From the NCBI RefSeq assembly GCF_900110295.1, contig NZ_FODF01000007.1, positions 1 to 64,000 on the forward strand: a stretch of DNA of 64,000 nt, read 5' to 3'. This stretch comes from Peptostreptococcus russellii (GTDB lineage Bacteria > Bacillota > Clostridia > Peptostreptococcales > Peptostreptococcaceae). The notes below the pieces were generated by a model. It was not told the DNA's origin, did no database searches, and was given only the letters and a program-made list of their open reading frames with translations. The translations under genes were made by a program, and so were the position numbers. Below are positions 1 to 64,000 of this stretch, one piece after another (position 1 is the stretch's first letter; the number at the start of each line of letters is the position of its first letter).

Positions 1-107
1 ATAACCATATATCTAATACCTTTTATATTTTTGTAGTCACTGCTTATAATTTTTAAATTTTTATCGCTAATTCCTAAAATTTTTGTTATACTATTATTTG
101 AACACAT
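1..107 (-). CDS. ISL3-family transposase, N-terminal fragment (runs off left edge)
   Basis: A minus-strand reading frame opens with ATG at 107, preceded by a GAAAGGA ribosome-binding site about 9 bases upstream. It stays open to the left edge (35 codons, MCSNNSITKILGI...). The start resembles the N-terminus of clostridial ISL3-family transposases (a short 'NN..I..LLGI.DKN' opening before a zinc-binding region). The diagnostic zinc finger and DDE domain lie outside the window, so the family call rests on the first 35 residues only. The element would act in DNA transposition. The right IS boundary is not defined, but a long hairpin at 191-256 separates it from pmbA. Confidence 0.5.
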   Translation of the reverse strand, partial: MCSNNSITKILGISDKNLKIISSDYKNIKGIRYMV

Positions 108-190
108 ATGATTAATCCTTTCTTATTTTTTTGTGGTGATTAAATTATACAATGGATTTCGTATGTGTTCATCTTTTTTTTGAAAAAATA

Positions 191-256
191 GTGTTGATAG
201 CAATTTTATCCATTTTCGTCTTACGACGTTTATGGATTATTTATTGCCATCAACAC
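191..256 (-). terminator. Long three-segment hairpin downstream of pmbA
   Basis: An outer 13-base-pair arm (191-203 with 244-256, one mismatch), an inner ATCCAT/ATGGAT arm (208-213 with 232-237) and a CGTC/GACG tip (217-228) form one 66-base hairpin. On the minus strand it is followed by TATTTTTTC, so it fits a Rho-independent terminator for tldD-pmbA. It also sits just upstream of the transposase start and could insulate that gene from read-in transcription, as hairpins near IS ends often do. Confidence 0.6.
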
Positions 257-280
257 TAAATATTATAGAGCCCTTTTATT

Positions 281-1609
281 TTAAGAACCTGATATGTTTA
301 TATTTTCTAACATTATGCTAGGTACATATGAACCATCAAGGGTTATTTTAGAATCACTTCCTATTTCTACAATAGAGTTTAAGAACTCTTTTATATTTGA
401 AGACATTATAATCTGGTTAACTGCTCTTTTTACCTTTCCTGATTCCACAAGAAATCCGTTGCAAGGAACAGAAAACTCTCCTGAAACAGGATTTAGCCCA
501 GAATGAAGACCTTGGATAGATGTTATAAGCAAACCATCTCCCATTTTCTCTAGCAAAGATTCAAAGTCAGTATCGCCCGCTTCTATCAATAAATTGCTAA
601 TTCCAGGGAATGAAGTCGACTTGTAGCTTCTAGCTGCACTTGCAGTAGTTTCTACTCCATCCTTATCGGCAGTTTCAATATTATGTACGAAACTCTTTAA
701 AACTCCATCTTTGATTATTTCTAAATCCTTTTTATCTACACCTTCATCATCAAAACTTTCTATAATGTTTGTTCCAGGTAAAACTTTTACATCTTTCATA
801 GTAAGTTTGTCAAAAGCTATTTTTTCATTTAAAAGTCCCTTTAAGGGAGACATATTTTTTTGAACACTTTTGGCTGAAAATGCTGATTCTAATGCTGATA
901 AAAGGCTTGATACCTCATCATTAATCAGTATAACTTTATACTTACCACTCTCTACTGATTCTGCTCCAAACTCTCTTTCAGCTTTTTTAACTGCATATTT
1001 TGCAATTCTTTCAAAATCACAATCCATAAAGTTATCTTTTAGTTCAAACTCTATTCCAGACTTCATTTCATCATTCTTTTTCAATATTGCATATGAATAT
1101 ACATAAGCATATGAATTTTCTTCATATTTTTCAAGACCATAAGTATTTGCAATATATTTTCTACTAGATATTTCTACACCCTTACCTTCTATTTGGTGTA
1201 TAGAATCTGACATTTTTTTAGAAACTTCATACATTCCCAGTATTTTTTCTATCTTTTTATCTGACTCCACTTTTTCTGATTGAAATTCTCTACTTATAGC
1301 TTCCTTTTTTTCTGGCTTATAAATATATATTTTTTCTTTTTCACCGACAACTTGCATTGATTGGTAAGCTGTATCAATTAAATAATCTATTGAATTTTCA
1401 CTTATATCCTCACTATAAGAATATCCTTCCATATTTTGAAAAATACCTCTAAAAGATACACCTGCTGTTTCTGAAATAGTAAATTTTTCAAGTTCGTCAT
1501 CATAAGTAGATACAACAGTTGTATTTACACTATTAATATATATCTCACAGTTTTCAAATTTCTCTTTTGCCTTTTTAAAAATCTTTTCCTTAAATTCTTT
1601 ATAGTTCAC
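281..1609 (-). CDS. pmbA: TldD/PmbA family metallopeptidase, PmbA (TldE) subunit
   Basis: This 442-residue protein has the PmbA/TldD architecture, with an N-terminal domain up to about residue 210 and a conserved C-terminal domain ending in the 'NGFLVESGKV...NIKEFLNSI' type segment. The family forms a TldD-TldE heterodimer that degrades or matures small peptides; only TldD carries the zinc site, and no HExxxH is visible here, as expected for the partner subunit. Translation probably starts at GTG (1609) with an AGAGGTG site just upstream. tldD ends 10 bases upstream, so the two are co-transcribed and the long hairpin at 191-256 closes the operon. Confidence 0.9.
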   Translation of the reverse strand: MNYKEFKEKIFKKAKEKFENCEIYINSVNTTVVSTYDDELEKFTISETAGVSFRGIFQNMEGYSYSEDISENSIDYLIDTAYQSMQVVGEKEKIYIYKPEKKEAISREFQSEKVESDKKIEKILGMYEVSKKMSDSIHQIEGKGVEISSRKYIANTYGLEKYEENSYAYVYSYAILKKNDEMKSGIEFELKDNFMDCDFERIAKYAVKKAEREFGAESVESGKYKVILINDEVSSLLSALESAFSAKSVQKNMSPLKGLLNEKIAFDKLTMKDVKVLPGTNIIESFDDEGVDKKDLEIIKDGVLKSFVHNIETADKDGVETTASAARSYKSTSFPGISNLLIEAGDTDFESLLEKMGDGLLITSIQGLHSGLNPVSGEFSVPCNGFLVESGKVKRAVNQIIMSSNIKEFLNSIVEIGSDSKITLDGSYVPSIMLENINISGS

Positions 1610-1619
1610 AATAACACCT

Positions 1620-3005
1620 CTATTCTCTTCCGCCTACTGTTAGACCTTTTATTCTTACCTGAGGTTGACCTACACCTGCAGGGATTGATCCTGAACTAGC
1701 ACCGCATACACCTTCTGCAAGCTTTAAATCTTTACCTATCATATCTATATTCTTAAGCACTTCCAAACCAGTACCTACTAAAGATGCTCCCTTTACAGAA
1801 TGATCTATTTTTCCATTTTTTATAATATATCCTTCCATAACAGCAAAGTTAAATTCTCCTGTTACAACATCTACTGATCCGCCACCTAACTTAGCCGCAT
1901 AAAGACCAAAGTCTACTCCTGATACCATTTCTTCAAAACTTGAATTGCCCTTATCTATAAAAGTATTGTTCATTCTAGATGTAGGAGCATACTTATATGA
2001 TTGACGTCTAGCTGATCCTGTAGATTTCATCCCCATTCTCTTTCCATTAAGATTATCTACAAGATATGATTTTAATACACCATTTTCAATAAGCACATTT
2101 CTCTGAGTAGGAGTGCCTTCATCATCTATATTGGAACTTCCCCATTGATTCTTTATTGTTCCATCATCTATTGCTGTTACCAAATCAGATGCTATTTTTT
2201 CACCTAATTTTCCTGCATAGACAGATGAGTTCTTAGAAACAAACTCTGCCTCTAAACCATGCCCACAAGCCTCGTGAAATAAAACTCCACCAAAAGCATT
2301 ATCCATTATTACAGGCATCTTACCAGAAGGTGCATATGGTGATTTTGCCATTGTAACAGCTACTCTTGCAGCTTCCTTTGCTATATCATCTATATCTATC
2401 GTATCAAAAAACTCAAATCCCATTGCAGCGCCTGGGCTAGAACTTCCAGATTGAATATCTCCATTATATGAAGCTACTGCATTTTGCATAATTCTAGTTC
2501 TAACTCTTCTATCTCTTTCAAAGAGACCTTCGCTATTTGCAATTAATATTTTTTGATCAGAGTCAGCATATGCTGAACTTGCTTGAACTATTATCTCATC
2601 ATAGTTAAGCATTATATCATGAGAATGTCTTAAAATATCTAATTTCTTCTTCAACTCAACATCAGCTGGATAAATCTTTATTGGAGTATTATTAATTTCT
2701 ATGTCTCTATTTATAAAATTCATGACTTTTTTCTGGCTAGGAGATTTAAACGCCCTAGCAGCTTCCTTGGCAACACTTATTAAATTATTTTCTGAAACAT
2801 CATTTGTATAGGCATATATTGTATTAAACCCCTTTATAAGTCTTATACCAACTCCAAAATCATTTCCCAAAACAGCATTTTCTATTTTATTATCTGAAAA
2901 AAGAAGATTTGTATTAATTCTATCTTCTGCAAAAATCTCTGCAAAATCTGCCCCGCTATCTATAGCAGCTGTTATTACATTATAAACTACTTTTTTATCT
3001 AACAT
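1620..3005 (-). CDS. tldD: TldD zinc metallopeptidase subunit
   Basis: A 461-residue TldD. The zinc-binding motif HEACGH is at residues 244-249 and the C-terminus has the usual Gly-rich '...GASSGSIPAGVGQP...' segment. With PmbA/TldE it forms a cytoplasmic protease acting on unfolded peptides, including ribosomally made modified peptides in other bacteria. The reading frame extends 10 codons further upstream, but a near-perfect AAGGAGG lies 5-6 bases before the ATG at 3005, so that start is preferred. It is the first gene of a tldD-pmbA pair. The window also carries an scfB RiPP maturase (27882-29255), but nothing here links the two. Confidence 0.92.
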   Translation of the reverse strand: MLDKKVVYNVITAAIDSGADFAEIFAEDRINTNLLFSDNKIENAVLGNDFGVGIRLIKGFNTIYAYTNDVSENNLISVAKEAARAFKSPSQKKVMNFINRDIEINNTPIKIYPADVELKKKLDILRHSHDIMLNYDEIIVQASSAYADSDQKILIANSEGLFERDRRVRTRIMQNAVASYNGDIQSGSSSPGAAMGFEFFDTIDIDDIAKEAARVAVTMAKSPYAPSGKMPVIMDNAFGGVLFHEACGHGLEAEFVSKNSSVYAGKLGEKIASDLVTAIDDGTIKNQWGSSNIDDEGTPTQRNVLIENGVLKSYLVDNLNGKRMGMKSTGSARRQSYKYAPTSRMNNTFIDKGNSSFEEMVSGVDFGLYAAKLGGGSVDVVTGEFNFAVMEGYIIKNGKIDHSVKGASLVGTGLEVLKNIDMIGKDLKLAEGVCGASSGSIPAGVGQPQVRIKGLTVGGRE

Positions 3006-3144
3006 ATTTCCTCCTTCTTGCCTTTCACTTTTCATCTATATTACTATTATTATAAACTTTTATATTGTATTTTACAAATTTAGTCAAAGTCTCTATATCT
3101 TTTATATACTCTTAAATATTTATTTTAAACTTTTATTATAACAA

Positions 3145-3170
3145 AAAAGTGGCTCTTAAGAACCACTTTT
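3145..3170 (-). terminator. Terminator downstream of the 102-residue hypothetical gene
   Basis: AAAAGTGG...CCACTTTT arms around a TCTTAAGA centre form a nearly perfect palindrome, followed on the minus strand by a T-run and an AT-rich tail. It would end transcripts of the gene at 3321-3629. Confidence 0.7.
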
Positions 3171-3320
3171 CATTTCTTTGATTATACATCGCCTACATGT
3201 TCTTTTAAAATACTAATCACTCATAAGTACACACTTATTCTTAAATTATTCTAAGTATCTAAATCATAAATTTAGCCAATTAAATTATGGATTTATCTGT
3301 GCAAAACGTTTTTCTTTTTC

Positions 3321-3629
3321 TTAAATAAACATACTAGGCAACCATCTGTATCTCTCATATTTTTTATAATTTTCGCTACTATAATCAGGTACATCTTCAA
3401 TATCATCAAATGAATCTTCTTGAAGTTTAATTATCTCTTCGCATAAAGAATCTACCTCTTCATCACTTATGTCTACTTCTACTGTGCAATTAGCATCTTC
3501 TTCCATCATTCCCAACTTCAACAGCTCGTAATCTTCTTCAAAAATTTCAACTGCTATTTCCGGACGTAGTTCAGACATCAGCTCTTTAAACGAAAGTGCT
3601 ATACCCTTATCAATACTTGAAATCTTCAT
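3321..3629 (-). CDS. Small acidic protein of unknown function
   Basis: A 102-residue, strongly acidic protein, not recognised as a known family. The middle third is dominated by Glu and Asp (EEDANCTVEVDISDEEVDS), followed by a Tyr-rich C-terminus ending in 'RYRWLPSMFI'. No signal peptide or membrane segment is seen. It has two Cys residues (about 48 and 63). The ATG at 3629 follows a GGGGG-type ribosome-binding site 4-5 bases upstream. It is a single-gene unit, with a terminator at 3145-3170 and a gene-poor stretch upstream. The codon use is like that of its neighbours and it is likely a real gene. Confidence 0.6.
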   Translation of the reverse strand: MKISSIDKGIALSFKELMSELRPEIAVEIFEEDYELLKLGMMEEDANCTVEVDISDEEVDSLCEEIIKLQEDSFDDIEDVPDYSSENYKKYERYRWLPSMFI

Positions 3630-3939
3630 GTCAACCCCCGTATATATCTCAAAAATTTGTTATCATATTATATTGTACTCTCTTAGATATATACTTGTAA
3701 ATACTATTTTAATTATTTTAAATAAAATAACCATATTTCCATGGTTGTATGATATTATTTTGACAATTTTTTCTATTATTTTTAAGAAAATGGCAGTTTT
3801 CCCCATTATATTACTATTTTTACTAACTATATTTTTTTATATGAATTCTATAAACAAAATTTTAACATTTTTTTGTAATTCATAATAATGTTTTTCAAAA
3901 AAATGATTATAGAAAACTTTTGGATTATCTTTTCTTATA

Positions 3940-3968
3940 GAGAAAAATAGCTGCCATATAGGCAGCTA
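3940..3968 (-). terminator. Minus-strand terminator with no gene upstream
   Basis: A perfect 8-base-pair stem, TAGCTGCC/GGCAGCTA with a 5-base loop, is followed on the minus strand by ATTTTTC. No protein gene on this strand lies upstream of it, hence the proposed RNA above. Confidence 0.65.
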
Positions 3969-4274
3969 TCTACTAAAAATAAAAAACAATTTTAAAAAGG
4001 AACCATTTATTTAAAATGAAATTATAATTATAGTATAGCATATTTATGGCAAAATACAAGCTTATTCTTAAATAAAGTTGATAATAATAGAATTAATCTA
4101 TTGCTAATTTTATTTTTTTATATTTTTACCTTTTATAATTAATTTAGTATATATTAATTATATTAAGTTTATCCTAAAATTATTTTTTCTAATAAAAACG
4201 TTTTCAATTTATTTTAGTTATTTTCTAATATTTATTACGTCTTTATAGCATTTTTATTTATTTAACTAATAATT
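3948..4274 (-). ncRNA. Possible minus-strand non-coding transcript
   Basis: On the minus strand, TTGACG (4310-4305), 18 bases and TATAAT (4286-4281) make a good sigma-A promoter. About 310 bases downstream a perfect 8-base-pair hairpin TAGCTGCC/GGCAGCTA (3948-3968) is followed by TTTTT, a standard terminator. Between them there is no reading frame longer than about 22 codons and no ribosome-binding site worth the name. This suggests a roughly 330-base RNA, but the region is so AT-rich that the promoter could be chance. Confidence 0.3.
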
Positions 4275-4377
4275 CATATAATTATATTATTATAGTTATT
4301 TTTACGTCAAAATTTAATATTATAAACTCTTTAAAAATTCTATTTTTATATATTAACTTTTCTATTGACTAAAAAAT

Positions 4378-4406
4378 TTGACACATTCATTGTTCTGATG
4401 TATATT
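4378..4406 (+). promoter_or_regulatory. Strong sigma-A promoter upstream of the Abi_2 region
   Basis: A perfect -35 box TTGACA (4378-4383), a 17-base spacer and a -10 box TATATT (4401-4406). The predicted start is near 4413, immediately before a small hairpin RNA. Confidence 0.75.
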
Positions 4407-4412
4407 TAAATT

Positions 4413-4491
4413 AATAAAAGATACTTAATCTTTTAAATAGTTTTCAATCCCTCCACATACTTCCAGATACGTTCTGACGTGGAGGTTTTTT
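4413..4491 (+). ncRNA. Short two-hairpin RNA upstream of the Abi_2 gene (abiF-RNA-like candidate)
   Basis: The transcript from the promoter at 4378-4406 would be about 80 bases. It begins with a 7-base-pair hairpin AAAAGAT/ATCTTTT with a 5-base loop (4416-4434). It ends with an outer stem CCTCCAC/GTGGAGG enclosing an inner CAGA/TCTG hairpin, followed by TTTTTT (about 4450-4491), which is a terminator. Either this is a leader that attenuates the Abi_2 gene starting at 4645, or it is a stand-alone RNA. A structured 'abiF RNA' has been described next to genes of this protein family; I cannot check the covariance match here. Confidence 0.55.
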
Positions 4492-4644
4492 ATACAAAAA
4501 ATATAACTAAAATATAAATATATTGTTCAAAAATACTCTAAAATGAACTTTTGTATCTTAATCTTTTGTATTTTAAAGTTCTTAACTATTGTATTCTTTA
4601 CAATTTATTTTATATTTTTTGTTTTAATTTTAGAGGTGGTTATT

Positions 4645-5604
4645 ATGTCAAAAAATCCTGAATCAGAAAAACATCTGTCCTTTGAAGAGCAGATTGATTT
4701 GTTTATGGAAAGAGGTATGTTTGTCGAAGATCGAAAAAAGGCTGCAAAGATATTAAAAAATATAGGCTATTATAAGTTAAAAGACTTCACCTATCCTTTC
4801 GCAAAAGTACACAAGCATAAAAATAGAAAAGACAGTATTGAATATTTCAATATTTCCTTTAATGAAGTTGTTTTTAGATATAATCAGGATAAAGACTTTA
4901 GACTATCTCTTTTACATGCAATAGAGGATATTGAAGTTTCCATAAAAACACAAATTGCCCATACTCTAAGTAGAAAGTATGGTGCTATGGGTTATCTTAA
5001 CTTTGCCTCATGGTCAAATAGAGAAAGCAACGATAAAAAGAAAATAAATAGTATAGAAAAGCAATTCAAAAGCACCCTACATAGCGCTGTAAAAAGAGTA
5101 AAAAAATCTGAATTTGAACACTATAATATATTAGGAGATTTTCCTACTGTTTGGGTTATGGTAGATATTATTTCTTTTGGAGATGTAATCAAGCTACTTG
5201 ATTGTATGTCTACTGCAAACCTCAAGGAAATTGCATCTCATTACAATTGTACTAAAAATGAGCTACTTACTTGGATGAATCTTATTAAACTCGTAAGAAA
5301 TATTTGTGCTCATAATAAAAACGGTATTGATCTTCAAATTAAAACAATGCCGATAATAAGAAATGAATGGAAAAAGTTTTTATTTATGTATAGGGATAAT
5401 CAGGCCAGCAATAGAATTGCCTTTATTATATGTATAGTTATGTACTTGGTAAATGAAATCAACCCTGACTACTCTTTTGACTCTATATGGAAGCCCCTTG
5501 ACAAACTGATCAATGAAAGTGATAAAAGGGCAATGAGATATGGTTTCAAGAATTATGAGGCTACTATCAAATTAAGAGAATACATTAAAAATCTTAAAAG
5601 ATAA
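4645..5604 (+). CDS. Abi_2 family (AbiD/AbiF-like) abortive-infection protein
   Basis: A 319-residue protein with the classic Abi_2 opening: 'SFEEQIDLFMERGM' then 'NIGYYKLKDFTYPF'. Near the C-terminus, RNICAH gives an Rx4H motif (Arg218, His223), the active-site signature of HEPN-type RNases. The family is known from lactococcal phage-abortive systems, where it is toxic or stops phage growth. The frame continues 34 hydrophobic codons upstream, but AGAGGTGG lies 6 bases before the ATG at 4645, so that is the start. It is isolated on the plus strand between minus-strand genes, which suggests an acquired cargo gene. The RNA just upstream may regulate or neutralise it. Confidence 0.85.
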   Translation: MSKNPESEKHLSFEEQIDLFMERGMFVEDRKKAAKILKNIGYYKLKDFTYPFAKVHKHKNRKDSIEYFNISFNEVVFRYNQDKDFRLSLLHAIEDIEVSIKTQIAHTLSRKYGAMGYLNFASWSNRESNDKKKINSIEKQFKSTLHSAVKRVKKSEFEHYNILGDFPTVWVMVDIISFGDVIKLLDCMSTANLKEIASHYNCTKNELLTWMNLIKLVRNICAHNKNGIDLQIKTMPIIRNEWKKFLFMYRDNQASNRIAFIICIVMYLVNEINPDYSFDSIWKPLDKLINESDKRAMRYGFKNYEATIKLREYIKNLKR

Positions 5605-5646
5605 TAAAAAAGCGATTATAGATTTTTTTCTATAATCGCTTTTTTT
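5605..5646. terminator. Bidirectional terminator between abi and ugd
   Basis: A perfect 12-base-pair stem AGCGATTATAGA/TCTATAATCGCT (5611-5640), flanked by an A-run and a T-run, separates the convergent Abi_2 and ugd genes and works for both strands. Confidence 0.9.
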
Positions 5647-5647
5647 A

Positions 5648-6952
5648 TTAATAGCTAGCCCTACCTATTGAATAGTATTTTACTCCCTTTTCTTCCATTA
5701 TCTTGGGATCATAACAATTTCTTCCGTCATACACTATAGGACTCTTCATAAGCTCTATAAACTCTTCAGCCTTTATATTCTTAATTTCACTCCACTCAGT
5801 CATTACAAAACATATGTCTGCATCTCTTAAAGCATCTTCTATCTTTTCACAGTAATTGATCTTATTTCCATATATCTTCTTGGCATTTTCCAGACCTACT
5901 GGATCATAGGCAAATACTGTAGCATCTCTTTCTAAAAGACTGTCTATATTTACAAGTGCTGGAGCTTCTCTTAAATCGTCTGTTCCAGGCTTATAAGTAA
6001 CTCCTAGCACAGCAGCCTTTAAACCTTCAAAGCTTTCTATGTCCTCTGCAGCCTTCTTTATTAACTTCAGTTTTTGAGCTTCATTTACTTCAATAGCTGC
6101 ACTAACTGTTTTTAGTTCATATCCGTTTGAATTTGAAAGCCAATGAAGTGCCTTTGTGTCTTTAGGGAAACATGAACCCCCATAGCCTATACCTGCTCTT
6201 AAAAACTTTGATCCTATTCTATCATCAAAACTCATTCCATATGCAACATCTTCCACATTTGCGCCTACTATTTCACACAAATTCGCTATATCACTCATGT
6301 ATGAAATTTTAAGAGCTAGGAAATCATTAGAAGCGTATTTTATCATCTCAGCAGAATTTCTATTAGTTATAACTTTCGGAGAATCAAATCCCTCATAAAC
6401 TTTTTCAAGAATTTTTCTTGCTTTATTGCTTTCAGTTCCTATTACTATTCTAGAGGCTTCAAGAGTGTCTCTTACAGCTGTCCCTTGAGCTAAAAACTCT
6501 GGATTTGAAGCTAACTCAATCCAAACATCATTTTTAAGATGTTTTTTAATATATTTTTCTATTGTCTCATTTGTACCAGCAGGAACTGTCGACTTAATAA
6601 CTACAAGACAATCTTTTTTTACAAAATTGGATATCTGCCTTGCAACCTGTTTTATATACTCAAGATTTGCCGAACCATCAGATCTCTCAGGAGTTCCAAC
6701 AGCTATAAAGATAACATCTGCATCTTCATAGGCGCTCTCGCTATCTGTTGTAAAATCAATATTTCCATTTTCAAGACCTTCTTTTAATAGTTCTTCAAGA
6801 TTTTCTTCGTATATAGGCGACTGCCCTTTTTTTAACTTTTCTATTCTATTTTCATCTACATCTACACACACAACATTATGAATTCCCTTGTGTGCTAGAC
6901 ATACCCCTGTTACTAAACCAACATATCCTGTTCCAGCAATAGCAATCTTCAT
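5648..6952 (-). CDS. ugd: UDP-glucose 6-dehydrogenase (nucleotide-sugar dehydrogenase)
   Basis: A 434-residue enzyme oxidising UDP-glucose to UDP-glucuronate with two NAD+. The Rossmann motif GTGYVG is at residues 7-12, the catalytic Cys261 lies in GGSCFPKD, and the C-terminal UDP-binding domain is complete ('TYKPGTDDLREAP'). The frame has six further codons upstream, but AGAGGAAG precedes the ATG at 6952, so that start is used. It is 26 bases downstream of a CDP-glycerol glycerophosphotransferase-like gene, suggesting a two-gene unit making or decorating a teichoic- or teichuronic-type polymer. Confidence 0.92.
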   Translation of the reverse strand: MKIAIAGTGYVGLVTGVCLAHKGIHNVVCVDVDENRIEKLKKGQSPIYEENLEELLKEGLENGNIDFTTDSESAYEDADVIFIAVGTPERSDGSANLEYIKQVARQISNFVKKDCLVVIKSTVPAGTNETIEKYIKKHLKNDVWIELASNPEFLAQGTAVRDTLEASRIVIGTESNKARKILEKVYEGFDSPKVITNRNSAEMIKYASNDFLALKISYMSDIANLCEIVGANVEDVAYGMSFDDRIGSKFLRAGIGYGGSCFPKDTKALHWLSNSNGYELKTVSAAIEVNEAQKLKLIKKAAEDIESFEGLKAAVLGVTYKPGTDDLREAPALVNIDSLLERDATVFAYDPVGLENAKKIYGNKINYCEKIEDALRDADICFVMTEWSEIKNIKAEEFIELMKSPIVYDGRNCYDPKIMEEKGVKYYSIGRASY

Positions 6953-6978
6953 ACAACTTCCTCTTTCCATTTTAATTT

Positions 6979-8187
6979 CTATTTTTTAATCTTTAATATC
7001 TCTTCAAAAATTCTGTCACAATTGTGGGAATCCCTAATATTAAAGTCCTTATTTATTCTTTCAAGATATTTCTCTTCGATTTTAAATTCTGTGTCCATAA
7101 GTTTTATTAAATAATCAACTAACTTTTCTTCATCTGAGTACACAGGTCCAAAGCCATCTCTATCATAATCAAAATATCCCATTTTATAATGTTCTTCTAT
7201 TGAGTCAAACTGATAATAGGCTTGTGGCTTTCTCATATATGCAAAATCAAACTGAATAGACGAAAAGTCAGTAACCATTGCCTTTGAACTTTTTAAAAGT
7301 CCTTGAACATCATACTTATCCTTAGAAGCCAATATAAGCTCACTATTATTACAATCAAAACAATCAATATATGGCTGTATTTCATAGTGAGGATAAAAGA
7401 CAAGCTTTATCTTGTGTTCTTTTAGAACTTTTTCCAATCTTTTATTGTTTATAAGTGAATTAAATCTATTGAAATACTCACTACTCTTAAAAAGCTCTAC
7501 ATCTCTCGTATCGCTTTTCATATAGGATGGAGTAATAATATTCTTCCTCCATGTCGGCATTATCAATATTTCATCTTTTAATTCAAACTCATTTAACTTG
7601 TCATATCTAGCTATACCTGTCTGAACAACTTCGCCAGAATCATAACCATAAATACTAGAAGATATTGATTCATACTCTCTTTTTGTCGTAGTTATAAACA
7701 AATCAGCCTTTATTTTATTTTTTGCAAGAAATTCACTTAAATCGTGAAGTATTACTCCATGTTGTAAAAATACAAATACTTTTTCATCTTTCCTATCTAT
7801 TAAAAGTTTGTATAGTTTATAACTCCAAGGCTCTAAAAATCCTGCATGTGAAGATATGGCATACTTTGCAAGTATATAGGCTATCTTGTGTTCAAAACTA
7901 CCATACTCTATAAGCCTATCTTTATAAGGCTCTACCTTTTTATAATCATCCCCTGAAGCTTCCTTATCAATTACATATCTAGCATTTATCTCAGGATGCT
8001 TTTCGCAAAGATATTCAAAAAAACAAAAGCCATTATCCTTAGCCTCAGTACCTCTCTCCGATATTATCCAAAGGTCTTTGTACTTGGGGTCATCTTTGTA
8101 TGCTTTTGCTTTGAAATTATAATATATCATACTAAAAGACTGCTTAGTTAGTCTTATAATCTTCTCTACTTTCTCTTTTATTCCCAT
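6979..8187 (-). CDS. CDP-glycerol glycerophosphotransferase family protein (TagB/TagF-like)
   Basis: A 402-residue member of the glycerophosphotransferase family that adds glycerol phosphate or related units to wall polymers. It has the family's 'VTDFSSIQFDFAYMRKP' segment near residue 310 and the earlier 'SSHAGFLEPW' and 'FLQHGV' motifs. No membrane helices are apparent; family members are peripheral on the cytoplasmic face. TagB (primase) and TagF (polymerase) cannot be distinguished from sequence alone; the length is closer to TagB. It is the first gene of the pair with ugd. Confidence 0.85.
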   Translation of the reverse strand: MGIKEKVEKIIRLTKQSFSMIYYNFKAKAYKDDPKYKDLWIISERGTEAKDNGFCFFEYLCEKHPEINARYVIDKEASGDDYKKVEPYKDRLIEYGSFEHKIAYILAKYAISSHAGFLEPWSYKLYKLLIDRKDEKVFVFLQHGVILHDLSEFLAKNKIKADLFITTTKREYESISSSIYGYDSGEVVQTGIARYDKLNEFELKDEILIMPTWRKNIITPSYMKSDTRDVELFKSSEYFNRFNSLINNKRLEKVLKEHKIKLVFYPHYEIQPYIDCFDCNNSELILASKDKYDVQGLLKSSKAMVTDFSSIQFDFAYMRKPQAYYQFDSIEEHYKMGYFDYDRDGFGPVYSDEEKLVDYLIKLMDTEFKIEEKYLERINKDFNIRDSHNCDRIFEEILKIKK

Positions 8188-8360
8188 AAAAAATCAACCA
8201 TTCCTATTTCATATTATTTTATATTGACCTTAATCCTAATCAATCTACTATATTATATCACAAGTATATTTTTTTTAAAAGAATCACATATCTATACATT
8301 ATCTATACTAAGAAATCTAATTAGAAATATATTTTATATTATAATTTCAAATTTTCATAT

Positions 8361-8391
8361 AAAAAATACCTCCCGTAAAAAATACCTCCCG
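8361..8391. repeat. Direct repeat duplicating the arm and T-run of the pta terminator
   Basis: The 15-base unit AAAAAATACCTCCCG occurs at 8361-8375 and again at 8377-8391. The second copy forms one arm and the T-run (on the minus strand) of the pta terminator, so the first is an extra half-terminator. Confidence 0.7.
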
Positions 8392-8408
8392 ACATAGGTC
8401 GGAAGGTA
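8383..8408 (-). terminator. pta terminator
   Basis: An 11-base-pair stem (8383-8393 with 8398-8408, one G-U type mismatch) is followed on the minus strand by TATTTTTTA, just after the pta stop codon. Confidence 0.85.
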
Positions 8409-8424
8409 TAATCATTAATAATTA

Positions 8425-9396
8425 CTACATAACGCTCTGACAAGCTGTTATTATACTTAGCTTATAAACATCTTCTGCATTACATCCTCTTGATAAGTCA
8501 GTTATAGGCTTATTTAATCCCTGAAGTATTGGACCTAATGCTTCGAATCCACCTAATCTCTGAGCTATCTTATATCCTATATTACCAGCTTCTAGAGATG
8601 GGAATATAAATACATTAGCATGTCCTGCAACCTTAGAACCTGGAGCCTTCTGACTACCTACTGATTCAACTATAGCAGCATCAAACTGTAATTCTCCGTC
8701 AAGTTCTAATTCTGGATCTAATTCATGAGCAAGCTTTGTAGCTTCTTCAACCTTAGTTGCTAAATCATGCTTAGCTGATCCCTTAGTTGAGAAACTTAAC
8801 ATAGCAACCTTTGGGTCTATTCCAAACATTTTTGCAGTCTTTGCACTTTCTACTGCAACCCCTGCTAGACCCTCAGCATCTAGTTCTATGTTTATTGCAC
8901 AGTCACCAAATATGTATCTAGTGTCGTCCTTCATCATTACGAAAGCACCACTTGTTCTTGATACGCCTGGCTTAGTCTTTATTATCTGAAGAGCTGGTCT
9001 TACAGTATCACCAGTTGAATGAACTGCACCACTTACCATACCGTCAACCTTGCCCATATAAGTAAGCATTGTTCCAAAATAGTTTTCGTCAAGAAGCTTC
9101 TTCTTAGCATCTTCTACAGTTGCCTTCCCCTTTCTTCTTTCAACGAAAGAATCTACCATAGCATCGAACTCATCATAGTTAGCTGGATCAACTATTTCAA
9201 CACCTTCAATATCTATATTCTTTTCAGCAGCTACTGCCTTAATCGCATCTACGCTACCTACTAGAACTGGTACTAATATACCTTCCTTGTGTAGTCTTGA
9301 AGCAGCTTCAAGTATTCTTGGTTCCTTTCCTTCTGGTAGTACTATTCTTACATTCTTACCTTCAATCTGAGCCTTTAGGCTTTCCATTAATTCCAT
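8425..9396 (-). CDS. pta: Phosphate acetyltransferase
   Basis: A 323-residue single-domain Pta that interconverts acetyl-CoA and acetyl phosphate, the step before acetate kinase in fermentative ATP production. The 'MLSFSTKGSAKHDLATKV' and 'ANVFIFPSLEAGNIGYKI' blocks are characteristic. The length fits the short class I enzymes of Firmicutes. The ATG at 9396 has GGAGG 8 bases upstream. It follows the RseC-like gene by 31 bases and its own terminator lies at 8383-8408. Acetate kinase is not in the window. Confidence 0.95.
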   Translation of the reverse strand: MELMESLKAQIEGKNVRIVLPEGKEPRILEAASRLHKEGILVPVLVGSVDAIKAVAAEKNIDIEGVEIVDPANYDEFDAMVDSFVERRKGKATVEDAKKKLLDENYFGTMLTYMGKVDGMVSGAVHSTGDTVRPALQIIKTKPGVSRTSGAFVMMKDDTRYIFGDCAINIELDAEGLAGVAVESAKTAKMFGIDPKVAMLSFSTKGSAKHDLATKVEEATKLAHELDPELELDGELQFDAAIVESVGSQKAPGSKVAGHANVFIFPSLEAGNIGYKIAQRLGGFEALGPILQGLNKPITDLSRGCNAEDVYKLSIITACQSVM

Positions 9397-9427
9397 TTTA
9401 TACCTCCAAATATTTATTTAATACGGT

Positions 9428-9889
9428 TTATAGAGTATCTACCGTATCTAAATCTATCATAACGCGAGTTACTGTAGGCATATATTCTCTACTATCCCTA
9501 AGTTTTGCGTCTTTAAGCTTGATTCCTAAATAAGCAAGCCCTGTAAATGCAAATCCAATCAGCATACTATACACTTCTAGCATATCGCCACCTATTGTAT
9601 TTTTAAGGACATAGTATCCTCCTACTGTACCAATAAGCAAAGCTATTAGCGGTATTCCATACATTATCCCCAATGCCTTCATTACATTTACCTTTTCCAT
9701 ACTTACCTCTACATAGTCACCAACCTTGGCACCTGCAGAGTTGTCGACCTCAACAATAAGATCTTGAGATTCACTACTTGTCTTCGAACTGAAGCACTTT
9801 CCACACTTCGCTCATGCAGATTGCCTCTGCATTTTAAATCTTGCAGTTTTTTCGTCGACTATCTCAACAATATATCCTTTTTGGTCCAT
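9428..9889 (-). CDS. RseC/MucC-family protein with in-frame TGA: candidate selenoprotein
   Basis: From ATG 9889 (GAGG about 7 bases upstream) the frame runs 25 codons to TGA (9814-9812) and then continues in the same frame without interruption to a stop at 9428, 153 codons in all. The parts before and after the TGA belong together. Residues 1-25 end in QRQSA, the TGA is position 26, and the chain resumes as AKCGKC. RseC relatives have Cys at that place (SACAKC), giving a CxxCxxC cluster. Two membrane helices follow (about 70-115). The simplest reading is selenocysteine at 26; a point-mutated pseudogene or a sequencing error is the alternative. An internal ATG at 9700 would give only a cluster-less 90-residue fragment. 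It lies between aspS and pta. Confidence 0.7.
9779..9814 (-). promoter_or_regulatory. SECIS-like hairpin following the in-frame TGA
   Basis: On the minus strand, 21 bases after the TGA, there is a stem TG-CTTC / GAAG-(A)-CA with a 5-base loop AGTTC (9779-9796). This meets the general bacterial SECIS description: an upper stem of at least 4 pairs, a small apical loop with a G among its first two bases, and a loop 16-37 bases after the UGA. The stem is short, so it is suggestive rather than proof. Confidence 0.5.
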
Positions 9890-9948
9890 ACTTTAACCTC
9901 ATTTTCTAATACACAAACTGTAAATAAACTTATTATAAATAAGTATTT

Positions 9949-11736
9949 CTATTTTTCTTCTTTAACATCTACCTTTATACTTAACTCTTCTAACTGCTCA
10001 TCATCAGCAAATGACGGTGCATTTGTCATAGGGCAAACAGCATTTTGATTCTTAGGGAAAGCTATGACTTCTCTTATATTATCTGCACCAGCAAGAAGCA
10101 TTACAAGTCTATCAAGACCAAATGCCAAACCACCATGTGGTGGAGTACCAAACTTAAATGCATCTATAAGGAATCCAAATTTATTGTAGGCTTCCTCATC
10201 AGTAAATCCTAAAGCTCTAAACATCTTCTGCTGTATTTGAGAGTCAGATATTCTTATTGAACCTCCACCTACTTCATAACCGTTCATTACTATATCATAC
10301 GCCTTTGCTCTTAGCTTATGCTTGTCTCCAGTTTCCAAATCATCAACATCTTCATCTAAAGGTGAAGTAAATGGATGATGCATTGCTGCAAATCTTCCTG
10401 TTTCTTCATCTTCTTCAAATATTGGGAATTCTGTTACCCATAACATATTAAACTGGTTTTTATCTGCTAATTCTAGCTTCTCTGCAACTGCTATTCTAAC
10501 CTGTCCTAAGGCATTGAATACTACAGAGTCCTTATCAGCTACAAATAATAGAAGATCCCCTTCTTTTGCATTCATAGCCTTTACTATATTTTCAAGTTCT
10601 TCTTCTGTAAAGAACTTAGCTATAGGAGATGCTACTCCTTCATCTGTAATCTTCATCCAAGCAAGTCCCTTAGCCTTATAAGTCTTTGCGTGATCTTCTA
10701 AGTGTGAAATTGCCTTTCTTGTGAACTTTTCAGCTCCGCCTTCTACATTTATACCTCTTACTGAGTATCCTTCCTTAGCACATCCTGAAAATACCTTAAA
10801 TCCACAATCTGCTACTGTATCTGTAATGTCTACAAATTCTAGACCATATCTTGTATCCGGCTTATCTGAACCAAATCTTCTCATAGCTTCTGCATATGTA
10901 ATTCTAGGGAATGGAATCTCAACGTCCTTATTTAAAACCTGTTTAAATATTTCTTTAAGCATTCCTTCCATTATTGTCATTACATCTTCTTCTTCTACAA
11001 ATGACATTTCACAGTCTATCTGAGTAAACTCTGGCTGTCTGTCAGCTCTTAAATCTTCATCTCTGAAACATTTTACTATCTGGAAGTATCTATCCATACC
11101 ACTTACCATTAGTAGCTGCTTGTATAGCTGTGGTGACTGTGGAAGTGCATAGAACTTTCCTTCATTTACTCTTGATGGAACAAGATAGTCTCTTGCACCT
11201 TCTGGAGTAGGTTTTACTAAGAATGGTGTTTCTATTTCACAGAAATGATTATCTGATAAATAATTTCTTACAACATTTGTAACCTTGTGTCTAAGCATAA
11301 GATTTTTCTGCATCTTAGGCTTTCTAAGATCTAAGTATCTATACTTTAATCTTAAAGATTCACTTACTTCATCGTCATCCTTTATATATATTGGTGGTGT
11401 TTGAGATTCATTAAGAACTCTAAGTTCTTCTGCAAATATTTCAATATCTCCAGTAGGCATATTAGCATTCTTAGACTGTCTTTCACATACCTTACCTCTT
11501 ACTGCTATTACATATTCGCTACCTAGCTTTTCTGCCTTCTTAAAAGCTTCTTCGCTAACATCTGTATCAAATACAACCTGAGCAATTCCAGCTCTATCTC
11601 TCAAATCAACGAAAACAAGTCCACCAAGATTTCTTTTCTTCTGAACCCATCCCATTATTATTACTTCTTTTCCTATGTCAGAAGCTCTTAAATCTCCTGC
11701 ATAAGAAGTTCTCTTAAATCCTTTTAAATTATCCAA
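9949..11736 (-). CDS. aspS: Aspartyl-tRNA synthetase
   Basis: A 595-residue bacterial-type class II synthetase charging tRNA-Asp. It has the N-terminal OB-fold anticodon domain ('GWVQKKRNLGGLVFVDLRDR'), class II motif 2 ('FRDEDLRADRQPEFTQID'), the bacterial GAD insertion domain in the middle, and motif 3 ('GLAFGLDRLVML'). Translation starts at TTG (11736) with GGAGG 8 bases upstream. It follows hisS by 16 bases, in one operon. No T-box leader is seen before the pair. Confidence 0.97.
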   Translation of the reverse strand: MDNLKGFKRTSYAGDLRASDIGKEVIIMGWVQKKRNLGGLVFVDLRDRAGIAQVVFDTDVSEEAFKKAEKLGSEYVIAVRGKVCERQSKNANMPTGDIEIFAEELRVLNESQTPPIYIKDDDEVSESLRLKYRYLDLRKPKMQKNLMLRHKVTNVVRNYLSDNHFCEIETPFLVKPTPEGARDYLVPSRVNEGKFYALPQSPQLYKQLLMVSGMDRYFQIVKCFRDEDLRADRQPEFTQIDCEMSFVEEEDVMTIMEGMLKEIFKQVLNKDVEIPFPRITYAEAMRRFGSDKPDTRYGLEFVDITDTVADCGFKVFSGCAKEGYSVRGINVEGGAEKFTRKAISHLEDHAKTYKAKGLAWMKITDEGVASPIAKFFTEEELENIVKAMNAKEGDLLLFVADKDSVVFNALGQVRIAVAEKLELADKNQFNMLWVTEFPIFEEDEETGRFAAMHHPFTSPLDEDVDDLETGDKHKLRAKAYDIVMNGYEVGGGSIRISDSQIQQKMFRALGFTDEEAYNKFGFLIDAFKFGTPPHGGLAFGLDRLVMLLAGADNIREVIAFPKNQNAVCPMTNAPSFADDEQLEELSIKVDVKEEK

Positions 11737-11752
11737 TTAAAGTACCTCCGAT

Positions 11753-13015
11753 TTATAGTTCCTTTTTTAGCTCTTTTACAAGTTCACTTATTTTTACTTG
11801 TTTTTGTTCGCCAGTTTCCATATTCTTCAACGATGCTTCATCTTTTTCCAATTCATCATCGCCTATTACTATAGTATATTTGGCATTTATTTTATTAGCA
11901 TATTTAAACTGAGCCTTAACACTTTTGTCAAGATGATCTTTATCAGCTGATATATAATTGCTTCTAAGTTCCTTCAATATAGCAAATGACTTTAGCTTTG
12001 CTCTATCTCCTATAGTTACAATAAATATGTCTGTAGGAGCTGGTTTTTCTATTTCTATATTATTCGCCTCAAGTGTCAGCATCAATCTCTCTGCACCCAT
12101 CGCAAATCCTATACCACTATATCCTTCTGGTCCACCTATTTGTTCCACTAGACCATCATATCTTCCTCCGCCACATACTGTTGACTGACTTCCTAATCCA
12201 TTTGCAATTATTTCAAATGCTGTTCTTTTGTAATAATCTAGTCCTCTAACTATTTTCTTATCTACTTCATATCTAATGCCCATTTCATCTAGATATTTCT
12301 TCAAAGTCTCAAAGTGTTCCTTACAATCGTCACATAAATTATCTGCAATTAGAGGAATATCCTGAATATTTGCCTGACAAGTCTCATTTTTACAATCTAT
12401 AACTCTCATAGGATTTTTTTCTCTTCTATCATTGCATAAGTCGCAAAGTACATCTGACTTAGCCTCAAGATATTTTTTTAGTTTTTCATTGTATGTTTTT
12501 CTACATACTGGACAACCAACTGAATTTAATGAAACACTTAGATCTTTAAGACCTACTTCGTTTAAATACTGCATTGCAAGTTCTATTGCTTCTGCATCTA
12601 AAGAAGGTGTATCACTTCCTATGGCTTCTACTCCAAACTGATGGAATTGTCTCTGTCTCCCTGATTGTGGTCTTTCATATCTAAAACAAGGAATTATATA
12701 AAACAGCTTTGTAGGCTGTGCATCTGCATACATTTTATTTTCAATAAACGCTCTTATAACTCCTGCAGTACCTTCAGGCTTTAAGGTAATACTTCTATCA
12801 CCTCTATCTTTAAAGGAATACATTTCCTTCTGTACTATATCTGTAGTGTCTCCCACACCTCTCTGAAATAATTCAGTGTGCTCAAAAATAGGAGTTCTTA
12901 TCTCTTCATATCCATAAAGTGAGCAAAGTTTTCTAAATTTGCTTTCAAGGTAATTCCACTTATATGATTCTGAAGGGATGATATCTTTAGTTCCTCTTGG
13001 AGCTTTAATTACCAT
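11753..13015 (-). CDS. hisS: Histidyl-tRNA synthetase
   Basis: A 420-residue class II synthetase for tRNA-His. It starts with the signature 'APRGTKDI' and carries motif 2 ('CFRYERPQSGRQRQFHQFG'), the HisRS-specific 'RGLDYYKRTAFEI' and 'GGGRYDGLVE' segments, and a C-terminal anticodon-binding domain. The ATG at 13015 overlaps the end of hemZ by 11 bases and has GGGAGG upstream within hemZ, so the two are translationally linked. Confidence 0.97.
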   Translation of the reverse strand: MVIKAPRGTKDIIPSESYKWNYLESKFRKLCSLYGYEEIRTPIFEHTELFQRGVGDTTDIVQKEMYSFKDRGDRSITLKPEGTAGVIRAFIENKMYADAQPTKLFYIIPCFRYERPQSGRQRQFHQFGVEAIGSDTPSLDAEAIELAMQYLNEVGLKDLSVSLNSVGCPVCRKTYNEKLKKYLEAKSDVLCDLCNDRREKNPMRVIDCKNETCQANIQDIPLIADNLCDDCKEHFETLKKYLDEMGIRYEVDKKIVRGLDYYKRTAFEIIANGLGSQSTVCGGGRYDGLVEQIGGPEGYSGIGFAMGAERLMLTLEANNIEIEKPAPTDIFIVTIGDRAKLKSFAILKELRSNYISADKDHLDKSVKAQFKYANKINAKYTIVIGDDELEKDEASLKNMETGEQKQVKISELVKELKKEL

Positions 13016-14699
13016 TTTTCTCTACCTCCCTGTATTTTTTCAATATCATATCGTCTACTCTTTCCAAATATACTTGTAGATTTTTTACATCATCTACTCT
13101 TTCTATTCTATTTTCATCAAGATAGACAAACTTTGAAACTGCACCCGCGCCTATTGCATAGTTCGACTGCTTTTCTTCCATTATCTGCATATTATACAGA
13201 CACTCATATCCTTCTTTAGCATAGCCTATATTTTCTAGATTTCCAAGCATATGCTTTTGTCTATACATATAATACGGATTATACCCGTATTCATCCATAT
13301 ATTTTCTAGATAAAGATATCATATCTATTACCGTCTGATATCCTATTAATGCATCTTTATATGATTCCATATTAATATTTAAATCTGATGCTCTCTTTAA
13401 AGCCAGAGTATGTACTGTTACACTCTCAGGATTTAAAGAAACAATTTCTTTCATAGTATTTTCAACCATATCTAGATTTTCTCCAGGTAGCCCCAAAATC
13501 AAGTCCATATTTATATTGTCAAATCCTAATTCTCTTGCCAGAATAAAACAATCTTTAATGTCTTCTACACTGTGTTTTCTTCCTACAAAATCAAGTGTTT
13601 CTTGATTCATAGTCTGAGGATTTATACTTATTCTAGAAACATTGTTCCTCTTTAGAGCTTCAAGCTTTTCTCTTGTAATACTGTCAGGTCTACCTGCTTC
13701 AACTGTAAATTCTTTGATATTTGAAAGATCCAATCTCTCAAATAATCCCTGAATAAGATATTCTAGATCTTCTGCTTCTAATGCAGTCGGTGTTCCTCCA
13801 CCTATATAAAGAGTCTCTATTTCTTTTCCCTGTTTTTCAATTATATCTGCTACACCTTCAGCTTCTTTTAAAACAGTTTCTACATATTCATGTCTGTAAC
13901 TTCCAAACTTTTCCAAAGGATGTGAAGGGAAGGAACAATAAAGACATCTAGTAGGGCAAAATGGTACACTTACATATAAAGATATTTTTTTATCTGTTAC
14001 AGGATATATAAAGGGTCTCTCCCTAAGCGCTATATCTATTATTAGATCAAGCTTCTCATCCCTAATAAGATACTGTTTCTTCATATTTTCTCTTATATCT
14101 TCAATTTCTAGACCATCATCCAATAATTCCTGAACTATCTTGACAGGTCTAATACCTGTAAGAATTCCCCAAGGAACATTTGCATCAAATTTTTCATTTA
14201 AATAATAAAACAAACTTCTCTCGATTATTCTTTTAGATATTGTTCTAATATTATTATCTAATTTTTTATTAGTTTTTGCAAATATTTTTTTATTGTGCTC
14301 ATTATTATCTACTATTACTGTAGATATATTACCACTTTTTAGAGAATCTGTCATTCTATACTCAGAATTTAAGATATTTTTATTGCCTAAAATGCCTGAT
14401 TTTTCTGCAATAATACTATTTTTTTCTTCTTCACTAATTTTTCTTATATATATCTTTTCCGAAATTTCTTTTTTATATACTTCAACTGAATTTTCAAATA
14501 CTATAGTTTTAGTGAAAAGCTCAACACGGTCCTCTTTTCTCTCAACTTTTAATTCATTGACAACTAGTTCTGAATTTTCAACATCTTTGATAACGTCAAA
14601 ATCTTCTGAGCCCTCCACAAAGGAAAACTCAGAAGAAAATAACTTCAAAAATTCAGCGATTTCGTATTTGTAATCGTGTCCTTTTAACAAAACTCGCAT
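13005..14699 (-). CDS. hemZ: HemZ-like radical SAM protein (coproporphyrinogen dehydrogenase family)
   Basis: A 564-residue radical SAM enzyme. The iron-sulfur motif Cys248-x3-Cys252-x2-Cys255 sits in 'PFCPTRCLYCSFPSH', followed by 'YIGGGTPTALE'. The roughly 240-residue N-terminal extension before the radical SAM core is typical of HemZ, not HemN or HemW. HemZ is annotated as an oxygen-independent coproporphyrinogen oxidase, but its role in organisms without a full heme pathway is uncertain, and no other heme gene is present here. It starts one base after the MBL hydrolase stop codon. Confidence 0.88.
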   Translation of the reverse strand: MRVLLKGHDYKYEIAEFLKLFSSEFSFVEGSEDFDVIKDVENSELVVNELKVERKEDRVELFTKTIVFENSVEVYKKEISEKIYIRKISEEEKNSIIAEKSGILGNKNILNSEYRMTDSLKSGNISTVIVDNNEHNKKIFAKTNKKLDNNIRTISKRIIERSLFYYLNEKFDANVPWGILTGIRPVKIVQELLDDGLEIEDIRENMKKQYLIRDEKLDLIIDIALRERPFIYPVTDKKISLYVSVPFCPTRCLYCSFPSHPLEKFGSYRHEYVETVLKEAEGVADIIEKQGKEIETLYIGGGTPTALEAEDLEYLIQGLFERLDLSNIKEFTVEAGRPDSITREKLEALKRNNVSRISINPQTMNQETLDFVGRKHSVEDIKDCFILARELGFDNINMDLILGLPGENLDMVENTMKEIVSLNPESVTVHTLALKRASDLNINMESYKDALIGYQTVIDMISLSRKYMDEYGYNPYYMYRQKHMLGNLENIGYAKEGYECLYNMQIMEEKQSNYAIGAGAVSKFVYLDENRIERVDDVKNLQVYLERVDDMILKKYREVEKNGN

Positions 14700-14700
14700 A

Positions 14701-15327
14701 CTACTTCACCAATTTCATATAATAATTGCTCTTATTTTCTGCAGCAATTGTACTTGATGGTCCGTGTCCAGGATATATAGTCATACTGCCATCTAACTTT
14801 GAAAGTTTCTTCAAAGAATTTAGCATCTTTTCATAATCCCCACCATATAAATCAGTTCTTCCTATAGAACCCATAAATAATGTATCTCCAGTAAATATCT
14901 TATCTTCATTAACTATACACATTCCACCAGTAGTGTGACCTGGAGTGTCTATAAAAGTAAATTTATGCTTACCCATTGTCAGTTCATCACCTTCTGATAC
15001 ATAGATATCGGCTTCAAACTCTATTCCGCTTGTATAAAAATCACTACTTAAATTTTTCTTAGCGTCTATAAGCATTTCTCTTTCATTTTTATTTGCTACA
15101 ACTTCTGCACCAGTAATTTTCTTTAATTCCTCAACATCTGCAATATGATCCGCATGTGAGTGAGTAAGAATTATATATTTAACCTTAAGATTTTTATTTT
15201 TTATAAATTTTGCTTCTCTTTCAAGACATAAAGCAGGGTCTATAATTACTGCTTCTAAAGTGTTTTCATCATAATATATATATGAATTTTCCTGCATCAT
15301 CGAATCAATAAATACTTCTATTTTCAT
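14701..15327 (-). CDS. MBL-fold metallohydrolase (glyoxalase II-like)
   Basis: A 208-residue metallo-beta-lactamase-fold hydrolase with THSHADH (His56, His58, Asp60, His61), the later metal ligands in 'DTPGHTTGG' and 'FTGDTLF', and 'YPGHGPSSTI' near the end. This pattern matches the short YqgX-like glyoxalase II relatives that act on thioesters such as S-lactoylglutathione or related compounds; the substrate here is unknown. A strong AGGAGGAAG precedes the ATG. It sits between dtd and hemZ in one operon. Confidence 0.88.
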   Translation of the reverse strand: MKIEVFIDSMMQENSYIYYDENTLEAVIIDPALCLEREAKFIKNKNLKVKYIILTHSHADHIADVEELKKITGAEVVANKNEREMLIDAKKNLSSDFYTSGIEFEADIYVSEGDELTMGKHKFTFIDTPGHTTGGMCIVNEDKIFTGDTLFMGSIGRTDLYGGDYEKMLNSLKKLSKLDGSMTIYPGHGPSSTIAAENKSNYYMKLVK

Positions 15328-15336
15328 TGCTTCCTC

Positions 15337-15786
15337 CTAAAAATTTTTCTTAGAATCAATAAGGAGTGTAACAGGTCCATCGTTTATTAATTCAACCATC
15401 ATATGCGTTTGAAATCTTCCTGTTTCTGTCTTGATTCCCATTGCCTTTGCTTTGTTTACAAAGTCTATATAATATTCGTCTGCCTTATCAGGTCTTGCTG
15501 CATCACTAAATCCTGGTCTTCTACCTTTTCTGCAATCTCCAAATAATGTAAACTGGCTGACTACAAGAAGTTCTCCTCCTACATCTTTAAGCGAAAGATT
15601 CATCTTGTCATCCTCATCTTCAAATATACGAAGATTTACTATTTTTTCAACCATATATGAAGTGTCTTTTTCAGTGTCGTCTTCTCCTACACCTAATAAA
15701 ACTAATAAACCTTTTTCTATTTGTCCTGTAACTTCTCCATCTACTTTTACATTAGATGAAACAACTCTTTGTACTACTGCTCTCAT
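15337..15786 (-). CDS. dtd: D-aminoacyl-tRNA deacylase
   Basis: A 149-residue Dtd removing D-amino acids (and Gly from tRNA-Ala) from mischarged tRNAs. The two active-site signatures are present: '[17 protein letters not shown]' in the middle and the Gly-cisPro equivalent 'NDGPVT' near the C-terminus. It starts with the usual 'MRAVVQRV'. GGAGAG lies just upstream of the ATG. It is directly downstream of relA (21-base gap), the same pairing as in many Firmicutes. Confidence 0.96.
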
Positions 15787-15806
15787 TGTCTCTCCTAACT
15801 ATATAC

Positions 15807-18032
15807 CTATCTGCCCTTTACCCTTCTAGCAGTTTCTACGCCAGGTATATTTTTTATTTTTTTCATAATATCATTTAACTGTTCTTTTCCATTTACTTCA
15901 AGTATCAAAAATACATTGATTCCAAGTTCATGACCTTTTCTTGCATATATTCCAGTAAGGCTTATTTTCTCATTATTTATTACATGAGTAATTTCATTTA
16001 CCATGCCTCTTCTATCAAGTGCCGATACCTCTATTTCTGCCTCAAATCTAGAATTATTATCCTCTACCCAAGACACTTCTACCATACGACTACAGTCTTT
16101 TTCCTTATCTCTTATTAGATTTTCACAATCAACTCTGTGTACCGTTACTCCTCTACCTCTAGTAATATATCCTACTATATCATCTCCTGGTAATGGATTA
16201 CAGCACTTGGCAAATCTAACATATATTCCTTCTAAACCATCTACATGGACTACAGTGTGTCTTTTTTTATCACGTTTCTTCTGATTCGTCTTGGACTTTT
16301 CTACTTCTATATTATGTTTTTCAATATCTTCTTCAAGGTTTGCCTTACCTTCTTTTTCTTGCTGTCTCTCAGTCTTTAAAAGTACATCTTTAACTTTTGT
16401 CAAAACCTGATTTGCAGCAATTCCACCATATCCTATAGTTGCAAGAAAATCGTCATAATCTGGTTGATTAAACTTTTTACCAACTTCCTTTAAAATATTT
16501 GTGATTTCAGGATCGCTTCTATTTATATCATTTCTTTTGCATTCCTTGTCGAGAATTTCAATACCTCTTTCAATATTTTCTTCTCTTCTTTCTTTTTTGA
16601 AAAACTGTCTTATTCTATTTCTTGCATTTGGAGTCTTAACTATATTAAGCCAATCTCTGCTAGGACCTGGAGAATTTGAAGAAGTTAGAATTTCTACTAT
16701 TTCTCCATTTTTCAAGTTGTATTCAAGTGGAACTATTCTTCCATTTACTTTCGCACCAACACAGGCATTACCTATCTTTGAATGTATTCTATATGCAAAG
16801 TCTATTGGAGTAGCTCCATTTGGAAGCTCAATTACATCTCCTTGAGGTGTAAAAACATAGACCTGTGCACTAAAGACATCGTCTTTTAGAGCATCTAAAA
16901 ACTCATGTGGATCTGTAACATCTTTCTCCCACTCCATCATTCTTCTAAGCCACTGCAATCTTTCATCAGCCTTAGAAACATCTTTATCTGTTATGCCTTC
17001 TTTATACTTCCAATGGGCAGCGATACCAAACTCTGCTATATCATGCATTTCATGAGTTCTTATCTGTATCTCAACAGGTTCCCCATCTGGACCTACTACA
17101 GTAGTATGAAGTGACTGATAAAGATTGGGCTTTGGCATGGCTATATAATCCTTAAATCTTCCTGGTATAGGTTTCCAAAGAGTATGAACTACCCCCAAAA
17201 CCGCATAACAGTCTTTAACTGAGTCTACTAGAACTCTTACAGCTGTTAAATCATATATTTCATCAAAGCTTTTATTTTTCTTCTTCATTTTTCTATATAT
17301 GCTATAAAAATGCTTTGGTCTACCATATACTTTACATGGTATTTCCATTCTCTCAAATGTTTTAGTAAGCAAATCAACTATATTTTGAATATATTTTTCT
17401 CTTTGCTCTCTTTTCATCCTTACTTTTTTGACTAACTCATAGTATCCCTGAGCATCTAAATATCTTAAAGAAAGATCTTCAAGTTCCCACTTGATTTTTG
17501 ATATACCAAGCCTATGAGCTATACCTGCATATATATCTAGTGTTTCCTGTGCTTTATATTTAGCTTTTGCAGGATCCATATATTCTAGAGTTCTCATATT
17601 ATGAAGTCTATCTGAAAGCTTTATAAGAATTACTCTCATGTCCTTTGCCATTGCCAAGAACATCTTTCTTAGATTCTCTGATTGAGACTCTTCTTTTGTC
17701 ATGTACTTAATTTTACCAAGTTTGGTAACACCATCTACTAGTATAGCGACATTCTTGCCAAACTCTTCTTCTATGTCTTCTAATTCGTAGTCTGTATCCT
17801 CTACAACATCATGTAAAAGACCGCCACATATTGTATCTTCATCTAGCTGCATATCTGCTAATATATTGGCAACAGCCTTTGGATGAATAAAATACGGTTC
17901 ACCAGATTTTCTGAATTGACCTTCGTGTGCTTTTTTTGCTAAATTGTAAGCTCTTGCCACCTTATCAAAATCAGCATTTGGTGAATATGTTTTTATTTTT
18001 TCTATTAATTTTTGTAAATCTTCATCATACAT
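15807..18032 (-). CDS. relA: Bifunctional (p)ppGpp synthetase/hydrolase (RelA/SpoT homologue)
   Basis: A 741-residue long RSH protein controlling the stringent response. Domains in order: HD hydrolase with intact HDVVED (74-79), synthetase domain ('HNMRTLEYM', 'GRPKHFYSIYRKM'), TGS (about 395-455), a zinc-finger-like/helical region ('RFAKCCNPLPGD') and a C-terminal ACT domain. The intact HD motif implies both synthesis and hydrolysis of (p)ppGpp. AGAGGTG precedes the ATG. Apt lies 61 bases upstream, as in Bacillus and Clostridioides. Confidence 0.96.
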   Translation of the reverse strand: MYDEDLQKLIEKIKTYSPNADFDKVARAYNLAKKAHEGQFRKSGEPYFIHPKAVANILADMQLDEDTICGGLLHDVVEDTDYELEDIEEEFGKNVAILVDGVTKLGKIKYMTKEESQSENLRKMFLAMAKDMRVILIKLSDRLHNMRTLEYMDPAKAKYKAQETLDIYAGIAHRLGISKIKWELEDLSLRYLDAQGYYELVKKVRMKREQREKYIQNIVDLLTKTFERMEIPCKVYGRPKHFYSIYRKMKKKNKSFDEIYDLTAVRVLVDSVKDCYAVLGVVHTLWKPIPGRFKDYIAMPKPNLYQSLHTTVVGPDGEPVEIQIRTHEMHDIAEFGIAAHWKYKEGITDKDVSKADERLQWLRRMMEWEKDVTDPHEFLDALKDDVFSAQVYVFTPQGDVIELPNGATPIDFAYRIHSKIGNACVGAKVNGRIVPLEYNLKNGEIVEILTSSNSPGPSRDWLNIVKTPNARNRIRQFFKKERREENIERGIEILDKECKRNDINRSDPEITNILKEVGKKFNQPDYDDFLATIGYGGIAANQVLTKVKDVLLKTERQQEKEGKANLEEDIEKHNIEVEKSKTNQKKRDKKRHTVVHVDGLEGIYVRFAKCCNPLPGDDIVGYITRGRGVTVHRVDCENLIRDKEKDCSRMVEVSWVEDNNSRFEAEIEVSALDRRGMVNEITHVINNEKISLTGIYARKGHELGINVFLILEVNGKEQLNDIMKKIKNIPGVETARRVKGR

Positions 18033-18093
18033 AATATCACCTCTCTAAACTAAAAACTCGCTAAATTTAATAAAAAGCGACAAGAATAAATAA

Positions 18094-18612
18094 TTATTCA
18101 GTATAGTGTATAAGAGAATTTACTTCATATCCCTCAAGATGCTTTCTTCCATTAAGAAAATCTAGTTCAATAAGAAACTCTATATCTACAACTTCACCGC
18201 CTAATTTTTCTACCATTTTGGTAGCCGCCGCTATTGTACCACCTGTTGCAAGTAAATCATCTACTATTGCTACTTTTGTTCCTGGCTTTATAGCATCTTT
18301 GTGCATTTCAAGAATATCAGTACCATACTCAAGGCTGTACTCATATGATATAACTTCTGCAGGAAGTTTCCCAGGCTTTCTTATAGGAACAAATCCTATA
18401 CCTAATTCATATGCAACAGGTGTTCCCATTATAAAACCTCTAGCTTCTGGTCCTATTACAAGGTCTGCACCCTTTGCTTTAACATTCTCTGCTATCTTCT
18501 TAATTGCATATCTAAATGCTTCTCCATCCTGTAATAATGTTGTTATGTCCTTAAATCCTATTCCAGGCTTTGGAAAATCCTGTATATTTCTTATTTTTTC
18601 TTCTAAATTCAT
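18094..18612 (-). CDS. apt: Adenine phosphoribosyltransferase
   Basis: A 172-residue type I phosphoribosyltransferase salvaging adenine to AMP. The PRPP-binding loop '[10 protein letters not shown]' and the '[15 protein letters not shown]' segment are clear. The frame has four earlier codons (Met-Glu-Glu-Glu), but these encode the ribosome-binding site GGAGGA for the ATG at 18612, which also gives the usual family length. It is directly downstream of recJ and upstream of relA, a conserved order. Confidence 0.95.
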
Positions 18613-18629
18613 TTCTTCCTCCATTTTGA

Positions 18630-21185
18630 CTAATTGATAACCTTCTTTGAGTTAAAAAAACTAACTATATTATTCTCTTCCAAATTTAATTTATTTTTTG
18701 GTTTTGGAAGTAATTCAAATTCAAATAAATCATTGTCGTAGTCCACACTATACTTGATAAGATTTTCAGTTGATAATACCTTTAGTATTATATGGACCTT
18801 AATAGGAGAAAGACCTAAATTATGCACAAATTCGCTATATTTCATACTTAGTCCCTTATTTGCCATAAAAAACTTATATGCCAAAACAAATTCATCTCTG
18901 TTAAAGAAACTTTCCCTATTTTTATTTCTGATATATACATAGTCGCTAGAATTGAAATTTATTAAAAATTCCGAATCATTTCTCTTAGATTCTAAAATAT
19001 ATTCTATTTCATTACAATTATCAAAATAATCATACATAATAAGTTTATTATATACTTTAAAATCAGTTTTATCAATATTTGACAAGAATATATAGTCAAT
19101 TTTTTTATCCGATAGTAGATTAATGTCGGACTTTGCTCTATAATAGCCATTCATACTATTGACTATAAGTAAATCCCCATCATCTAATAAGTCTGTAATA
19201 TATTGAATTCTAGCGATTTCAACTGCATTTTTATCTTCAGTTTCTTTCTTTTTTTCCTTCTTGCATATATACCCAATTTTTCTCTCCGATAAATTATATT
19301 TTTTATCGTGTATTTTTGATTTATTTGAATCTATTAAGTCAATTTCATTTAAATTGTTTATTTCTCTATTATAAAAGTATTCTTCCTGTTCTTTGTTTGA
19401 ACTTCTATACTTACTTATAGCTTTTTCAATATTATCTATATTTAAAAGTTTTTCAATTTCTTTCATATTGTTCGGATATTTCAAAATGTTCTCTGGTCTG
19501 CTTAGTCTAATATCTTTTAATAAAAGTTGAACTTTTGTATTCCCATTGAAAGTATTCTCATCTATTTGAAATACTATATCCACCAAATCTCCTATATCAA
19601 AATTATCCATCAAATGGCTTAAACCAAATCCTATACACTCAAAATCTCTAGACTTTTCTATATTTAATTTTAAATGATTTTTGTCTTTCCCTATTAGGTA
19701 GGCATTTTTTACATAGCAGTCCCTCAAAAGAAAATACGGCGTAGGATTTTTTATTCCAAAAGGTTCGAGAATATGGAGTTTATCTACAAAAGCCAAATCA
19801 ACTATTTTTTCATCAATTTCATATTCTATCTTAATTTCCTCTATAAGATCTTCTTGCTCAAGTTCATAATCTGCTATTTCATTAATTTTATCTCTTAACT
19901 TATCTATATTTTCAACTTTTACAGTAAGTCCTGCCGCTTGTTCATGACCACCAAACTTTTCCATAAGCTCTTTGCACTCTGATAGAGATGCAAACATATC
20001 AAATCCCTTTATAGATCTAGCTGAACCTGTTGCTTCATCTCCTTCTATACATAAAAGTACTGTAGGTTTATAATATTTTTCTGTTAGTTTAGATGCCACT
20101 ATTCCTATAATACCATGGTGCCAATTTTCTCCTGCCAAAACAAGAACCTTATCGTCTTTAAATCTCGGATTAGATTTTAGCATTTCTTCTGCTTCTTGAT
20201 ATATTCTAGCTTCTATAAGCTGTCTTTCTTCATTTTTCATATCCATTGCAAGAGCTAATTTTTCCGCTTCTTTTTTATCCTTAGTAGTAAAAAGCTCTAC
20301 TCCTAAATTAGAGTAGCCAAGTCTTCCAGAAGCATTTATTCTAGGTCCAATTGCAAATCCAAGATGAGAACTTCTTATTTTAGTATCTTCTAACCCACAT
20401 ACTTTAACTAACTCTCTCATCCCAATATTATCTCCGCTACCTATAAGTTCAAGACCGTTTTTTACTATTATTCTATTTTCATCAAGAACAGGCATTACAT
20501 CACATATAGTAGCTAATGAAACTATTTCAATATACTTTCTTATATCTTTTTTAAAATCTTCACCGCTTAATCCATGAATTAATTTAAAGGCAACACCACA
20601 ACCACATATTCCCTTAAAAGGATATGGACAAGCTTCTTGCTTTGGATTTATTACTGAATACGCATTTGGAACTTCTCCTTGACACTCATGATGATCCGTT
20701 ATTATTACATCCATTCCCAATTCATTGGCAACTTCAACTTCTTTAATAGATGTAATACCACAATCTACTGTAATCATCAGCTGAGTTCCCAGTTCATAAA
20801 CGTACTTAACAGCATCTTCATTAAGACCATAGCCCTCTTCTAATCTATTTGGAATATAGTATTGAACAGGATATCCTATTGAATCAAAATATATCTTCAA
20901 AATAGATGTAGATGAAACACCATCTACATCATAATCACCATATATACATATTTTTTCTTTATTAGAGATTGCTTCTTTTATTCTACTTACAGCCCTATCC
21001 ATTCCCTTTAACAAAAATGGATCTCTTAAAAAGTCAAAAGAAGGATTTATATACATTTTTATGTCTTCAAGCTTTTCTATTCCTCTATTTATCATTATAT
21101 CGGCTATATTTTTATCTATACCTAGATACTCTGTAGCAGAGTTTCCATGTGGCATTGATTTTTCTTTTAAAAGCCACTTCTTCAT
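18630..21185 (-). CDS. recJ: Single-stranded-DNA-specific exonuclease RecJ
   Basis: An 851-residue RecJ, a 5'-to-3' single-strand exonuclease in recombination and mismatch repair. The DHH-family metal motifs are intact: '[11 protein letters not shown]' (Asp84, Asp86), 'TDHHECQG', and in the DHHA1 part '[11 protein letters not shown]'. The core plus OB domain ends near residue 570. A further 280 residues with no recognised motif follow, rich in Asn, Ile and Lys, as seen in several clostridial RecJ proteins. GGAGGTG lies upstream of the ATG. Confidence 0.94.
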
Positions 21186-21195
21186 AATGCACCTC

Positions 21196-22740
21196 CTATC
21201 TATTTTTCAATAACTTTTTCTTAAAAGAGCTAAATACATAGTCTATTTCATCAATTTTTAAAACTTTCACTATTACAATATATAAGGCTCCACCTAGAGC
21301 AGCACTTATACCTAGCATTAAAAGGCTTACTATTTTAGAATCGCTTAAAATACCAACTCCAAAATGGTAGGAAGTTTTAACAACTATAGCCATAATAACT
21401 GTAGCTATAATTGATTTTATAAATGTTGCTGTCATAGATTTGAAGTTAATACCATTAATCTTCTTTCTAAGTGAAAGAAGGAGTATCACTACACATACTA
21501 TTGATGAAACACTTGTTGCAAGTGCTATTCCAGATATTCCCATATATTTTACCAAAATCAAGTTTAAAACTATATTTATAACAACTGCTATTACACCATT
21601 GTACATTGGAGTCTTAGTATCCTGCATTGAATAAAAAACATTAGCTATTACATTTTTAAGACTAAGTCCTATTAATCCTATTGAATAAAAAGCTAATGCA
21701 GCTGAGGTCATCTGAGTAGCTGCACTATCAAAAGCACCTCTTTCAAATAGCAACACTACTATTGGCTCTGCCAAGACAATGGCTATTGCTGTAATCGGAA
21801 GTATCATAAGTATTACAACATTTATAGATGTTTTTATATACTCATTAAATTTTTCATATTGTTTTTCTGATTTTAGCTTTGAAAGCATTGGATAGATTAC
21901 TATTGTAATGGACGATATAAACAATCCCAAAACAAAAGTATTTAATCTATCGGCATATTTCATTGCTGAAATACTACCTACTGCTAATTGAGAAGCTAAA
22001 GTTCTATCTACCATAGTATTAATTTGACTTGCACCTACACCTATCATAACAGGCATAGTAAGCATCATCATTTCCTTAATATATCTATCCTTAGGATTAT
22101 ATACTAAACTGTACTTATAGCCTCTTTTTTTAGACCTTGGAATCTGAAAGAAAAATTGTGATGCCAAGGCTAAAACTGCACCTATAGGTAATATATACAA
22201 ACCAAAGTATTTACTTAAAACAATACTAGCAATAATTATTATATTAAAAGGAAAACCTATCATTCCTGAAATATAATACTCCCCCTTACTCTGCAAATAG
22301 GACTGCATTATCTTTGAAAGTCCTGAAAATATTGTTCCAAATAATATTATTCTTGTAAACTGCACTGTCAACTTTAGGGCTTGCTCATTAAAACCACTTG
22401 CAAATATTTTAGCTAAAGGTTTTGCAAAAATAAAAGCAAAGATAGAAATAACAATTCCTATACTAATGGTAATATTAAGCACATTATTTGTAAAATAATT
22501 GCCTTTCTCTTCTCCACCCTCTTTAATATTATCAAAGAATAGTGGTATATATGTAGTTGATATGGCTGTACCTATTACTTGGAATACCAATCGTGATATA
22601 TCTAAAGATACGAGATATACATCGCTGTACATTGTAGCGCCATAAAAAGCACTTAATACAAGGTCACGACCAAATCCAAGAACTTTGGAAATCAATGTGA
22701 TAACCATTAAACCTATAGTGGCTTTAGCTACTTTACTCAT
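21196..22740 (-). CDS. murJ: MurJ/MviN-family lipid flippase
   Basis: A 514-residue integral membrane protein with about 14 predicted helices, starting 'KATIGLMVITLISKVLGFGRD', the typical MviN opening. The family flips lipid II or other lipid-linked glycans. The neighbours (PIG-L deacetylase, ATP-grasp, GT4) leave open that this copy serves a secondary polymer instead of peptidoglycan, as proposed for the MviN in the C. difficile anionic-polymer locus. AAAGGAG precedes the ATG, and recJ starts 10 bases after its stop. Confidence 0.9.
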   Translation of the reverse strand: MSKVAKATIGLMVITLISKVLGFGRDLVLSAFYGATMYSDVYLVSLDISRLVFQVIGTAISTTYIPLFFDNIKEGGEEKGNYFTNNVLNITISIGIVISIFAFIFAKPLAKIFASGFNEQALKLTVQFTRIILFGTIFSGLSKIMQSYLQSKGEYYISGMIGFPFNIIIIASIVLSKYFGLYILPIGAVLALASQFFFQIPRSKKRGYKYSLVYNPKDRYIKEMMMLTMPVMIGVGASQINTMVDRTLASQLAVGSISAMKYADRLNTFVLGLFISSITIVIYPMLSKLKSEKQYEKFNEYIKTSINVVILMILPITAIAIVLAEPIVVLLFERGAFDSAATQMTSAALAFYSIGLIGLSLKNVIANVFYSMQDTKTPMYNGVIAVVINIVLNLILVKYMGISGIALATSVSSIVCVVILLLSLRKKINGINFKSMTATFIKSIIATVIMAIVVKTSYHFGVGILSDSKIVSLLMLGISAALGGALYIVIVKVLKIDEIDYVFSSFKKKLLKNR

Positions 22741-22751
22741 AAATTCTCCTT

Positions 22752-23645
22752 TTACTTCATTAATTTTCTATACTTTTTATTACTTTCCAAAAATTTTATT
22801 AATCTTATACTAGAAGTAGCTGTATGCATTTTTTTTCTAAAATTATTGTCATAATTACTTTTAGCAATAAGTTCCTCTATACTAAGGCTTGAAAATATTT
22901 CAGCTGCTTCATATCTTTCTTTTTCAAAGATATCTATATTCAGCTTCTTTTTATCCATAATTTTCAAGGTAGAAAAAGTGATATACTTTTGGCTTTTAAA
23001 AAAATCATATGCCTTCCATTTTTTTTCAGCTTCCTCTTTATCTAATTTACTAATACAATTTAATGCCTCACCCTGTATAGAGTTGTTTATATCATATAAA
23101 TAAAACTGTGTGTTTTCCCTTATCTTACCTTCTTTTGCAAGCTTTAAAATAGCTTTGTAAGCTGCAAAATGATCATCATTGCACTCATAGGGAGCTGTTA
23201 AAAATATTGCATCATAATCTGATAATACTATACTTTTTTCTATTTTTTCTGCCAGCTTATCTATATTATTCAGTAGTGTTTTATTGATAAAATTAAGAAC
23301 AACATTTTTATCAATACCGTATATTTCACAAGCCTTTTTAGCTTCCTCTAATCTTATTTTTGAGCTTACTATATCATCTTCACTTAGTCTGCCATCTGTC
23401 AAATAAATAATATCTAGCACTACTCCCTTTTTATTTAACTTTGCCATTGTTCCACCAAGTCCTATTGATTCGTCATCTTGATGTGGTGATACTACAAGTG
23501 CTTTTTTCATATTTTTTATTGCAGAATCAATATCTTTTATAGAGGACTTATTATTTTTTATTTTTTTATAATAGTTATCAAGATATATAGCGTTTGCTAT
23601 ATTAAATGTTGGCTCTAAAACACTTTTTACTGCTTTTTTTAACAT
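22752..23645 (-). CDS. PIG-L family deacetylase
   Basis: A 297-residue zinc-dependent deacetylase of the LmbE/PIG-L fold. The metal site PHQDDE (His55, Asp57, Asp58) is near the N-terminus, with 'CNDDHFAAY' (about residue 140) supplying the later His. The family removes acetyl groups from GlcNAc-containing glycans or conjugates; the substrate here is unknown. The ATG at 23645 has GGAAGG upstream; an ATG five codons earlier lacks one. Its start overlaps or abuts the ATP-grasp gene's stop, and murJ follows 11 bases later, so these are one operon. Confidence 0.85.
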   Translation of the reverse strand: MLKKAVKSVLEPTFNIANAIYLDNYYKKIKNNKSSIKDIDSAIKNMKKALVVSPHQDDESIGLGGTMAKLNKKGVVLDIIYLTDGRLSEDDIVSSKIRLEEAKKACEIYGIDKNVVLNFINKTLLNNIDKLAEKIEKSIVLSDYDAIFLTAPYECNDDHFAAYKAILKLAKEGKIRENTQFYLYDINNSIQGEALNCISKLDKEEAEKKWKAYDFFKSQKYITFSTLKIMDKKKLNIDIFEKERYEAAEIFSSLSIEELIAKSNYDNNFRKKMHTATSSIRLIKFLESNKKYRKLMK

Positions 23646-23649
23646 ATTT

Positions 23650-24849
23650 TTACCTTCCAAATATTTTCTTTTTTATTTTTTTAAATGCTTTTAAAATAAG
23701 TTCTTTTTTATATGCCTTATATGTTAAAATATCATCTTTGTCCTTAACTGAATCTATAAAGTATCCCTTTTCTTTATAGAATTTATACTCACTTTTCCAG
23801 TCTATTTTTTTTGCCATACATGCTCTAATATCATAGGACTGAAGCACCCAATAAGCACTTACTTTACTCCAGTCAAATAAAACTTCTTTTTCTTTATTTG
23901 GATTTAGCATATCTTTGTATATTCTATATACAAAATCATTTCCTATTTTATCATTGATATTAGCTTCTATAGGAAATCTTCCATTTACTTCAATTAGAAC
24001 AAATTCCTTATATTTCTCAGAATACTTAAATTCAATCATGGCTATACCAGTGTAGTCCTTTTCTTCCAAAAGTTTCACTGACAAGTCGGCAAGCTTTTTA
24101 TTATCTACTGTAATGTGACAAGAACCAGTTCCATTTTCAATTGGGTACTCTCTCAACTTCTTTACAATGTTGCCTATTATACAATATCCGAATTCATTTC
24201 TATACATAGTAATACAATAAAGATTTTCTGTTTCTCCCGCTATTACTTCCTGTGATATTGAACCACCCTTGCTAGACAGTTCATCTAAGTACTCTTTTAA
24301 TTGAGTCTTATCATTTGCTATAAGAACCTTTTTACCCATTCTTAAAGTATGAGATAGAGGCTTTATCATTACAGGAAATTCTTCTATTTTGTATTGACTA
24401 TCTCCCGTATAAGTTTTTGGCACTCTTATATTTTTTAAATTATTTTTCAATAACTTTTTGTCAGTTATATTTTTATATTCTTCTATTTTTTCTTTTATTG
24501 GCAAAATATAATAGTCTTTTATTTCATCAAAATGTTCTAACATCTGATCCATAGTTTGATCGCCATCAGTGAAAAATACTATTTTTTTATCACTAACTTT
24601 TCTAAACTCCTTAGCTATTTTTATTATATATTTTATCCAATCATTTTTGTCTTCTATACAAAGGGCATTCTTTCCAAGTGCCTCTATAAGATATCTTTCA
24701 TGGCTTATTGCAATAATATCTACACCATACTTTTGAAGTCCTCTCTTGATTCCAAGTGAACCTACATTATGCATTGCAATAAGTACAGGATTTTTTTCTA
24801 AATTAATATTTTCAAATAATAAACCATAATCTATGTTTTTATTTTGCAT
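23650..24849 (-). CDS. ATP-grasp domain protein, probable carboxylate-amine ligase
   Basis: A 399-residue ATP-grasp protein. An N-terminal pre-ATP-grasp Rossmann-like part ('PVLIAMHNVGSLGIKRGLQKYG') is followed by the ATP-binding core ('FPVMIKPLSH...', 'GGSISQEVIAGETENLY') and the Mg-binding 'FVLIEVNGRFPIEANIN'. Such enzymes join an acyl phosphate to an amine or thiol. Its position before a PIG-L deacetylase suggests that it acylates a freed sugar amine with an amino acid, but that is inference. The C-terminus is very basic. AAAGG lies about 11 bases before the ATG. Confidence 0.8.
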   Translation of the reverse strand: MQNKNIDYGLLFENINLEKNPVLIAMHNVGSLGIKRGLQKYGVDIIAISHERYLIEALGKNALCIEDKNDWIKYIIKIAKEFRKVSDKKIVFFTDGDQTMDQMLEHFDEIKDYYILPIKEKIEEYKNITDKKLLKNNLKNIRVPKTYTGDSQYKIEEFPVMIKPLSHTLRMGKKVLIANDKTQLKEYLDELSSKGGSISQEVIAGETENLYCITMYRNEFGYCIIGNIVKKLREYPIENGTGSCHITVDNKKLADLSVKLLEEKDYTGIAMIEFKYSEKYKEFVLIEVNGRFPIEANINDKIGNDFVYRIYKDMLNPNKEKEVLFDWSKVSAYWVLQSYDIRACMAKKIDWKSEYKFYKEKGYFIDSVKDKDDILTYKAYKKELILKAFKKIKKKIFGR

Positions 24850-24934
24850 TTATTTAAAAACCTTTCTTTCTATAAAAATATACAGTTATAAGCAGACAGC
24901 TTACTTCTGTAATAAAATCTATATAAATTTTATA

Positions 24935-26041
24935 TTATTTCTTATTTTCTTCAAGAATCATATCATATATTAAAGATATATCGTAGAAATTGTCATTTAC
25001 TTCATAGTTGTTTCTAACAAAAACTCTTCCATATTTTCCCATCTCTGCTCTTTTATCTTCATCGTCTATTAGCATAGACATTGCCAACACAAGCTCTTCA
25101 ACAGATGCAGGGCTTACTACTAGACCACTTTTACCAGTTTCTATGGATTCCTTATGACCTCCAACATCAGTTATTATCACTGGTGTTTCACAGGCTTCAG
25201 ACTCAATAGCAGCCACACCAAATCCTTCTCTTAAAGATGGAAATACAGAAAACTCGAAGCTATTGAACTCTTTACATATGTCCTCTGGTTGAACTCTTCC
25301 TAAAAATTCAACTGAATCTTCAATTCCTAAGTCTTTAACTTGAGCTTTTAGATTTTCTTCGTCTTTACCACTTCCACCTATCACAAGCTTTAGTTTTCTT
25401 CCTCTTACTTCTCCGTCATACATTTCTAGAATATCTTTAAAAGCACTTATTAAATAAGTTATACCATATTTTTTTTCTAGACTTTTTATTATTCCTATTC
25501 TATAGTATTCATCTTTTTCCACTTCCATAGGATGAAATCTTTCCATGTCTACACCGAAAAATGTTACATATACCTTTTTCTTAGTATACAAATTAGCTTC
25601 TCTAGCCATATCTACACTATTTGAAAAAATATAATCAGCCTTTCTGAAGTTGTGCTTAATTATACTTTTCTGTATAAATCCATTTCTCGGAAAATCATAT
25701 ATATCTGTTCCCCAAACCGAAACTACATATGGATGGTATCCCAAAAGACTACCTATAAATCCATATGAACTCGCATACTGCGCGTGAAGAATATCTGGCT
25801 TTAATTCATGTACAAGCTCCTTTATCTTTTTTATATTACTTAAATAGCTTGTTTTTTTATAAATTTTTTCATTTCTTACTTCATTTACATTAGTTTGGAA
25901 ATTGTGTACTGTTACTCCATCAATTTCTCCCCCATTTAAACTTATACAATGTATCTCATAATCTCTCTTTAAAAAATAATCACACCATTTTTTAACATGT
26001 GGATTAGATGCATCTGCAAGATAACAAATTCTTTTCTTCAT
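24935..26041 (-). CDS. Glycosyltransferase family 4 (GT-B fold)
   Basis: A 368-residue GT-B retaining glycosyltransferase. It has the N-terminal acceptor domain ('HAQYASSYGFIGSLLGYHPYVVSVWGTDI') and the C-terminal donor domain with 'IGGSGKDEENLK' and the E(x)7E motif in 'PSLREGFGVAAIESE'. No membrane segment is seen. The donor and acceptor cannot be read from sequence. It lies 85 bases upstream of the ATP-grasp gene and 32 bases downstream of the UbiB kinase, in a minus-strand run ending in recJ. Confidence 0.88.
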   Translation of the reverse strand: MKKRICYLADASNPHVKKWCDYFLKRDYEIHCISLNGGEIDGVTVHNFQTNVNEVRNEKIYKKTSYLSNIKKIKELVHELKPDILHAQYASSYGFIGSLLGYHPYVVSVWGTDIYDFPRNGFIQKSIIKHNFRKADYIFSNSVDMAREANLYTKKKVYVTFFGVDMERFHPMEVEKDEYYRIGIIKSLEKKYGITYLISAFKDILEMYDGEVRGRKLKLVIGGSGKDEENLKAQVKDLGIEDSVEFLGRVQPEDICKEFNSFEFSVFPSLREGFGVAAIESEACETPVIITDVGGHKESIETGKSGLVVSPASVEELVLAMSMLIDDEDKRAEMGKYGRVFVRNNYEVNDNFYDISLIYDMILEENKK

Positions 26042-26073
26042 TTTTTTCCCTTTCTATAACAAAGTTTATATCA

Positions 26074-27756
26074 TTATTTACTATTTTTATGATAATTGTT
26101 CTTTAATATCAGAAATACAAGAGTTATTCCTATAATAAATGAAATTATAAAACCTAGTATACTTACATATTTTATCATTTTGCTCCATTTTATATTATCT
26201 GACGCCATTATTAGAGAAGAACCTACTATACAAGCAGCAAGCATAATACTCATAGATACTTGTGTTGTAAAGTTTTTTATATTTTCTTCTAGCTTAGGAG
26301 ATTTCATTTCACCTATATCCATTTTCAAATTGTTCTTTTCAAGTATTCCCAATATAGTCTTTATTTGACCTGGTACTGTAACCATGTCGTAATAGTATTC
26401 GTCCACATCAGACTTTAGTCTTTCCATATTTCTTTTTATATTCATCTTATCTTCCCTATAATATCTCATATAGGATCTAGCTATTGTTTCAACACTAAAG
26501 TTTTTATATAAACCTCTAGAAGTTCCCTCTAAAGTTATAACTGTTTTTCCTAAAAGTACTAATTGAGATGGAAGTGTTATTTTATGACTTCTCATAAATC
26601 TAAATGCTTCATTTAAAACTTCTGCAATACTTAATTTATCAAATGGTATATCATAATAATAATGTATAAGGTATAGAAGATCTCTTCTTAGAACTTCATT
26701 ATTAGATTCATTTGGCATTGCATTCATGTCTGTAAGTATTCTTATAATTTTATCAATATTTTTATTTGTTGATGCAATAATCATCTGATTCAAGTGTTTT
26801 AGTGTTTTTTCATCTATTATTCCTATCATTCCAAAATCTATAAATGCAAGTTTGTTTATTCCATTGCTGGACTCAACTATAAATATATTTCCTGGATGTG
26901 GATCTGCATGAAAAAATCCACAAGTCATTACCTGTCTGAAAAATGATCTTACACCTATATCTACGATTCTCTTTTTTTCATCATCACTTATTTGATGATT
27001 CTCTATATCTGATAGACATATACCATTAACTTTATCCATTACCAATATCTTTTCAGTTGTATAGTCATTGTAAATTTTAGGTATAAATACATCTTTGCTG
27101 TTTTTAAATATTTTTCTCAGCTTTATTCCATTAATAGCTTCAAATTTATAATCTAACTCCCTTAAAAGCTGTACTTCTAATTCAGAAATCATTTCTTTAA
27201 CGTCAATATTCCATTCTTTATTAAAATAGTCAAGATTTTCAGCAAGTCTTTTTAATATTGAAATATCAGCTTTTATAGTATTTTCTATTTCTGGACGTTG
27301 TATTTTTACAACTACTTCTTTACCATCTAAAAAAGTTGCATCATATACTTGACCGATTGAAGCTGCTGCTATAGGTTCTGAACTCACATAGCTAAAGACT
27401 TCATCTATATTGCAGGCAAGTTCCCTTTCAAGTATGTCCATTGCAATCTTATTATCTATTGGTATAACATCATCTCTCAGCTTGGACAATTCTGATATTA
27501 TTTCATCGTCAAATAAATCTTTTCTTGTACTCAAAATCTGACCTATCTTTATATATGTAGGTCCCAATTCTTCAAAGGCGCATCTTATTCTCTGACCTGT
27601 TGTCATTACTTTTACATCCCCCTTAGGTGACTTTGTACTTATCTTTGAGGCAACAGAATCTTTATTTAGTTTTTCTATTACATATCCGAAACCGTATTTT
27701 ATTAATACTCCTGCTATTTCTTTATATCTTCCAATGTATTTATAACTTATTCTCAT
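26074..27756 (-). CDS. UbiB/ABC1 (AarF) family atypical kinase
   Basis: A protein of about 560 residues with the UbiB fold: KxGQ ('TYIKIGQILSTR'), the Ala-rich loop 'AAASIGQVY', the nucleotide-binding Lys in 'VVVKIQRP', the catalytic 'HADPHPGN' and the metal-binding 'FIDFGMIG'. Two membrane helices are at the C-terminus. In aerobes the family supports ubiquinone synthesis; its role in an anaerobe without quinone genes is unknown. The start is uncertain: a TTG at 27777 is in frame, but AAAGGGTG lies better for the ATG at 27756. It follows the scfB terminator. Confidence 0.85.
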   Translation of the reverse strand: MRISYKYIGRYKEIAGVLIKYGFGYVIEKLNKDSVASKISTKSPKGDVKVMTTGQRIRCAFEELGPTYIKIGQILSTRKDLFDDEIISELSKLRDDVIPIDNKIAMDILERELACNIDEVFSYVSSEPIAAASIGQVYDATFLDGKEVVVKIQRPEIENTIKADISILKRLAENLDYFNKEWNIDVKEMISELEVQLLRELDYKFEAINGIKLRKIFKNSKDVFIPKIYNDYTTEKILVMDKVNGICLSDIENHQISDDEKKRIVDIGVRSFFRQVMTCGFFHADPHPGNIFIVESSNGINKLAFIDFGMIGIIDEKTLKHLNQMIIASTNKNIDKIIRILTDMNAMPNESNNEVLRRDLLYLIHYYYDIPFDKLSIAEVLNEAFRFMRSHKITLPSQLVLLGKTVITLEGTSRGLYKNFSVETIARSYMRYYREDKMNIKRNMERLKSDVDEYYYDMVTVPGQIKTILGILEKNNLKMDIGEMKSPKLEENIKNFTTQVSMSIMLAACIVGSSLIMASDNIKWSKMIKYVSILGFIISFIIGITLVFLILKNNYHKNSK

Positions 27757-27816
27757 AGATCTATTCACCCTTTTCAATTTAAAGTAATGACATAATAGTC
27801 AGACTTATATAAGTGT

Positions 27817-27863
27817 AAAAGGCTACTAACACAAAATATATTGTAGTAACCTGTAGCCTTTTT
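27817..27863 (-). terminator. scfB terminator
   Basis: A 10-base-pair outer stem AAAAGGCTAC/GTAGCCTTTT (27817-27826 with 27853-27862) encloses a second TTACTAC/GTTAGTA-like arm. On the minus strand it is followed by TTTTA. It separates scfB from the UbiB gene. Confidence 0.8.
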
Positions 27864-27881
27864 ACCTATATCAATCCAATA

Positions 27882-29255
27882 TTATTTTCCTTCAGATAGA
27901 AGCTTTGCCTGTATCATTATTGCACATTCTGTTCTCTTTCTTTGCATTTCACAACCAAGTTCATATGGCTTTCTTATATCGCCATTAAAGTTGATTGCAT
28001 TTGCATGACAACCGCCTGAGCAGTAGAACTTATTCCAGCAAGTCTTGCATTCTTCTTTATTATAGACATGAGCATTTCTAAACATTTCTCTCATATCTTC
28101 TGGTATTTCAATCTTTTCATCATTTAAGTTAGCCATTATAAATTCTTCTTTACCAACAAACTGATGACATGGATATATATCTCCATTTGGAGTTATTGAT
28201 ATATATTCATTACCAGCACCACATCCTGTTATTCTCTTAATAACACATGGTCCCTGATTTAAGTCTATCATAAAGTGGAAGAATTTAAGTTTTTCACCCT
28301 TTAACTGTCTTTCTGCAAGTTCTGCAGCATAATTTTCATATTCTTCAAATATCTTAGGAAGATCTTCTTCTCTAAGAGCAAATGGATTTGACTCATCATC
28401 TACTACTGGTTCTACTGAAGTAAGCTCAAAACCTAGATCAGCAAAGTGATTTATATCCTTTGAAAAGTCAAGATTATTTCTTGTAAATGTTCCTCTTACA
28501 TAATAATACTTATCCTTTGGTCTTTGAGATACTAACTTTTGGAATTTAGGAACTATTACATCATAGCTTCCCTTGTCATTTACTGTTAGTCTCATATTAT
28601 CATTTATTTCTTTTCTACCATCAAGAGAAAGAACTACATTATGCATATGTTCGTTTATAAAATCTATTTTTTCATCATCTAAAAGAACACCATTAGTTGT
28701 AATTGTAAATCTCATATTCTTTCCTGCTGGCTTTTCTATTTCTCTACCATATTTAACTAATTCTTTGACAACTTCCCAGTTCATAAGAGGTTCTCCACCA
28801 AAGAAGTCCACATCTAGATTTCTTCTATTACCACTGTTGGCAACAAGAAAATCCATGGCCTTCTTACCAATTTCAAGTGGCATAAGTTCAGCATTGCCAC
28901 CGAAATCTCCCTGCTTAGCAAAACAGTATTTACACTTTAAGTTGCAATCATGTGCTACATTAAGACATAGTGCCTTTATAACTGGTTCTCTATTTACAAA
29001 GCTTGGATGAAACTCATACTCATCTTCTGTGTATAATAAACCTTCCTTAACTAACTCTTCTATTTCCTTATATGACTCTTCAACTTTTTTTCTATCAAAT
29101 TCATTAGATAATAGTTCTACTATTTCTTCTAAATTCTTATCTTCATAAAAGTCTAAAACTCTATAAGTCACATCATCAACAACATGAACAGCTCCACCAT
29201 TTACATCTATTACTATATTGTATCCGTTCATATTGTACTTATGTATCATCTTCAA
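27882..29255 (-). CDS. scfB: SCIFF peptide radical SAM/SPASM maturase
   Basis: A 457-residue radical SAM peptide-modifying enzyme. The N-terminal region resembles a RiPP-recognition element ('NGYNIVIDVNGGAVHVVDD'). The cluster CNLKCKYC (Cys104, Cys108, Cys111) and the 'FFGGEPLMNW' motif follow. The C-terminal SPASM domain supplies further Cys residues ('CGAGNEYISITPNGDIYPCHQF', 'CKTCWNKFYCSGGCHAN'). The family installs Cys-to-Thr thioether links in the SCIFF peptide. Normally the small Cys-rich scfA lies just upstream; none is visible on either side here. It starts at TTG 29255 with GGGAGGA upstream. Confidence 0.9.
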   Translation of the reverse strand: MKMIHKYNMNGYNIVIDVNGGAVHVVDDVTYRVLDFYEDKNLEEIVELLSNEFDRKKVEESYKEIEELVKEGLLYTEDEYEFHPSFVNREPVIKALCLNVAHDCNLKCKYCFAKQGDFGGNAELMPLEIGKKAMDFLVANSGNRRNLDVDFFGGEPLMNWEVVKELVKYGREIEKPAGKNMRFTITTNGVLLDDEKIDFINEHMHNVVLSLDGRKEINDNMRLTVNDKGSYDVIVPKFQKLVSQRPKDKYYYVRGTFTRNNLDFSKDINHFADLGFELTSVEPVVDDESNPFALREEDLPKIFEEYENYAAELAERQLKGEKLKFFHFMIDLNQGPCVIKRITGCGAGNEYISITPNGDIYPCHQFVGKEEFIMANLNDEKIEIPEDMREMFRNAHVYNKEECKTCWNKFYCSGGCHANAINFNGDIRKPYELGCEMQRKRTECAIMIQAKLLSEGK

Positions 29256-29294
29256 AACAAATTCCTCCCTTTTAACCCTATAATGTCAAATTAT

Positions 29295-29324
29295 ATTATA
29301 TCACATTTATATGTACATTGTGAA
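29295..29324 (-). promoter_or_regulatory. scfB promoter
   Basis: On the minus strand, TTCACA (29324-29319), 18 bases and TATAAT (29300-29295). It is a good sigma-A promoter, divergent from the lipoprotein promoter. Confidence 0.6.
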
Positions 29325-29455
29325 CTTATGTCTAATGTAGTAAATTACATAATTAAATTAAAATTCTCTCTACTTTATAGACATTAAAATTTCAATATTA
29401 GAGCTATTTCTGAGTCATCTTTTTCTTATTTTTTATATGTTTAATCGTATTTTTG

Positions 29456-29464
29456 TGTTATAAT
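29456..29464 (+). promoter_or_regulatory. Extended -10 promoter for the lipoprotein gene
   Basis: TGTTATAAT (TG-N-TATAAT) lies about 30 bases before the start codon; no good -35 box is visible, as is common for extended -10 promoters. Confidence 0.5.
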
Positions 29465-29495
29465 GATACATATGTATTAATGGAGGTGAATAATT

Positions 29496-30578
29496 TTGAA
29501 GCTATTCAAAAAAACTATGGTGACTCTTTTAGCGTTAACTATGTCAGCTACAATGGTTGCATGTGGCCCTAAAAAGAAGACTTCAACGAAAAATGACACT
29601 CAGAAAATTGAATATATAACAGAGATAACAAAGGATAATGTAGAAGAGGTGGTAATTGAATACAAGGAAATTCTTTCATACTACAATGAACTGAAGAATA
29701 ACCTTAAAACAATTGACGATGTAAGTAAGAATCCAGATCTTGAAAGAGATGCTGTATCAGCTAAGGACTCTATAAAGAATGGCAAGACTCTTCTTAAAAA
29801 TACACAAACACTTTACAAACCTCTTGTAGAGGCAAAGTCCCTGTTGTTGAAAATGTATGATATATCTCTTGAACTTGCAGATACTGTTGTAACTGACCCT
29901 AATACTTATCAGGAAAAGTTAAAAGAATATGACAAGTTATTTAACAAATTCAAGGATATGATGGATAAGATACGTTCTGATATTAAGGAAGTAAGAGGTA
30001 AGGCTCCTACAGACGATAAGAACGCTCCAAAGGATGATAAAGAATCTAGTGACAAGGACAAAGATAATAAGAATGATAGGGATAATTCAGATATAAATTC
30101 TCTTGATGACGAAAAGAATTCTAACAAGAAGAATGATTCTAGTTCATCTGATAAGGGTAACAATAGCGGAAATTCTGATAGAGATAATAACTCAGGAAAT
30201 TCTTCTAGTTCAAGTTCTTCTGGAAACTCAGGTGGATCAAGCAGTTCTTCTGGATCAAACAGTTCTTCTGGTGGATCTTCTGGAGGCTCAGGTGGATCAA
30301 GCAGTTCTTCTGGTGGATCAAGTAGTTCTTCTGGAAATGACGAATTTGTTCCATCAGTATCAAGTCTTAACAACAATTTAAGAAGTGAAATTAGAAGTGC
30401 TGGATACAACTCAGGTGCAAGTTACAAGCAGAGTGGTGGAAATTCTTCTAACCTTGATCAGGTAGCTGCACAGATGTTTAATGACTTGGAGGGAGATAAT
30501 CCAATTCAGTCAAATCAGATATCTGAAGCAAGAGCAATATTCGTAAGTGCATTTAAGCAAGCATATAATAGTAAATAA
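29496..30578 (+). CDS. Predicted lipoprotein with Ser/Gly-rich low-complexity linker
   Basis: A 360-residue exported protein of unknown function. It has a short signal sequence with a lipobox-like end ('SATMVAC', lipidated Cys23), a helical, possibly coiled-coil region (about 40-165), a charged Asp/Lys/Asn-rich stretch, then about 80 residues made mostly of Ser and Gly (about 210-285). A conserved-looking C-terminal helix ends the protein. Translation starts at TTG with GGAGGTGA 6 bases upstream. It is monocistronic, closed by a terminator at 30587-30615. The Ser/Gly part is built from nucleotide repeats and may vary in length between strains. Confidence 0.8.
   Translation: MKLFKKTMVTLLALTMSATMVACGPKKKTSTKNDTQKIEYITEITKDNVEEVVIEYKEILSYYNELKNNLKTIDDVSKNPDLERDAVSAKDSIKNGKTLLKNTQTLYKPLVEAKSLLLKMYDISLELADTVVTDPNTYQEKLKEYDKLFNKFKDMMDKIRSDIKEVRGKAPTDDKNAPKDDKESSDKDKDNKNDRDNSDINSLDDEKNSNKKNDSSSSDKGNNSGNSDRDNNSGNSSSSSSSGNSGGSSSSSGSNSSSGGSSGGSGGSSSSSGGSSSSSGNDEFVPSVSSLNNNLRSEIRSAGYNSGASYKQSGGNSSNLDQVAAQMFNDLEGDNPIQSNQISEARAIFVSAFKQAYNSK
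30227..30313 (+). repeat. 60-base-period tandem repeat in the Ser/Gly linker
   Basis: A 27-base segment starting CTCAGGTGGATCAAGCAG is repeated exactly at 30227-30253 and 30287-30313, a period of 60 bases (20 codons), with further shorter copies of GGTGGATC and AGTTCTTCTGG around it. It keeps the reading frame, so copy-number change would only lengthen or shorten the linker. Confidence 0.85.
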
Positions 30579-30586
30579 ATAAATTT

Positions 30587-30615
30587 AAGCCATTGCAAAA
30601 GCAATGGCTTTTTTT
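30587..30615 (+). terminator. Lipoprotein gene terminator
   Basis: A perfect 10-base-pair stem AAGCCATTGC/GCAATGGCTT with an AAAA loop, followed by a T-run. Confidence 0.92.
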
Positions 30616-30745
30616 ATTTTCTTTTTTCATTAATTAATTTCTATTACTTTCAAAAGCTAAATTATTTTCATACATAGTCAACTTCTATACTCTCTTTACA
30701 AATCTCATTTAGCTTTAGTTACTTTCTATTTCCTATTATTTTACA

Positions 30746-30777
30746 AAAAAAAAGAGACTCTGGCGAAGTCTCTTTTT
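30746..30777 (-). terminator. Terminator for the 217-residue hypothetical gene
   Basis: An 11-base-pair perfect stem AAAAAGAGACT/AGTCTCTTTTT with an A/T flank on both sides, so it can work in both directions. It lies about 140 bases past the hypothetical gene's stop codon. Confidence 0.75.
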
Positions 30778-30917
30778 CCGACCTTCTCAGATTTCCGCTG
30801 ATTCTGATATTTTCAAAATCTATACTTTAAACTGTTTCAAGTCTTTTGAGTGATTATGGTAGTTTTTTGTAAACAAAACCTATCTGCTTTTTTGTTTCAT
30901 CCATTTAGGATCTTTTA

Positions 30918-31571
30918 TTAATTAAATACCTTTTTAAGGTCTTGATTTCTGCATTCTAAATCGTCATTATTTGTAGCTTCCATTACTATTGAATATCTGT
31001 CTCCATCTACAAAGAATACTATAACTTTTTTATCGCTAAAATTGTACTCTCTATACTTGTCCATTTCCTTATTGCATACTTCACGCAACTTTTCAATATC
31101 ATTGTCTTCAGTATTTATTACGTACTTTGCGTCAGCCTTGGCAAGAAGATTAATTATATTTTTTTCTTCTCCAGCTTCGTATATTCCATATCTATTTACT
31201 ACTCTATCTAACTGTTCATCAGCTAATTTAACATTAATTGGATTTCCTGAATCATTTCTAGCTATTCTTCCATAAACGTCCTGATGATGAACTGGATAAA
31301 GCTCTTCAGGATTAACATCCATTATCTTATCAAAATGAACATACTGTTTGTTGTTTACATAACCTTCATTTTTAATTTCAACAAAACCTGGAATATCTCC
31401 AATACAGAAGTTCTCTATTGAATCCTTGTTATATCTGCTTGTAAAAGGCAATATTTTTATGATATCGTTTTCTTCATCCTTGTCTAATACTATAGCATAA
31501 TCTAATGCATATGTCTCCTTATCTGCATCGTCTAAAGTGAAAAAATTGTATCTAACTATATCTCCTATCAT
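30918..31571 (-). CDS. Hypothetical protein; N-terminus loosely resembles PemK/MazF-type fold
   Basis: A 217-residue acidic cytoplasmic protein that I do not recognise firmly. The opening 'GDIVRYNFF', then 'YAIVLDKDEENDIIKILPFTSRYN' and 'YVHFDKIMDV' follow the order of strands in PemK/MazF-like small-barrel proteins. There is no antitoxin gene beside it, and the protein is twice the usual toxin length. The C-terminal half has no familiar motif. The gene stands alone with its own terminator. Confidence 0.6.
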   Translation of the reverse strand: MIGDIVRYNFFTLDDADKETYALDYAIVLDKDEENDIIKILPFTSRYNKDSIENFCIGDIPGFVEIKNEGYVNNKQYVHFDKIMDVNPEELYPVHHQDVYGRIARNDSGNPINVKLADEQLDRVVNRYGIYEAGEEKNIINLLAKADAKYVINTEDNDIEKLREVCNKEMDKYREYNFSDKKVIVFFVDGDRYSIVMEATNNDDLECRNQDLKKVFN

Positions 31572-32087
31572 CTGTTACGCCTCCTATAATTTTAAATAAG
31601 CTCTATATTAATTGTGAAATCACTTTCCAATTCAATAGTAACATATTTATTTCTTTTTGTCCATGATTTTTAAGCTATTTAATTGGATATAATATATATT
31701 ATATCTATTTTTATTATATATAGTATATCATATTTATATAAAAACTCTATATTTACATCATATATCTTCTATTAGTATTTTATTTTGTCCAAGATGGACT
31801 ATCTTTGACCATCTATTATTAGTCCCTCACCAGGATTGATTTTACTATAATTTTATTTTCAATATTAAATAATTATTTCTGCAGATGTATAAAAAAAGTT
31901 TTTATTTTTTATTTTTAAAAATCTATTTATTTCGTTTTTTTATGTTTTATAGTTATTTTCTATTTATCATATTTTTTATTTAATTTTATTAATATTTGTC
32001 TTTCACACTAAAAAAGACCGTCTGTTGAGATGACGGCCCTTTTTAGGTATATTAAAATTTTATATTATATATCTTTTAAACTTTCTA
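31572..32087. other. Intergenic stretch, AT-rich, with ptsI terminator
   Basis: No gene is seen. It holds an AT palindrome around 31687-31710, a small GTCC/GGAC hairpin near 31790, and the ptsI terminator at 32011-32044. Upstream signals of the hypothetical gene at 30918-31571 should lie in its left part. Confidence 0.6.
32011..32044 (-). terminator. ptsI terminator
   Basis: Stem GACCGTC/GACGGCC (one G-U type mismatch) extended by an A-run pairing with a T-run; on the minus strand it is followed by TTTTTTAG, 44 bases past ptsI. Confidence 0.8.
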
Positions 32088-33800
32088 CTATCTATTTGAT
32101 ATAAACTTTTCCATATATTCTTCTATTTCCTCTGCTGTACTCAAGCTTAATACTTCATTAGCAAGAGCCTTCATATCAGCTTCACTTACTGAAGTTACTA
32201 ATTTTCTAGCTCTTAGTATTGATATTGGAGACATTGAGAACTCATCAAGACCAAATCCTAAAAGAATAGGTATCATCTTCTGATCTCCTGCTGATTCTCC
32301 ACACATTCCAACCCACTTACCTTCTGCATGAGCGTTCTTTATTACAAGATTTATTAATCTAAGAACTGCAGGGTTAAACTGATTATATAGATAGCTTATC
32401 TTCTGATTCATTCTATCTACAGCACAAGTGTACTGAATAAGGTCATTTGTACCTATTGAGAAGAAATCAACATGCTTAGCAAGTATATCTGAGATTACTG
32501 CTGCTGATGGAACTTCTATCATCATACCGATTTCTACATCCTTAGAATACTCAATACCTTCATTAGATAGTTCCTTCTTTACTTCATTACAAATTTCCTT
32601 TGCCTTTAAAAGTTCTTCTAATGAAGAAATCATTGGGAACATTATTCTAAGCTTACCGTGTACTGAAGCTCTATAAAGTGCTCTTAGCTGTGTCTTAAAT
32701 ATTTCAGTCTTATCAAGACAAAGTCTTATAGCTCTATATCCTAAGAATGGATTCATTTCCTTTTCCATTTCAAAGTAGCTAAGCTTCTTATCTCCACCTA
32801 TATCTAAAGTTCTTATTACTACTGGTTTACCTTCCATACCTTCTAATACAGCCTTGTAAGCTTCATACTGTGTATCTTCTTCAGGGAACTTGTCGCTATT
32901 CATATAAAGGAATTCTGTTCTATAAAGTCCTACTCCTTCAGCATCATTTTTTATTAAACCTTCTATATCGTTTGGTGTACCAATATTTCCAGCAAGTTCA
33001 ACATGCTTTCCATCAGTAGTTACTGACTTCTTACCCTTTAAAAGTTCAAGTTCTTTCTTTTCTTCTTCAAAAAGTCTCTTCTTTTCTGTATATTCATCTA
33101 TTAAAGACTGTTCTGGATTTACAAATACTTCGCCAGTATCTCCATCAAAGATTACCATATCGTTATCCTTTATTGTCTTTGTTGCATCACTTAATCCTAC
33201 TATAGCTGCTATTTCAAGAGTTCTTGACATTATAGCTGTATGAGATGTTCTTCCACCTATATCTGTTAAAAATCCTAAAACCTTTGACTTATCCATTGTT
33301 GCTGTGTCAGATGGAGTAAGGTCGTGGGCTACTAGTACAACTTCATCCTTCAATGAAGATAAGTCTATTACCTTTATTCCAAGAATATGTCTTAATACTC
33401 TCCCAGTTACGTCCTTTACATCTGCTGCTCTTTCCTTCATATATGCATTGTCCATACCTTCAAAAATAGCTACAAACATATCTTTTACTTCATTTAGAGC
33501 GTATTCAGCATTAACTGCTTCATTTTTTATCTTGTTTTCAGCTTCACCTATAAATTCAGGATCTTCTAAAACCAATAGATGTGCACCAAATATTTCAGAT
33601 TCTTCTTCTCCTACTTCCTTGGCAACTTTTTCCTTAACTGCAGTTAGTTCTTCCTTTGATACTTCTACTGCATCATTTAATTTCTTTACTTCAGCCTCTA
33701 CATCTGTAACTGCTCTTTTTTCTATTACTATTTCATTTTCTTCAACAACCAAAGCCTTGCCTATTGCAATCCCTGGTGATGCTCCTATGCCTTTCATCAT
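32088..33800 (-). CDS. ptsI: Phosphoenolpyruvate-protein phosphotransferase (PTS enzyme I)
   Basis: A 570-residue EI that takes phosphate from PEP and passes it to HPr for sugar uptake. The N-terminal domain holds the phosphorylated His187 in 'GGRTSHTAIMSR'; the C-terminal PEP-binding barrel has 'FLGYRAIR', 'GMMIEVPSAA' and 'FFSIGTNDLIQY'. GGAGGAAG lies before the first ATG. ptsH is upstream, but a strong terminator lies between the two genes, which is unusual for this pair. Confidence 0.97.
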   Translation of the reverse strand: MMKGIGASPGIAIGKALVVEENEIVIEKRAVTDVEAEVKKLNDAVEVSKEELTAVKEKVAKEVGEEESEIFGAHLLVLEDPEFIGEAENKIKNEAVNAEYALNEVKDMFVAIFEGMDNAYMKERAADVKDVTGRVLRHILGIKVIDLSSLKDEVVLVAHDLTPSDTATMDKSKVLGFLTDIGGRTSHTAIMSRTLEIAAIVGLSDATKTIKDNDMVIFDGDTGEVFVNPEQSLIDEYTEKKRLFEEEKKELELLKGKKSVTTDGKHVELAGNIGTPNDIEGLIKNDAEGVGLYRTEFLYMNSDKFPEEDTQYEAYKAVLEGMEGKPVVIRTLDIGGDKKLSYFEMEKEMNPFLGYRAIRLCLDKTEIFKTQLRALYRASVHGKLRIMFPMISSLEELLKAKEICNEVKKELSNEGIEYSKDVEIGMMIEVPSAAVISDILAKHVDFFSIGTNDLIQYTCAVDRMNQKISYLYNQFNPAVLRLINLVIKNAHAEGKWVGMCGESAGDQKMIPILLGFGLDEFSMSPISILRARKLVTSVSEADMKALANEVLSLSTAEEIEEYMEKFISNR

Positions 33801-33967
33801 CTTAATCTTCCTCCAAACTTTTCATATACTTCATATACTACAGAAGTTAAGATTCTTCCTTCTGCTTTACATTTACCATAATCTATTCATATATTAGTTG
33901 TGTAATACACATACCATGAAATCATTTTCTTTATTTGAAACTGAAAGCCTCTACTTAGTTACAAAAA

Positions 33968-33993
33968 ATGTTAAGGGCAAAAGCCCTTAACAT
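33968..33993 (-). terminator. Terminator between ptsH and ptsI
   Basis: A perfect 11-base-pair stem ATGTTAAGGGC/GCCCTTAACAT with a 4-base loop, followed on the minus strand by TTTTTTG. It lies 22 bases past the ptsH stop codon. Confidence 0.9.
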
Positions 33994-34014
33994 CTTGCCA
34001 TTTTAACCTTTATA

Positions 34015-34278
34015 TTACTTTTCGCCGAAACCATCTTCAACTAGCTTAACCATTGTGTCAAGAGCTAGTTCTTCATCTTCACCGTTAGTTTCTATTTCAA
34101 TTGTAGTTCCCTTTGATAAACCTAACTTCATTATACCCATTATTGACTTAGCGTTTACCTTTTCACCATCATGTATAAGTTCAACAGATGACTTAAACTT
34201 TGATGCCTCTCTTACAAACATACTAGCTGGTCTTGCATGAAGACCTGTTTCATTGATAATTGTTACTTCCTTTTTCAT
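34015..34278 (-). CDS. ptsH: Phosphocarrier protein HPr
   Basis: An 87-residue HPr. The EI-phosphorylated His14 is in 'ETGLHARPAS' and the regulatory Ser45 lies in 'KSIMGIMKLG', so control by HPr kinase is expected. GGAGG lies 8 bases before the ATG. It is the first gene of the pts pair; the terminator downstream should make HPr more abundant than EI. Confidence 0.97.
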   Translation of the reverse strand: MKKEVTIINETGLHARPASMFVREASKFKSSVELIHDGEKVNAKSIMGIMKLGLSKGTTIEIETNGEDEELALDTMVKLVEDGFGEK

Positions 34279-34429
34279 AAAAAAACCTCCATTGTATACT
34301 CATTAATTTAACCTTGTTAATTATATAATCGACCCTCATGGTCAGATTACGTCCCTATTTAAATATAAAAATAAAAACCAATTATATTTTACAACATTTA
34401 CAGAGAAAATACCATATTAATTTTAACTT

Positions 34430-36085
34430 TTAATCAAAGTCTGTTAATTTTAAACTTTTTTCTATTATTTCATCAACTTTTTTCATTAAATACTCTTTTT
34501 CACTTGTATTTGTTTGATTTAATATATCTTTTCCTGTATTTTCAAGCATTTTATAATTTTCATCTATAAAAATATATGTTTCTAGAAGTCTATATGGGTA
34601 ATATTCATATACAGAATTGCCCATTTTCTTTAAAAAAGCCTGCATATAAGTTTCATAAATACTAGAATTTAAAATAGCTAGAAGATATGGGTAAGAGATT
34701 AAATCCTTAAATTCATCTTTTATAGTGAAGAAATATATATCTGCACTAAAAAAGGAGTTATCTTTATCTAGAGCAAATCTATTATTTTTACTCTTAAAAG
34801 GATATATTATCTTTTCCTGTTCGAAAATCTTTTCCTGTCTTCCCCACTGTAAATGATACCAGCGTCTGATTCCACGAACTACCTCTCTTCTACTTTCTAG
34901 TTTATTCCTATAATTTAGAAGATGTATCCTTAATTCTCCCTCATCAAGTTCCTTAATGGAGTCTGTATACAAGAGAACTTTTTTACTTTCTTCTATATTA
35001 TAACTTTTTATGTTTTTTGACTTGATCCATTTTTTACATAGATGACAATCAATCTTTTTTATAAGGTCAGAATCTGTATCTGTAATAAAAGCCTTATCAC
35101 AACCTGTTATTACACCTTGGTAGCTATCTACAATATCTCCCAGCTTATATCTTACCTTATCTTTAATTGAATCCATTATTACTTTTTCTTTTTTAGTAAT
35201 AACAGCCCATGATGTATCGTCTTTAAATAAAACTCCATCATTATTTATATTAGTACCCGATAAAAGATGTTCTAAATCCTCTTTATTATGAATTATTTTA
35301 ATCTTTACATCTTTTTTGTGTGAATTATCTTTTGAAGCTGTATTCTTTCTAAAAGTTATTATACACGGAGATATCCCTATATGTTTTGAAAATACATCAC
35401 AATTTCTAAAATCTAATATACTGATTATCTCCGTGTTATTTTCTAAAAATTTTCTTACATATAAAGCTGACTGTGATTCAAGAAAGTATCTTGGAACTAT
35501 ATATGAACATATTCCACCTTCTTTTAAATAATCTATAGCTCTCTTAAAAAAACAATAATATATATCAGACTTATTAATATATACCTCTCCATAGCACTTT
35601 CTCAAAGCTTTGGAATAGTCTGCATCAATACTTTTATGTCCAACATATGGGGGATTTCCTATTATATAGTCAAACATCCCCTCTTTTATTTTTTTATTTT
35701 GAGGAAATAATGCATCGTCAATAAATATGTTTTTGTTGATTGATGCAAAGTTTTCATATTTATTTCTAATGTATTTTTTTAAAATGTTAGCGGAACCTTT
35801 ATCTTTTTCAATGGCATATAAACTTTTGCTAAAGATATCCAATACTTCAGACTTATTGCTTTCCTTTTCTACAAAGTAGTTGATTACTTCGCTAAAAAAA
35901 AGTCCACAACCTGAAGCAATATCTAGAATTTTAATCTCTTTTGAAATAGCTGTATCTTTAAATAGCTCTTCCACCATCAACTTTACAATTGATTCTGGAG
36001 TATAATATATACCGTCTTTTTTGCATTTCAAATTATCTAAAGCATCTCTATATTCCCTTGAAGCACTATAAAGATTCACATCCAT
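34430..36085 (-). CDS. camA: CamA-like orphan N6-adenine DNA methyltransferase
   Basis: A 551-residue gamma-class adenine methylase. The SAM-binding 'DIASGCG' is at 55-61, the catalytic NPPY at 144-147, and a long C-terminal target-recognition region follows. The sequence matches C. difficile CamA well beyond the generic motifs, for example 'GVITGCDKAFI', 'KWIKSKNIKSY', 'GIRRWYHLQWGR' and 'NRFALD..NSFFSAD'. CamA methylates the last A of CAAAAA and affects sporulation and biofilm. No restriction enzyme or specificity gene is nearby, so it is an orphan. The neighbours ptsI, ptsH and an amidase-like gene also recall the C. difficile setting. The methylated site here is not known. Confidence 0.82.
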   Translation of the reverse strand: MDVNLYSASREYRDALDNLKCKKDGIYYTPESIVKLMVEELFKDTAISKEIKILDIASGCGLFFSEVINYFVEKESNKSEVLDIFSKSLYAIEKDKGSANILKKYIRNKYENFASINKNIFIDDALFPQNKKIKEGMFDYIIGNPPYVGHKSIDADYSKALRKCYGEVYINKSDIYYCFFKRAIDYLKEGGICSYIVPRYFLESQSALYVRKFLENNTEIISILDFRNCDVFSKHIGISPCIITFRKNTASKDNSHKKDVKIKIIHNKEDLEHLLSGTNINNDGVLFKDDTSWAVITKKEKVIMDSIKDKVRYKLGDIVDSYQGVITGCDKAFITDTDSDLIKKIDCHLCKKWIKSKNIKSYNIEESKKVLLYTDSIKELDEGELRIHLLNYRNKLESRREVVRGIRRWYHLQWGRQEKIFEQEKIIYPFKSKNNRFALDKDNSFFSADIYFFTIKDEFKDLISYPYLLAILNSSIYETYMQAFLKKMGNSVYEYYPYRLLETYIFIDENYKMLENTGKDILNQTNTSEKEYLMKKVDEIIEKSLKLTDFD

Positions 36086-36097
36086 TCTCCTCTCAAA

Positions 36098-37060
36098 TTA
36101 TCGATAATTAACTCTATCTTTTATAATTTTATCTCTATTAGAGTCAATATAATTTAAAATACCATCGCTTATTCCATCTGCTATTTCCTGTCTTGTTTCT
36201 TCATCTTGAAGCCTTTCTCCATCTGCCTCATTAGAAATAAATCCACACTGCACTATTACAGAAGGCATATCTGTATAAAGAAGCATATCAAAATTTTTGC
36301 TACTGATTCCCCTATCCTTGAAATCTACAAAGGACAATGTTGTAGATTGAATAGACTGGGCTAAATCTTTAGACAACATAGTTCTTGCTTTTTGTTTTTC
36401 TAGCTTCTTTTTCTTAATTTCTTCCTCTTTTTTTAATCTTTTTTCTTTTTCAGATTCACTTTCTTTTTTATCAATATCTTTTTCTGAAAGTTTCTCTGAA
36501 TCTGATTCTTCTTCGCTGTCTTTTTTAAGCTTTATGCTGGCTTTTTCCTCATCTGCAATATTTTTTGTTGAAAGCAGGCTAGAATAATAAGTATCCATCC
36601 CCTGTGCCTCATTTGATTTTCCCTGTGCATTTAATCTTATTGATACCAATGCATCTGCATTGTGTTTTTTAAGGGCCGCAACCCTTTCTTTGGTATCTAC
36701 ATTATCGTCATACTCTCTGGTAAGCCAAACCTTAACATCTTCATGCCTATCTAAATTAGCCTTTATTCTCTTAGCTATATCTAAATTTATATCTTTCTCT
36801 TTCATGCTTCCGTCAGGTGTAGCTAAACCTTCATTAATACCACCTTTAGCTGGGTCTATTGCTATATTAATAATCCTTTGCTTTTCTCTATCAATCTCTT
36901 CTTGAGATTTAACAGCAGGCTCAGGCTCTTTTTTTGAAGCTACATATCCTTTTATACCTAAAAAAACTCTAGAAAGAAGAAATATAAATAAAACAAATAT
37001 AAAGACAACTAGAAATAACCTTTTTTTATTTATTTTCCCTTTTCTATTTATTTTTTTCAT
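36098..37060 (-). CDS. Degenerate N-acetylmuramoyl-L-alanine amidase (Amidase_3 fold, probably inactive)
   Basis: A 320-residue protein with an N-terminal membrane anchor (about 14-36) and an Amidase_3 domain outside. The zinc-binding residues are altered: the first His of the family's DPGHGG is Lys72 (DPAKGG), the second His of SIH is Arg142 (SIRLNA), and the catalytic Glu of the final motif is Gln271 (VQCGFISN). Only Glu88 is kept. A Lys/Glu-rich insertion of about 60 residues (165-228) interrupts the domain. The fold looks intact, so it may bind peptidoglycan or regulate a true amidase. The gene ends 12 bases before camA. Confidence 0.8.
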   Translation of the reverse strand: MKKINRKGKINKKRLFLVVFIFVLFIFLLSRVFLGIKGYVASKKEPEPAVKSQEEIDREKQRIINIAIDPAKGGINEGLATPDGSMKEKDINLDIAKRIKANLDRHEDVKVWLTREYDDNVDTKERVAALKKHNADALVSIRLNAQGKSNEAQGMDTYYSSLLSTKNIADEEKASIKLKKDSEEESDSEKLSEKDIDKKESESEKEKRLKKEEEIKKKKLEKQKARTMLSKDLAQSIQSTTLSFVDFKDRGISSKNFDMLLYTDMPSVIVQCGFISNEADGERLQDEETRQEIADGISDGILNYIDSNRDKIIKDRVNYR

Positions 37061-37073
37061 AAGCTCTCCTCAA

Positions 37074-37868
37074 CTAATCTATGTTGAAAAATTCTTTTAG
37101 AACCTGCACTACTCCATAGTCATTATTAGAAGGTGCGCTAAATCTACATATCTGCTTAACCTCATCTATAGCATTATCCATAGCATAACTATAATATGCA
37201 GAGTTTAACATATCAAAATCATTCATCTGATCTCCAAATGCCATTGTTTCCTTATCAGTTATATTAAGCATCTTCTGTATCTTCTTTATACTAGTTCCTT
37301 TACTTGAATTCTTTGGAATAATATCCAACCATTCAAAACCTGAAGTACAAACTGTTGCAATATCTCCAAATTCTTCAACAAGTTTTTCAAAGTCACTATC
37401 ATAACCGTCTTTTGAATAAACTGAAAACTTTACTGGAAGTTCTTCTATATTATCAAAGTTCTTTACGACCTTATGCTTAGGAAGAAATAGTTCAGCATTT
37501 TTTCTTGATTGTTCATCATTTAAGTCATCTATATATGAATATTCTTTTGTACAATAAATAACTTTCTTGTCATCCTTTAACGTCTTTATTCTTTTCAAAA
37601 CTTTATCTCTAATATCTGAACTTAAATATTCTACATGTGCTATTTTTCCATCTATTTCTATTACAGATCCGTTTTCAGCTATAAATATCATATCATCTTG
37701 ATATTTTTTAAACTGTTCTTTTATACTTGCTAGCTGTCTTCCACTAGCTGCACAAAACTGAACCCCTTTTTCTTTTAAAGCCTTGAAAACTTTCCCAAAT
37801 TCAGGGCTCATTTCTTTATTATCATCTAAAAATGTTCCATCTAAATCTACAATTACTAACTTTACCAT
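37074..37868 (-). CDS. Cof-type HAD-IIB family phosphatase
   Basis: A 264-residue HAD hydrolase of the Cof/YidA type, which dephosphorylate sugar phosphates, FMN or PLP. The nucleophile motif VDLDGT is at 7-12 (Asp8, Asp10), motif II is 'CAASGRQ', the cap is IIB-type, and 'AFGDQMNDFDML' gives the metal-binding Asp pair. The substrate cannot be predicted. It is 13 bases upstream of the amidase-like gene and probably heads the operon running into camA. Confidence 0.9.
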   Translation of the reverse strand: MVKLVIVDLDGTFLDDNKEMSPEFGKVFKALKEKGVQFCAASGRQLASIKEQFKKYQDDMIFIAENGSVIEIDGKIAHVEYLSSDIRDKVLKRIKTLKDDKKVIYCTKEYSYIDDLNDEQSRKNAELFLPKHKVVKNFDNIEELPVKFSVYSKDGYDSDFEKLVEEFGDIATVCTSGFEWLDIIPKNSSKGTSIKKIQKMLNITDKETMAFGDQMNDFDMLNSAYYSYAMDNAIDEVKQICRFSAPSNNDYGVVQVLKEFFNID

Positions 37869-38220
37869 TAAGACCTCCCAAATACATTGTTATCATAGTT
37901 ATTATATCACAGTATAGCACTTTCTACTAATATAATAGATTTTTATTTTATATAATAACTATAGTCTTATTTTTCCCTTATTTCATACAATTATTCAATT
38001 TTATCACTTAATTTCATTATTTTTTTCTTTAAGTTTTTTATATGTTTTTTTTAGTTATCAACTAAAAAACCATCACAAAACATTTTAAAATAATTTAAAT
38101 TGTTTTTATAACTATTTATTAAAATTAATCAACATCTAATTTTATTTTCTCTCTTTACTACTGACAAAATATTTAATATAATAGTTAATGTGTAACTTAG
38201 AATGTAAAGAAGGTGATTTT
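37869..38220. other. Divergent intergenic stretch between HAD and LCP genes
   Basis: About 350 bases, very AT-rich, holding the promoter of the first LCP gene (38154-38182) and presumably that of the HAD-camA operon on the other strand. No gene or RNA structure stands out. Confidence 0.6.
38154..38182 (+). promoter_or_regulatory. Promoter of the first LCP gene
   Basis: TTTACT (38154-38159), 17 bases and TATAAT (38177-38182), about 38 bases before the TTG start. Confidence 0.55.
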
Positions 38221-39270
38221 TTGTCTGGTCTTAGAAAGTTCGTAATCTTTCTAGCGCTATTGGTAGTTGCAATACCGGCATGTTTTGCTACTGTTGTATA
38301 CTCAAAATTGAAAACAATGCAAGTCGATGGTGACTTTGATATGCTTGCTTCAAATCAATATAAATATGATAATCAGATTGTAAATATATTATTGGTCGGA
38401 AGTGATGCACGTCCTGGAGAAACTGTATCAAGATCCGATTCAATGATGATACTTACAGTTGACAATAAACATAAGAAGCTTAAACTTACTTCACTTGGTA
38501 GAGATACTTTTGTAGATATACCAGGTCATGGTTTCCAAAAGCTTACTCATGCCTACGCATTTGGTAAAGAAAAGCTTCTAATTGAAACTATCGAAAAAAA
38601 CTTTAAGCTCGATCTTCAAAACTATGCTAAAGTCGACTTTTTCTCATTTATTGATATCGTTGACGCAATTGGTGGTATAGATGTAACGCTTACTGAACCC
38701 GAGATTAATGAAATGAATAAGTTTATAAAGGAATGTTATAGTTGGGATCAAAAGAAAAACAAACCGCCTATGCAACTGTTAAAAAAACCTGGTGAGCAAA
38801 AACTTGCAGGGTATCAAGCATTAGCATTTGCTAGAATTAGACACAATGACGGTACAATGGAAAGAGATGATAGACAGAGACAGGTTATTGAGGCCATTAT
38901 TAAAAAGGTAGACACTATGCCAGTGTCAAAATATCCAAAATTATTGGACTCAATATTACCGTATGTAAAAACAAATATGAATCCTGGACAGATTATGTCA
39001 CTTGGTATGACTGTTTTAAATCTTGGAGATTTGCATTTAACTACTATGCAATTCCCACTACATCCTGAAAATGAAATTAGACTTCCAGAATCAGGTTATG
39101 TAATACCATTTGAACAATATGAAATTCCACTACTTCATGAATTCATATTTGATAATAAAAAACCTAGTCAACAGGATATAGAAGAAGCTACTAGAGCTTG
39201 GAAGGAAAAGGGGGAACAGTCTCAATATACTGATGACCCAGAATATATGAGTGCTCCATCTTATGAATAG
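38221..39270 (+). CDS. LytR-CpsA-Psr (LCP) family wall-polymer ligase
   Basis: A 349-residue LCP protein with a single N-terminal membrane helix (about 6-28) and an extracellular LCP domain ('NILLVGSDARPGE..SRSDSMMILT', 'SLGRDTFVDIPGHG', 'YQALAFARIRHNDG...RDDRQRQV'). LCP enzymes transfer lipid-linked teichoic acids or capsules to peptidoglycan. The conserved Arg and Asp residues for pyrophosphate binding are present. The frame could begin at an ATG 11 codons earlier, but AGAAGGTG lies right before the TTG at 38221. It is followed by a terminator and a second LCP gene. Confidence 0.92.
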   Translation: MSGLRKFVIFLALLVVAIPACFATVVYSKLKTMQVDGDFDMLASNQYKYDNQIVNILLVGSDARPGETVSRSDSMMILTVDNKHKKLKLTSLGRDTFVDIPGHGFQKLTHAYAFGKEKLLIETIEKNFKLDLQNYAKVDFFSFIDIVDAIGGIDVTLTEPEINEMNKFIKECYSWDQKKNKPPMQLLKKPGEQKLAGYQALAFARIRHNDGTMERDDRQRQVIEAIIKKVDTMPVSKYPKLLDSILPYVKTNMNPGQIMSLGMTVLNLGDLHLTTMQFPLHPENEIRLPESGYVIPFEQYEIPLLHEFIFDNKKPSQQDIEEATRAWKEKGEQSQYTDDPEYMSAPSYE

Positions 39271-39274
39271 TAAA

Positions 39275-39310
39275 GAAAAAAGTGTTGTAAACTTACAACA
39301 CTTTTTATTT
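39275..39310 (+). terminator. Terminator after the first LCP gene
   Basis: A perfect 10-base-pair stem AGTGTTGTAA/TTACAACACT (39281-39302) with A-run and T-run flanks, right after the stop codon. Confidence 0.9.
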
Positions 39311-39479
39311 TTTATTAACTACTATTGACATTAAAGTTTTTCAATAGTATAATCAACCTCTAATATTTTAAAAATACTTTTTTATAACTATTATGCTGAA
39401 ATTAATATTTATATTGTAAAATTGTATAAATAGACTCTGTTGTATTTTACAATGGATCAAATATGAAAGGATGAAAAAT

Positions 39480-40460
39480 ATGTCTAAATTGAAAAAGATA
39501 GTAATATTTTTATTTATACTTGTTATAGCTCTTCCAGTAGCAGCCTTTGGTATTACTTCTTCTTTTGTTGGAAATATGCATGATTCAAAGCTTAATACTG
39601 AATCTCTAAATGATTTATCATATGCCAATAAAGAAGGTATAAAAAATATACTTATAATGGGAAGTGATGCTAGACCAGGTGAAAAAACTTCTAGAACAGA
39701 TTCTATGATGATTCTTACTATTGACAAGATTCATAAGGATATAAAGATAACATCTCTTGCTAGAGATACTTTTGTAGATATACCAGGTCACGGTTATTCA
39801 AAACTTACTCATGCCTACGCATATGGTAAGGAAGATCTACTTATAAAAACAATTGAAAAAAACTTTGGAATAGATATAAACGACTTTGTTCTTATTAACT
39901 TTGAATCATTTATAGCCATAATCGATTCATTGGGTGGAGTAACTGTCGATGTTACTCAAAACGAAATAAATGAACTAAATAAATTTATTCCGGAAACATA
40001 TAAGTGGAGCACTAACAAGGACAAGGGCGAAATGAAGCTTATAGAACATCCAGGAGAGCAGAAATTAAACGGATACCAGGCTCTTTCATTTGCTAGAATA
40101 AGACACAATGACAGTGCCTTTGGAAGAGATAATAGACAGCGTATGATTGTTGCCAGTGTAATGAAGGAAATAAAGAACACTCCAAAAATAAAATATCCAT
40201 TCCTGCTAAAGGCTGCATCACCATATATCAAGACTAATATGACTACTCTTGATATACTAAAGAGTGCTTTAAATGTAGCATTTATCGGAACTGACAATAT
40301 TAAGCAGATGGAATTCCCTATTGTAGATCCTCCAGGATATTCTACTGGTGGTATACTAGGAAGACATGGTTGGGTTCTTAGATTTGAAGATTCTACTGTA
40401 GAAGATTTAAAGAACTTCATTTTCAACGATATAGAGTTTAAACCTGGAATTGGAAAATAA
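39480..40460 (+). CDS. Second LytR-CpsA-Psr (LCP) family protein
   Basis: A 326-residue LCP protein, clearly a paralogue of the one just upstream (shared 'GSDARPGEKTSRTDSMMILT', 'ARDTFVDIPGHGYSKLTHAYA', 'ARIRHNDSAFGRDNRQR'). It has one N-terminal membrane helix. AAAGGATGA lies before the ATG at 39480; an ATG three codons earlier overlaps that site. Each LCP gene has its own terminator, so the two can be expressed separately, perhaps for different polymers. Confidence 0.92.
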   Translation: MSKLKKIVIFLFILVIALPVAAFGITSSFVGNMHDSKLNTESLNDLSYANKEGIKNILIMGSDARPGEKTSRTDSMMILTIDKIHKDIKITSLARDTFVDIPGHGYSKLTHAYAYGKEDLLIKTIEKNFGIDINDFVLINFESFIAIIDSLGGVTVDVTQNEINELNKFIPETYKWSTNKDKGEMKLIEHPGEQKLNGYQALSFARIRHNDSAFGRDNRQRMIVASVMKEIKNTPKIKYPFLLKAASPYIKTNMTTLDILKSALNVAFIGTDNIKQMEFPIVDPPGYSTGGILGRHGWVLRFEDSTVEDLKNFIFNDIEFKPGIGK

Positions 40461-40497
40461 GTTCCCTAAAAATATTAATATCAAAAATTAAAAATTT

Positions 40498-40548
40498 AAA
40501 CCGGCTCTTTTTATTTGAAATGTACTAACAAATTGGAGTCGGTTTTTT
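40498..40548 (+). terminator. Terminator after the second LCP gene
   Basis: AAACCGGCTC (40498-40507) pairs with GAGTCGGTTT (40536-40545) with one G-U, around a long loop, followed by TTT. It is weaker than the neighbouring terminators because of the 28-base loop. Confidence 0.6.
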
Positions 40549-40691
40549 ATTGATAGTACATAGATAATGTTTACTTATTTATTATTTACTGTTATAAAAT
40601 ATTACACTATTTATTAGCAATATATAGTATAATATTCTTGTATTTGAGAATTTAATTTCTATTCCAATACTATATTTGAAAGGTGGAAAGT

Positions 40692-41267
40692 ATGAAAATG
40701 AAACTACTTTTGATTGTAAAAATTGTTTTTTTGACCTTTATTTCTATAATACTTATTTTAGAAGGGATGATAATTTATGGATCTAGAAATAACTTCTCTC
40801 CAGATGCAGAATATATTATGGTTCTTGGGGCAAAGCTACATGGTTCAAAACCCTCTAGATCGCTTTTAAACAGGATGAACACTGCTCTAGTATATATGAA
40901 GCGCTACCCTAATATGAAGCTTATAGCAACTGGAGGACAGGGTTCAGATGAGCTTATCCCAGAAGCTCTTGCTATTAAAAACTTTTTTTTAGAAAAAGGT
41001 ATCTCTCCAGATAGAATATTACTTGAAGATAAATCAGAGAATACCTTTGAAAATATGAAATTTGCTAGAGAGCTTATTGACAAAAAAGGTCCTGTGAAAG
41101 TTAATATAGTCAGCAATAACTATCATATTCTAAGGGCAAAAATGCTAGCAGAAAGAAATAATTTTCAAGCATATGGAGTACCTGCCAAAACTCCTAAAAC
41201 TGTTTTGCTAAAGTCTTATTTTAGAGAAGCTCTTGCTCTAGTAAAATCTTATTTTTTAGATCGATAG
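40692..41267 (+). CDS. YdcF family (DUF218) membrane-anchored protein
   Basis: A 191-residue protein with one N-terminal membrane helix (about 5-27) and a DUF218/YdcF domain ('YIMVLGAKLHGSKPSRSLLNRM', 'IATGGQGSDELIPEA', 'SENTFENMKFAR', 'SNNYHILRA'). Members such as SanA and ElyC are linked to envelope integrity and lipid-carrier metabolism. It lies directly after two LCP genes, consistent with a surface-polymer role. The ATG at 40692 follows AAAGGTGG. Confidence 0.88.
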   Translation: MKMKLLLIVKIVFLTFISIILILEGMIIYGSRNNFSPDAEYIMVLGAKLHGSKPSRSLLNRMNTALVYMKRYPNMKLIATGGQGSDELIPEALAIKNFFLEKGISPDRILLEDKSENTFENMKFARELIDKKGPVKVNIVSNNYHILRAKMLAERNNFQAYGVPAKTPKTVLLKSYFREALALVKSYFLDR

Positions 41268-41324
41268 TTATATGGTAAAATTGGAAAATTAATATATAAA
41301 AGTATGAAATAAAGTTTTCTACAT

Positions 41325-41357
41325 AAAAAAGAGACAGGTAATTACCTGTCTCCTTTT
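41325..41357. terminator. Bidirectional terminator between ydcF-like and symporter genes
   Basis: A 22-base perfect palindrome, GAGACAGGTA and its complement (41331-41352), flanked by an A-run and a T-run, serves the convergent genes. Confidence 0.9.
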
Positions 41358-41381
41358 TAATTTATATAAAGCTTAAATATT

Positions 41382-42731
41382 TTATAATATATTTCTCTCT
41401 TCTGCACTAACAAGCGCCTTCTTAACTACCTTAGAAAGGCCAACTAGACCAATTACGTTTGGTATTACCATTATACCATTAAACATATCTGCTAATTGCC
41501 ATACAAGCTCAACATGAAGAGCTGTACCAAGTATTATAAATAATAATACGATTATTCTAAATGGATTAAGAGCTTTTGGTCCAAATAGGTATTTGATATT
41601 TGCTTCAGCAAAGAAGTACCAACCTATTATAGTTGAGAATGCAAAGAAAAGAAGAGCTATTGCTACGAAAACTATACCGAAATGACCGAATCCCATTTCA
41701 AAGGCTTTCTGAGTAGCTTCTATTCCTGTTGCACCAGATAAATTTGCACCTGTAGCAATTATTACTAAGGCTGTTATTGTTAAAACTACAAATGTATCTA
41801 TAAATACACCTACTATTGCAACAAGACCCTGCTGAGTAGGATCGTCAACTTTAGCTACTGCATGTGCATGTGGAGTTGAACCCATACCAGCTTCATTTGA
41901 GAATAATCCTCTTGCAACACCATATCTAACAGCATCTTTCATTGCAACACCTGCTGCACCACCAAGAACTGCTGAAGGATCAAAGGCACCTACAAATATT
42001 TGCTTAAATGCTACTCCAGTTTCCTTGCCCATTATTACAAGTATTATTATACCACCTACGATATAAAATGCAGCCATGATAGGAACTAGTTTTTCTGTAA
42101 AAGAAGCTATTCTTCCTATACCACCTATAAATATAAATCCAGCTAGAAAAGCTAGAACTACACCTACTATTAGTGGATTGATATTAAAAGCTGACTTAAA
42201 TGCAACACCAATTGAGTTTGCCTGAACCATATTACCTATGAAACCTAAGGCTATAATAATTGATACCGCAAATAAAGATGATAAAAATTTACTGTGCATA
42301 CCATATCTTAAATAGTAAGCTGGACCACCTGTAACTTGACCATCTACTTCTTTCTTGTAAGTCTGTGCCAATACTGCTTCTGCAAATATTGTAGACATAC
42401 CAAAGAAAGCACTGATCCACATCCAGAATATTGCTCCTGGACCACCTGAAACAATAGCTGTAGCTGCACCTGCAAGGTTACCTGTACCTACCTGTGCTGC
42501 TATAGCTGTAGCAAGAGATTGGAAAGACGACATACCATCTTTACCTGCTTTTTCACCCTTTAAAGTGAAACCTCCAAAAGCTTGCTTAAATGCCTTACCA
42601 AACTTTCTTATTTGTATACCTCTTAAATTAATAGTAAAGAAGATTCCGCAACCTACGAGCATAACAATAAGAATTTTTCCCCATAAAATATCATTTATGG
42701 CCTGAACAATTGTTAGTAATTGATCATTCAT
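41382..42731 (-). CDS. Alanine/glycine:cation symporter (AGCS family)
   Basis: A 449-residue sodium-coupled amino-acid carrier with about 11 helices. The AGCS signatures are 'SFQSLATAIAAQVGTGNLAGAATAI' and 'GLFSNEAGMGSTPHAHAVA'. The family imports Ala, Gly or D-Ala. The ATG at 42731 has GGGGGTG 6-7 bases upstream. That ribosome-binding site is exactly complementary to a CACCCCCA further upstream (see 42738-42818). No glycine riboswitch is visible, although one often precedes such genes. Confidence 0.93.
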   Translation of the reverse strand: MNDQLLTIVQAINDILWGKILIVMLVGCGIFFTINLRGIQIRKFGKAFKQAFGGFTLKGEKAGKDGMSSFQSLATAIAAQVGTGNLAGAATAIVSGGPGAIFWMWISAFFGMSTIFAEAVLAQTYKKEVDGQVTGGPAYYLRYGMHSKFLSSLFAVSIIIALGFIGNMVQANSIGVAFKSAFNINPLIVGVVLAFLAGFIFIGGIGRIASFTEKLVPIMAAFYIVGGIIILVIMGKETGVAFKQIFVGAFDPSAVLGGAAGVAMKDAVRYGVARGLFSNEAGMGSTPHAHAVAKVDDPTQQGLVAIVGVFIDTFVVLTITALVIIATGANLSGATGIEATQKAFEMGFGHFGIVFVAIALLFFAFSTIIGWYFFAEANIKYLFGPKALNPFRIIVLLFIILGTALHVELVWQLADMFNGIMVIPNVIGLVGLSKVVKKALVSAEERNIL

Positions 42732-42737
42732 GTAAAA

Positions 42738-42818
42738 CACCCCCAAAGTATTTATAATATATATATATTAATCGGATGTCGGAAATCCGAAAAATATCTT
42801 TATTATTACCTGGGGGTG
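42738..42818 (-). promoter_or_regulatory. Inverted repeat covering the symporter ribosome-binding site
   Basis: On the minus strand CACCCCCA (42818-42811) can pair perfectly with TGGGGGTG (42745-42738), which contains the symporter's ribosome-binding site. Between them a TCGGAT/ATCCGA hairpin could form. If the transcript starts upstream of 42818 this would hide the ribosome-binding site; whether it does is not known. Confidence 0.35.
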
Positions 42819-42833
42819 ACTACTTCTTGGCTA

Positions 42834-44981
42834 TTAATTACTCATTACACCACCAAGTAAATTGTATATCATATTATAAGTGTTAGTATTTATTTGACCA
42901 CCAACCTTATAAACTAAACTTGCACTTCTTGGCTCTAATACATTTTTCTGGTATTGAGAAACACTATTTCCAGCTAATATTACTGGAGAATCTGTTCTCT
43001 GAGCCAATGCACTTACTGTAATAGCATCTATCGGTGCACTACTTCTAGCTATAAAAGCTTTCTGTGTAAATTTCTTATTGTAAAGTTTTTCAATTACGGC
43101 TGTATTTGTTTCAACTCTATCTGTACCTGAAATTCGGCTTACTTTTGTATCCGGCTTTGCAAGAGAAGAAATTTCGTTCACAAGAGAATCTGATATAGTA
43201 TCAGAACCACCTATTACATATATATTTTTTAAATTATTCGACTTAATCCATTCCTTATTATTATCACTGATACTATCTTTATCTGTAATAATTATAGGAT
43301 TTCTTTCACTTCCCGCCTTAGGAGCTACTGAAAGAACATCTGCCATTGCATTTTCACTTGCAATATAAGCTGTATCTACAGATGTATTTTTTTCAATAAT
43401 CTGTGCTATATTTGTAGAAATCTCCTGAGGATTTTCAGCGAATATTTTTTCTACTGTTATTCCAGGAATAGCATTTGTTATTTTATCTATGTCATTTTGA
43501 TTTATTGTATCTTCATTACCTATTAATGTAATCTTCTTTATATTAAGTCTTTTCATTTCATTTATTGTAGCATCACTTATACTACTTGGATATTTAAGTA
43601 AAATTGGTGCATTAAGACTTGAAGCTAAAGGACTTGCTACAACTCCTGATATAGTGTCTTTCCCATTTACAAGAATTGCTTCTGAAGCTTCATTTTCCCA
43701 ACCTTTTTTACTTATTTCAATAGCTGTATCAGCTCTATCTCTTCCCATAAGAACATTTTGATAAGGAAGTCTTCCTCCATCTGGTAAAGCAACACCAGTA
43801 TTAGAAGAATCAAGATATAATGACTTCAAATCATTATAAACTTGTGGTTGATTGACTATATCCTTTGCTGAGAAGAATATACTTCCCTTTATTTCTGGAT
43901 ATCTTCTGTTTAGAAGAATCTGTTGTTTTATTTCTTTTGCAACATTTTCTCCACCATAGTCACTTTGTCCATGTTTATATATTCCTTGACCTATATAAAG
44001 TTTTACATTTGTTCCCTTTACTTGATCTGACCACCACTTAACCAAAGTTGCATAATCTGCCTTAGGGTGACCTATTCTCCAATAAACCTGTGGAACTACA
44101 TAGTCTACCAAACCATTTTTGATCCAGTATCTAGTATCTGCATACTGCTTAATATAAGATTCACCACCTGAAGTTTTGGAACCATTTGGATCATTGTATG
44201 AATTTCTCCATATACCAGCAGGACTTACACCAAACTCAACATTAGGTTTAATTGAATGAACCTTATCTCTTACTCTTTTAATCATATTGTTTATATTTGA
44301 TCTTCTCCAGTTGTCCTTATTTCCTGAACCATACTTTTTAAATGTAGCATCATCTGGAAAAGCTGGACCTGGATAGAAATAATCGTCAAAATGCACACCA
44401 TCTACATCGTAATTCTGTACTACTTCTGCTACAGTATCCACTATGTAGTTTACAACCTCAGGCTTACCTGGATCGTAATACCATTTATTTTCATATTTTA
44501 TTACCCAATCTGGGTGCTTGTTTATTGCATTACTTGATGCACTTGATGACTTGTCTGAATATACACTAGCTCTATATGGATTGAACCATGCATGTACTTT
44601 CATTCCTCTTTTATGAGACTCCTGTACAATAAAAGCTAAAGGGTCATATCCTGGATCCTTGCCTTGTGTTCCTGTAAGAAATCTCGACCATGGGTTAATT
44701 TTTGAACGATATATTGCATCGGACTCTGGTCTAACTTGAACCACAACAGTATTGATACCTGCTCCCTTTAGTTTATCCAAAAGAGCAATATACTCTTTCT
44801 TTTGTTTTTCAGCATTCCCATATGAAGACTTTGACGGCCAGTCTATATTATAAACTGTAGATATCCATGCCGCTCTCATCTCTGTTTCTGCTGCTTTCGA
44901 ATCAGTAACACTAAATGCTGGAGATATTACCATTCCAAGCATTATAAGAACTGATGTAAAAATAGAAATAATCTTTTTCAT
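42834..44981 (-). CDS. Glycoside hydrolase family 10-like cell-wall protein with three CWB2 repeats
   Basis: A 715-residue secreted protein. It has a signal peptide (about 1-30), a GHL10-type (DUF187) glycosidase domain (about 33-400; 'RAAWISTVYNIDWPS', 'VHAWFNPYRAS', 'DGVHFDDYFYP', 'VPQVYWRIGH'), then three CWB2 repeats (about 405-712; 'GRDRADTAIEISKKGW', 'VIGGSDTISDSL', 'YKVGGQINTNT'). CWB2 repeats bind anionic wall polymers in C. difficile and relatives. GGAGGG precedes the ATG. It is a likely client of the SecA2 encoded at 59505-61868. The glycan substrate is unknown. Confidence 0.9.
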   Translation of the reverse strand: MKKIISIFTSVLIMLGMVISPAFSVTDSKAAETEMRAAWISTVYNIDWPSKSSYGNAEKQKKEYIALLDKLKGAGINTVVVQVRPESDAIYRSKINPWSRFLTGTQGKDPGYDPLAFIVQESHKRGMKVHAWFNPYRASVYSDKSSSASSNAINKHPDWVIKYENKWYYDPGKPEVVNYIVDTVAEVVQNYDVDGVHFDDYFYPGPAFPDDATFKKYGSGNKDNWRRSNINNMIKRVRDKVHSIKPNVEFGVSPAGIWRNSYNDPNGSKTSGGESYIKQYADTRYWIKNGLVDYVVPQVYWRIGHPKADYATLVKWWSDQVKGTNVKLYIGQGIYKHGQSDYGGENVAKEIKQQILLNRRYPEIKGSIFFSAKDIVNQPQVYNDLKSLYLDSSNTGVALPDGGRLPYQNVLMGRDRADTAIEISKKGWENEASEAILVNGKDTISGVVASPLASSLNAPILLKYPSSISDATINEMKRLNIKKITLIGNEDTINQNDIDKITNAIPGITVEKIFAENPQEISTNIAQIIEKNTSVDTAYIASENAMADVLSVAPKAGSERNPIIITDKDSISDNNKEWIKSNNLKNIYVIGGSDTISDSLVNEISSLAKPDTKVSRISGTDRVETNTAVIEKLYNKKFTQKAFIARSSAPIDAITVSALAQRTDSPVILAGNSVSQYQKNVLEPRSASLVYKVGGQINTNTYNMIYNLLGGVMSN

Positions 44982-45335
44982 CTTTATCCCTCCAAATTTT
45001 CTATTACATTAAGTTTACACAAGGGATGAATACAATTCAAGATTATATCAATAAATAGATTTCCAAAGACTTTAAAAAACTTTACTCATATCATCTGTAT
45101 ATAGTATTGTGTTTCAATTGTTTTTTTGTTGTTTGTCAATCTATATTTTAATATTATCATGTATTATAAATAAAAACAATGCTTTTTTTAAAATTTTAAA
45201 ATTATCTTATTATTTTCTTTTTTAAATAAAAAACCATTTAGCTTTTTTAAAAATAAAATTTTAACATTATTTTTCTTTCCATCCCTTTATTTTATTAAAA
45301 AAAGGTGAGAAAATACCTCACCTTTTAAATTATGC
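44982..45335. other. Intergenic stretch, AT-rich, with nlpC terminator
   Basis: About 350 bases with no gene. It carries a -10-like TATAAT on the minus strand near 45045, likely part of the promoter for the GH10-like gene, and the terminator of the NlpC/P60 gene at 45297-45326. Confidence 0.55.
45297..45329 (-). terminator. Terminator of the NlpC/P60 gene
   Basis: A perfect 10-base-pair stem AAAAGGTGAG/CTCACCTTTT followed on the minus strand by a T-run. Confidence 0.9.
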
Positions 45336-46811
45336 CTATTCTATTATTCTTCTTGCTGTTGTATATCCACCTAAGTTCGATATTCTTACATAATCTCCAG
45401 GCTGTGGAGCATGTATATACTTACCATCTCCTATATATAGAGCAACATGATATACAGGATTTCCCCAGAAAATAAGATCTCCAGGTCTTAAATCAGATCT
45501 AGATACATATCTACCTACTGTAGCCTGATGCTTAGAAACTCTCGGTAAGTTTATTCCTGCACCATGTTTAAATGAGTATACCATAAGTCCTGAACAGTCA
45601 AATGACGAAGGACCAGTAGCACCCCATACATATGGACTTCCTAGCTTAGACTTTGCTACAGATATTACTGCATTAATTTTTTCTTGTCTAAGAGCTAGTA
45701 TCGAATTCGAAGGAATCCAACCAGTAACTTTTCCGTCTCCAGTTCTTACCTTTGAATAGTTTCCGCTTTTATCTAAGACTTCTACTCCATTTCCCTTCAT
45801 AAACTTTCCTATGATTTGAGAAGTGTTGTCAGGAGATACTCTAATCGAAATATCCATTAGAGCTATTGTAGTAGCAGCTTTTTCATCTAGAGAACCATCT
45901 GCATTAAACTTATATGTCTGATTTCCTATATATTTAATTGTGTTGTTATACATTGCACCATCAGAACCGAAATAGTAAAGCTTTCCATTTATCTTTCTCC
46001 ACATATTTTCCGCTCTGTTAAATGTATTTAGGAAGTAATAAGTTTTATTTCCTTCCTTATACCAACCTCTAGTTCTTTTTCCATCTTCGTATTTATACCA
46101 TGTTCCACCTTCATTTATAACACCAAACTTCTTATTGTTTTTAGCTTCAATCAGGTTCTTTTCTCCCTGATCATATATAGCTTTTTGTTCTTCTGGTATT
46201 ATACCTACTGGTGTAGTCGTGTCATTAGGTATTAGATGACCTTCCTTATTGAACTGGTATACCTTGCCATCTATTGTCATCTTTTGGTCTCTTATCATTA
46301 CTCCATCTTTATTAAAGTAATATTTGTGACCTTGTATCATTCTCCACATATTCTGAGGGAGCTGATAAGTATTCAATATATAATATTTTACACCTTTATA
46401 ATCTACCCATCCCTTTTTTCTCTGTCCGTTTGAGTAGAAATACCATTTTCCATTTTCATTAGCAAATCCTTCAAAGGATTTAGCTGAAGTTTTAGCTGCA
46501 TTATTTAGATCTTCTGTTTCTAATGTGCTTTCTTCAACTATATTGCCTTCTGGTTTAGTTTCTATAACTTCACCGTTTACACTGTTAACCTTGTTAGGAA
46601 CATTATTTTCCTGACTTGATTCATCTACACTTATATTTTCACTAGATGTACTGTCATCTAACGTATTGTCATTCTGTATCGTTTCTGTAATACTTTCAGT
46701 CTGCTCTACTGTATCTGCTAGAGACATTCTCGTCCCCGCTCCCGATGTCATCATTAAGGCAACTAAGGCAACAGCTATTATTTTCTTATGACTGTTCTTT
46801 TTTAACTGCAT
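45336..46811 (-). CDS. Secreted NlpC/P60 endopeptidase with SH3 and glucan/choline-binding-like repeats
   Basis: A 491-residue secreted peptidoglycan hydrolase. It has a signal peptide, a Glu/Thr/Asn-rich linker, two blocks of Trp/Tyr/Gly-rich cell-wall-binding repeats ('WYFYSNGQRKKGWV', 'KYYFNKDGVM', 'RGWYKEGNKTYYF'), a bacterial SH3 domain (about 315-375), and a C-terminal NlpC/P60 domain with Cys406 ('FDCSGLM') and His455 ('VYHVALYIG'). It would cut D-Glu to diaminoacid bonds in stem peptides. Two ATGs in a row follow GGGAGG; the second is better spaced. It lacks CWB2 repeats, so it uses a different wall anchor from its neighbours. Confidence 0.92.
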   Translation of the reverse strand: MQLKKNSHKKIIAVALVALMMTSGAGTRMSLADTVEQTESITETIQNDNTLDDSTSSENISVDESSQENNVPNKVNSVNGEVIETKPEGNIVEESTLETEDLNNAAKTSAKSFEGFANENGKWYFYSNGQRKKGWVDYKGVKYYILNTYQLPQNMWRMIQGHKYYFNKDGVMIRDQKMTIDGKVYQFNKEGHLIPNDTTTPVGIIPEEQKAIYDQGEKNLIEAKNNKKFGVINEGGTWYKYEDGKRTRGWYKEGNKTYYFLNTFNRAENMWRKINGKLYYFGSDGAMYNNTIKYIGNQTYKFNADGSLDEKAATTIALMDISIRVSPDNTSQIIGKFMKGNGVEVLDKSGNYSKVRTGDGKVTGWIPSNSILALRQEKINAVISVAKSKLGSPYVWGATGPSSFDCSGLMVYSFKHGAGINLPRVSKHQATVGRYVSRSDLRPGDLIFWGNPVYHVALYIGDGKYIHAPQPGDYVRISNLGGYTTARRIIE

Positions 46812-46814
46812 CAT

Positions 46815-47411
46815 TACCTCCCTCTATTACTACTTTTCATTTAACAAGTTTTATTTTATCACAAGAGTTTCTAATAATCAAGCAAAAAATTACATTTTGT
46901 AACTTTTTAACGTTTTCTTGTCATACTTTTTTATTATTTTGTAACTTTTATCAAATATTTTATATAATTTTTCTTTTTACATTCTTTATAATATTTGAAC
47001 TAGTTTTCTTAAATTTATACTAAACAGTAAAATATCTTTGCCAAAAATATTCTATAAATCCAAAAAATATATGATTTTTTTCATATCCATTGATAATAAA
47101 CTACTTATATTAATTTAACCTTGTTTGTAAAAAATCAAATTTCTATTATTTTGTATTTTTTTATCTATTTATAAATTCAACTTGCTTAGATATAAAACTA
47201 TTATTAACAATTTGTAATTCTTTTCACATACTAAATTTTAAATAGAAAATAGGCTATTTTCTTGCAAGCCTATTCTTTTTAAGATTTTTTCTGTGTTTTA
47301 ACTTAGATTTGAAATATTCTATTTCAAAATAAAAACACAACAAAAAAACCAATTTACTATTAATTAGATAAAATCCAATTATCTTTAGGTTAATTTGCCG
47401 TGTCTTAATCC
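46815..47411. other. Intergenic stretch with one hairpin
   Basis: About 600 bases, very AT-rich, between the NlpC/P60 gene and the 3' end of the polysaccharide operon. Apart from the hairpin at 47248-47280 nothing convincing is seen. The right end (47355-47390) has a weak AGATAA/TTATCT hairpin that may end the operon. Confidence 0.5.
47248..47280 (+). terminator. Plus-strand terminator-like hairpin without a gene upstream
   Basis: AATAGGCT (47248-47255) pairs with AGCCTATT (47267-47274), followed by CTTTTT on the plus strand. No plus-strand gene precedes it. It may end a small RNA, or act weakly on the minus strand. Confidence 0.4.
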
Positions 47412-48860
47412 TTAAATATTATTTACATCTTCTGGTCTTATATACGTGTTTACTAACTTTCTCATAAGTTGATCTGTTTCTTCTTCTCTTTCTTCAAAAG
47501 ATGCTTCCTTTAACTTATCTAGCATAAAGAATATTTTATCCTTATCGAAAGTCTGAGGCTTTCCTATAAATATCTTCTCGTGTTCTGTATTTTTAAGACC
47601 TTCTTCTGCCATAAGAAGTTCTTCAAATAATTTTTCTCCAGGTCTTAATCCTGTATATTCTATCTTTATATCTTCATCTGGAACAAATCCACTTAATCTT
47701 ATTATATTTCTTGCCAAGTCATCTATTTTGACTGGTTCACCCATGTCTAAAACAAATATTTCTCCACCCTTTGCCATAGCTCCTGCCTGCATTACAAGTG
47801 CTACAGCTTCTGGTATTGTCATAAAGTATCGTATTATATCCTTGTGAGTAACTGTTACAGGGCCTCCCATGGCTATTTGTTTCTTAAATAGAGGTATTAC
47901 TGAACCAGAGCTGCCAAGTACATTTCCAAATCTTACAGCTACGAACTCTGTATTGCTAAGATCATTGTAAGTTTGTATTAGCATCTCAGCCATTCTTTTT
48001 GTAGCCCCCATTATATTTGTAGGATTTACTGCCTTATCACTTGAAATAAGAACAAATCTGCCTACATTGTGTTTATCTGCTGTTCTTATAACATTAAGTG
48101 TTCCAAAAACATTATTTTTTACTGCTTCAGTCTTGTTAAACTCCATCAAAGGAACATGTTTATGAGCTGCTGCATGATAAACAATCTCTGGTTTATATTT
48201 TTCAAATATAATATCAAGTCTCTTTTCTTCTCTTATAGTAGCTATTACTACATCTAAATCAAGACTATTTCCATACTTCATCTTTAGTTCTTGCTGTATA
48301 GCATAGGCATTGTTTTCAAAATTATCCAAAATAACAAGCTTTTTAGGATTATACTTTGATATTTGTCTACAAAGTTCTGAACCAATTGTCCCACCGCCAC
48401 CTGTTACCATTATAACTTTTCCATTTATCTGTCTTTTGATGGCTTCTGTGTCTAGCTTCACTACATCTCTGCCTAGAAGGTCATCTATCTCTACGTCTCT
48501 GATAACCTTAAAATCAACCTTGCCATCAATTATCTCAGTCATAGCTGGTATAGTCCTTGTATAGCATCCTGTCGCCCTGCAGACATCTAATATTTCTTTC
48601 TTTCTTTTATTTGTTATATTGGCAATAGAGAAAATTATTTCATCTATTTTCTTTTCTATCACAACTTCTTTTATTTTGTCAGTATTAGCCAATACTTTAT
48701 GGCCACATATATTCTTACCTATAATCTTTTCATTGTCATCTAGTATTGCTTCTACTCTTCTTTTTAATTTTTTTCTATTTTTATCTATTTCACTAATTAC
48801 CATTTGACCGGCTTCACCAGCCCCGATAATCATAACTTTTATTTCCTTATAGTTACACAT
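47412..48860 (-). CDS. CapD-like nucleotide-sugar epimerase/dehydratase without membrane domain
   Basis: A 482-residue enzyme with two Rossmann parts: an N-terminal 'IGAGEAGQM' domain and the catalytic SDR domain with 'VTGGGGTIGSELCRQI' and 'SSDKAVNPTNIMGATKRMAE'. The family acts on UDP-GlcNAc or related sugars (4,6-dehydratase or epimerase). Full-length CapD/PglF proteins of about 600 residues start with four membrane helices; these are absent here. GTGAGG lies before the ATG at 48860. It is the last gene of the polysaccharide operon starting at the sugar transferase. Confidence 0.88.
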   Translation of the reverse strand: MCNYKEIKVMIIGAGEAGQMVISEIDKNRKKLKRRVEAILDDNEKIIGKNICGHKVLANTDKIKEVVIEKKIDEIIFSIANITNKRKKEILDVCRATGCYTRTIPAMTEIIDGKVDFKVIRDVEIDDLLGRDVVKLDTEAIKRQINGKVIMVTGGGGTIGSELCRQISKYNPKKLVILDNFENNAYAIQQELKMKYGNSLDLDVVIATIREEKRLDIIFEKYKPEIVYHAAAHKHVPLMEFNKTEAVKNNVFGTLNVIRTADKHNVGRFVLISSDKAVNPTNIMGATKRMAEMLIQTYNDLSNTEFVAVRFGNVLGSSGSVIPLFKKQIAMGGPVTVTHKDIIRYFMTIPEAVALVMQAGAMAKGGEIFVLDMGEPVKIDDLARNIIRLSGFVPDEDIKIEYTGLRPGEKLFEELLMAEEGLKNTEHEKIFIGKPQTFDKDKIFFMLDKLKEASFEEREEETDQLMRKLVNTYIRPEDVNNI

Positions 48861-48950
48861 AGCTGACCTCACTTAATCTACATATTATAAAAGGCTCTGT
48901 AAGCTTGTCTAATTCATATAAATTAACAAAACTATACAAAGCCTACTATA

Positions 48951-49718
48951 TTATTCTTTTTCATTTTTTATTCTTTTCTTAAGAGCATTATATGCATAAA
49001 AAACGAAAACATACATAGCTTTTGGTAAACTTAAATGTTCAACGTTTCTATATGTATTCCATGTTCTCTTTATAGCCTTCCACTTATTATGTGAAAGAGA
49101 ACCATCTACTACTCTATACCATACTAGATCTTCATATATTCCATATGCATAATCAGTTCTTTTCAGAAGCTGTAACCATGTGGCAGTGTCCTGCCCTCTT
49201 CTAACATTAGTCATTCTGAAATCACCAATTTTTTTCTTATCTACTAATACAGTGGAACACCCGATAATTGTGTTTTTAAGAAGTCCGTTATAGTTAATCT
49301 TTTCAGGAGCTCTTGCTACCTTATTAGTAGGAGAACCATCTTCAATCATATATCTATATGATGTAAAGCAAAATCCAATATCTTTTGATTTCATTAAATC
49401 CATCTGCTTTTGAAGTTTTTCTTCCTTCCAGACATCATCACTGTCCAAAAAAGCTATATATCTTCCCTTTGCGTTTTCCAGTCCCATATTTCTAGTAACT
49501 GCCGCTCCGGAGTTTTTATCAAGTTTTATGTATCTTATTCTACTATCTCCTTCAGCAATTTTTTTAATTATTTCAGCCGATGAGTCAGTAGAACAATCAT
49601 CAATCAACAACATCTCCCAATTTTTATATGTCTGATTCACTACGGATTCTATTGTATTACTGATAAATTCCTCCGCATTGTAGACGGGAGTTATTATCGA
49701 TACTAAATCATCTCTCAT
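48951..49718 (-). CDS. Glycosyltransferase family 2
   Basis: A 255-residue GT-A glycosyltransferase. It has 'SIITPVYNAEEFISNTIESV', 'LIDDCSTDSS' and the metal-binding 'FLDSDDVW'. The C-terminal part ('WKAIKRTWNTYRNVEHLSLPKAMYVF') is shared with the GT2 at 51732-52502, so the two are paralogues. It adds a sugar to the growing repeat unit on the cytoplasmic side; the sugar is unknown. Confidence 0.9.
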   Translation of the reverse strand: MRDDLVSIITPVYNAEEFISNTIESVVNQTYKNWEMLLIDDCSTDSSAEIIKKIAEGDSRIRYIKLDKNSGAAVTRNMGLENAKGRYIAFLDSDDVWKEEKLQKQMDLMKSKDIGFCFTSYRYMIEDGSPTNKVARAPEKINYNGLLKNTIIGCSTVLVDKKKIGDFRMTNVRRGQDTATWLQLLKRTDYAYGIYEDLVWYRVVDGSLSHNKWKAIKRTWNTYRNVEHLSLPKAMYVFVFYAYNALKKRIKNEKE

Positions 49719-49748
49719 CTATTCTCTCCTCAATTTATAAGAAACCTG

Positions 49749-50858
49749 CTAACTTCCAACTTTTTTAAGCTTTATATTACCTGCCGTTTTCTTAAATCTT
49801 TTAAATCTTAAATTTGAAACACCTGATACTATTAAAATCAATCCTACATTTGTTGCCAAATCTAGCATTATACTTTCTGCAAAACAGTAGATAAGCAAAC
49901 TAACTATTAAAAGTATCTCCGCCCTCTTTTTTTCTACACATAATCTGTACAAAGTATAAGTCATCATAAGTATCAAAACTGTGTAAACTACTAGTCCCGA
50001 ACTATACAATGTCCATATATAGCCACTATCTAGAGGCATTCTTTGAGTAAAAAGTATGTCTCTTATATTTGAAGGATAGCCAAATAAATTAATTCCCTTA
50101 CTTGGGTGCATTACATAGGAATGCCAATACAAAGGTCTATGAGAAAGAATCTTATTTATAAAGTAATTGTTACTTAAAACTGTAGCAAAAACAAGACTCA
50201 ATGTAGTCATGAAAATTGGAAATCCCGATATAAATACCTTAACCCACTTTTTCTCCAAATTGACTTTTTCAAGTATGAAAAATGCAATTATTGTCATTAT
50301 CGCTGTCAACAGACCTGTTCTAGTAGTAGTCTGAGTATACATTAAAAACACAAATAAAAACAGTAATGCATAATCTAATTTATTTTTCTTATTGTATATA
50401 CTATAGAAATACGATATCCAAACAAGGAACATACTTATAAAGGCTGTGTTTGGATTTCCAAAACCAAAATCATTTCTGCCTTCTAGATATTCTGTCGGAT
50501 GGATTCCTACAAGGTTCATACACAAATATATCGAAAACAAAATTGCGTTGATAATCATAAACCATTTTACAATTATCTTAAAGTCGACATTGTAAAGTGC
50601 CAGACACAGATAATATGTGTATATCGCCGTTATATTTTTAGACAATAGAAATTGCACTGCAAATATAGCGAATATGCCATAATGAACTAAAGTATATCTT
50701 TTAATATTTGTAATTACAAGCACAGTCGCAAGTAACAACGAAATTAACATAAAGTATTTAGATAGATTTGAAAATCCAAAAAATACTCCATAGTACTTCA
50801 TTATTGCTAAGAAAATAACGGTTACACCAATTCTGTTTTTCCATTTATCTTTTATCAT
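49749..50858 (-). CDS. Wzy-type O-antigen/polysaccharide polymerase (predicted)
   Basis: A 369-residue protein with about 10 hydrophobic segments and a larger outside loop in the second half ('SHRPLYWHSYVMHPSKGINLFGYPSNIRD'), the usual Wzy layout. The motif 'TTTRTGLLTA' resembles the Wzy_C/O-antigen ligase region. Wzy proteins polymerise lipid-linked repeat units outside the membrane. The sequence is poorly conserved in this family, so the call depends on topology and on lying among glycosyltransferases. No Wzx flippase is in this cluster; murJ at 21196-22740 is the only flippase seen. Confidence 0.75.
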   Translation of the reverse strand: MIKDKWKNRIGVTVIFLAIMKYYGVFFGFSNLSKYFMLISLLLATVLVITNIKRYTLVHYGIFAIFAVQFLLSKNITAIYTYYLCLALYNVDFKIIVKWFMIINAILFSIYLCMNLVGIHPTEYLEGRNDFGFGNPNTAFISMFLVWISYFYSIYNKKNKLDYALLFLFVFLMYTQTTTRTGLLTAIMTIIAFFILEKVNLEKKWVKVFISGFPIFMTTLSLVFATVLSNNYFINKILSHRPLYWHSYVMHPSKGINLFGYPSNIRDILFTQRMPLDSGYIWTLYSSGLVVYTVLILMMTYTLYRLCVEKKRAEILLIVSLLIYCFAESIMLDLATNVGLILIVSGVSNLRFKRFKKTAGNIKLKKVGS

Positions 50859-50906
50859 CTGTAATACCTCATTTCCAGTAAGTATCCTGCTAGCTAAGAC
50901 TATATT

Positions 50907-51719
50907 TTACAATTTAAATCTTAGCTGCTCCTTTAGAGAATCAATAAATATTCCCCAAAATTCACCGTTATTATTTTCTTTAATTTCTTTCTTCTTTTTA
51001 AAAGCAAAGGCAATAAACATAAAAAATCCCCAAAATCTGCCAAAAAGTCTTTTAAACAAAGGTCCTTTTCCTAACATGGACTTTTTATCTATATAATTAA
51101 CTGCCTTATATGGATGGTATGAAACTATTTCTGGGAAATAATAAATCTTTCTTTTCCCAGCTCTATAAGCATCCATTATATAAATATTTTCTTCTCCTGA
51201 ATTGTACTTAGTTCCAATTCCAAATCTCTCATCAAACTTATGTGTATGTGGATCAATACTTTTTGAATTAAACCACATATCAAGAGTAGCCTGTTTTAAA
51301 GTCTGCATCCTACTTATCCCCAATATTTTCTCTTTTGGATAATTAATCGTAGACTTTTTTTCTATAGGGTCATAGTGCTGAAAACTAGCTATATCGGGAT
51401 TATATTCATCAAAATATGATTTTACAATCTCTAGTGTGTTATCCAAATACCAACAATCATCATCAGTAAATGTATAGACATCACCCGTAGCCAAATCCAT
51501 AGTAGCATTTCTACTATTTGAACAGCCTATCCCATCTGCATGTACATGCTTATACTCAAAACTATGTTTCTTTAATAATTCTTCTATTTCTTCAAAATTA
51601 GTTTGGGAACCGACAATTAGTTCAAAATTTTTATATGTTTGTCTATCTAGGCTTTCAAACAAAAAATCTAGTTCTTTCAATCTAGACCCATAGGTACCCA
51701 ATAATAAACTGAATTTCAT
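50907..51719 (-). CDS. Glycosyltransferase family 2
   Basis: A 270-residue GT-A enzyme starting 'MKFSLLLGTYGSRLKELDFLFESL', with 'GIGCSNSRNATMDLATGD' and the DxD-type 'FTDDDCWYLDN'. A hydrophobic segment ('GFFMFIAFAF') near the C-terminus may touch the membrane. It is not closely similar to the two other GT2 enzymes of the operon. AGAGG-type ribosome-binding site upstream; 12 bases after the previous gene. Confidence 0.88.
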   Translation of the reverse strand: MKFSLLLGTYGSRLKELDFLFESLDRQTYKNFELIVGSQTNFEEIEELLKKHSFEYKHVHADGIGCSNSRNATMDLATGDVYTFTDDDCWYLDNTLEIVKSYFDEYNPDIASFQHYDPIEKKSTINYPKEKILGISRMQTLKQATLDMWFNSKSIDPHTHKFDERFGIGTKYNSGEENIYIMDAYRAGKRKIYYFPEIVSYHPYKAVNYIDKKSMLGKGPLFKRLFGRFWGFFMFIAFAFKKKKEIKENNNGEFWGIFIDSLKEQLRFKL

Positions 51720-51731
51720 TTATACACCTCT

Positions 51732-52502
51732 TTACTTAGAAATAATATGCTTATATACATTTACAACAGCATAATAACAGAAGCAATAAATCGCTTTTAT
51801 AAGTCCTAAATTTTCTTCATTTCTTAAAATATTCCATGTCCATCCTGCTGCTTTTAATTTATTTCCTGATAAAGAATTTTGTCTTGTTCTATACTTTGCC
51901 AAAATTTCATCAAGACCATAAGCCTTGTAACCCTTTTTCAGTATTCTAAGCCATGCTGCATAGTCCTCATGATGTATCTTAGGCATATATATGTCTTCTA
52001 TATATTCCCTATCTATAACCACTGTCAGACATGATATAGCATTCTGTCTTAAAAGTTTGTCATAAGTTAATTCTTTCTTTGCATGTACGACAGTATTTAA
52101 AAGCTTGCTGTCAGCATCCATGAATCTGTAACCTGTAAAAGTAAATGCATATTTATTTTCTTGCATAAATTTTATCTGTTTTTCTATTTTTTCTGGCATC
52201 CAAACATCATCGCTATCAAGAAAAGCTATGTATCTCCCCCTTGCATTAGCAATACCAACATTTCTTGCATTGGAAACCCCACCATTTTCTTCAAGAAGAA
52301 TCGGTCTTATATTTTCATATTTGCTTGCATAATCTTCTATTATAAGTCTTGAAGAATCCTTTGACATATCATCAATACATATAATTTCTATATTTTTGTA
52401 AGTCTGTGCCAATATGCTATCTAAAGTTTCGCACATAAAATCTTCTGCATTATATACAGGCACAATTACAGAAACCAGATTATCAATAAACTTTTTACTC
52501 AT
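51732..52502 (-). CDS. Glycosyltransferase family 2
   Basis: A 256-residue GT-A enzyme: 'SVIVPVYNAEDFMCETLDSIL', 'CIDDMSKDSS', 'FLDSDDVWMPEK'. It is paralogous to the GT2 at 48951-49718 over its whole length, including the C-terminal 'WTWNILRNEENLGLIKAIYCF'. It is the second gene of the operon, 14 bases after the initiating sugar transferase, so it probably adds the second sugar. Confidence 0.9.
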   Translation of the reverse strand: MSKKFIDNLVSVIVPVYNAEDFMCETLDSILAQTYKNIEIICIDDMSKDSSRLIIEDYASKYENIRPILLEENGGVSNARNVGIANARGRYIAFLDSDDVWMPEKIEKQIKFMQENKYAFTFTGYRFMDADSKLLNTVVHAKKELTYDKLLRQNAISCLTVVIDREYIEDIYMPKIHHEDYAAWLRILKKGYKAYGLDEILAKYRTRQNSLSGNKLKAAGWTWNILRNEENLGLIKAIYCFCYYAVVNVYKHIISK

Positions 52503-52516
52503 TAAAAATTCCTTTC

Positions 52517-53179
52517 TTATCTCGCGCCATCTCCTGTAAATACAACCTTTACAGTCATAAATACTATTTTTATATCCAGTAGTACGCTTCTATTTTTTAT
52601 ATAATATAAATCATATTCAAGTTTCTCTCCAGGATCCATTTCATATCCACCATTTACTTGAGCCCATCCTGTAAGCCCTGGTTTTACGGCAAGTCTATAT
52701 ACAAAATTAGGATACTTTTCTTCAAATTCTTTTGTGAAAATTGATCTTTCTGGTCTTGGACCTATTATTCCCATATCACCTTTTAAGATATTCCAAAGCT
52801 GAGGTATTTCATCAATTCTTGTCTTTCTTATAAACTTTCCTACCTTTGTGATTCTAGGATCATCTTTTTCAGCCCACTGTGCTCCAAATTTTTCAGCATC
52901 AGTTCTCATTGATCTTAACTTATAAACATAAAATTCTTTTCCATTTTTACCTAGTCTCTCCTGCTTATAAGTTATAGGTCCCCTATCCTCTATTTTAATA
53001 AGTATACCAAATATTAGTATTAACGGTATCCCTATTACAAGTCCAATTAAAGATAATAGTATATCGAAAAATCTTTGATATAGTTCAAATCCCTTTCCAT
53101 GTTTTACAATATCATAATCTATAAGATCAATGTATTCTTTTAATACAGCATCTTCACCTGAGTATTTATTAAAAGACAT
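52517..53179 (-). CDS. Undecaprenyl-phosphate sugar phosphotransferase (initiating transferase)
   Basis: A 220-residue bacterial sugar transferase of the short type: one membrane segment (about 36-60) and the catalytic core ('YKQERLGKNGKEFYVYKLRSM', 'RKTRIDEIPQLWNILKGDM', 'GPRPE', 'KPGLTGWAQVNG'). It links the first sugar phosphate to undecaprenyl phosphate and so starts repeat-unit assembly. It heads the polysaccharide operon, with GGAGGGAGG before the ATG and a promoter at 53303-53331. Confidence 0.93.
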   Translation of the reverse strand: MSFNKYSGEDAVLKEYIDLIDYDIVKHGKGFELYQRFFDILLSLIGLVIGIPLILIFGILIKIEDRGPITYKQERLGKNGKEFYVYKLRSMRTDAEKFGAQWAEKDDPRITKVGKFIRKTRIDEIPQLWNILKGDMGIIGPRPERSIFTKEFEEKYPNFVYRLAVKPGLTGWAQVNGGYEMDPGEKLEYDLYYIKNRSVLLDIKIVFMTVKVVFTGDGAR

Positions 53180-53302
53180 ACTGTCCTCCCTCCATAAATT
53201 TTTTTTAGAATATTTTTATTAATTTATCAAAGTATATAATATTACCAAATGAAATATTATTACATGATTTTCCTACATTTAGCGTATTATACACCAAATG
53301 AT

Positions 53303-53331
53303 ATTATACTAAAAAAACAGCTATAATACAA
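53303..53331 (-). promoter_or_regulatory. Promoter of the polysaccharide operon
   Basis: On the minus strand, TTGTAT (53331-53326), 17 bases and TATAAT (53308-53303). A second TATAAT lies about 17 bases downstream, so there may be two start sites. The leader to the sugar transferase is about 115 bases. Confidence 0.6.
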
Positions 53332-53366
53332 GTTGATTACTATTAATAAGCTTTTGTAATCTTTAT

Positions 53367-54464
53367 CTATCTTAATTTGTATCTATATACTCTGGCTGCC
53401 ATAACTAGTGCAATTATTACTAATAAAACTGTAGTAAGTGTTTTGAACCTTTCAACATTAAAGAAGTTTCTTCTCTCTATTCTAAAACCTACTTGATTTA
53501 TTTCTTTATATCCTTTTTCCTTAATTATCTTAGCTTCATCTGAAGAAAAATAACTTTCTTGAATATACATCAAAGGTGCTTTGCTATCAGCTGCAAGAGG
53601 CGTTACCGAAAGTGCATTGATAAGCTGACCTACTGCAATATGTCTTTTGTGCATAAGTTCTCCACCCTTTGATATAAATACCTTCTTTATGCTCTTATCT
53701 TTGTAGAAACGATTCATTATATTTCTATTTACATCATATCTATCTTCTCCTGCAATTCTTTCAACATTAGGAAGTATTTTTTCGATATTATTATTATAAT
53801 AATTATCATTTCCTATAAGATATGTCTTTTTAATATTATTTTTTCTTGCAAATTCCTCTATTTTTAAAATATCTTTTTCATCATTGTTAGTTACAAATAT
53901 TGGAATATTGTTTACATCTGCATATGGAATAAAAGATATTCCATTAGGTAGGTCCATTTCATCATCTGAAACAACTGCTATTTCACTTACTTTTTTATCT
54001 TTATTCATTTTTTCAGCTATGTTTAAAGATAAATTCACGCCCTTTGAATCTATTATTCTATCGTACTTATAACCGTATCTATCTAAAGATCTTTCAACTG
54101 CATTCGAAATATAATTTACCCCACCTATTAAAATAACTTTTTTAACTCCAAGTCTTTCCATTTCATCATATGTCGGTGGTAATATTCTATTCTTTTCAAT
54201 ATAAAAAACAGGTAAGTTCTTTGAATATGCATAAGGTGCTATAGAAATTGCCTGCTGCAGATAATCTGTATTAACCAAAATTGCTGTATCTGATTTTTTA
54301 AATTTCTTTTCTATACTCTTATTTACCGTAGTGTACCTAGTTTCTCCAGTATAGTCTATAATATCATATCTTGATAAGTATAGCTTATCAAGTATCTTTC
54401 CACCTACCTTGTATCCTAGCACTAGAATTACAATCAGTAGTATATATTTTAAATATTTCTTCAT
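53367..54464 (-). CDS. Membrane-anchored CWB2-repeat protein without enzymatic domain
   Basis: A 365-residue protein made of a short N-terminal membrane helix (about 4-22), divergent CWB2-like repeats ('VNTDYLQQAISIAPYAYSKNLPVFYI', 'VILIGGVNYISNAVERSL', 'RIAGEDRYDVNRNIMNRF') and a C-terminal helix (about 340-358) with a basic tail. There is no effector domain. CWB2 proteins are normally released and held by wall polymers; this one would be fixed in the membrane at both ends, with the repeats outside. It could bind nascent wall polymer at the membrane or help CWB2 proteins fold, but that is inference. Confidence 0.8.
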   Translation of the reverse strand: MKKYLKYILLIVILVLGYKVGGKILDKLYLSRYDIIDYTGETRYTTVNKSIEKKFKKSDTAILVNTDYLQQAISIAPYAYSKNLPVFYIEKNRILPPTYDEMERLGVKKVILIGGVNYISNAVERSLDRYGYKYDRIIDSKGVNLSLNIAEKMNKDKKVSEIAVVSDDEMDLPNGISFIPYADVNNIPIFVTNNDEKDILKIEEFARKNNIKKTYLIGNDNYYNNNIEKILPNVERIAGEDRYDVNRNIMNRFYKDKSIKKVFISKGGELMHKRHIAVGQLINALSVTPLAADSKAPLMYIQESYFSSDEAKIIKEKGYKEINQVGFRIERRNFFNVERFKTLTTVLLVIIALVMAARVYRYKLR

Positions 54465-54680
54465 TCCTCTTCTCCTAAGTCTCTTTTTTTCTCGCGTTTT
54501 ACCTTTATATTATACTATATATTACTATTTTTTAAAACTGTAATCGACTTTACTTTATATTATATCTGAAATTATCTCTTGCTATTATTTTATAAAAGTA
54601 GATGTTTTCAAGATATTTTTTAATTATGAAGAAAATTTTACAACTATTTAGATTCAATTAAAAAACTTTCTAGAAATAAA

Positions 54681-54710
54681 AAACATGGTCGATATATATC
54701 GACCATGTTT
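54681..54710 (-). terminator. Terminator of the CWB2-amidase gene
   Basis: A 30-base perfect palindrome (AAACATGGTCGAT and its complement around a TATA centre) followed on the minus strand by TTTTATTTC, 14 bases past the stop codon. Confidence 0.88.
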
Positions 54711-54723
54711 GAAATTCTATTTA

Positions 54724-56583
54724 TTAATTTGAGAATGCTGCTATAATTCCCTTAGCAATCTGAATTCCCATTTTCTTTAATGCGTTATCATTATTTAAAA
54801 GACTAACATCCTTTCTGTTTGAAACAAATCCACCTTCTACAAGTATTGCAGGGGCATTAGTGCTTCTTATTACATAAAGATGAGATCCGTCTTTTACACC
54901 TCTATTTTTTAGGTCAAAAGAGGAAAGTATACTGTTAAGAACATTTTTCGCAGATTTATTAGCCATTGTTCCACCACCCTTATAAACCTCTACTCCAGTA
55001 CCACTGTACTCTTGATTAGATGGGTTAATTGGGTTACCACCCTTATTGTAATGTATACTACAGAAGAAATCTGCATTCTTACTATTGCTCAAGTTTGCTC
55101 TATCTGGAAGTGTCGGATATGTATCTCCAGTTCTTGTTAAGATTACATTAGCTCCTGCCTTCTTTAGATAGTCTGCACAAGCAAGAGCAGTTTTAAGTGT
55201 CCAATCCTTCTCTCTTACCCCATACATTCCTATTGCTCCACTATCGCTTCCTCCATGTCCTGGGTCTATTACTATCTTTTTACCCTTTATGGAACTAACT
55301 ACACCAGGATTACTATCCGGTTGTGGTGTAGGTTGTGGTTGAGGAGTTGGCTGTGGTGCTGGTTGAGGTTTTGCAGCCTCCTCATTTTTTATAATTTCCT
55401 TTAACTTGGACTTTATAGTGTTGCTTACTGAAGAACTAATACCTCCACCTATTTGATAGATATTATCAGTTTTTCTAGCATCTAATAGTCCCATTGTTAC
55501 TTTTGCTATGGAATTTTTACCTGTTATTATAATTGGTGCATTATTCTTAGCAGCAAATGGACCTGCTGGAACAGTATCTATAAGACCTGCATTTTCTGAC
55601 TTTGTAATTACCACACCTGGAAGGACTGAGTCCTTGTAAAATCTATTTATTACACTTACATTTGTCGAATGCCTGTCACTGCCATATATCCTGTTTATAT
55701 TACCGGCATCTTTTACCGACGCATCTATTTGGTTTATAAGTTTGTTGGATATGGAGTCCTCTCCACCTATATAATATACTGTCGATGTATGTTTCTTAAG
55801 AAAGTTCATCGCATTTGTATTTATATAGTTCTGATCTACAACTATCACAGGATTTTTTGTATCTCCAGCTTTTGCAGATATTGAAAGAGCATCTGCAACT
55901 CCATTTGTTATGCTGACAATATAGGCTGTATCGACTGATTTCGACTTTGCTATATTCTCTGCAACATTAGCTGAAACTTCGCCTGGGTACTGACCAAATA
56001 TTCTTATCATATTGGCTCCAGTTGCATTTTTCATTTTATCTGATACTTGCTTGGATAAATGATTTCTATCGCCTATCATATATATGGTCTTTGGTTTTAA
56101 TCTTTTCAACTCATTTAAAACACTACCATGTATATAATTTTCTTGTGCAAGTAATATTGGTGCATTGTGTGTAGTTGCCAAAGGAGTAGCTATTATCCCC
56201 ATTATTGTATCTTTTCCATTTACCACAATAACTGTGTCCGCTCCATTTTTCCAACCTTCTTGACTTACCTTAACAGCTGTTTCATATCTATCAGCTCCAT
56301 ATATTGATTTGAATATAGAGCCACCTTTAGAGTAGTCACTATTCAATACATCCTCCGAAGAAGTAGCATCTTCTGTTGTTGCTTTTTCTTCCGACAAAGA
56401 TGTTGCTTTGTCATCATTTAAGCTTTTGTCATTTATAGTTTCACTATCAATGCTTTCTTCTGCTTTAACGCTATTGTTGTCAACATTTGCAACTTCATCT
56501 GCAAATACCGACGGAGAAATAGCTGCAGCTAGCATAGAAATCGAAAGCATTACCGCCAAAAACTTTTTTCTAATTTTTTTCAA
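54724..56583 (-). CDS. N-acetylmuramoyl-L-alanine amidase with three CWB2 repeats
   Basis: A 619-residue secreted autolysin. It has a signal peptide (about 1-29), an acidic linker, three CWB2 repeats (about 90-395; 'GADRYETAVKVSQEGW', 'YIGGEDSISNKL', 'YQIGGGISSSVSNT'), a Pro/Gln-rich linker (about 405-425) and a C-terminal Amidase_3 domain (about 430-619). All metal and catalytic residues are present: 'DPGHGGSDSG', 'REKDWTL', 'SIHYN' and 'LVEGGFVSN'. It cleaves MurNAc from the stem peptide. The intact site contrasts with the degenerate amidase at 36098-37060. It is a probable SecA2 client. Confidence 0.94.
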   Translation of the reverse strand: MKKIRKKFLAVMLSISMLAAAISPSVFADEVANVDNNSVKAEESIDSETINDKSLNDDKATSLSEEKATTEDATSSEDVLNSDYSKGGSIFKSIYGADRYETAVKVSQEGWKNGADTVIVVNGKDTIMGIIATPLATTHNAPILLAQENYIHGSVLNELKRLKPKTIYMIGDRNHLSKQVSDKMKNATGANMIRIFGQYPGEVSANVAENIAKSKSVDTAYIVSITNGVADALSISAKAGDTKNPVIVVDQNYINTNAMNFLKKHTSTVYYIGGEDSISNKLINQIDASVKDAGNINRIYGSDRHSTNVSVINRFYKDSVLPGVVITKSENAGLIDTVPAGPFAAKNNAPIIITGKNSIAKVTMGLLDARKTDNIYQIGGGISSSVSNTIKSKLKEIIKNEEAAKPQPAPQPTPQPQPTPQPDSNPGVVSSIKGKKIVIDPGHGGSDSGAIGMYGVREKDWTLKTALACADYLKKAGANVILTRTGDTYPTLPDRANLSNSKNADFFCSIHYNKGGNPINPSNQEYSGTGVEVYKGGGTMANKSAKNVLNSILSSFDLKNRGVKDGSHLYVIRSTNAPAILVEGGFVSNRKDVSLLNNDNALKKMGIQIAKGIIAAFSN

Positions 56584-56762
56584 TCCCTCTACCTCTCTTT
56601 CTAAAACATACTCTTAAAAGTTACATTATGTAATAATCGTCTCTTCTTTTAATGCCTTCACTGCTTTATTATAGCACACAAGTTACAATTTGTAACTATT
56701 TTTCAGCTTTTTAGGTAGCTATACTTTTTTATTTCTATTATTTTTTCTTGAAAAGCGCCTGT

Positions 56763-58130
56763 CTACTGACTTTGAGAATTACTATCTCCATTTTGAGAAT
56801 TAGTATTTTCTTCTGGGTTTTCTAAGTTTTTGTTTACAATAACTCTACCCTCATCATCTCTTTCTATCTTTTCTTTCGGAAGGAAGTCAGTATAAAATCC
56901 GCTAACATAGTTATTTCTAAGTCTGTTGACTACTTCTTGATCGTTATATGTAAACATATACAGGCTTATGCCTCTATCTACTAGTTTGTTAGTAAGTTCC
57001 TTTGAGAACTTAAACTTATTCACAGCAACAATCTTTATACCATGCTCATAAGAAAAGTCTACTATTTTATTTACTTCTAATTCTTCCATTCTATAAGTTG
57101 TAAATATCATAGACTTAAAGTTGTAAATATTCATTACAGGTTTATACATTTCCTGATAATATATCTGAGGTATTATCCTATCCAATACCGATTTATCTAC
57201 ATTTTTCGCTATTTTTACAAGTTCCTTATAGCATCTCTCAACTTCTTTTATATCATTATTTTTCAAGTCTACTACCAAATACATATCTGGATGTTCTTTC
57301 ATGTATTTTGCAAGTTCTTCAAAATTCATAGTATGGTAAGTATTCATTATCTTAGTATTTAAGAATTCTTTTTCCGTTGGCATCTTATTTTTCCAAGACA
57401 TTGGAAGTCCTAAATTAGCTAAACTTTCCGCATCTGTGGAATGAAGAAGTATTAACTTTCCATCAGAAGAAAGGGACATATCTGCCTCCATAACTCTCAA
57501 CCCTCTTTGATAACTTCTTTCCAATGCTTCTCTTGAATTTGTATATGTATTTCCATTTATGCCTCCAAGTGCATGAGCTATATATCTATTCTCCTTTACC
57601 CAAGAATAATTAAACTTCTTAGGATAATTATCCATGTAGACTGTACCATCATTTGCCTGTACAACATTGACATCAAGAATTTTATAAATAAAATCTAGTG
57701 GCACATATAGGGTATCATCCATATACTGTACTATACCATCCATCTTCACAACATTTTTATTGTTTTTAAATCTTACTTCATTAGAACCTCTTTTTAGCAG
57801 ATAAGTGGCTTTTCTATATTTCAGTTCAATTCCACCTTTTGGAAGAAACTTGTAACTTGCCTGCGTATTAAAGTTTTTACAAAGCTCAAGAACCGGCACA
57901 TAGACTATATCATTTCTTATTTTATAGGGCTTGTTCATTTGAGCTTGCTTGTTATTTATTATTAGTCTTTCTCTTATTTTAGTATCTTTAAATTCCGATA
58001 TTAGCTTTCTTTGTGTTCCATAATAGTGGAATAGTTTGAAAAGGCCAAGTATCAGAAGCAAAGATGTCATCAGAATCACTATTTTTTTAATTCTGAGCTT
58101 TAGTCTTTCTTTCCCTACTTTCTTAAACAT
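56763..58130 (-). CDS. Membrane-anchored glycerophosphodiester phosphodiesterase-like protein
   Basis: A 455-residue protein with an N-terminal membrane helix (about 17-36), a copper-amine-oxidase-N-like domain (about 60-165; 'VPVLELCKNF', 'DDTLYVPLDFIYKIL') and a GDPD barrel (about 185-420). In the barrel, His, Glu, Asp and a second His of the family are kept ('HALGG', 'VMEADMSLSSDGKLILLHS'). It could cut glycerophosphodiesters such as those in teichoic acids. A polar Asn/Ser/Gln tail ends the protein. It lies 13 bases after the acyltransferase gene, in the secA2 operon. Confidence 0.82.
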   Translation of the reverse strand: MFKKVGKERLKLRIKKIVILMTSLLLILGLFKLFHYYGTQRKLISEFKDTKIRERLIINNKQAQMNKPYKIRNDIVYVPVLELCKNFNTQASYKFLPKGGIELKYRKATYLLKRGSNEVRFKNNKNVVKMDGIVQYMDDTLYVPLDFIYKILDVNVVQANDGTVYMDNYPKKFNYSWVKENRYIAHALGGINGNTYTNSREALERSYQRGLRVMEADMSLSSDGKLILLHSTDAESLANLGLPMSWKNKMPTEKEFLNTKIMNTYHTMNFEELAKYMKEHPDMYLVVDLKNNDIKEVERCYKELVKIAKNVDKSVLDRIIPQIYYQEMYKPVMNIYNFKSMIFTTYRMEELEVNKIVDFSYEHGIKIVAVNKFKFSKELTNKLVDRGISLYMFTYNDQEVVNRLRNNYVSGFYTDFLPKEKIERDDEGRVIVNKNLENPEENTNSQNGDSNSQSQ

Positions 58131-58143
58131 ATTTCCCCCACTA

Positions 58144-59502
58144 CTATATACTAATTTTTATATCATACTTATCTAAAAGATTAAGTAATAAGACCCATAT
58201 TACAGTAAGCACTAGAGCGTATACTGTAGACGCCTTTTCTATTCCTGTTATAGGAAGTATAAAATCCGTTGTAAACCAATTATTAAAATGCAACCAAGTC
58301 CCCGTATAAATAGATTTTATCTTTATTAGATTTATTATTCCATTTATAGCAGAAATTGTAATCGTTACAAATAAGGCATTTTGCCCTATTCTTCTAACTA
58401 ACTTTGTGCCAAAATCAAGTTTTATTATGTCAAAAAGTATATAAAAAATATCTATGACAAAAAACATTATAGCACAGCATCTCAAAACAAATGGTAAACT
58501 GAATACATTTCTGTTCATCGGAATCCATGCTCCCGTTATTGCTGATAAAATATACATAAGAAGTCCCAATACAAATAAATTCACTATTTTTTTTGCTTCA
58601 TTATTTATTCTATAGTAATTACTTAAAAAAGACTTAATTGATTTCAGATTGAATCTGCTCTTCATATCAATCAATAAATTCTCTTTGCTAAAACCATGTT
58701 CTTTTATCATATGTGTTCTCTTATATCTTACATATTTTTTATGTTCAATTGGCTTTTTATTTAGTATACAACCTATTGAAATACCATACATAGTAATAGG
58801 TATTGCTGAAAAAGTAGCAAGTAAACCTTCTGGATCTGCTGCTGCAGAACTTGCAAATCCTTTTAGGACAGACTTATCTACACTTGTAAATACACTTTTT
58901 TCTATTCCTGCACCATTTTTAAATGCTACAATAGTAAAAATAAGTGACAATATCGCTCCTAAAGATATAAAGATATATGTTAAAGCATTATTTTTTATTT
59001 TCTTTTTAAGAAATCCTATATATATCATGGAACATAATAAATAGTTTATAGCAATTAGTTGATATGGTCCTGTCAATCTTACATTAGCTTTAGACTGTAA
59101 AAACAAGATACTATATATTAGACCTATAACAAAAATTATTACAGCCCTCTTAAATATAGATCTAGAAATTTCAGCTATAATCTTACCTTCCTGGTGGTTT
59201 TTTTTCACATAAAAAGGAATTGACATCCCCATTATCAGTAAAAAAAACGGAAGCAAAATATCTGCTATATTAAAGCCATTCCATTTTGAAATAATAAAAG
59301 TCTTCTCTATATTTCCTTCTAATCCCTGGGATATTAGAAATATAGTAAATATTACCAATATCCCTCTAAGAAAATCTATTGAATTTATTCTTAAATTTTC
59401 ATATTTTTTATCGAACTCTCTTTTTTCCTTATATTTACTTTTTAAATCAGCAATTTTCTTATAAAATTTTATTTTGATTTTCGCTTCATTAATAGTTTCC
59501 AT
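58144..59502 (-). CDS. Multi-pass acyltransferase-like protein (DUF5009/HGSNAT-like)
   Basis: A 452-residue membrane protein with about 10-11 helices. The first conserved block 'RINSIDFLRGILVIFTIFL' and then 'WNGFNIADILLPFFLLIMGMSI' match the heparan-alpha-glucosaminide N-acetyltransferase-like (DUF5009) family, which moves acetyl groups across the membrane onto amino sugars. The His normally found just before the 'WNG' segment in that family is not present (ISKWNG), so activity is doubtful or the substrate differs. A long charged loop is at about 245-285. It starts two bases after the secA2 stop codon. Confidence 0.75.
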   Translation of the reverse strand: METINEAKIKIKFYKKIADLKSKYKEKREFDKKYENLRINSIDFLRGILVIFTIFLISQGLEGNIEKTFIISKWNGFNIADILLPFFLLIMGMSIPFYVKKNHQEGKIIAEISRSIFKRAVIIFVIGLIYSILFLQSKANVRLTGPYQLIAINYLLCSMIYIGFLKKKIKNNALTYIFISLGAILSLIFTIVAFKNGAGIEKSVFTSVDKSVLKGFASSAAADPEGLLATFSAIPITMYGISIGCILNKKPIEHKKYVRYKRTHMIKEHGFSKENLLIDMKSRFNLKSIKSFLSNYYRINNEAKKIVNLFVLGLLMYILSAITGAWIPMNRNVFSLPFVLRCCAIMFFVIDIFYILFDIIKLDFGTKLVRRIGQNALFVTITISAINGIINLIKIKSIYTGTWLHFNNWFTTDFILPITGIEKASTVYALVLTVIWVLLLNLLDKYDIKISI

Positions 59503-59504
59503 TT

Positions 59505-61868
59505 TTATTCTTCTTCACCTAAACCCTCAAAAGAGAACACAAACTTTAGTGTCTCCAATCTTATTTTTTTATTTAGAGTTTCGAACATATTGTATGCTTC
59601 TATTGTATATTCTTTTACTGGGTCCTTCTGAGCTACTGACACTAATCCTACACTCTGTCTCATCTGATCCATAAGGTCTATATGATCAACCCAATAATTA
59701 TCTACAACTTTTAAAAGTATTTTCTTTTGTTCTTCTGCAAAAATACTCTCACCTATCAACATTGATTTTAAGTCATATACTCTTCTTGCAATATCTTTTA
59801 CATTTTTTGCAATTTCTTCATTTGAAAGATCCTTTGCATCTGGAATTATTATCGTTCCGTCTGGCATAAATGAATTATACAGTCCCTTATAGAACTTAAA
59901 ATAGTTTCTAGGTTTGCAATTTATATATTTTTCTACATACTCATCTATTGTTAAATTTACCATATGCATTATTGTTTCTGTAAGGTCTACACCATCAAGA
60001 ACCTTGTCTCTCTCAGCATATATGACTTTTCTCTGTTTATCTATTACATTGTCATACTTTAGTACATCTTTTCTCTGTTCGAAATTCTTACCTTCTATAC
60101 CCTTTTGTGCATTTTCAATAGCCCTACTTAACTTCTTGCTAGATATTGCTCCATACTTGTCTGGCTTTAGTTTTTTACCAACCTTTTCAATAGCAGCTCC
60201 ACCATAAAGCTTGATAATTTCATCTTCAATACTTACGAAAAATCTTGATACCCCTGGATCTCCCTGTCTACCAGCTCTACCTCTAAGCTGATTATCTATT
60301 CTTCTTGATTCATGTCTTTCTGTACCTAAAACGTAAAGTCCACCTAATGCCTTTACCTTTTCTTCCATTTCACTATCGCCATTTCCAAGTTTTATATCTG
60401 TACCTCTACCAGCCATATTTGTAGCTATAGTTATAGCGCCAATTTCACCAGCTTTTTCTATTATCTCAGCTTCTGTTTTATTGTTTTTAGCATTAAGAAC
60501 CTGATGCTTTAAACCTTTTTTCTTTAAAAGGTCTGATAAATATTCAGACTTTTCAACAGTTGCAGTACCGACAAGCATAGGTTGACCTGTTGCGTGTACC
60601 TTGCTTATTTCTTCTACTGCTGCTGCAAATTTTTGTTTTTCTGTAGCATATACCTTATCATCTAAATCTTTTCTTATTACTGGCTTATTAGTTGGAATCT
60701 GTACAACATTCATTCTATATGTCTGTTCAAATTCTCCTTCTTCTGTCTTTGCTGTACCTGTCATACCTGACATTTTAGCATACATTCTAAAGAAATTCTG
60801 ATAAGTTACAGTAGCCATAGTTTTATTGTCTGCCTTTATTTCAACTCTTTCTTTTGCTTCAAGAGCTTGATGAAGACCATCTGAGAATCTTCTACCATCC
60901 ATTATTCTTCCTGTAAATTCATCTACTATAAATACTTCTCCATCCTTGACAACATAATCATCATCTATGCTCATTAATTTATGTGCAGTTAAAGCTTGGT
61001 TTATATGATGATATATAGCCATGTTATTTATATTTGTGATTTTTCTTATTTTGAAATAGTCTTCAGCTTTTTTAAATCCTGATTCAGTAAAAGAAACTGT
61101 GTGTTCTTTTTTATCTAAATCATAATCTTCTTCTGTTATTGTCTTTACAAACTCATCTGCTCTAATATATAAATCAGTAACAGGGTCTCCTTCTCCAGAT
61201 ATTATAAGAGGAGTTCTAGCTTCATCTATTAATATAGAGTCAACTTCATCTATTATACAGTAATTTAGCTTAGCCTGAACCTTTCCAGCCTTTTCAGTTA
61301 CCATATTATCTCTTAAATAATCAAATCCAAATTCTGAGTTTGTACCATAAGAAATATCACAAGCATATTGCTTTCTTCTTAAATTAGGATCTTGACCTGT
61401 TATTATTGTTCCAACTGTCATACCTAAGAAATCAAATACTGGTCTTACAGTATACGCATCACGTTCTGCAAGGTAGTCATTTACTGTAATTACATGTACA
61501 CCTTCACCTGTAAGTGCATTTAAATAGCATGGTGCCACTGCTACAAGTGTCTTACCTTCACCAGTCTTCATCTCTGCTATTTTACCTTGGTGAAGAACTA
61601 TACCACCTATCAACTGAACTCTATACTGTCTCATTCCTAAAACTCTCTTTGTAGCTTCTCTTGCAACTGCAAAAGCTTCTTCCAAAAGATCATCTATTGT
61701 TTCTCCTTTTGAAAGTCTTTTTTTAAATTCTTGAGTTTTGGCTGCAAGTTCTTCATCTGTTAAAGATGCAATTCCCTCTTCAAGAGCTTCTATTTTATCT
61801 ACTATTTTATTAAGCTTTTTAATTTCAGCATTATCCTGATTGCTTAAAAATTTATCTAAAAACGACAT
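59505..61868 (-). CDS. secA2: Protein translocase ATPase SecA2 (accessory SecA)
   Basis: A 787-residue SecA. Walker A 'MKTGEGKTL', DEAD-type 'DEVDSILIDEARTPL', 'TVTYQNFFRMYAKMSGMTGTAKTEEGEF' and the helicase 'GRGTDIKLG' and 'QLRGRAGRQGDPG' motifs are intact. The C-terminal zinc finger of ordinary SecA is missing, and segments such as 'LYNSFMPDGTIIIPD' and 'RRVYDLKSMLIGE' resemble C. difficile SecA2, which exports S-layer and CWB2 proteins. The location in a CWB2 locus agrees. The frame extends 25 codons upstream, but AAGGAG lies just before the ATG at 61868. Confidence 0.88.
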   Translation of the reverse strand: MSFLDKFLSNQDNAEIKKLNKIVDKIEALEEGIASLTDEELAAKTQEFKKRLSKGETIDDLLEEAFAVAREATKRVLGMRQYRVQLIGGIVLHQGKIAEMKTGEGKTLVAVAPCYLNALTGEGVHVITVNDYLAERDAYTVRPVFDFLGMTVGTIITGQDPNLRRKQYACDISYGTNSEFGFDYLRDNMVTEKAGKVQAKLNYCIIDEVDSILIDEARTPLIISGEGDPVTDLYIRADEFVKTITEEDYDLDKKEHTVSFTESGFKKAEDYFKIRKITNINNMAIYHHINQALTAHKLMSIDDDYVVKDGEVFIVDEFTGRIMDGRRFSDGLHQALEAKERVEIKADNKTMATVTYQNFFRMYAKMSGMTGTAKTEEGEFEQTYRMNVVQIPTNKPVIRKDLDDKVYATEKQKFAAAVEEISKVHATGQPMLVGTATVEKSEYLSDLLKKKGLKHQVLNAKNNKTEAEIIEKAGEIGAITIATNMAGRGTDIKLGNGDSEMEEKVKALGGLYVLGTERHESRRIDNQLRGRAGRQGDPGVSRFFVSIEDEIIKLYGGAAIEKVGKKLKPDKYGAISSKKLSRAIENAQKGIEGKNFEQRKDVLKYDNVIDKQRKVIYAERDKVLDGVDLTETIMHMVNLTIDEYVEKYINCKPRNYFKFYKGLYNSFMPDGTIIIPDAKDLSNEEIAKNVKDIARRVYDLKSMLIGESIFAEEQKKILLKVVDNYWVDHIDLMDQMRQSVGLVSVAQKDPVKEYTIEAYNMFETLNKKIRLETLKFVFSFEGLGEEE

Positions 61869-61989
61869 ACATTTCTCCTTTTCTATTTTATTACTTCTAT
61901 CTTTATCTGAAAACACTACTAGAAAGCAGTATCTAAATAACAAATCTATTTTATTATATCACAATATGCAAGTTTGTAATAAAATTTAT

Positions 61990-62018
61990 TAGACTTTTTG
62001 ACTAACTTATTGTATAAT
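61990..62018 (+). promoter_or_regulatory. Plus-strand promoter in the secA2-nagB gap
   Basis: TAGACT (61990-61995), 17 bases and TATAAT (62013-62018), directly before the hairpin RNA at 62024-62103. Confidence 0.5.
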
Positions 62019-62023
62019 AAAGG

Positions 62024-62103
62024 TACTTAAAAAATTACATTTCTTTTTAAGTATTTCTCACGAAAAAAGAGGGGTTGAGTTATTTCAACCGTTCTTTTTT
62101 TTT
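62024..62103 (+). ncRNA. Candidate small RNA: two hairpins ending in a terminator
   Basis: After the promoter at 61990-62018 comes a perfect 10-base-pair hairpin TACTTAAAAA/TTTTTAAGTA (62024-62053). A second hairpin follows with GGTTGA/TCAACC and an A-run pairing with a long T-run (62063-62103), which is a terminator. No reading frame or plus-strand gene is served by it. The size and layout resemble the RNA upstream of the Abi_2 gene, although the sequences differ. Confidence 0.45.
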
Positions 62104-62192
62104 ACAAAAAATAGGATTTCCTGTAATTCACTATACTAGCATACTTTTTATTTATAAACAAACTAGAAGTTATATAAATAAATTGCATGAAA

Positions 62193-62227
62193 AGGAAAAA
62201 CACCACTAAATTAGTGGTGTTTTTCCT
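62193..62227 (-). terminator. nagB terminator
   Basis: A 17-base-pair perfect stem (AGGAAAAACACCACTAA with its complement, one unpaired central base). It can work in both directions; on the minus strand TTTTTCC closes it. Confidence 0.88.
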
Positions 62228-62343
62228 CTACAACAAATCGTTGGGAGTCAAACGACAACATCATAAATAATTATAACGTCATTAACTCTATTATAATCGC
62301 TTTTATGATTTTTTGCACGTTATTTTTTCCCTAACGTTAAATA

Positions 62344-63093
62344 TTAAACTCTCTCGTAAATAGATTCATCAAGTAATGATGCAGCTTCTTCATCTATTAT
62401 TACTACTACGTCATTATGGAACTGAAGAATTGATGCTGGAACTTCTGGCTTCACAGGTCCACATACAGTCTTGTATATAGCTTCAGCTTTTCCCTTACCA
62501 GATGCAAGTAGTAATATCTTCTTTGTTCTTACAATTGTTCCTATTCCCATACTTATTGCCTTCTTAGGAACCTCTTCTTCTGAGTCAAAGAATCTTGAAT
62601 TGGCAAGTATAGTACTTTCTGTGAGTTTTACTACACCAGTAGTATTTGAAAAATGATCATCAGGCTCATTGAATCCTATATGTGCATTATTTCCTATTCC
62701 TAGAACCTGTATATCTATTCCACCACATTCTTTTATTTTATTTTCAAATTCCTTAGAATATGTTTCAAAATCTTCTACATTTCCATCAGGAATATTTATA
62801 TTTTCCTCTTTAACATCTATTTTGTCAAAAAGATTATCATGCATAAATGTATAATAACTGTTTTCATTTTCTTTTGGCAAGTTAATGTATTCATCAAGAT
62901 TAAATGTAGTTACATCCTTAAAAGATATTCCTTCATTCTGATATTTGTCTACAAGTTCTTCATACATACCTATTGGTGTTGAACCTGTAGCAAGCCCTAG
63001 TACTGATTCAGGCTTCATTAAAACCTGTGCAGCCACATAATTAGCTGCTAAAGCACTCATTTTTTCATAGTTTTTGCAAACGTAAATTTTCAC
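62344..63093 (-). CDS. nagB: Glucosamine-6-phosphate deaminase
   Basis: A 249-residue NagB converting glucosamine-6-phosphate to fructose-6-phosphate and ammonia, which feeds amino sugars from wall recycling into glycolysis. Characteristic segments: 'LGLATGSTPIGMYEELV', 'TFNLDEYINLP', and 'LGIGNNAHIGFNEP' with the active-site His. It starts at GTG (63093) with GAGAGGG 8 bases upstream. nagA is not adjacent. Confidence 0.96.
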   Translation of the reverse strand: MKIYVCKNYEKMSALAANYVAAQVLMKPESVLGLATGSTPIGMYEELVDKYQNEGISFKDVTTFNLDEYINLPKENENSYYTFMHDNLFDKIDVKEENINIPDGNVEDFETYSKEFENKIKECGGIDIQVLGIGNNAHIGFNEPDDHFSNTTGVVKLTESTILANSRFFDSEEEVPKKAISMGIGTIVRTKKILLLASGKGKAEAIYKTVCGPVKPEVPASILQFHNDVVVIIDEEAASLLDESIYERV

Positions 63094-63248
63094 AAAAATC
63101 CCTCTCTCTCGTTATTATTTTTATAAGTTTTTATACTATACTTATATTATAGTCATAAATTAAAATTAATTCAAGGCAATCTTTTTCATTTTTGAATACT
63201 TCTTTGCAATTTATTTTCAAATTTTATTTTTATCTATAAATTCTTTCT

Positions 63249-64000
63249 TTATTTTATAAGCCAAGTACCTTCTTCATCTTGTCTTATCTTTTTATTCTTC
63301 ATCATAGTACCAAGAGTTCTTTTAAAATTCTTCTTACTTGTGTTGAATACTATTCTAAGATCTTCTGGATCAGATTTGTCATTAAATCTCATAAATCCAT
63401 CATTTCCTTCCAGATAGCTTAGTATTCTATTTTCTAAAGAATCCATTTCTTCTTTTCTTTCTCCTCTTGTAGATAAACCTAGCTTTCCATCTTCATATAT
63501 TTTTATAACTCTAAGATCTTTTAAATAATCTCCTTCTTTAAGAGTCCTATAATATTCATCTCTTAATATTATACCTGCTATATTAGGTTCTATACAAACA
63601 AGAGCTGTTTTATTTGTTTGAAATCCATATACATAGCCATTGCAAGTATCTCCTATTTTCAAATCGCTATCTGTTGATAGGTGTATATCTACATCTGTTG
63701 TAGCTGCAAGTCTACCACTTTTATCTACATATATATAGAAAGGATATTTTTCATCTTCTAAAATCAAATACTTCTTTTCTCTAAAAGGTACTAATACATC
63801 TCTTTCTAAGCCTATATCAAGGAAACTTCCTATTTCAGTATTGTCCGCTACCTTCAATATCTTAACTTCTCCAGCCATAGCCTTTGGAGTTTTTTGAGTA
63901 GCTATTAATCTTCCCTTTGAATCCCTATATACAAATACTTCAACATCATTATCTACTTGAACAGATTCTTCATCTACAATATTTCCATAAGGTATTAATA
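63249..64000 (-). CDS. cvfB: CvfB-like S1-domain RNA-binding protein (runs off right edge)
   Basis: The frame stays open to the right edge, so the gene is partial at its start. At least 250 codons are present; an internal ATG at 63878 is not the true start, because the upstream codons continue the family sequence ('EVFVYRDSKGRLIATQKTPKA'). It contains S1-like barrels, including a duplicate of that segment ('FYIYVDKSGRLAATTDVDI'), and a C-terminal winged-helix part ('FNTSKKNFKRTLGTMMK', ending 'EEGTWLI'). CvfB proteins bind RNA and affect virulence gene expression in staphylococci; the role in clostridia is not defined. Confidence 0.88.
   Translation of the reverse strand, partial: LIPYGNIVDEESVQVDNDVEVFVYRDSKGRLIATQKTPKAMAGEVKILKVADNTEIGSFLDIGLERDVLVPFREKKYLILEDEKYPFYIYVDKSGRLAATTDVDIHLSTDSDLKIGDTCNGYVYGFQTNKTALVCIEPNIAGIILRDEYYRTLKEGDYLKDLRVIKIYEDGKLGLSTRGERKEEMDSLENRILSYLEGNDGFMRFNDKSDPEDLRIVFNTSKKNFKRTLGTMMKNKKIRQDEEGTWLIK

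Follow-up and report, generated by a model that had tools for sequence, protein, structure and literature searches.

A gene of the RseC family with an in-frame TGA

The window, a 64,000-nucleotide stretch of the Peptostreptococcus russellii genome (contig NZ_FODF01000007.1, positions 1 to 64,000), carries on its minus strand a gene of the RseC/MucC family, rseC, whose frame contains an in-frame TGA. It lies between aspS and pta, with the following features:

9428..9889, minus strand: rseC with in-frame, putative Sec-TGA; 153-residue product with UxxCxxC and two hydrophobic stretches (about residues 67-96 and 103-123)
9812..9814, minus strand: TGA, codon 26, candidate selenocysteine codon; TGA at the same codon in 8 further species
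9803..9805, minus strand: Cys29 codon of the UxxCxxC cluster
9794..9796, minus strand: Cys32 codon of the UxxCxxC cluster
9782..9794, minus strand: weak SECIS-like hairpin, CUUC-AGUUC-GAAG, whose loop follows the TGA by 21 nt and whose upper stem has -1.2 kcal/mol
9428..9700, minus strand: 90-aa ORF of the table-11 ORF lister; internal Met start, without the Cys cluster
9949..11736, minus strand: aspS, immediate upstream neighbor of rseC (Pfam tRNA-synt_2, GAD)
8425..9396, minus strand: phosphate acetyltransferase gene (pta), immediate downstream neighbor of rseC (Pfam PTA_PTB)

Reading the sequence confirmed the frame described in an earlier note on this DNA. It runs on the minus strand from ATG 9889 to TAA 9430-9428, 153 codons that are open except for a single internal stop, the TGA at 9814-9812 (codon 26), which is flanked by QRQSA and AKCGKC. 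The assignment to RseC was upheld as well, as the read-through protein matches Pfam RseC_MucC (PF04246) over residues 9-142 with 107.4 bits (E 6.5e-31; gathering cut-off 24.4). Against the E. coli-type equivalog (NCBIfam PRK10862) it scored 24.4 bits and did not reach the cut-off of 184; we class the predicted protein as a member of the RseC/MucC family and not as an E. coli-type equivalog. A search of solved structures gave 0 matches.

The three N-terminal Cys positions of RseC/MucC fall at residues 26, 29 and 32, and these columns are invariant in three alignments when TGA is read as C. Codon 26 is the position of the first Cys in the CxxCxxC cluster, as the note had proposed, and 59 of 68 homologs have TGT or TGC there. 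The note had also expected a standard call to yield only 90 residues from 9700 and to lose the cluster, with which the table-11 ORF list agrees.

The TGA recurs at codon 26 in at least nine species

Read codon by codon, codon 26 of the 68 homologs is TGA in 9, TGT in 50 and TGC in 9; because these homologs were picked by score and by TGA presence, 9/68 is not a frequency. The nine TGA copies come from nine species, the window's included, in five genera, four families and two classes. Within the genus, all nine genomes have an RseC match; seven carry TGT or TGC, and TGA is found in the window's genome (G000) and in G002. In the family, 66 of 71 genomes have a match and TGA is also found in G041 and G042, which belong to another genus; G040, of that same genus, has TGT. 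A sample of the order gave matches in 176 of 393 genomes and, among the matches listed, TGA in G158 and G149, from another family.

We also searched with a degenerate DNA pattern, which matched in 15 of 392 genomes. Five of these were TGA copies already found, two (G150 and G200, third family) were RseC genes with TGA, and the seven others that we opened (L109-L115) were not RseC; the match in G120 was left unopened, so the TGA copies represent at least nine species. A class sample (matches in 177 of 391 genomes) held no additional TGA among the matches listed, and a phylum sample (137 of 329) held one among those listed, in G805, from another class. Of the eight TGA genomes found first, six show a single RseC match; G150 and G200 have two matches each.

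A TGA at this position could be a nonsense mutation in a decaying pseudogene or a misread TGT or TGC, and the TGT in close relatives such as G006 (same genus, 74% identical) is what one would expect in that case. However, the raw codon in related genomes, which the earlier note had suggested reading, is the same TGA in eight further species, with no decay, no further stop before the natural end, and, in four pairs of species, purifying selection (see below). Sequencing error is unlikely because the TGA recurs in eight independent assemblies. Given the nine-species recurrence and the purifying selection, we rejected a pseudogene or misread codon, which we consider extremely improbable. We conclude that TGA at RseC codon 26 is beyond chance.

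Selenocysteine machinery in the TGA genomes

The window's genome (2.13 Mb, 58 contigs) contains selA (608 bits) and selB (345 bits), both above cut-off, and a tRNA-Sec with anticodon TCA (UCA; 62.6 bits). Adjoining selA is selD, which has an in-frame TGA of its own, in GGUAAK. A further 317 kb of the genome yielded two GrdB-type genes and a PrdB-type one, each with TGA where Sec is known to be encoded:

L001, minus strand, near 4048; L141, minus strand, near 1582; L142, near 19822; L146: other in-frame Sec-TGA genes of the window's genome (SelD, two GrdB-type, one PrdB-type)

We take these genes to be SelD, GrdB and PrdB by their motifs. Rfam SECIS_4 matches one of them (GrdB) at 64 bits. The earlier note had considered the machinery plausible and had named its absence as a finding that would count against selenocysteine; selA, selB, selD and tRNA-Sec were all found.

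Among the eight other TGA genomes, selA is above cut-off in seven (G002, G041, G042, G149, G158, G150 and G200). In the eighth, G805, a tRNA-Sec(TCA) lies some 200 bases away from a SelB (35% over 661 aa, E 2e-120); no SelA was found in the 1.15 Mb examined out of about 3.1 Mb. As selA is common in the order (above cut-off in 245 of 393 genomes), its presence in the TGA genomes is not discriminating. A single member of the genus, G007, is without selA; it also has no selB above cut-off, and its codon 26 is TGT; this genome seems to have lost Sec decoding.

Alternatively, a suppressor tRNA or an altered code might make UGA stand for an ordinary residue such as Cys or Trp. The near absence of TGA as a terminator would fit, as it ends 0 of 44 ORFs of at least 100 aa in the window and 5 of 237 ORFs of at least 120 aa in the 317 kb elsewhere. 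However, at least two of those five ORFs belong to GrdB/PrdB-type genes and end where Sec is known to be encoded, and the full Sec machinery with a canonical tRNA-Sec(UCA) is present, so that we assign this possibility a minimal probability. A general change of the code was rejected, since the other UGA genes seen, in the part of the genome scanned, are known Sec sites.

The share of TGA among terminators was 0-3% in samples of five related genomes and 7% in G158.

Selection downstream of the TGA

In four within-genus TGA pairs (117-126 codons each), dN/dS after the TGA was about 0.22, 0.22, 0.18 and 0.06, indicating purifying selection 3' of the TGA in 4/4 species pairs. Neither decay nor a product simply ending at codon 26 fits these values.

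The TGA might instead be a true regulatory stop, which would end a 25-residue leader peptide and be followed by reinitiation at ATG 9700 to produce a 90-residue membrane part. A GAGG lies a few bases 5' of ATG 9700, and Sec-UGA codons in general are subject to competition between termination and Sec insertion, both of which favor such a scheme. However, in Cys homologs the Met at 9700 is conserved and internal, and conservation continues through the stretch from TGA to ATG, including Cys29 and Cys32. We thus regard a regulatory stop as very unlikely; reinitiation at 9700 could take place alongside Sec insertion.

Silent sites were compared in a span from codon +5 to codon +12 3' of the TGA; this span is uniform across pairs, yet was fixed after the sequences were seen. 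In the four TGA pairs, 27 of 29 silent sites are identical in this span, compared with 235 of 397 outside it (P 8.8e-5). The control, 34 Cys-Cys pairs, has 103 of 209 identical, and there the span ranks 99th among 137. For the TGA pairs, the four highest-ranking of the 137 spans begin, in descending order of rank, at +6, +5, +7 and +8. Silent-site identity over hand-picked hairpin spans was 24/24 (P 5.6e-6); because those spans were picked after inspection, we rely on the uniform span. G000 and G002, which are non-sisters on the protein tree, have the same codons all the way from TGC to AGT, differing at the first loop base alone.

A SECIS-like hairpin follows the TGA

The bacterial SECIS model, as set out in passages of a 2026 inventory of prokaryotic selenoproteins (PMC13188914), has a stem of 4-16 bp, a loop of 3-9 nt with G in loop bases 1-2, and a spacing of 16-37 nt, with an MFE of -7.5 kcal/mol or lower as its energy criterion; according to the same passages, part of the known SECIS elements fall outside the model. 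The SECIS check proposed in the earlier note came out divided. Its geometry was found in 9/9 TGA genes, with the hairpin 19-24 nt 3' of the TGA, but an Rfam search of the window's rseC region gave no SECIS, and the window's hairpin (-4.5 kcal/mol with the hairpin enforced) misses the energy standard. The hairpins outside the window are:

G002: SECIS-like hairpin CUUCG-GUU-CGAAG
G041, G042: SECIS-like hairpin UGACG-GUUU-CGUCA
G158, G149: SECIS-like hairpin CUUGUC-AGUUUG-GACAAG
G150, G200: SECIS-like hairpin CUUGCC-AGUUG-GGCGAG
G805: SECIS-like hairpin GGUAUG-GGA-CAUACC

The arms vary between lineages but still pair. By our own energy calculation, rather than bSECISearch, and with G805 outside the set, a hairpin of -1 kcal/mol or lower is present in 8/8 TGA rows versus 15/56 Cys rows, and one of -4 kcal/mol or lower in 6/8 versus 6/56. 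With the hairpin enforced, 6/8 TGA genes reach -7.5 kcal/mol; G149 misses it at -7.0, and four Cys rows (G032, G117, G166 and G091) reach it in the same calculation.

When the TGA genes were shuffled synonymously, single-gene P values were 0.03-0.31, with a combined P of 0.015 (one gene per lineage); the window's gene was not significant (P 0.21), and P was below 0.1 in 5 of 59 Cys rows. The unconstrained fold 3' of the window's TGA was no better than shuffles (z 0.21). As controls from the same genome, Rfam missed the SECIS of SelD and matched that of GrdB, and the same simple metric rates the PrdB-type gene as weak (-2.0) and SelD (-9.4) and GrdB (-7.5) as strong.

In G032, the Cys-form rseC (TGT) has a strong hairpin, UCAGAAG-GUCU-CUUCUGA, at -7.4 kcal/mol and 24 nt after codon 26 (L026). 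This is perhaps a relic of a Sec form that reverted to Cys; more generally, hairpins in Cys copies may have arisen by chance or be left over from a Sec codon since lost.

The selenocysteine reading of the earlier note is thus strongly supported, on sequence grounds, by the recurrent TGA, the machinery, the purifying selection and the hairpin geometry. We consider it very likely that the window's gene encodes a selenocysteine-containing RseC (Sec-RseC). The UGA at codon 26 would be decoded by SelB with Sec-tRNA(UCA), helped by the hairpin about 20 nt 3', and the product would be a membrane protein of 153 residues whose UxxCxxC site is cytoplasmic and has Sec where Cys-form RseC has the first of its three conserved cysteines. 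For this organism we infer Sec insertion, SECIS function, redox or Fe-S chemistry and a link to Rnf, and the membrane topology of Sec-RseC is likewise a predicted one.

Repeated switches between Cys and Sec

On a protein tree of 64 rows, the Sec label requires five changes, all forced by well-supported branches. A second tree of 63 rows, which added G805 and the Cys rows G1029, G789 and G807 and omitted five long-branch Cys rows (G089, G167, G072, G145 and G071), requires seven changes, six of them forced. G000 groups with the Cys-form G006, G002 with the Cys-forms G005 and G008, and G158 and G149 with the Cys-form G139. We conclude from these trees that there were at least five Cys/Sec switches in RseC, gain and loss being indistinguishable on the tree; Cys and Sec would have been swapped repeatedly at this site.

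In G000, G158, G200 and G805, rseC is preceded by aspS, with about 1.5 kb between the two genes in G805. In G042 the upstream gene is not aspS and is presumably CsoR-like. We take aspS upstream of rseC to be an old gene order. Recent whole-gene transfer as the source of the pattern was rejected, since aspS is upstream in the four TGA loci examined and several Sec rows stand next to sister rows of the Cys form from the same genus.

The aspS-rseC order spans two classes of the phylum (window 9428-11736; L096; L107; L173 6271-10040).

Relation to known systems and possible function

E. coli RseC, as described in parts of PMC11729352, belongs to the SoxR-reducing system and has cytoplasmic Cys26/29/35, which can hold an oxygen-sensitive Fe-S cluster; it stays active after loss of one Cys, a point against Sec being indispensable. 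Like it, Sec-RseC belongs to the RseC_MucC family and has three conserved N-terminal cysteine positions followed by two hydrophobic stretches. Unlike the CX2CX5C of E. coli, its motif is UxxCxxC with Sec at the first Cys, and by motif order Sec26 would be equivalent to E. coli Cys26. Clostridium ljungdahlii, also an anaerobic member of the Bacillota, has an RseC of the same Pfam family that, according to sections of PMC9124969, is required in autotrophy and without which rnf transcription drops. There rseC is upstream of rnfC (PMC9124969, same sections), whereas the window's rseC is between aspS and pta.

By analogy with other RseC proteins, the role of Sec-RseC is likely redox sensing, or cluster or electron support for the Rnf complex. 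More speculatively, and we think this rather doubtful, Sec26 might serve the RseC Fe-S cluster as selenolate ligand or as redox partner, setting a redox point for building or running Rnf. If so, a Cys/Sec switch would wire selenium supply into energy conservation in amino-acid-fermenting anaerobes, and such a switch would have been thrown at least five times within one phylum.

With the GrdB-type, PrdB-type and SelD genes of the same genome, the window's rseC shares an in-frame TGA and a downstream hairpin, and the UxxCxxC spacing is common to GrdB (in the part of PMC13188914 that gives it) and Sec-RseC. Those three are unrelated soluble enzymes, whereas RseC is a small membrane protein. In the inventory (PMC13188914), a UxxC or CxxU motif is found in many of the listed Cys-protein families; RseC, MucC and PF04246 are absent from its Table 1 of 119 prokaryotic selenoprotein families and subfamilies. 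A term search of deep-Sep (PMC12013277) and a 2022 review (PMC9312934) gave no mention of RseC, MucC or SoxR, and the NCBIfam matches of three Sec-RseC proteins include no selenoprotein RseC model. The earlier note knew of no selenocysteine RseC, and our searches of the published literature, preprints and most subscription papers being outside their scope, likewise showed no report of one among the papers listed. The best reading of these sequences is that Sec-RseC is a new, recurrently arising UxxCxxC selenoprotein family inside a known protein family.

Sec-RseC would add one family to the prokaryotic selenoproteome. Unlike many entries of the inventory, its Cys form has genetics (SoxR reduction in E. 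coli, rnf control in C. ljungdahlii) and an assigned Cys cluster, and close Cys and Sec relatives within one genus would provide natural pairs on the benefit of selenium for a small membrane redox protein. The locus is also an example of a gene trimmed by a standard ORF call to its cluster-free C-terminal part.
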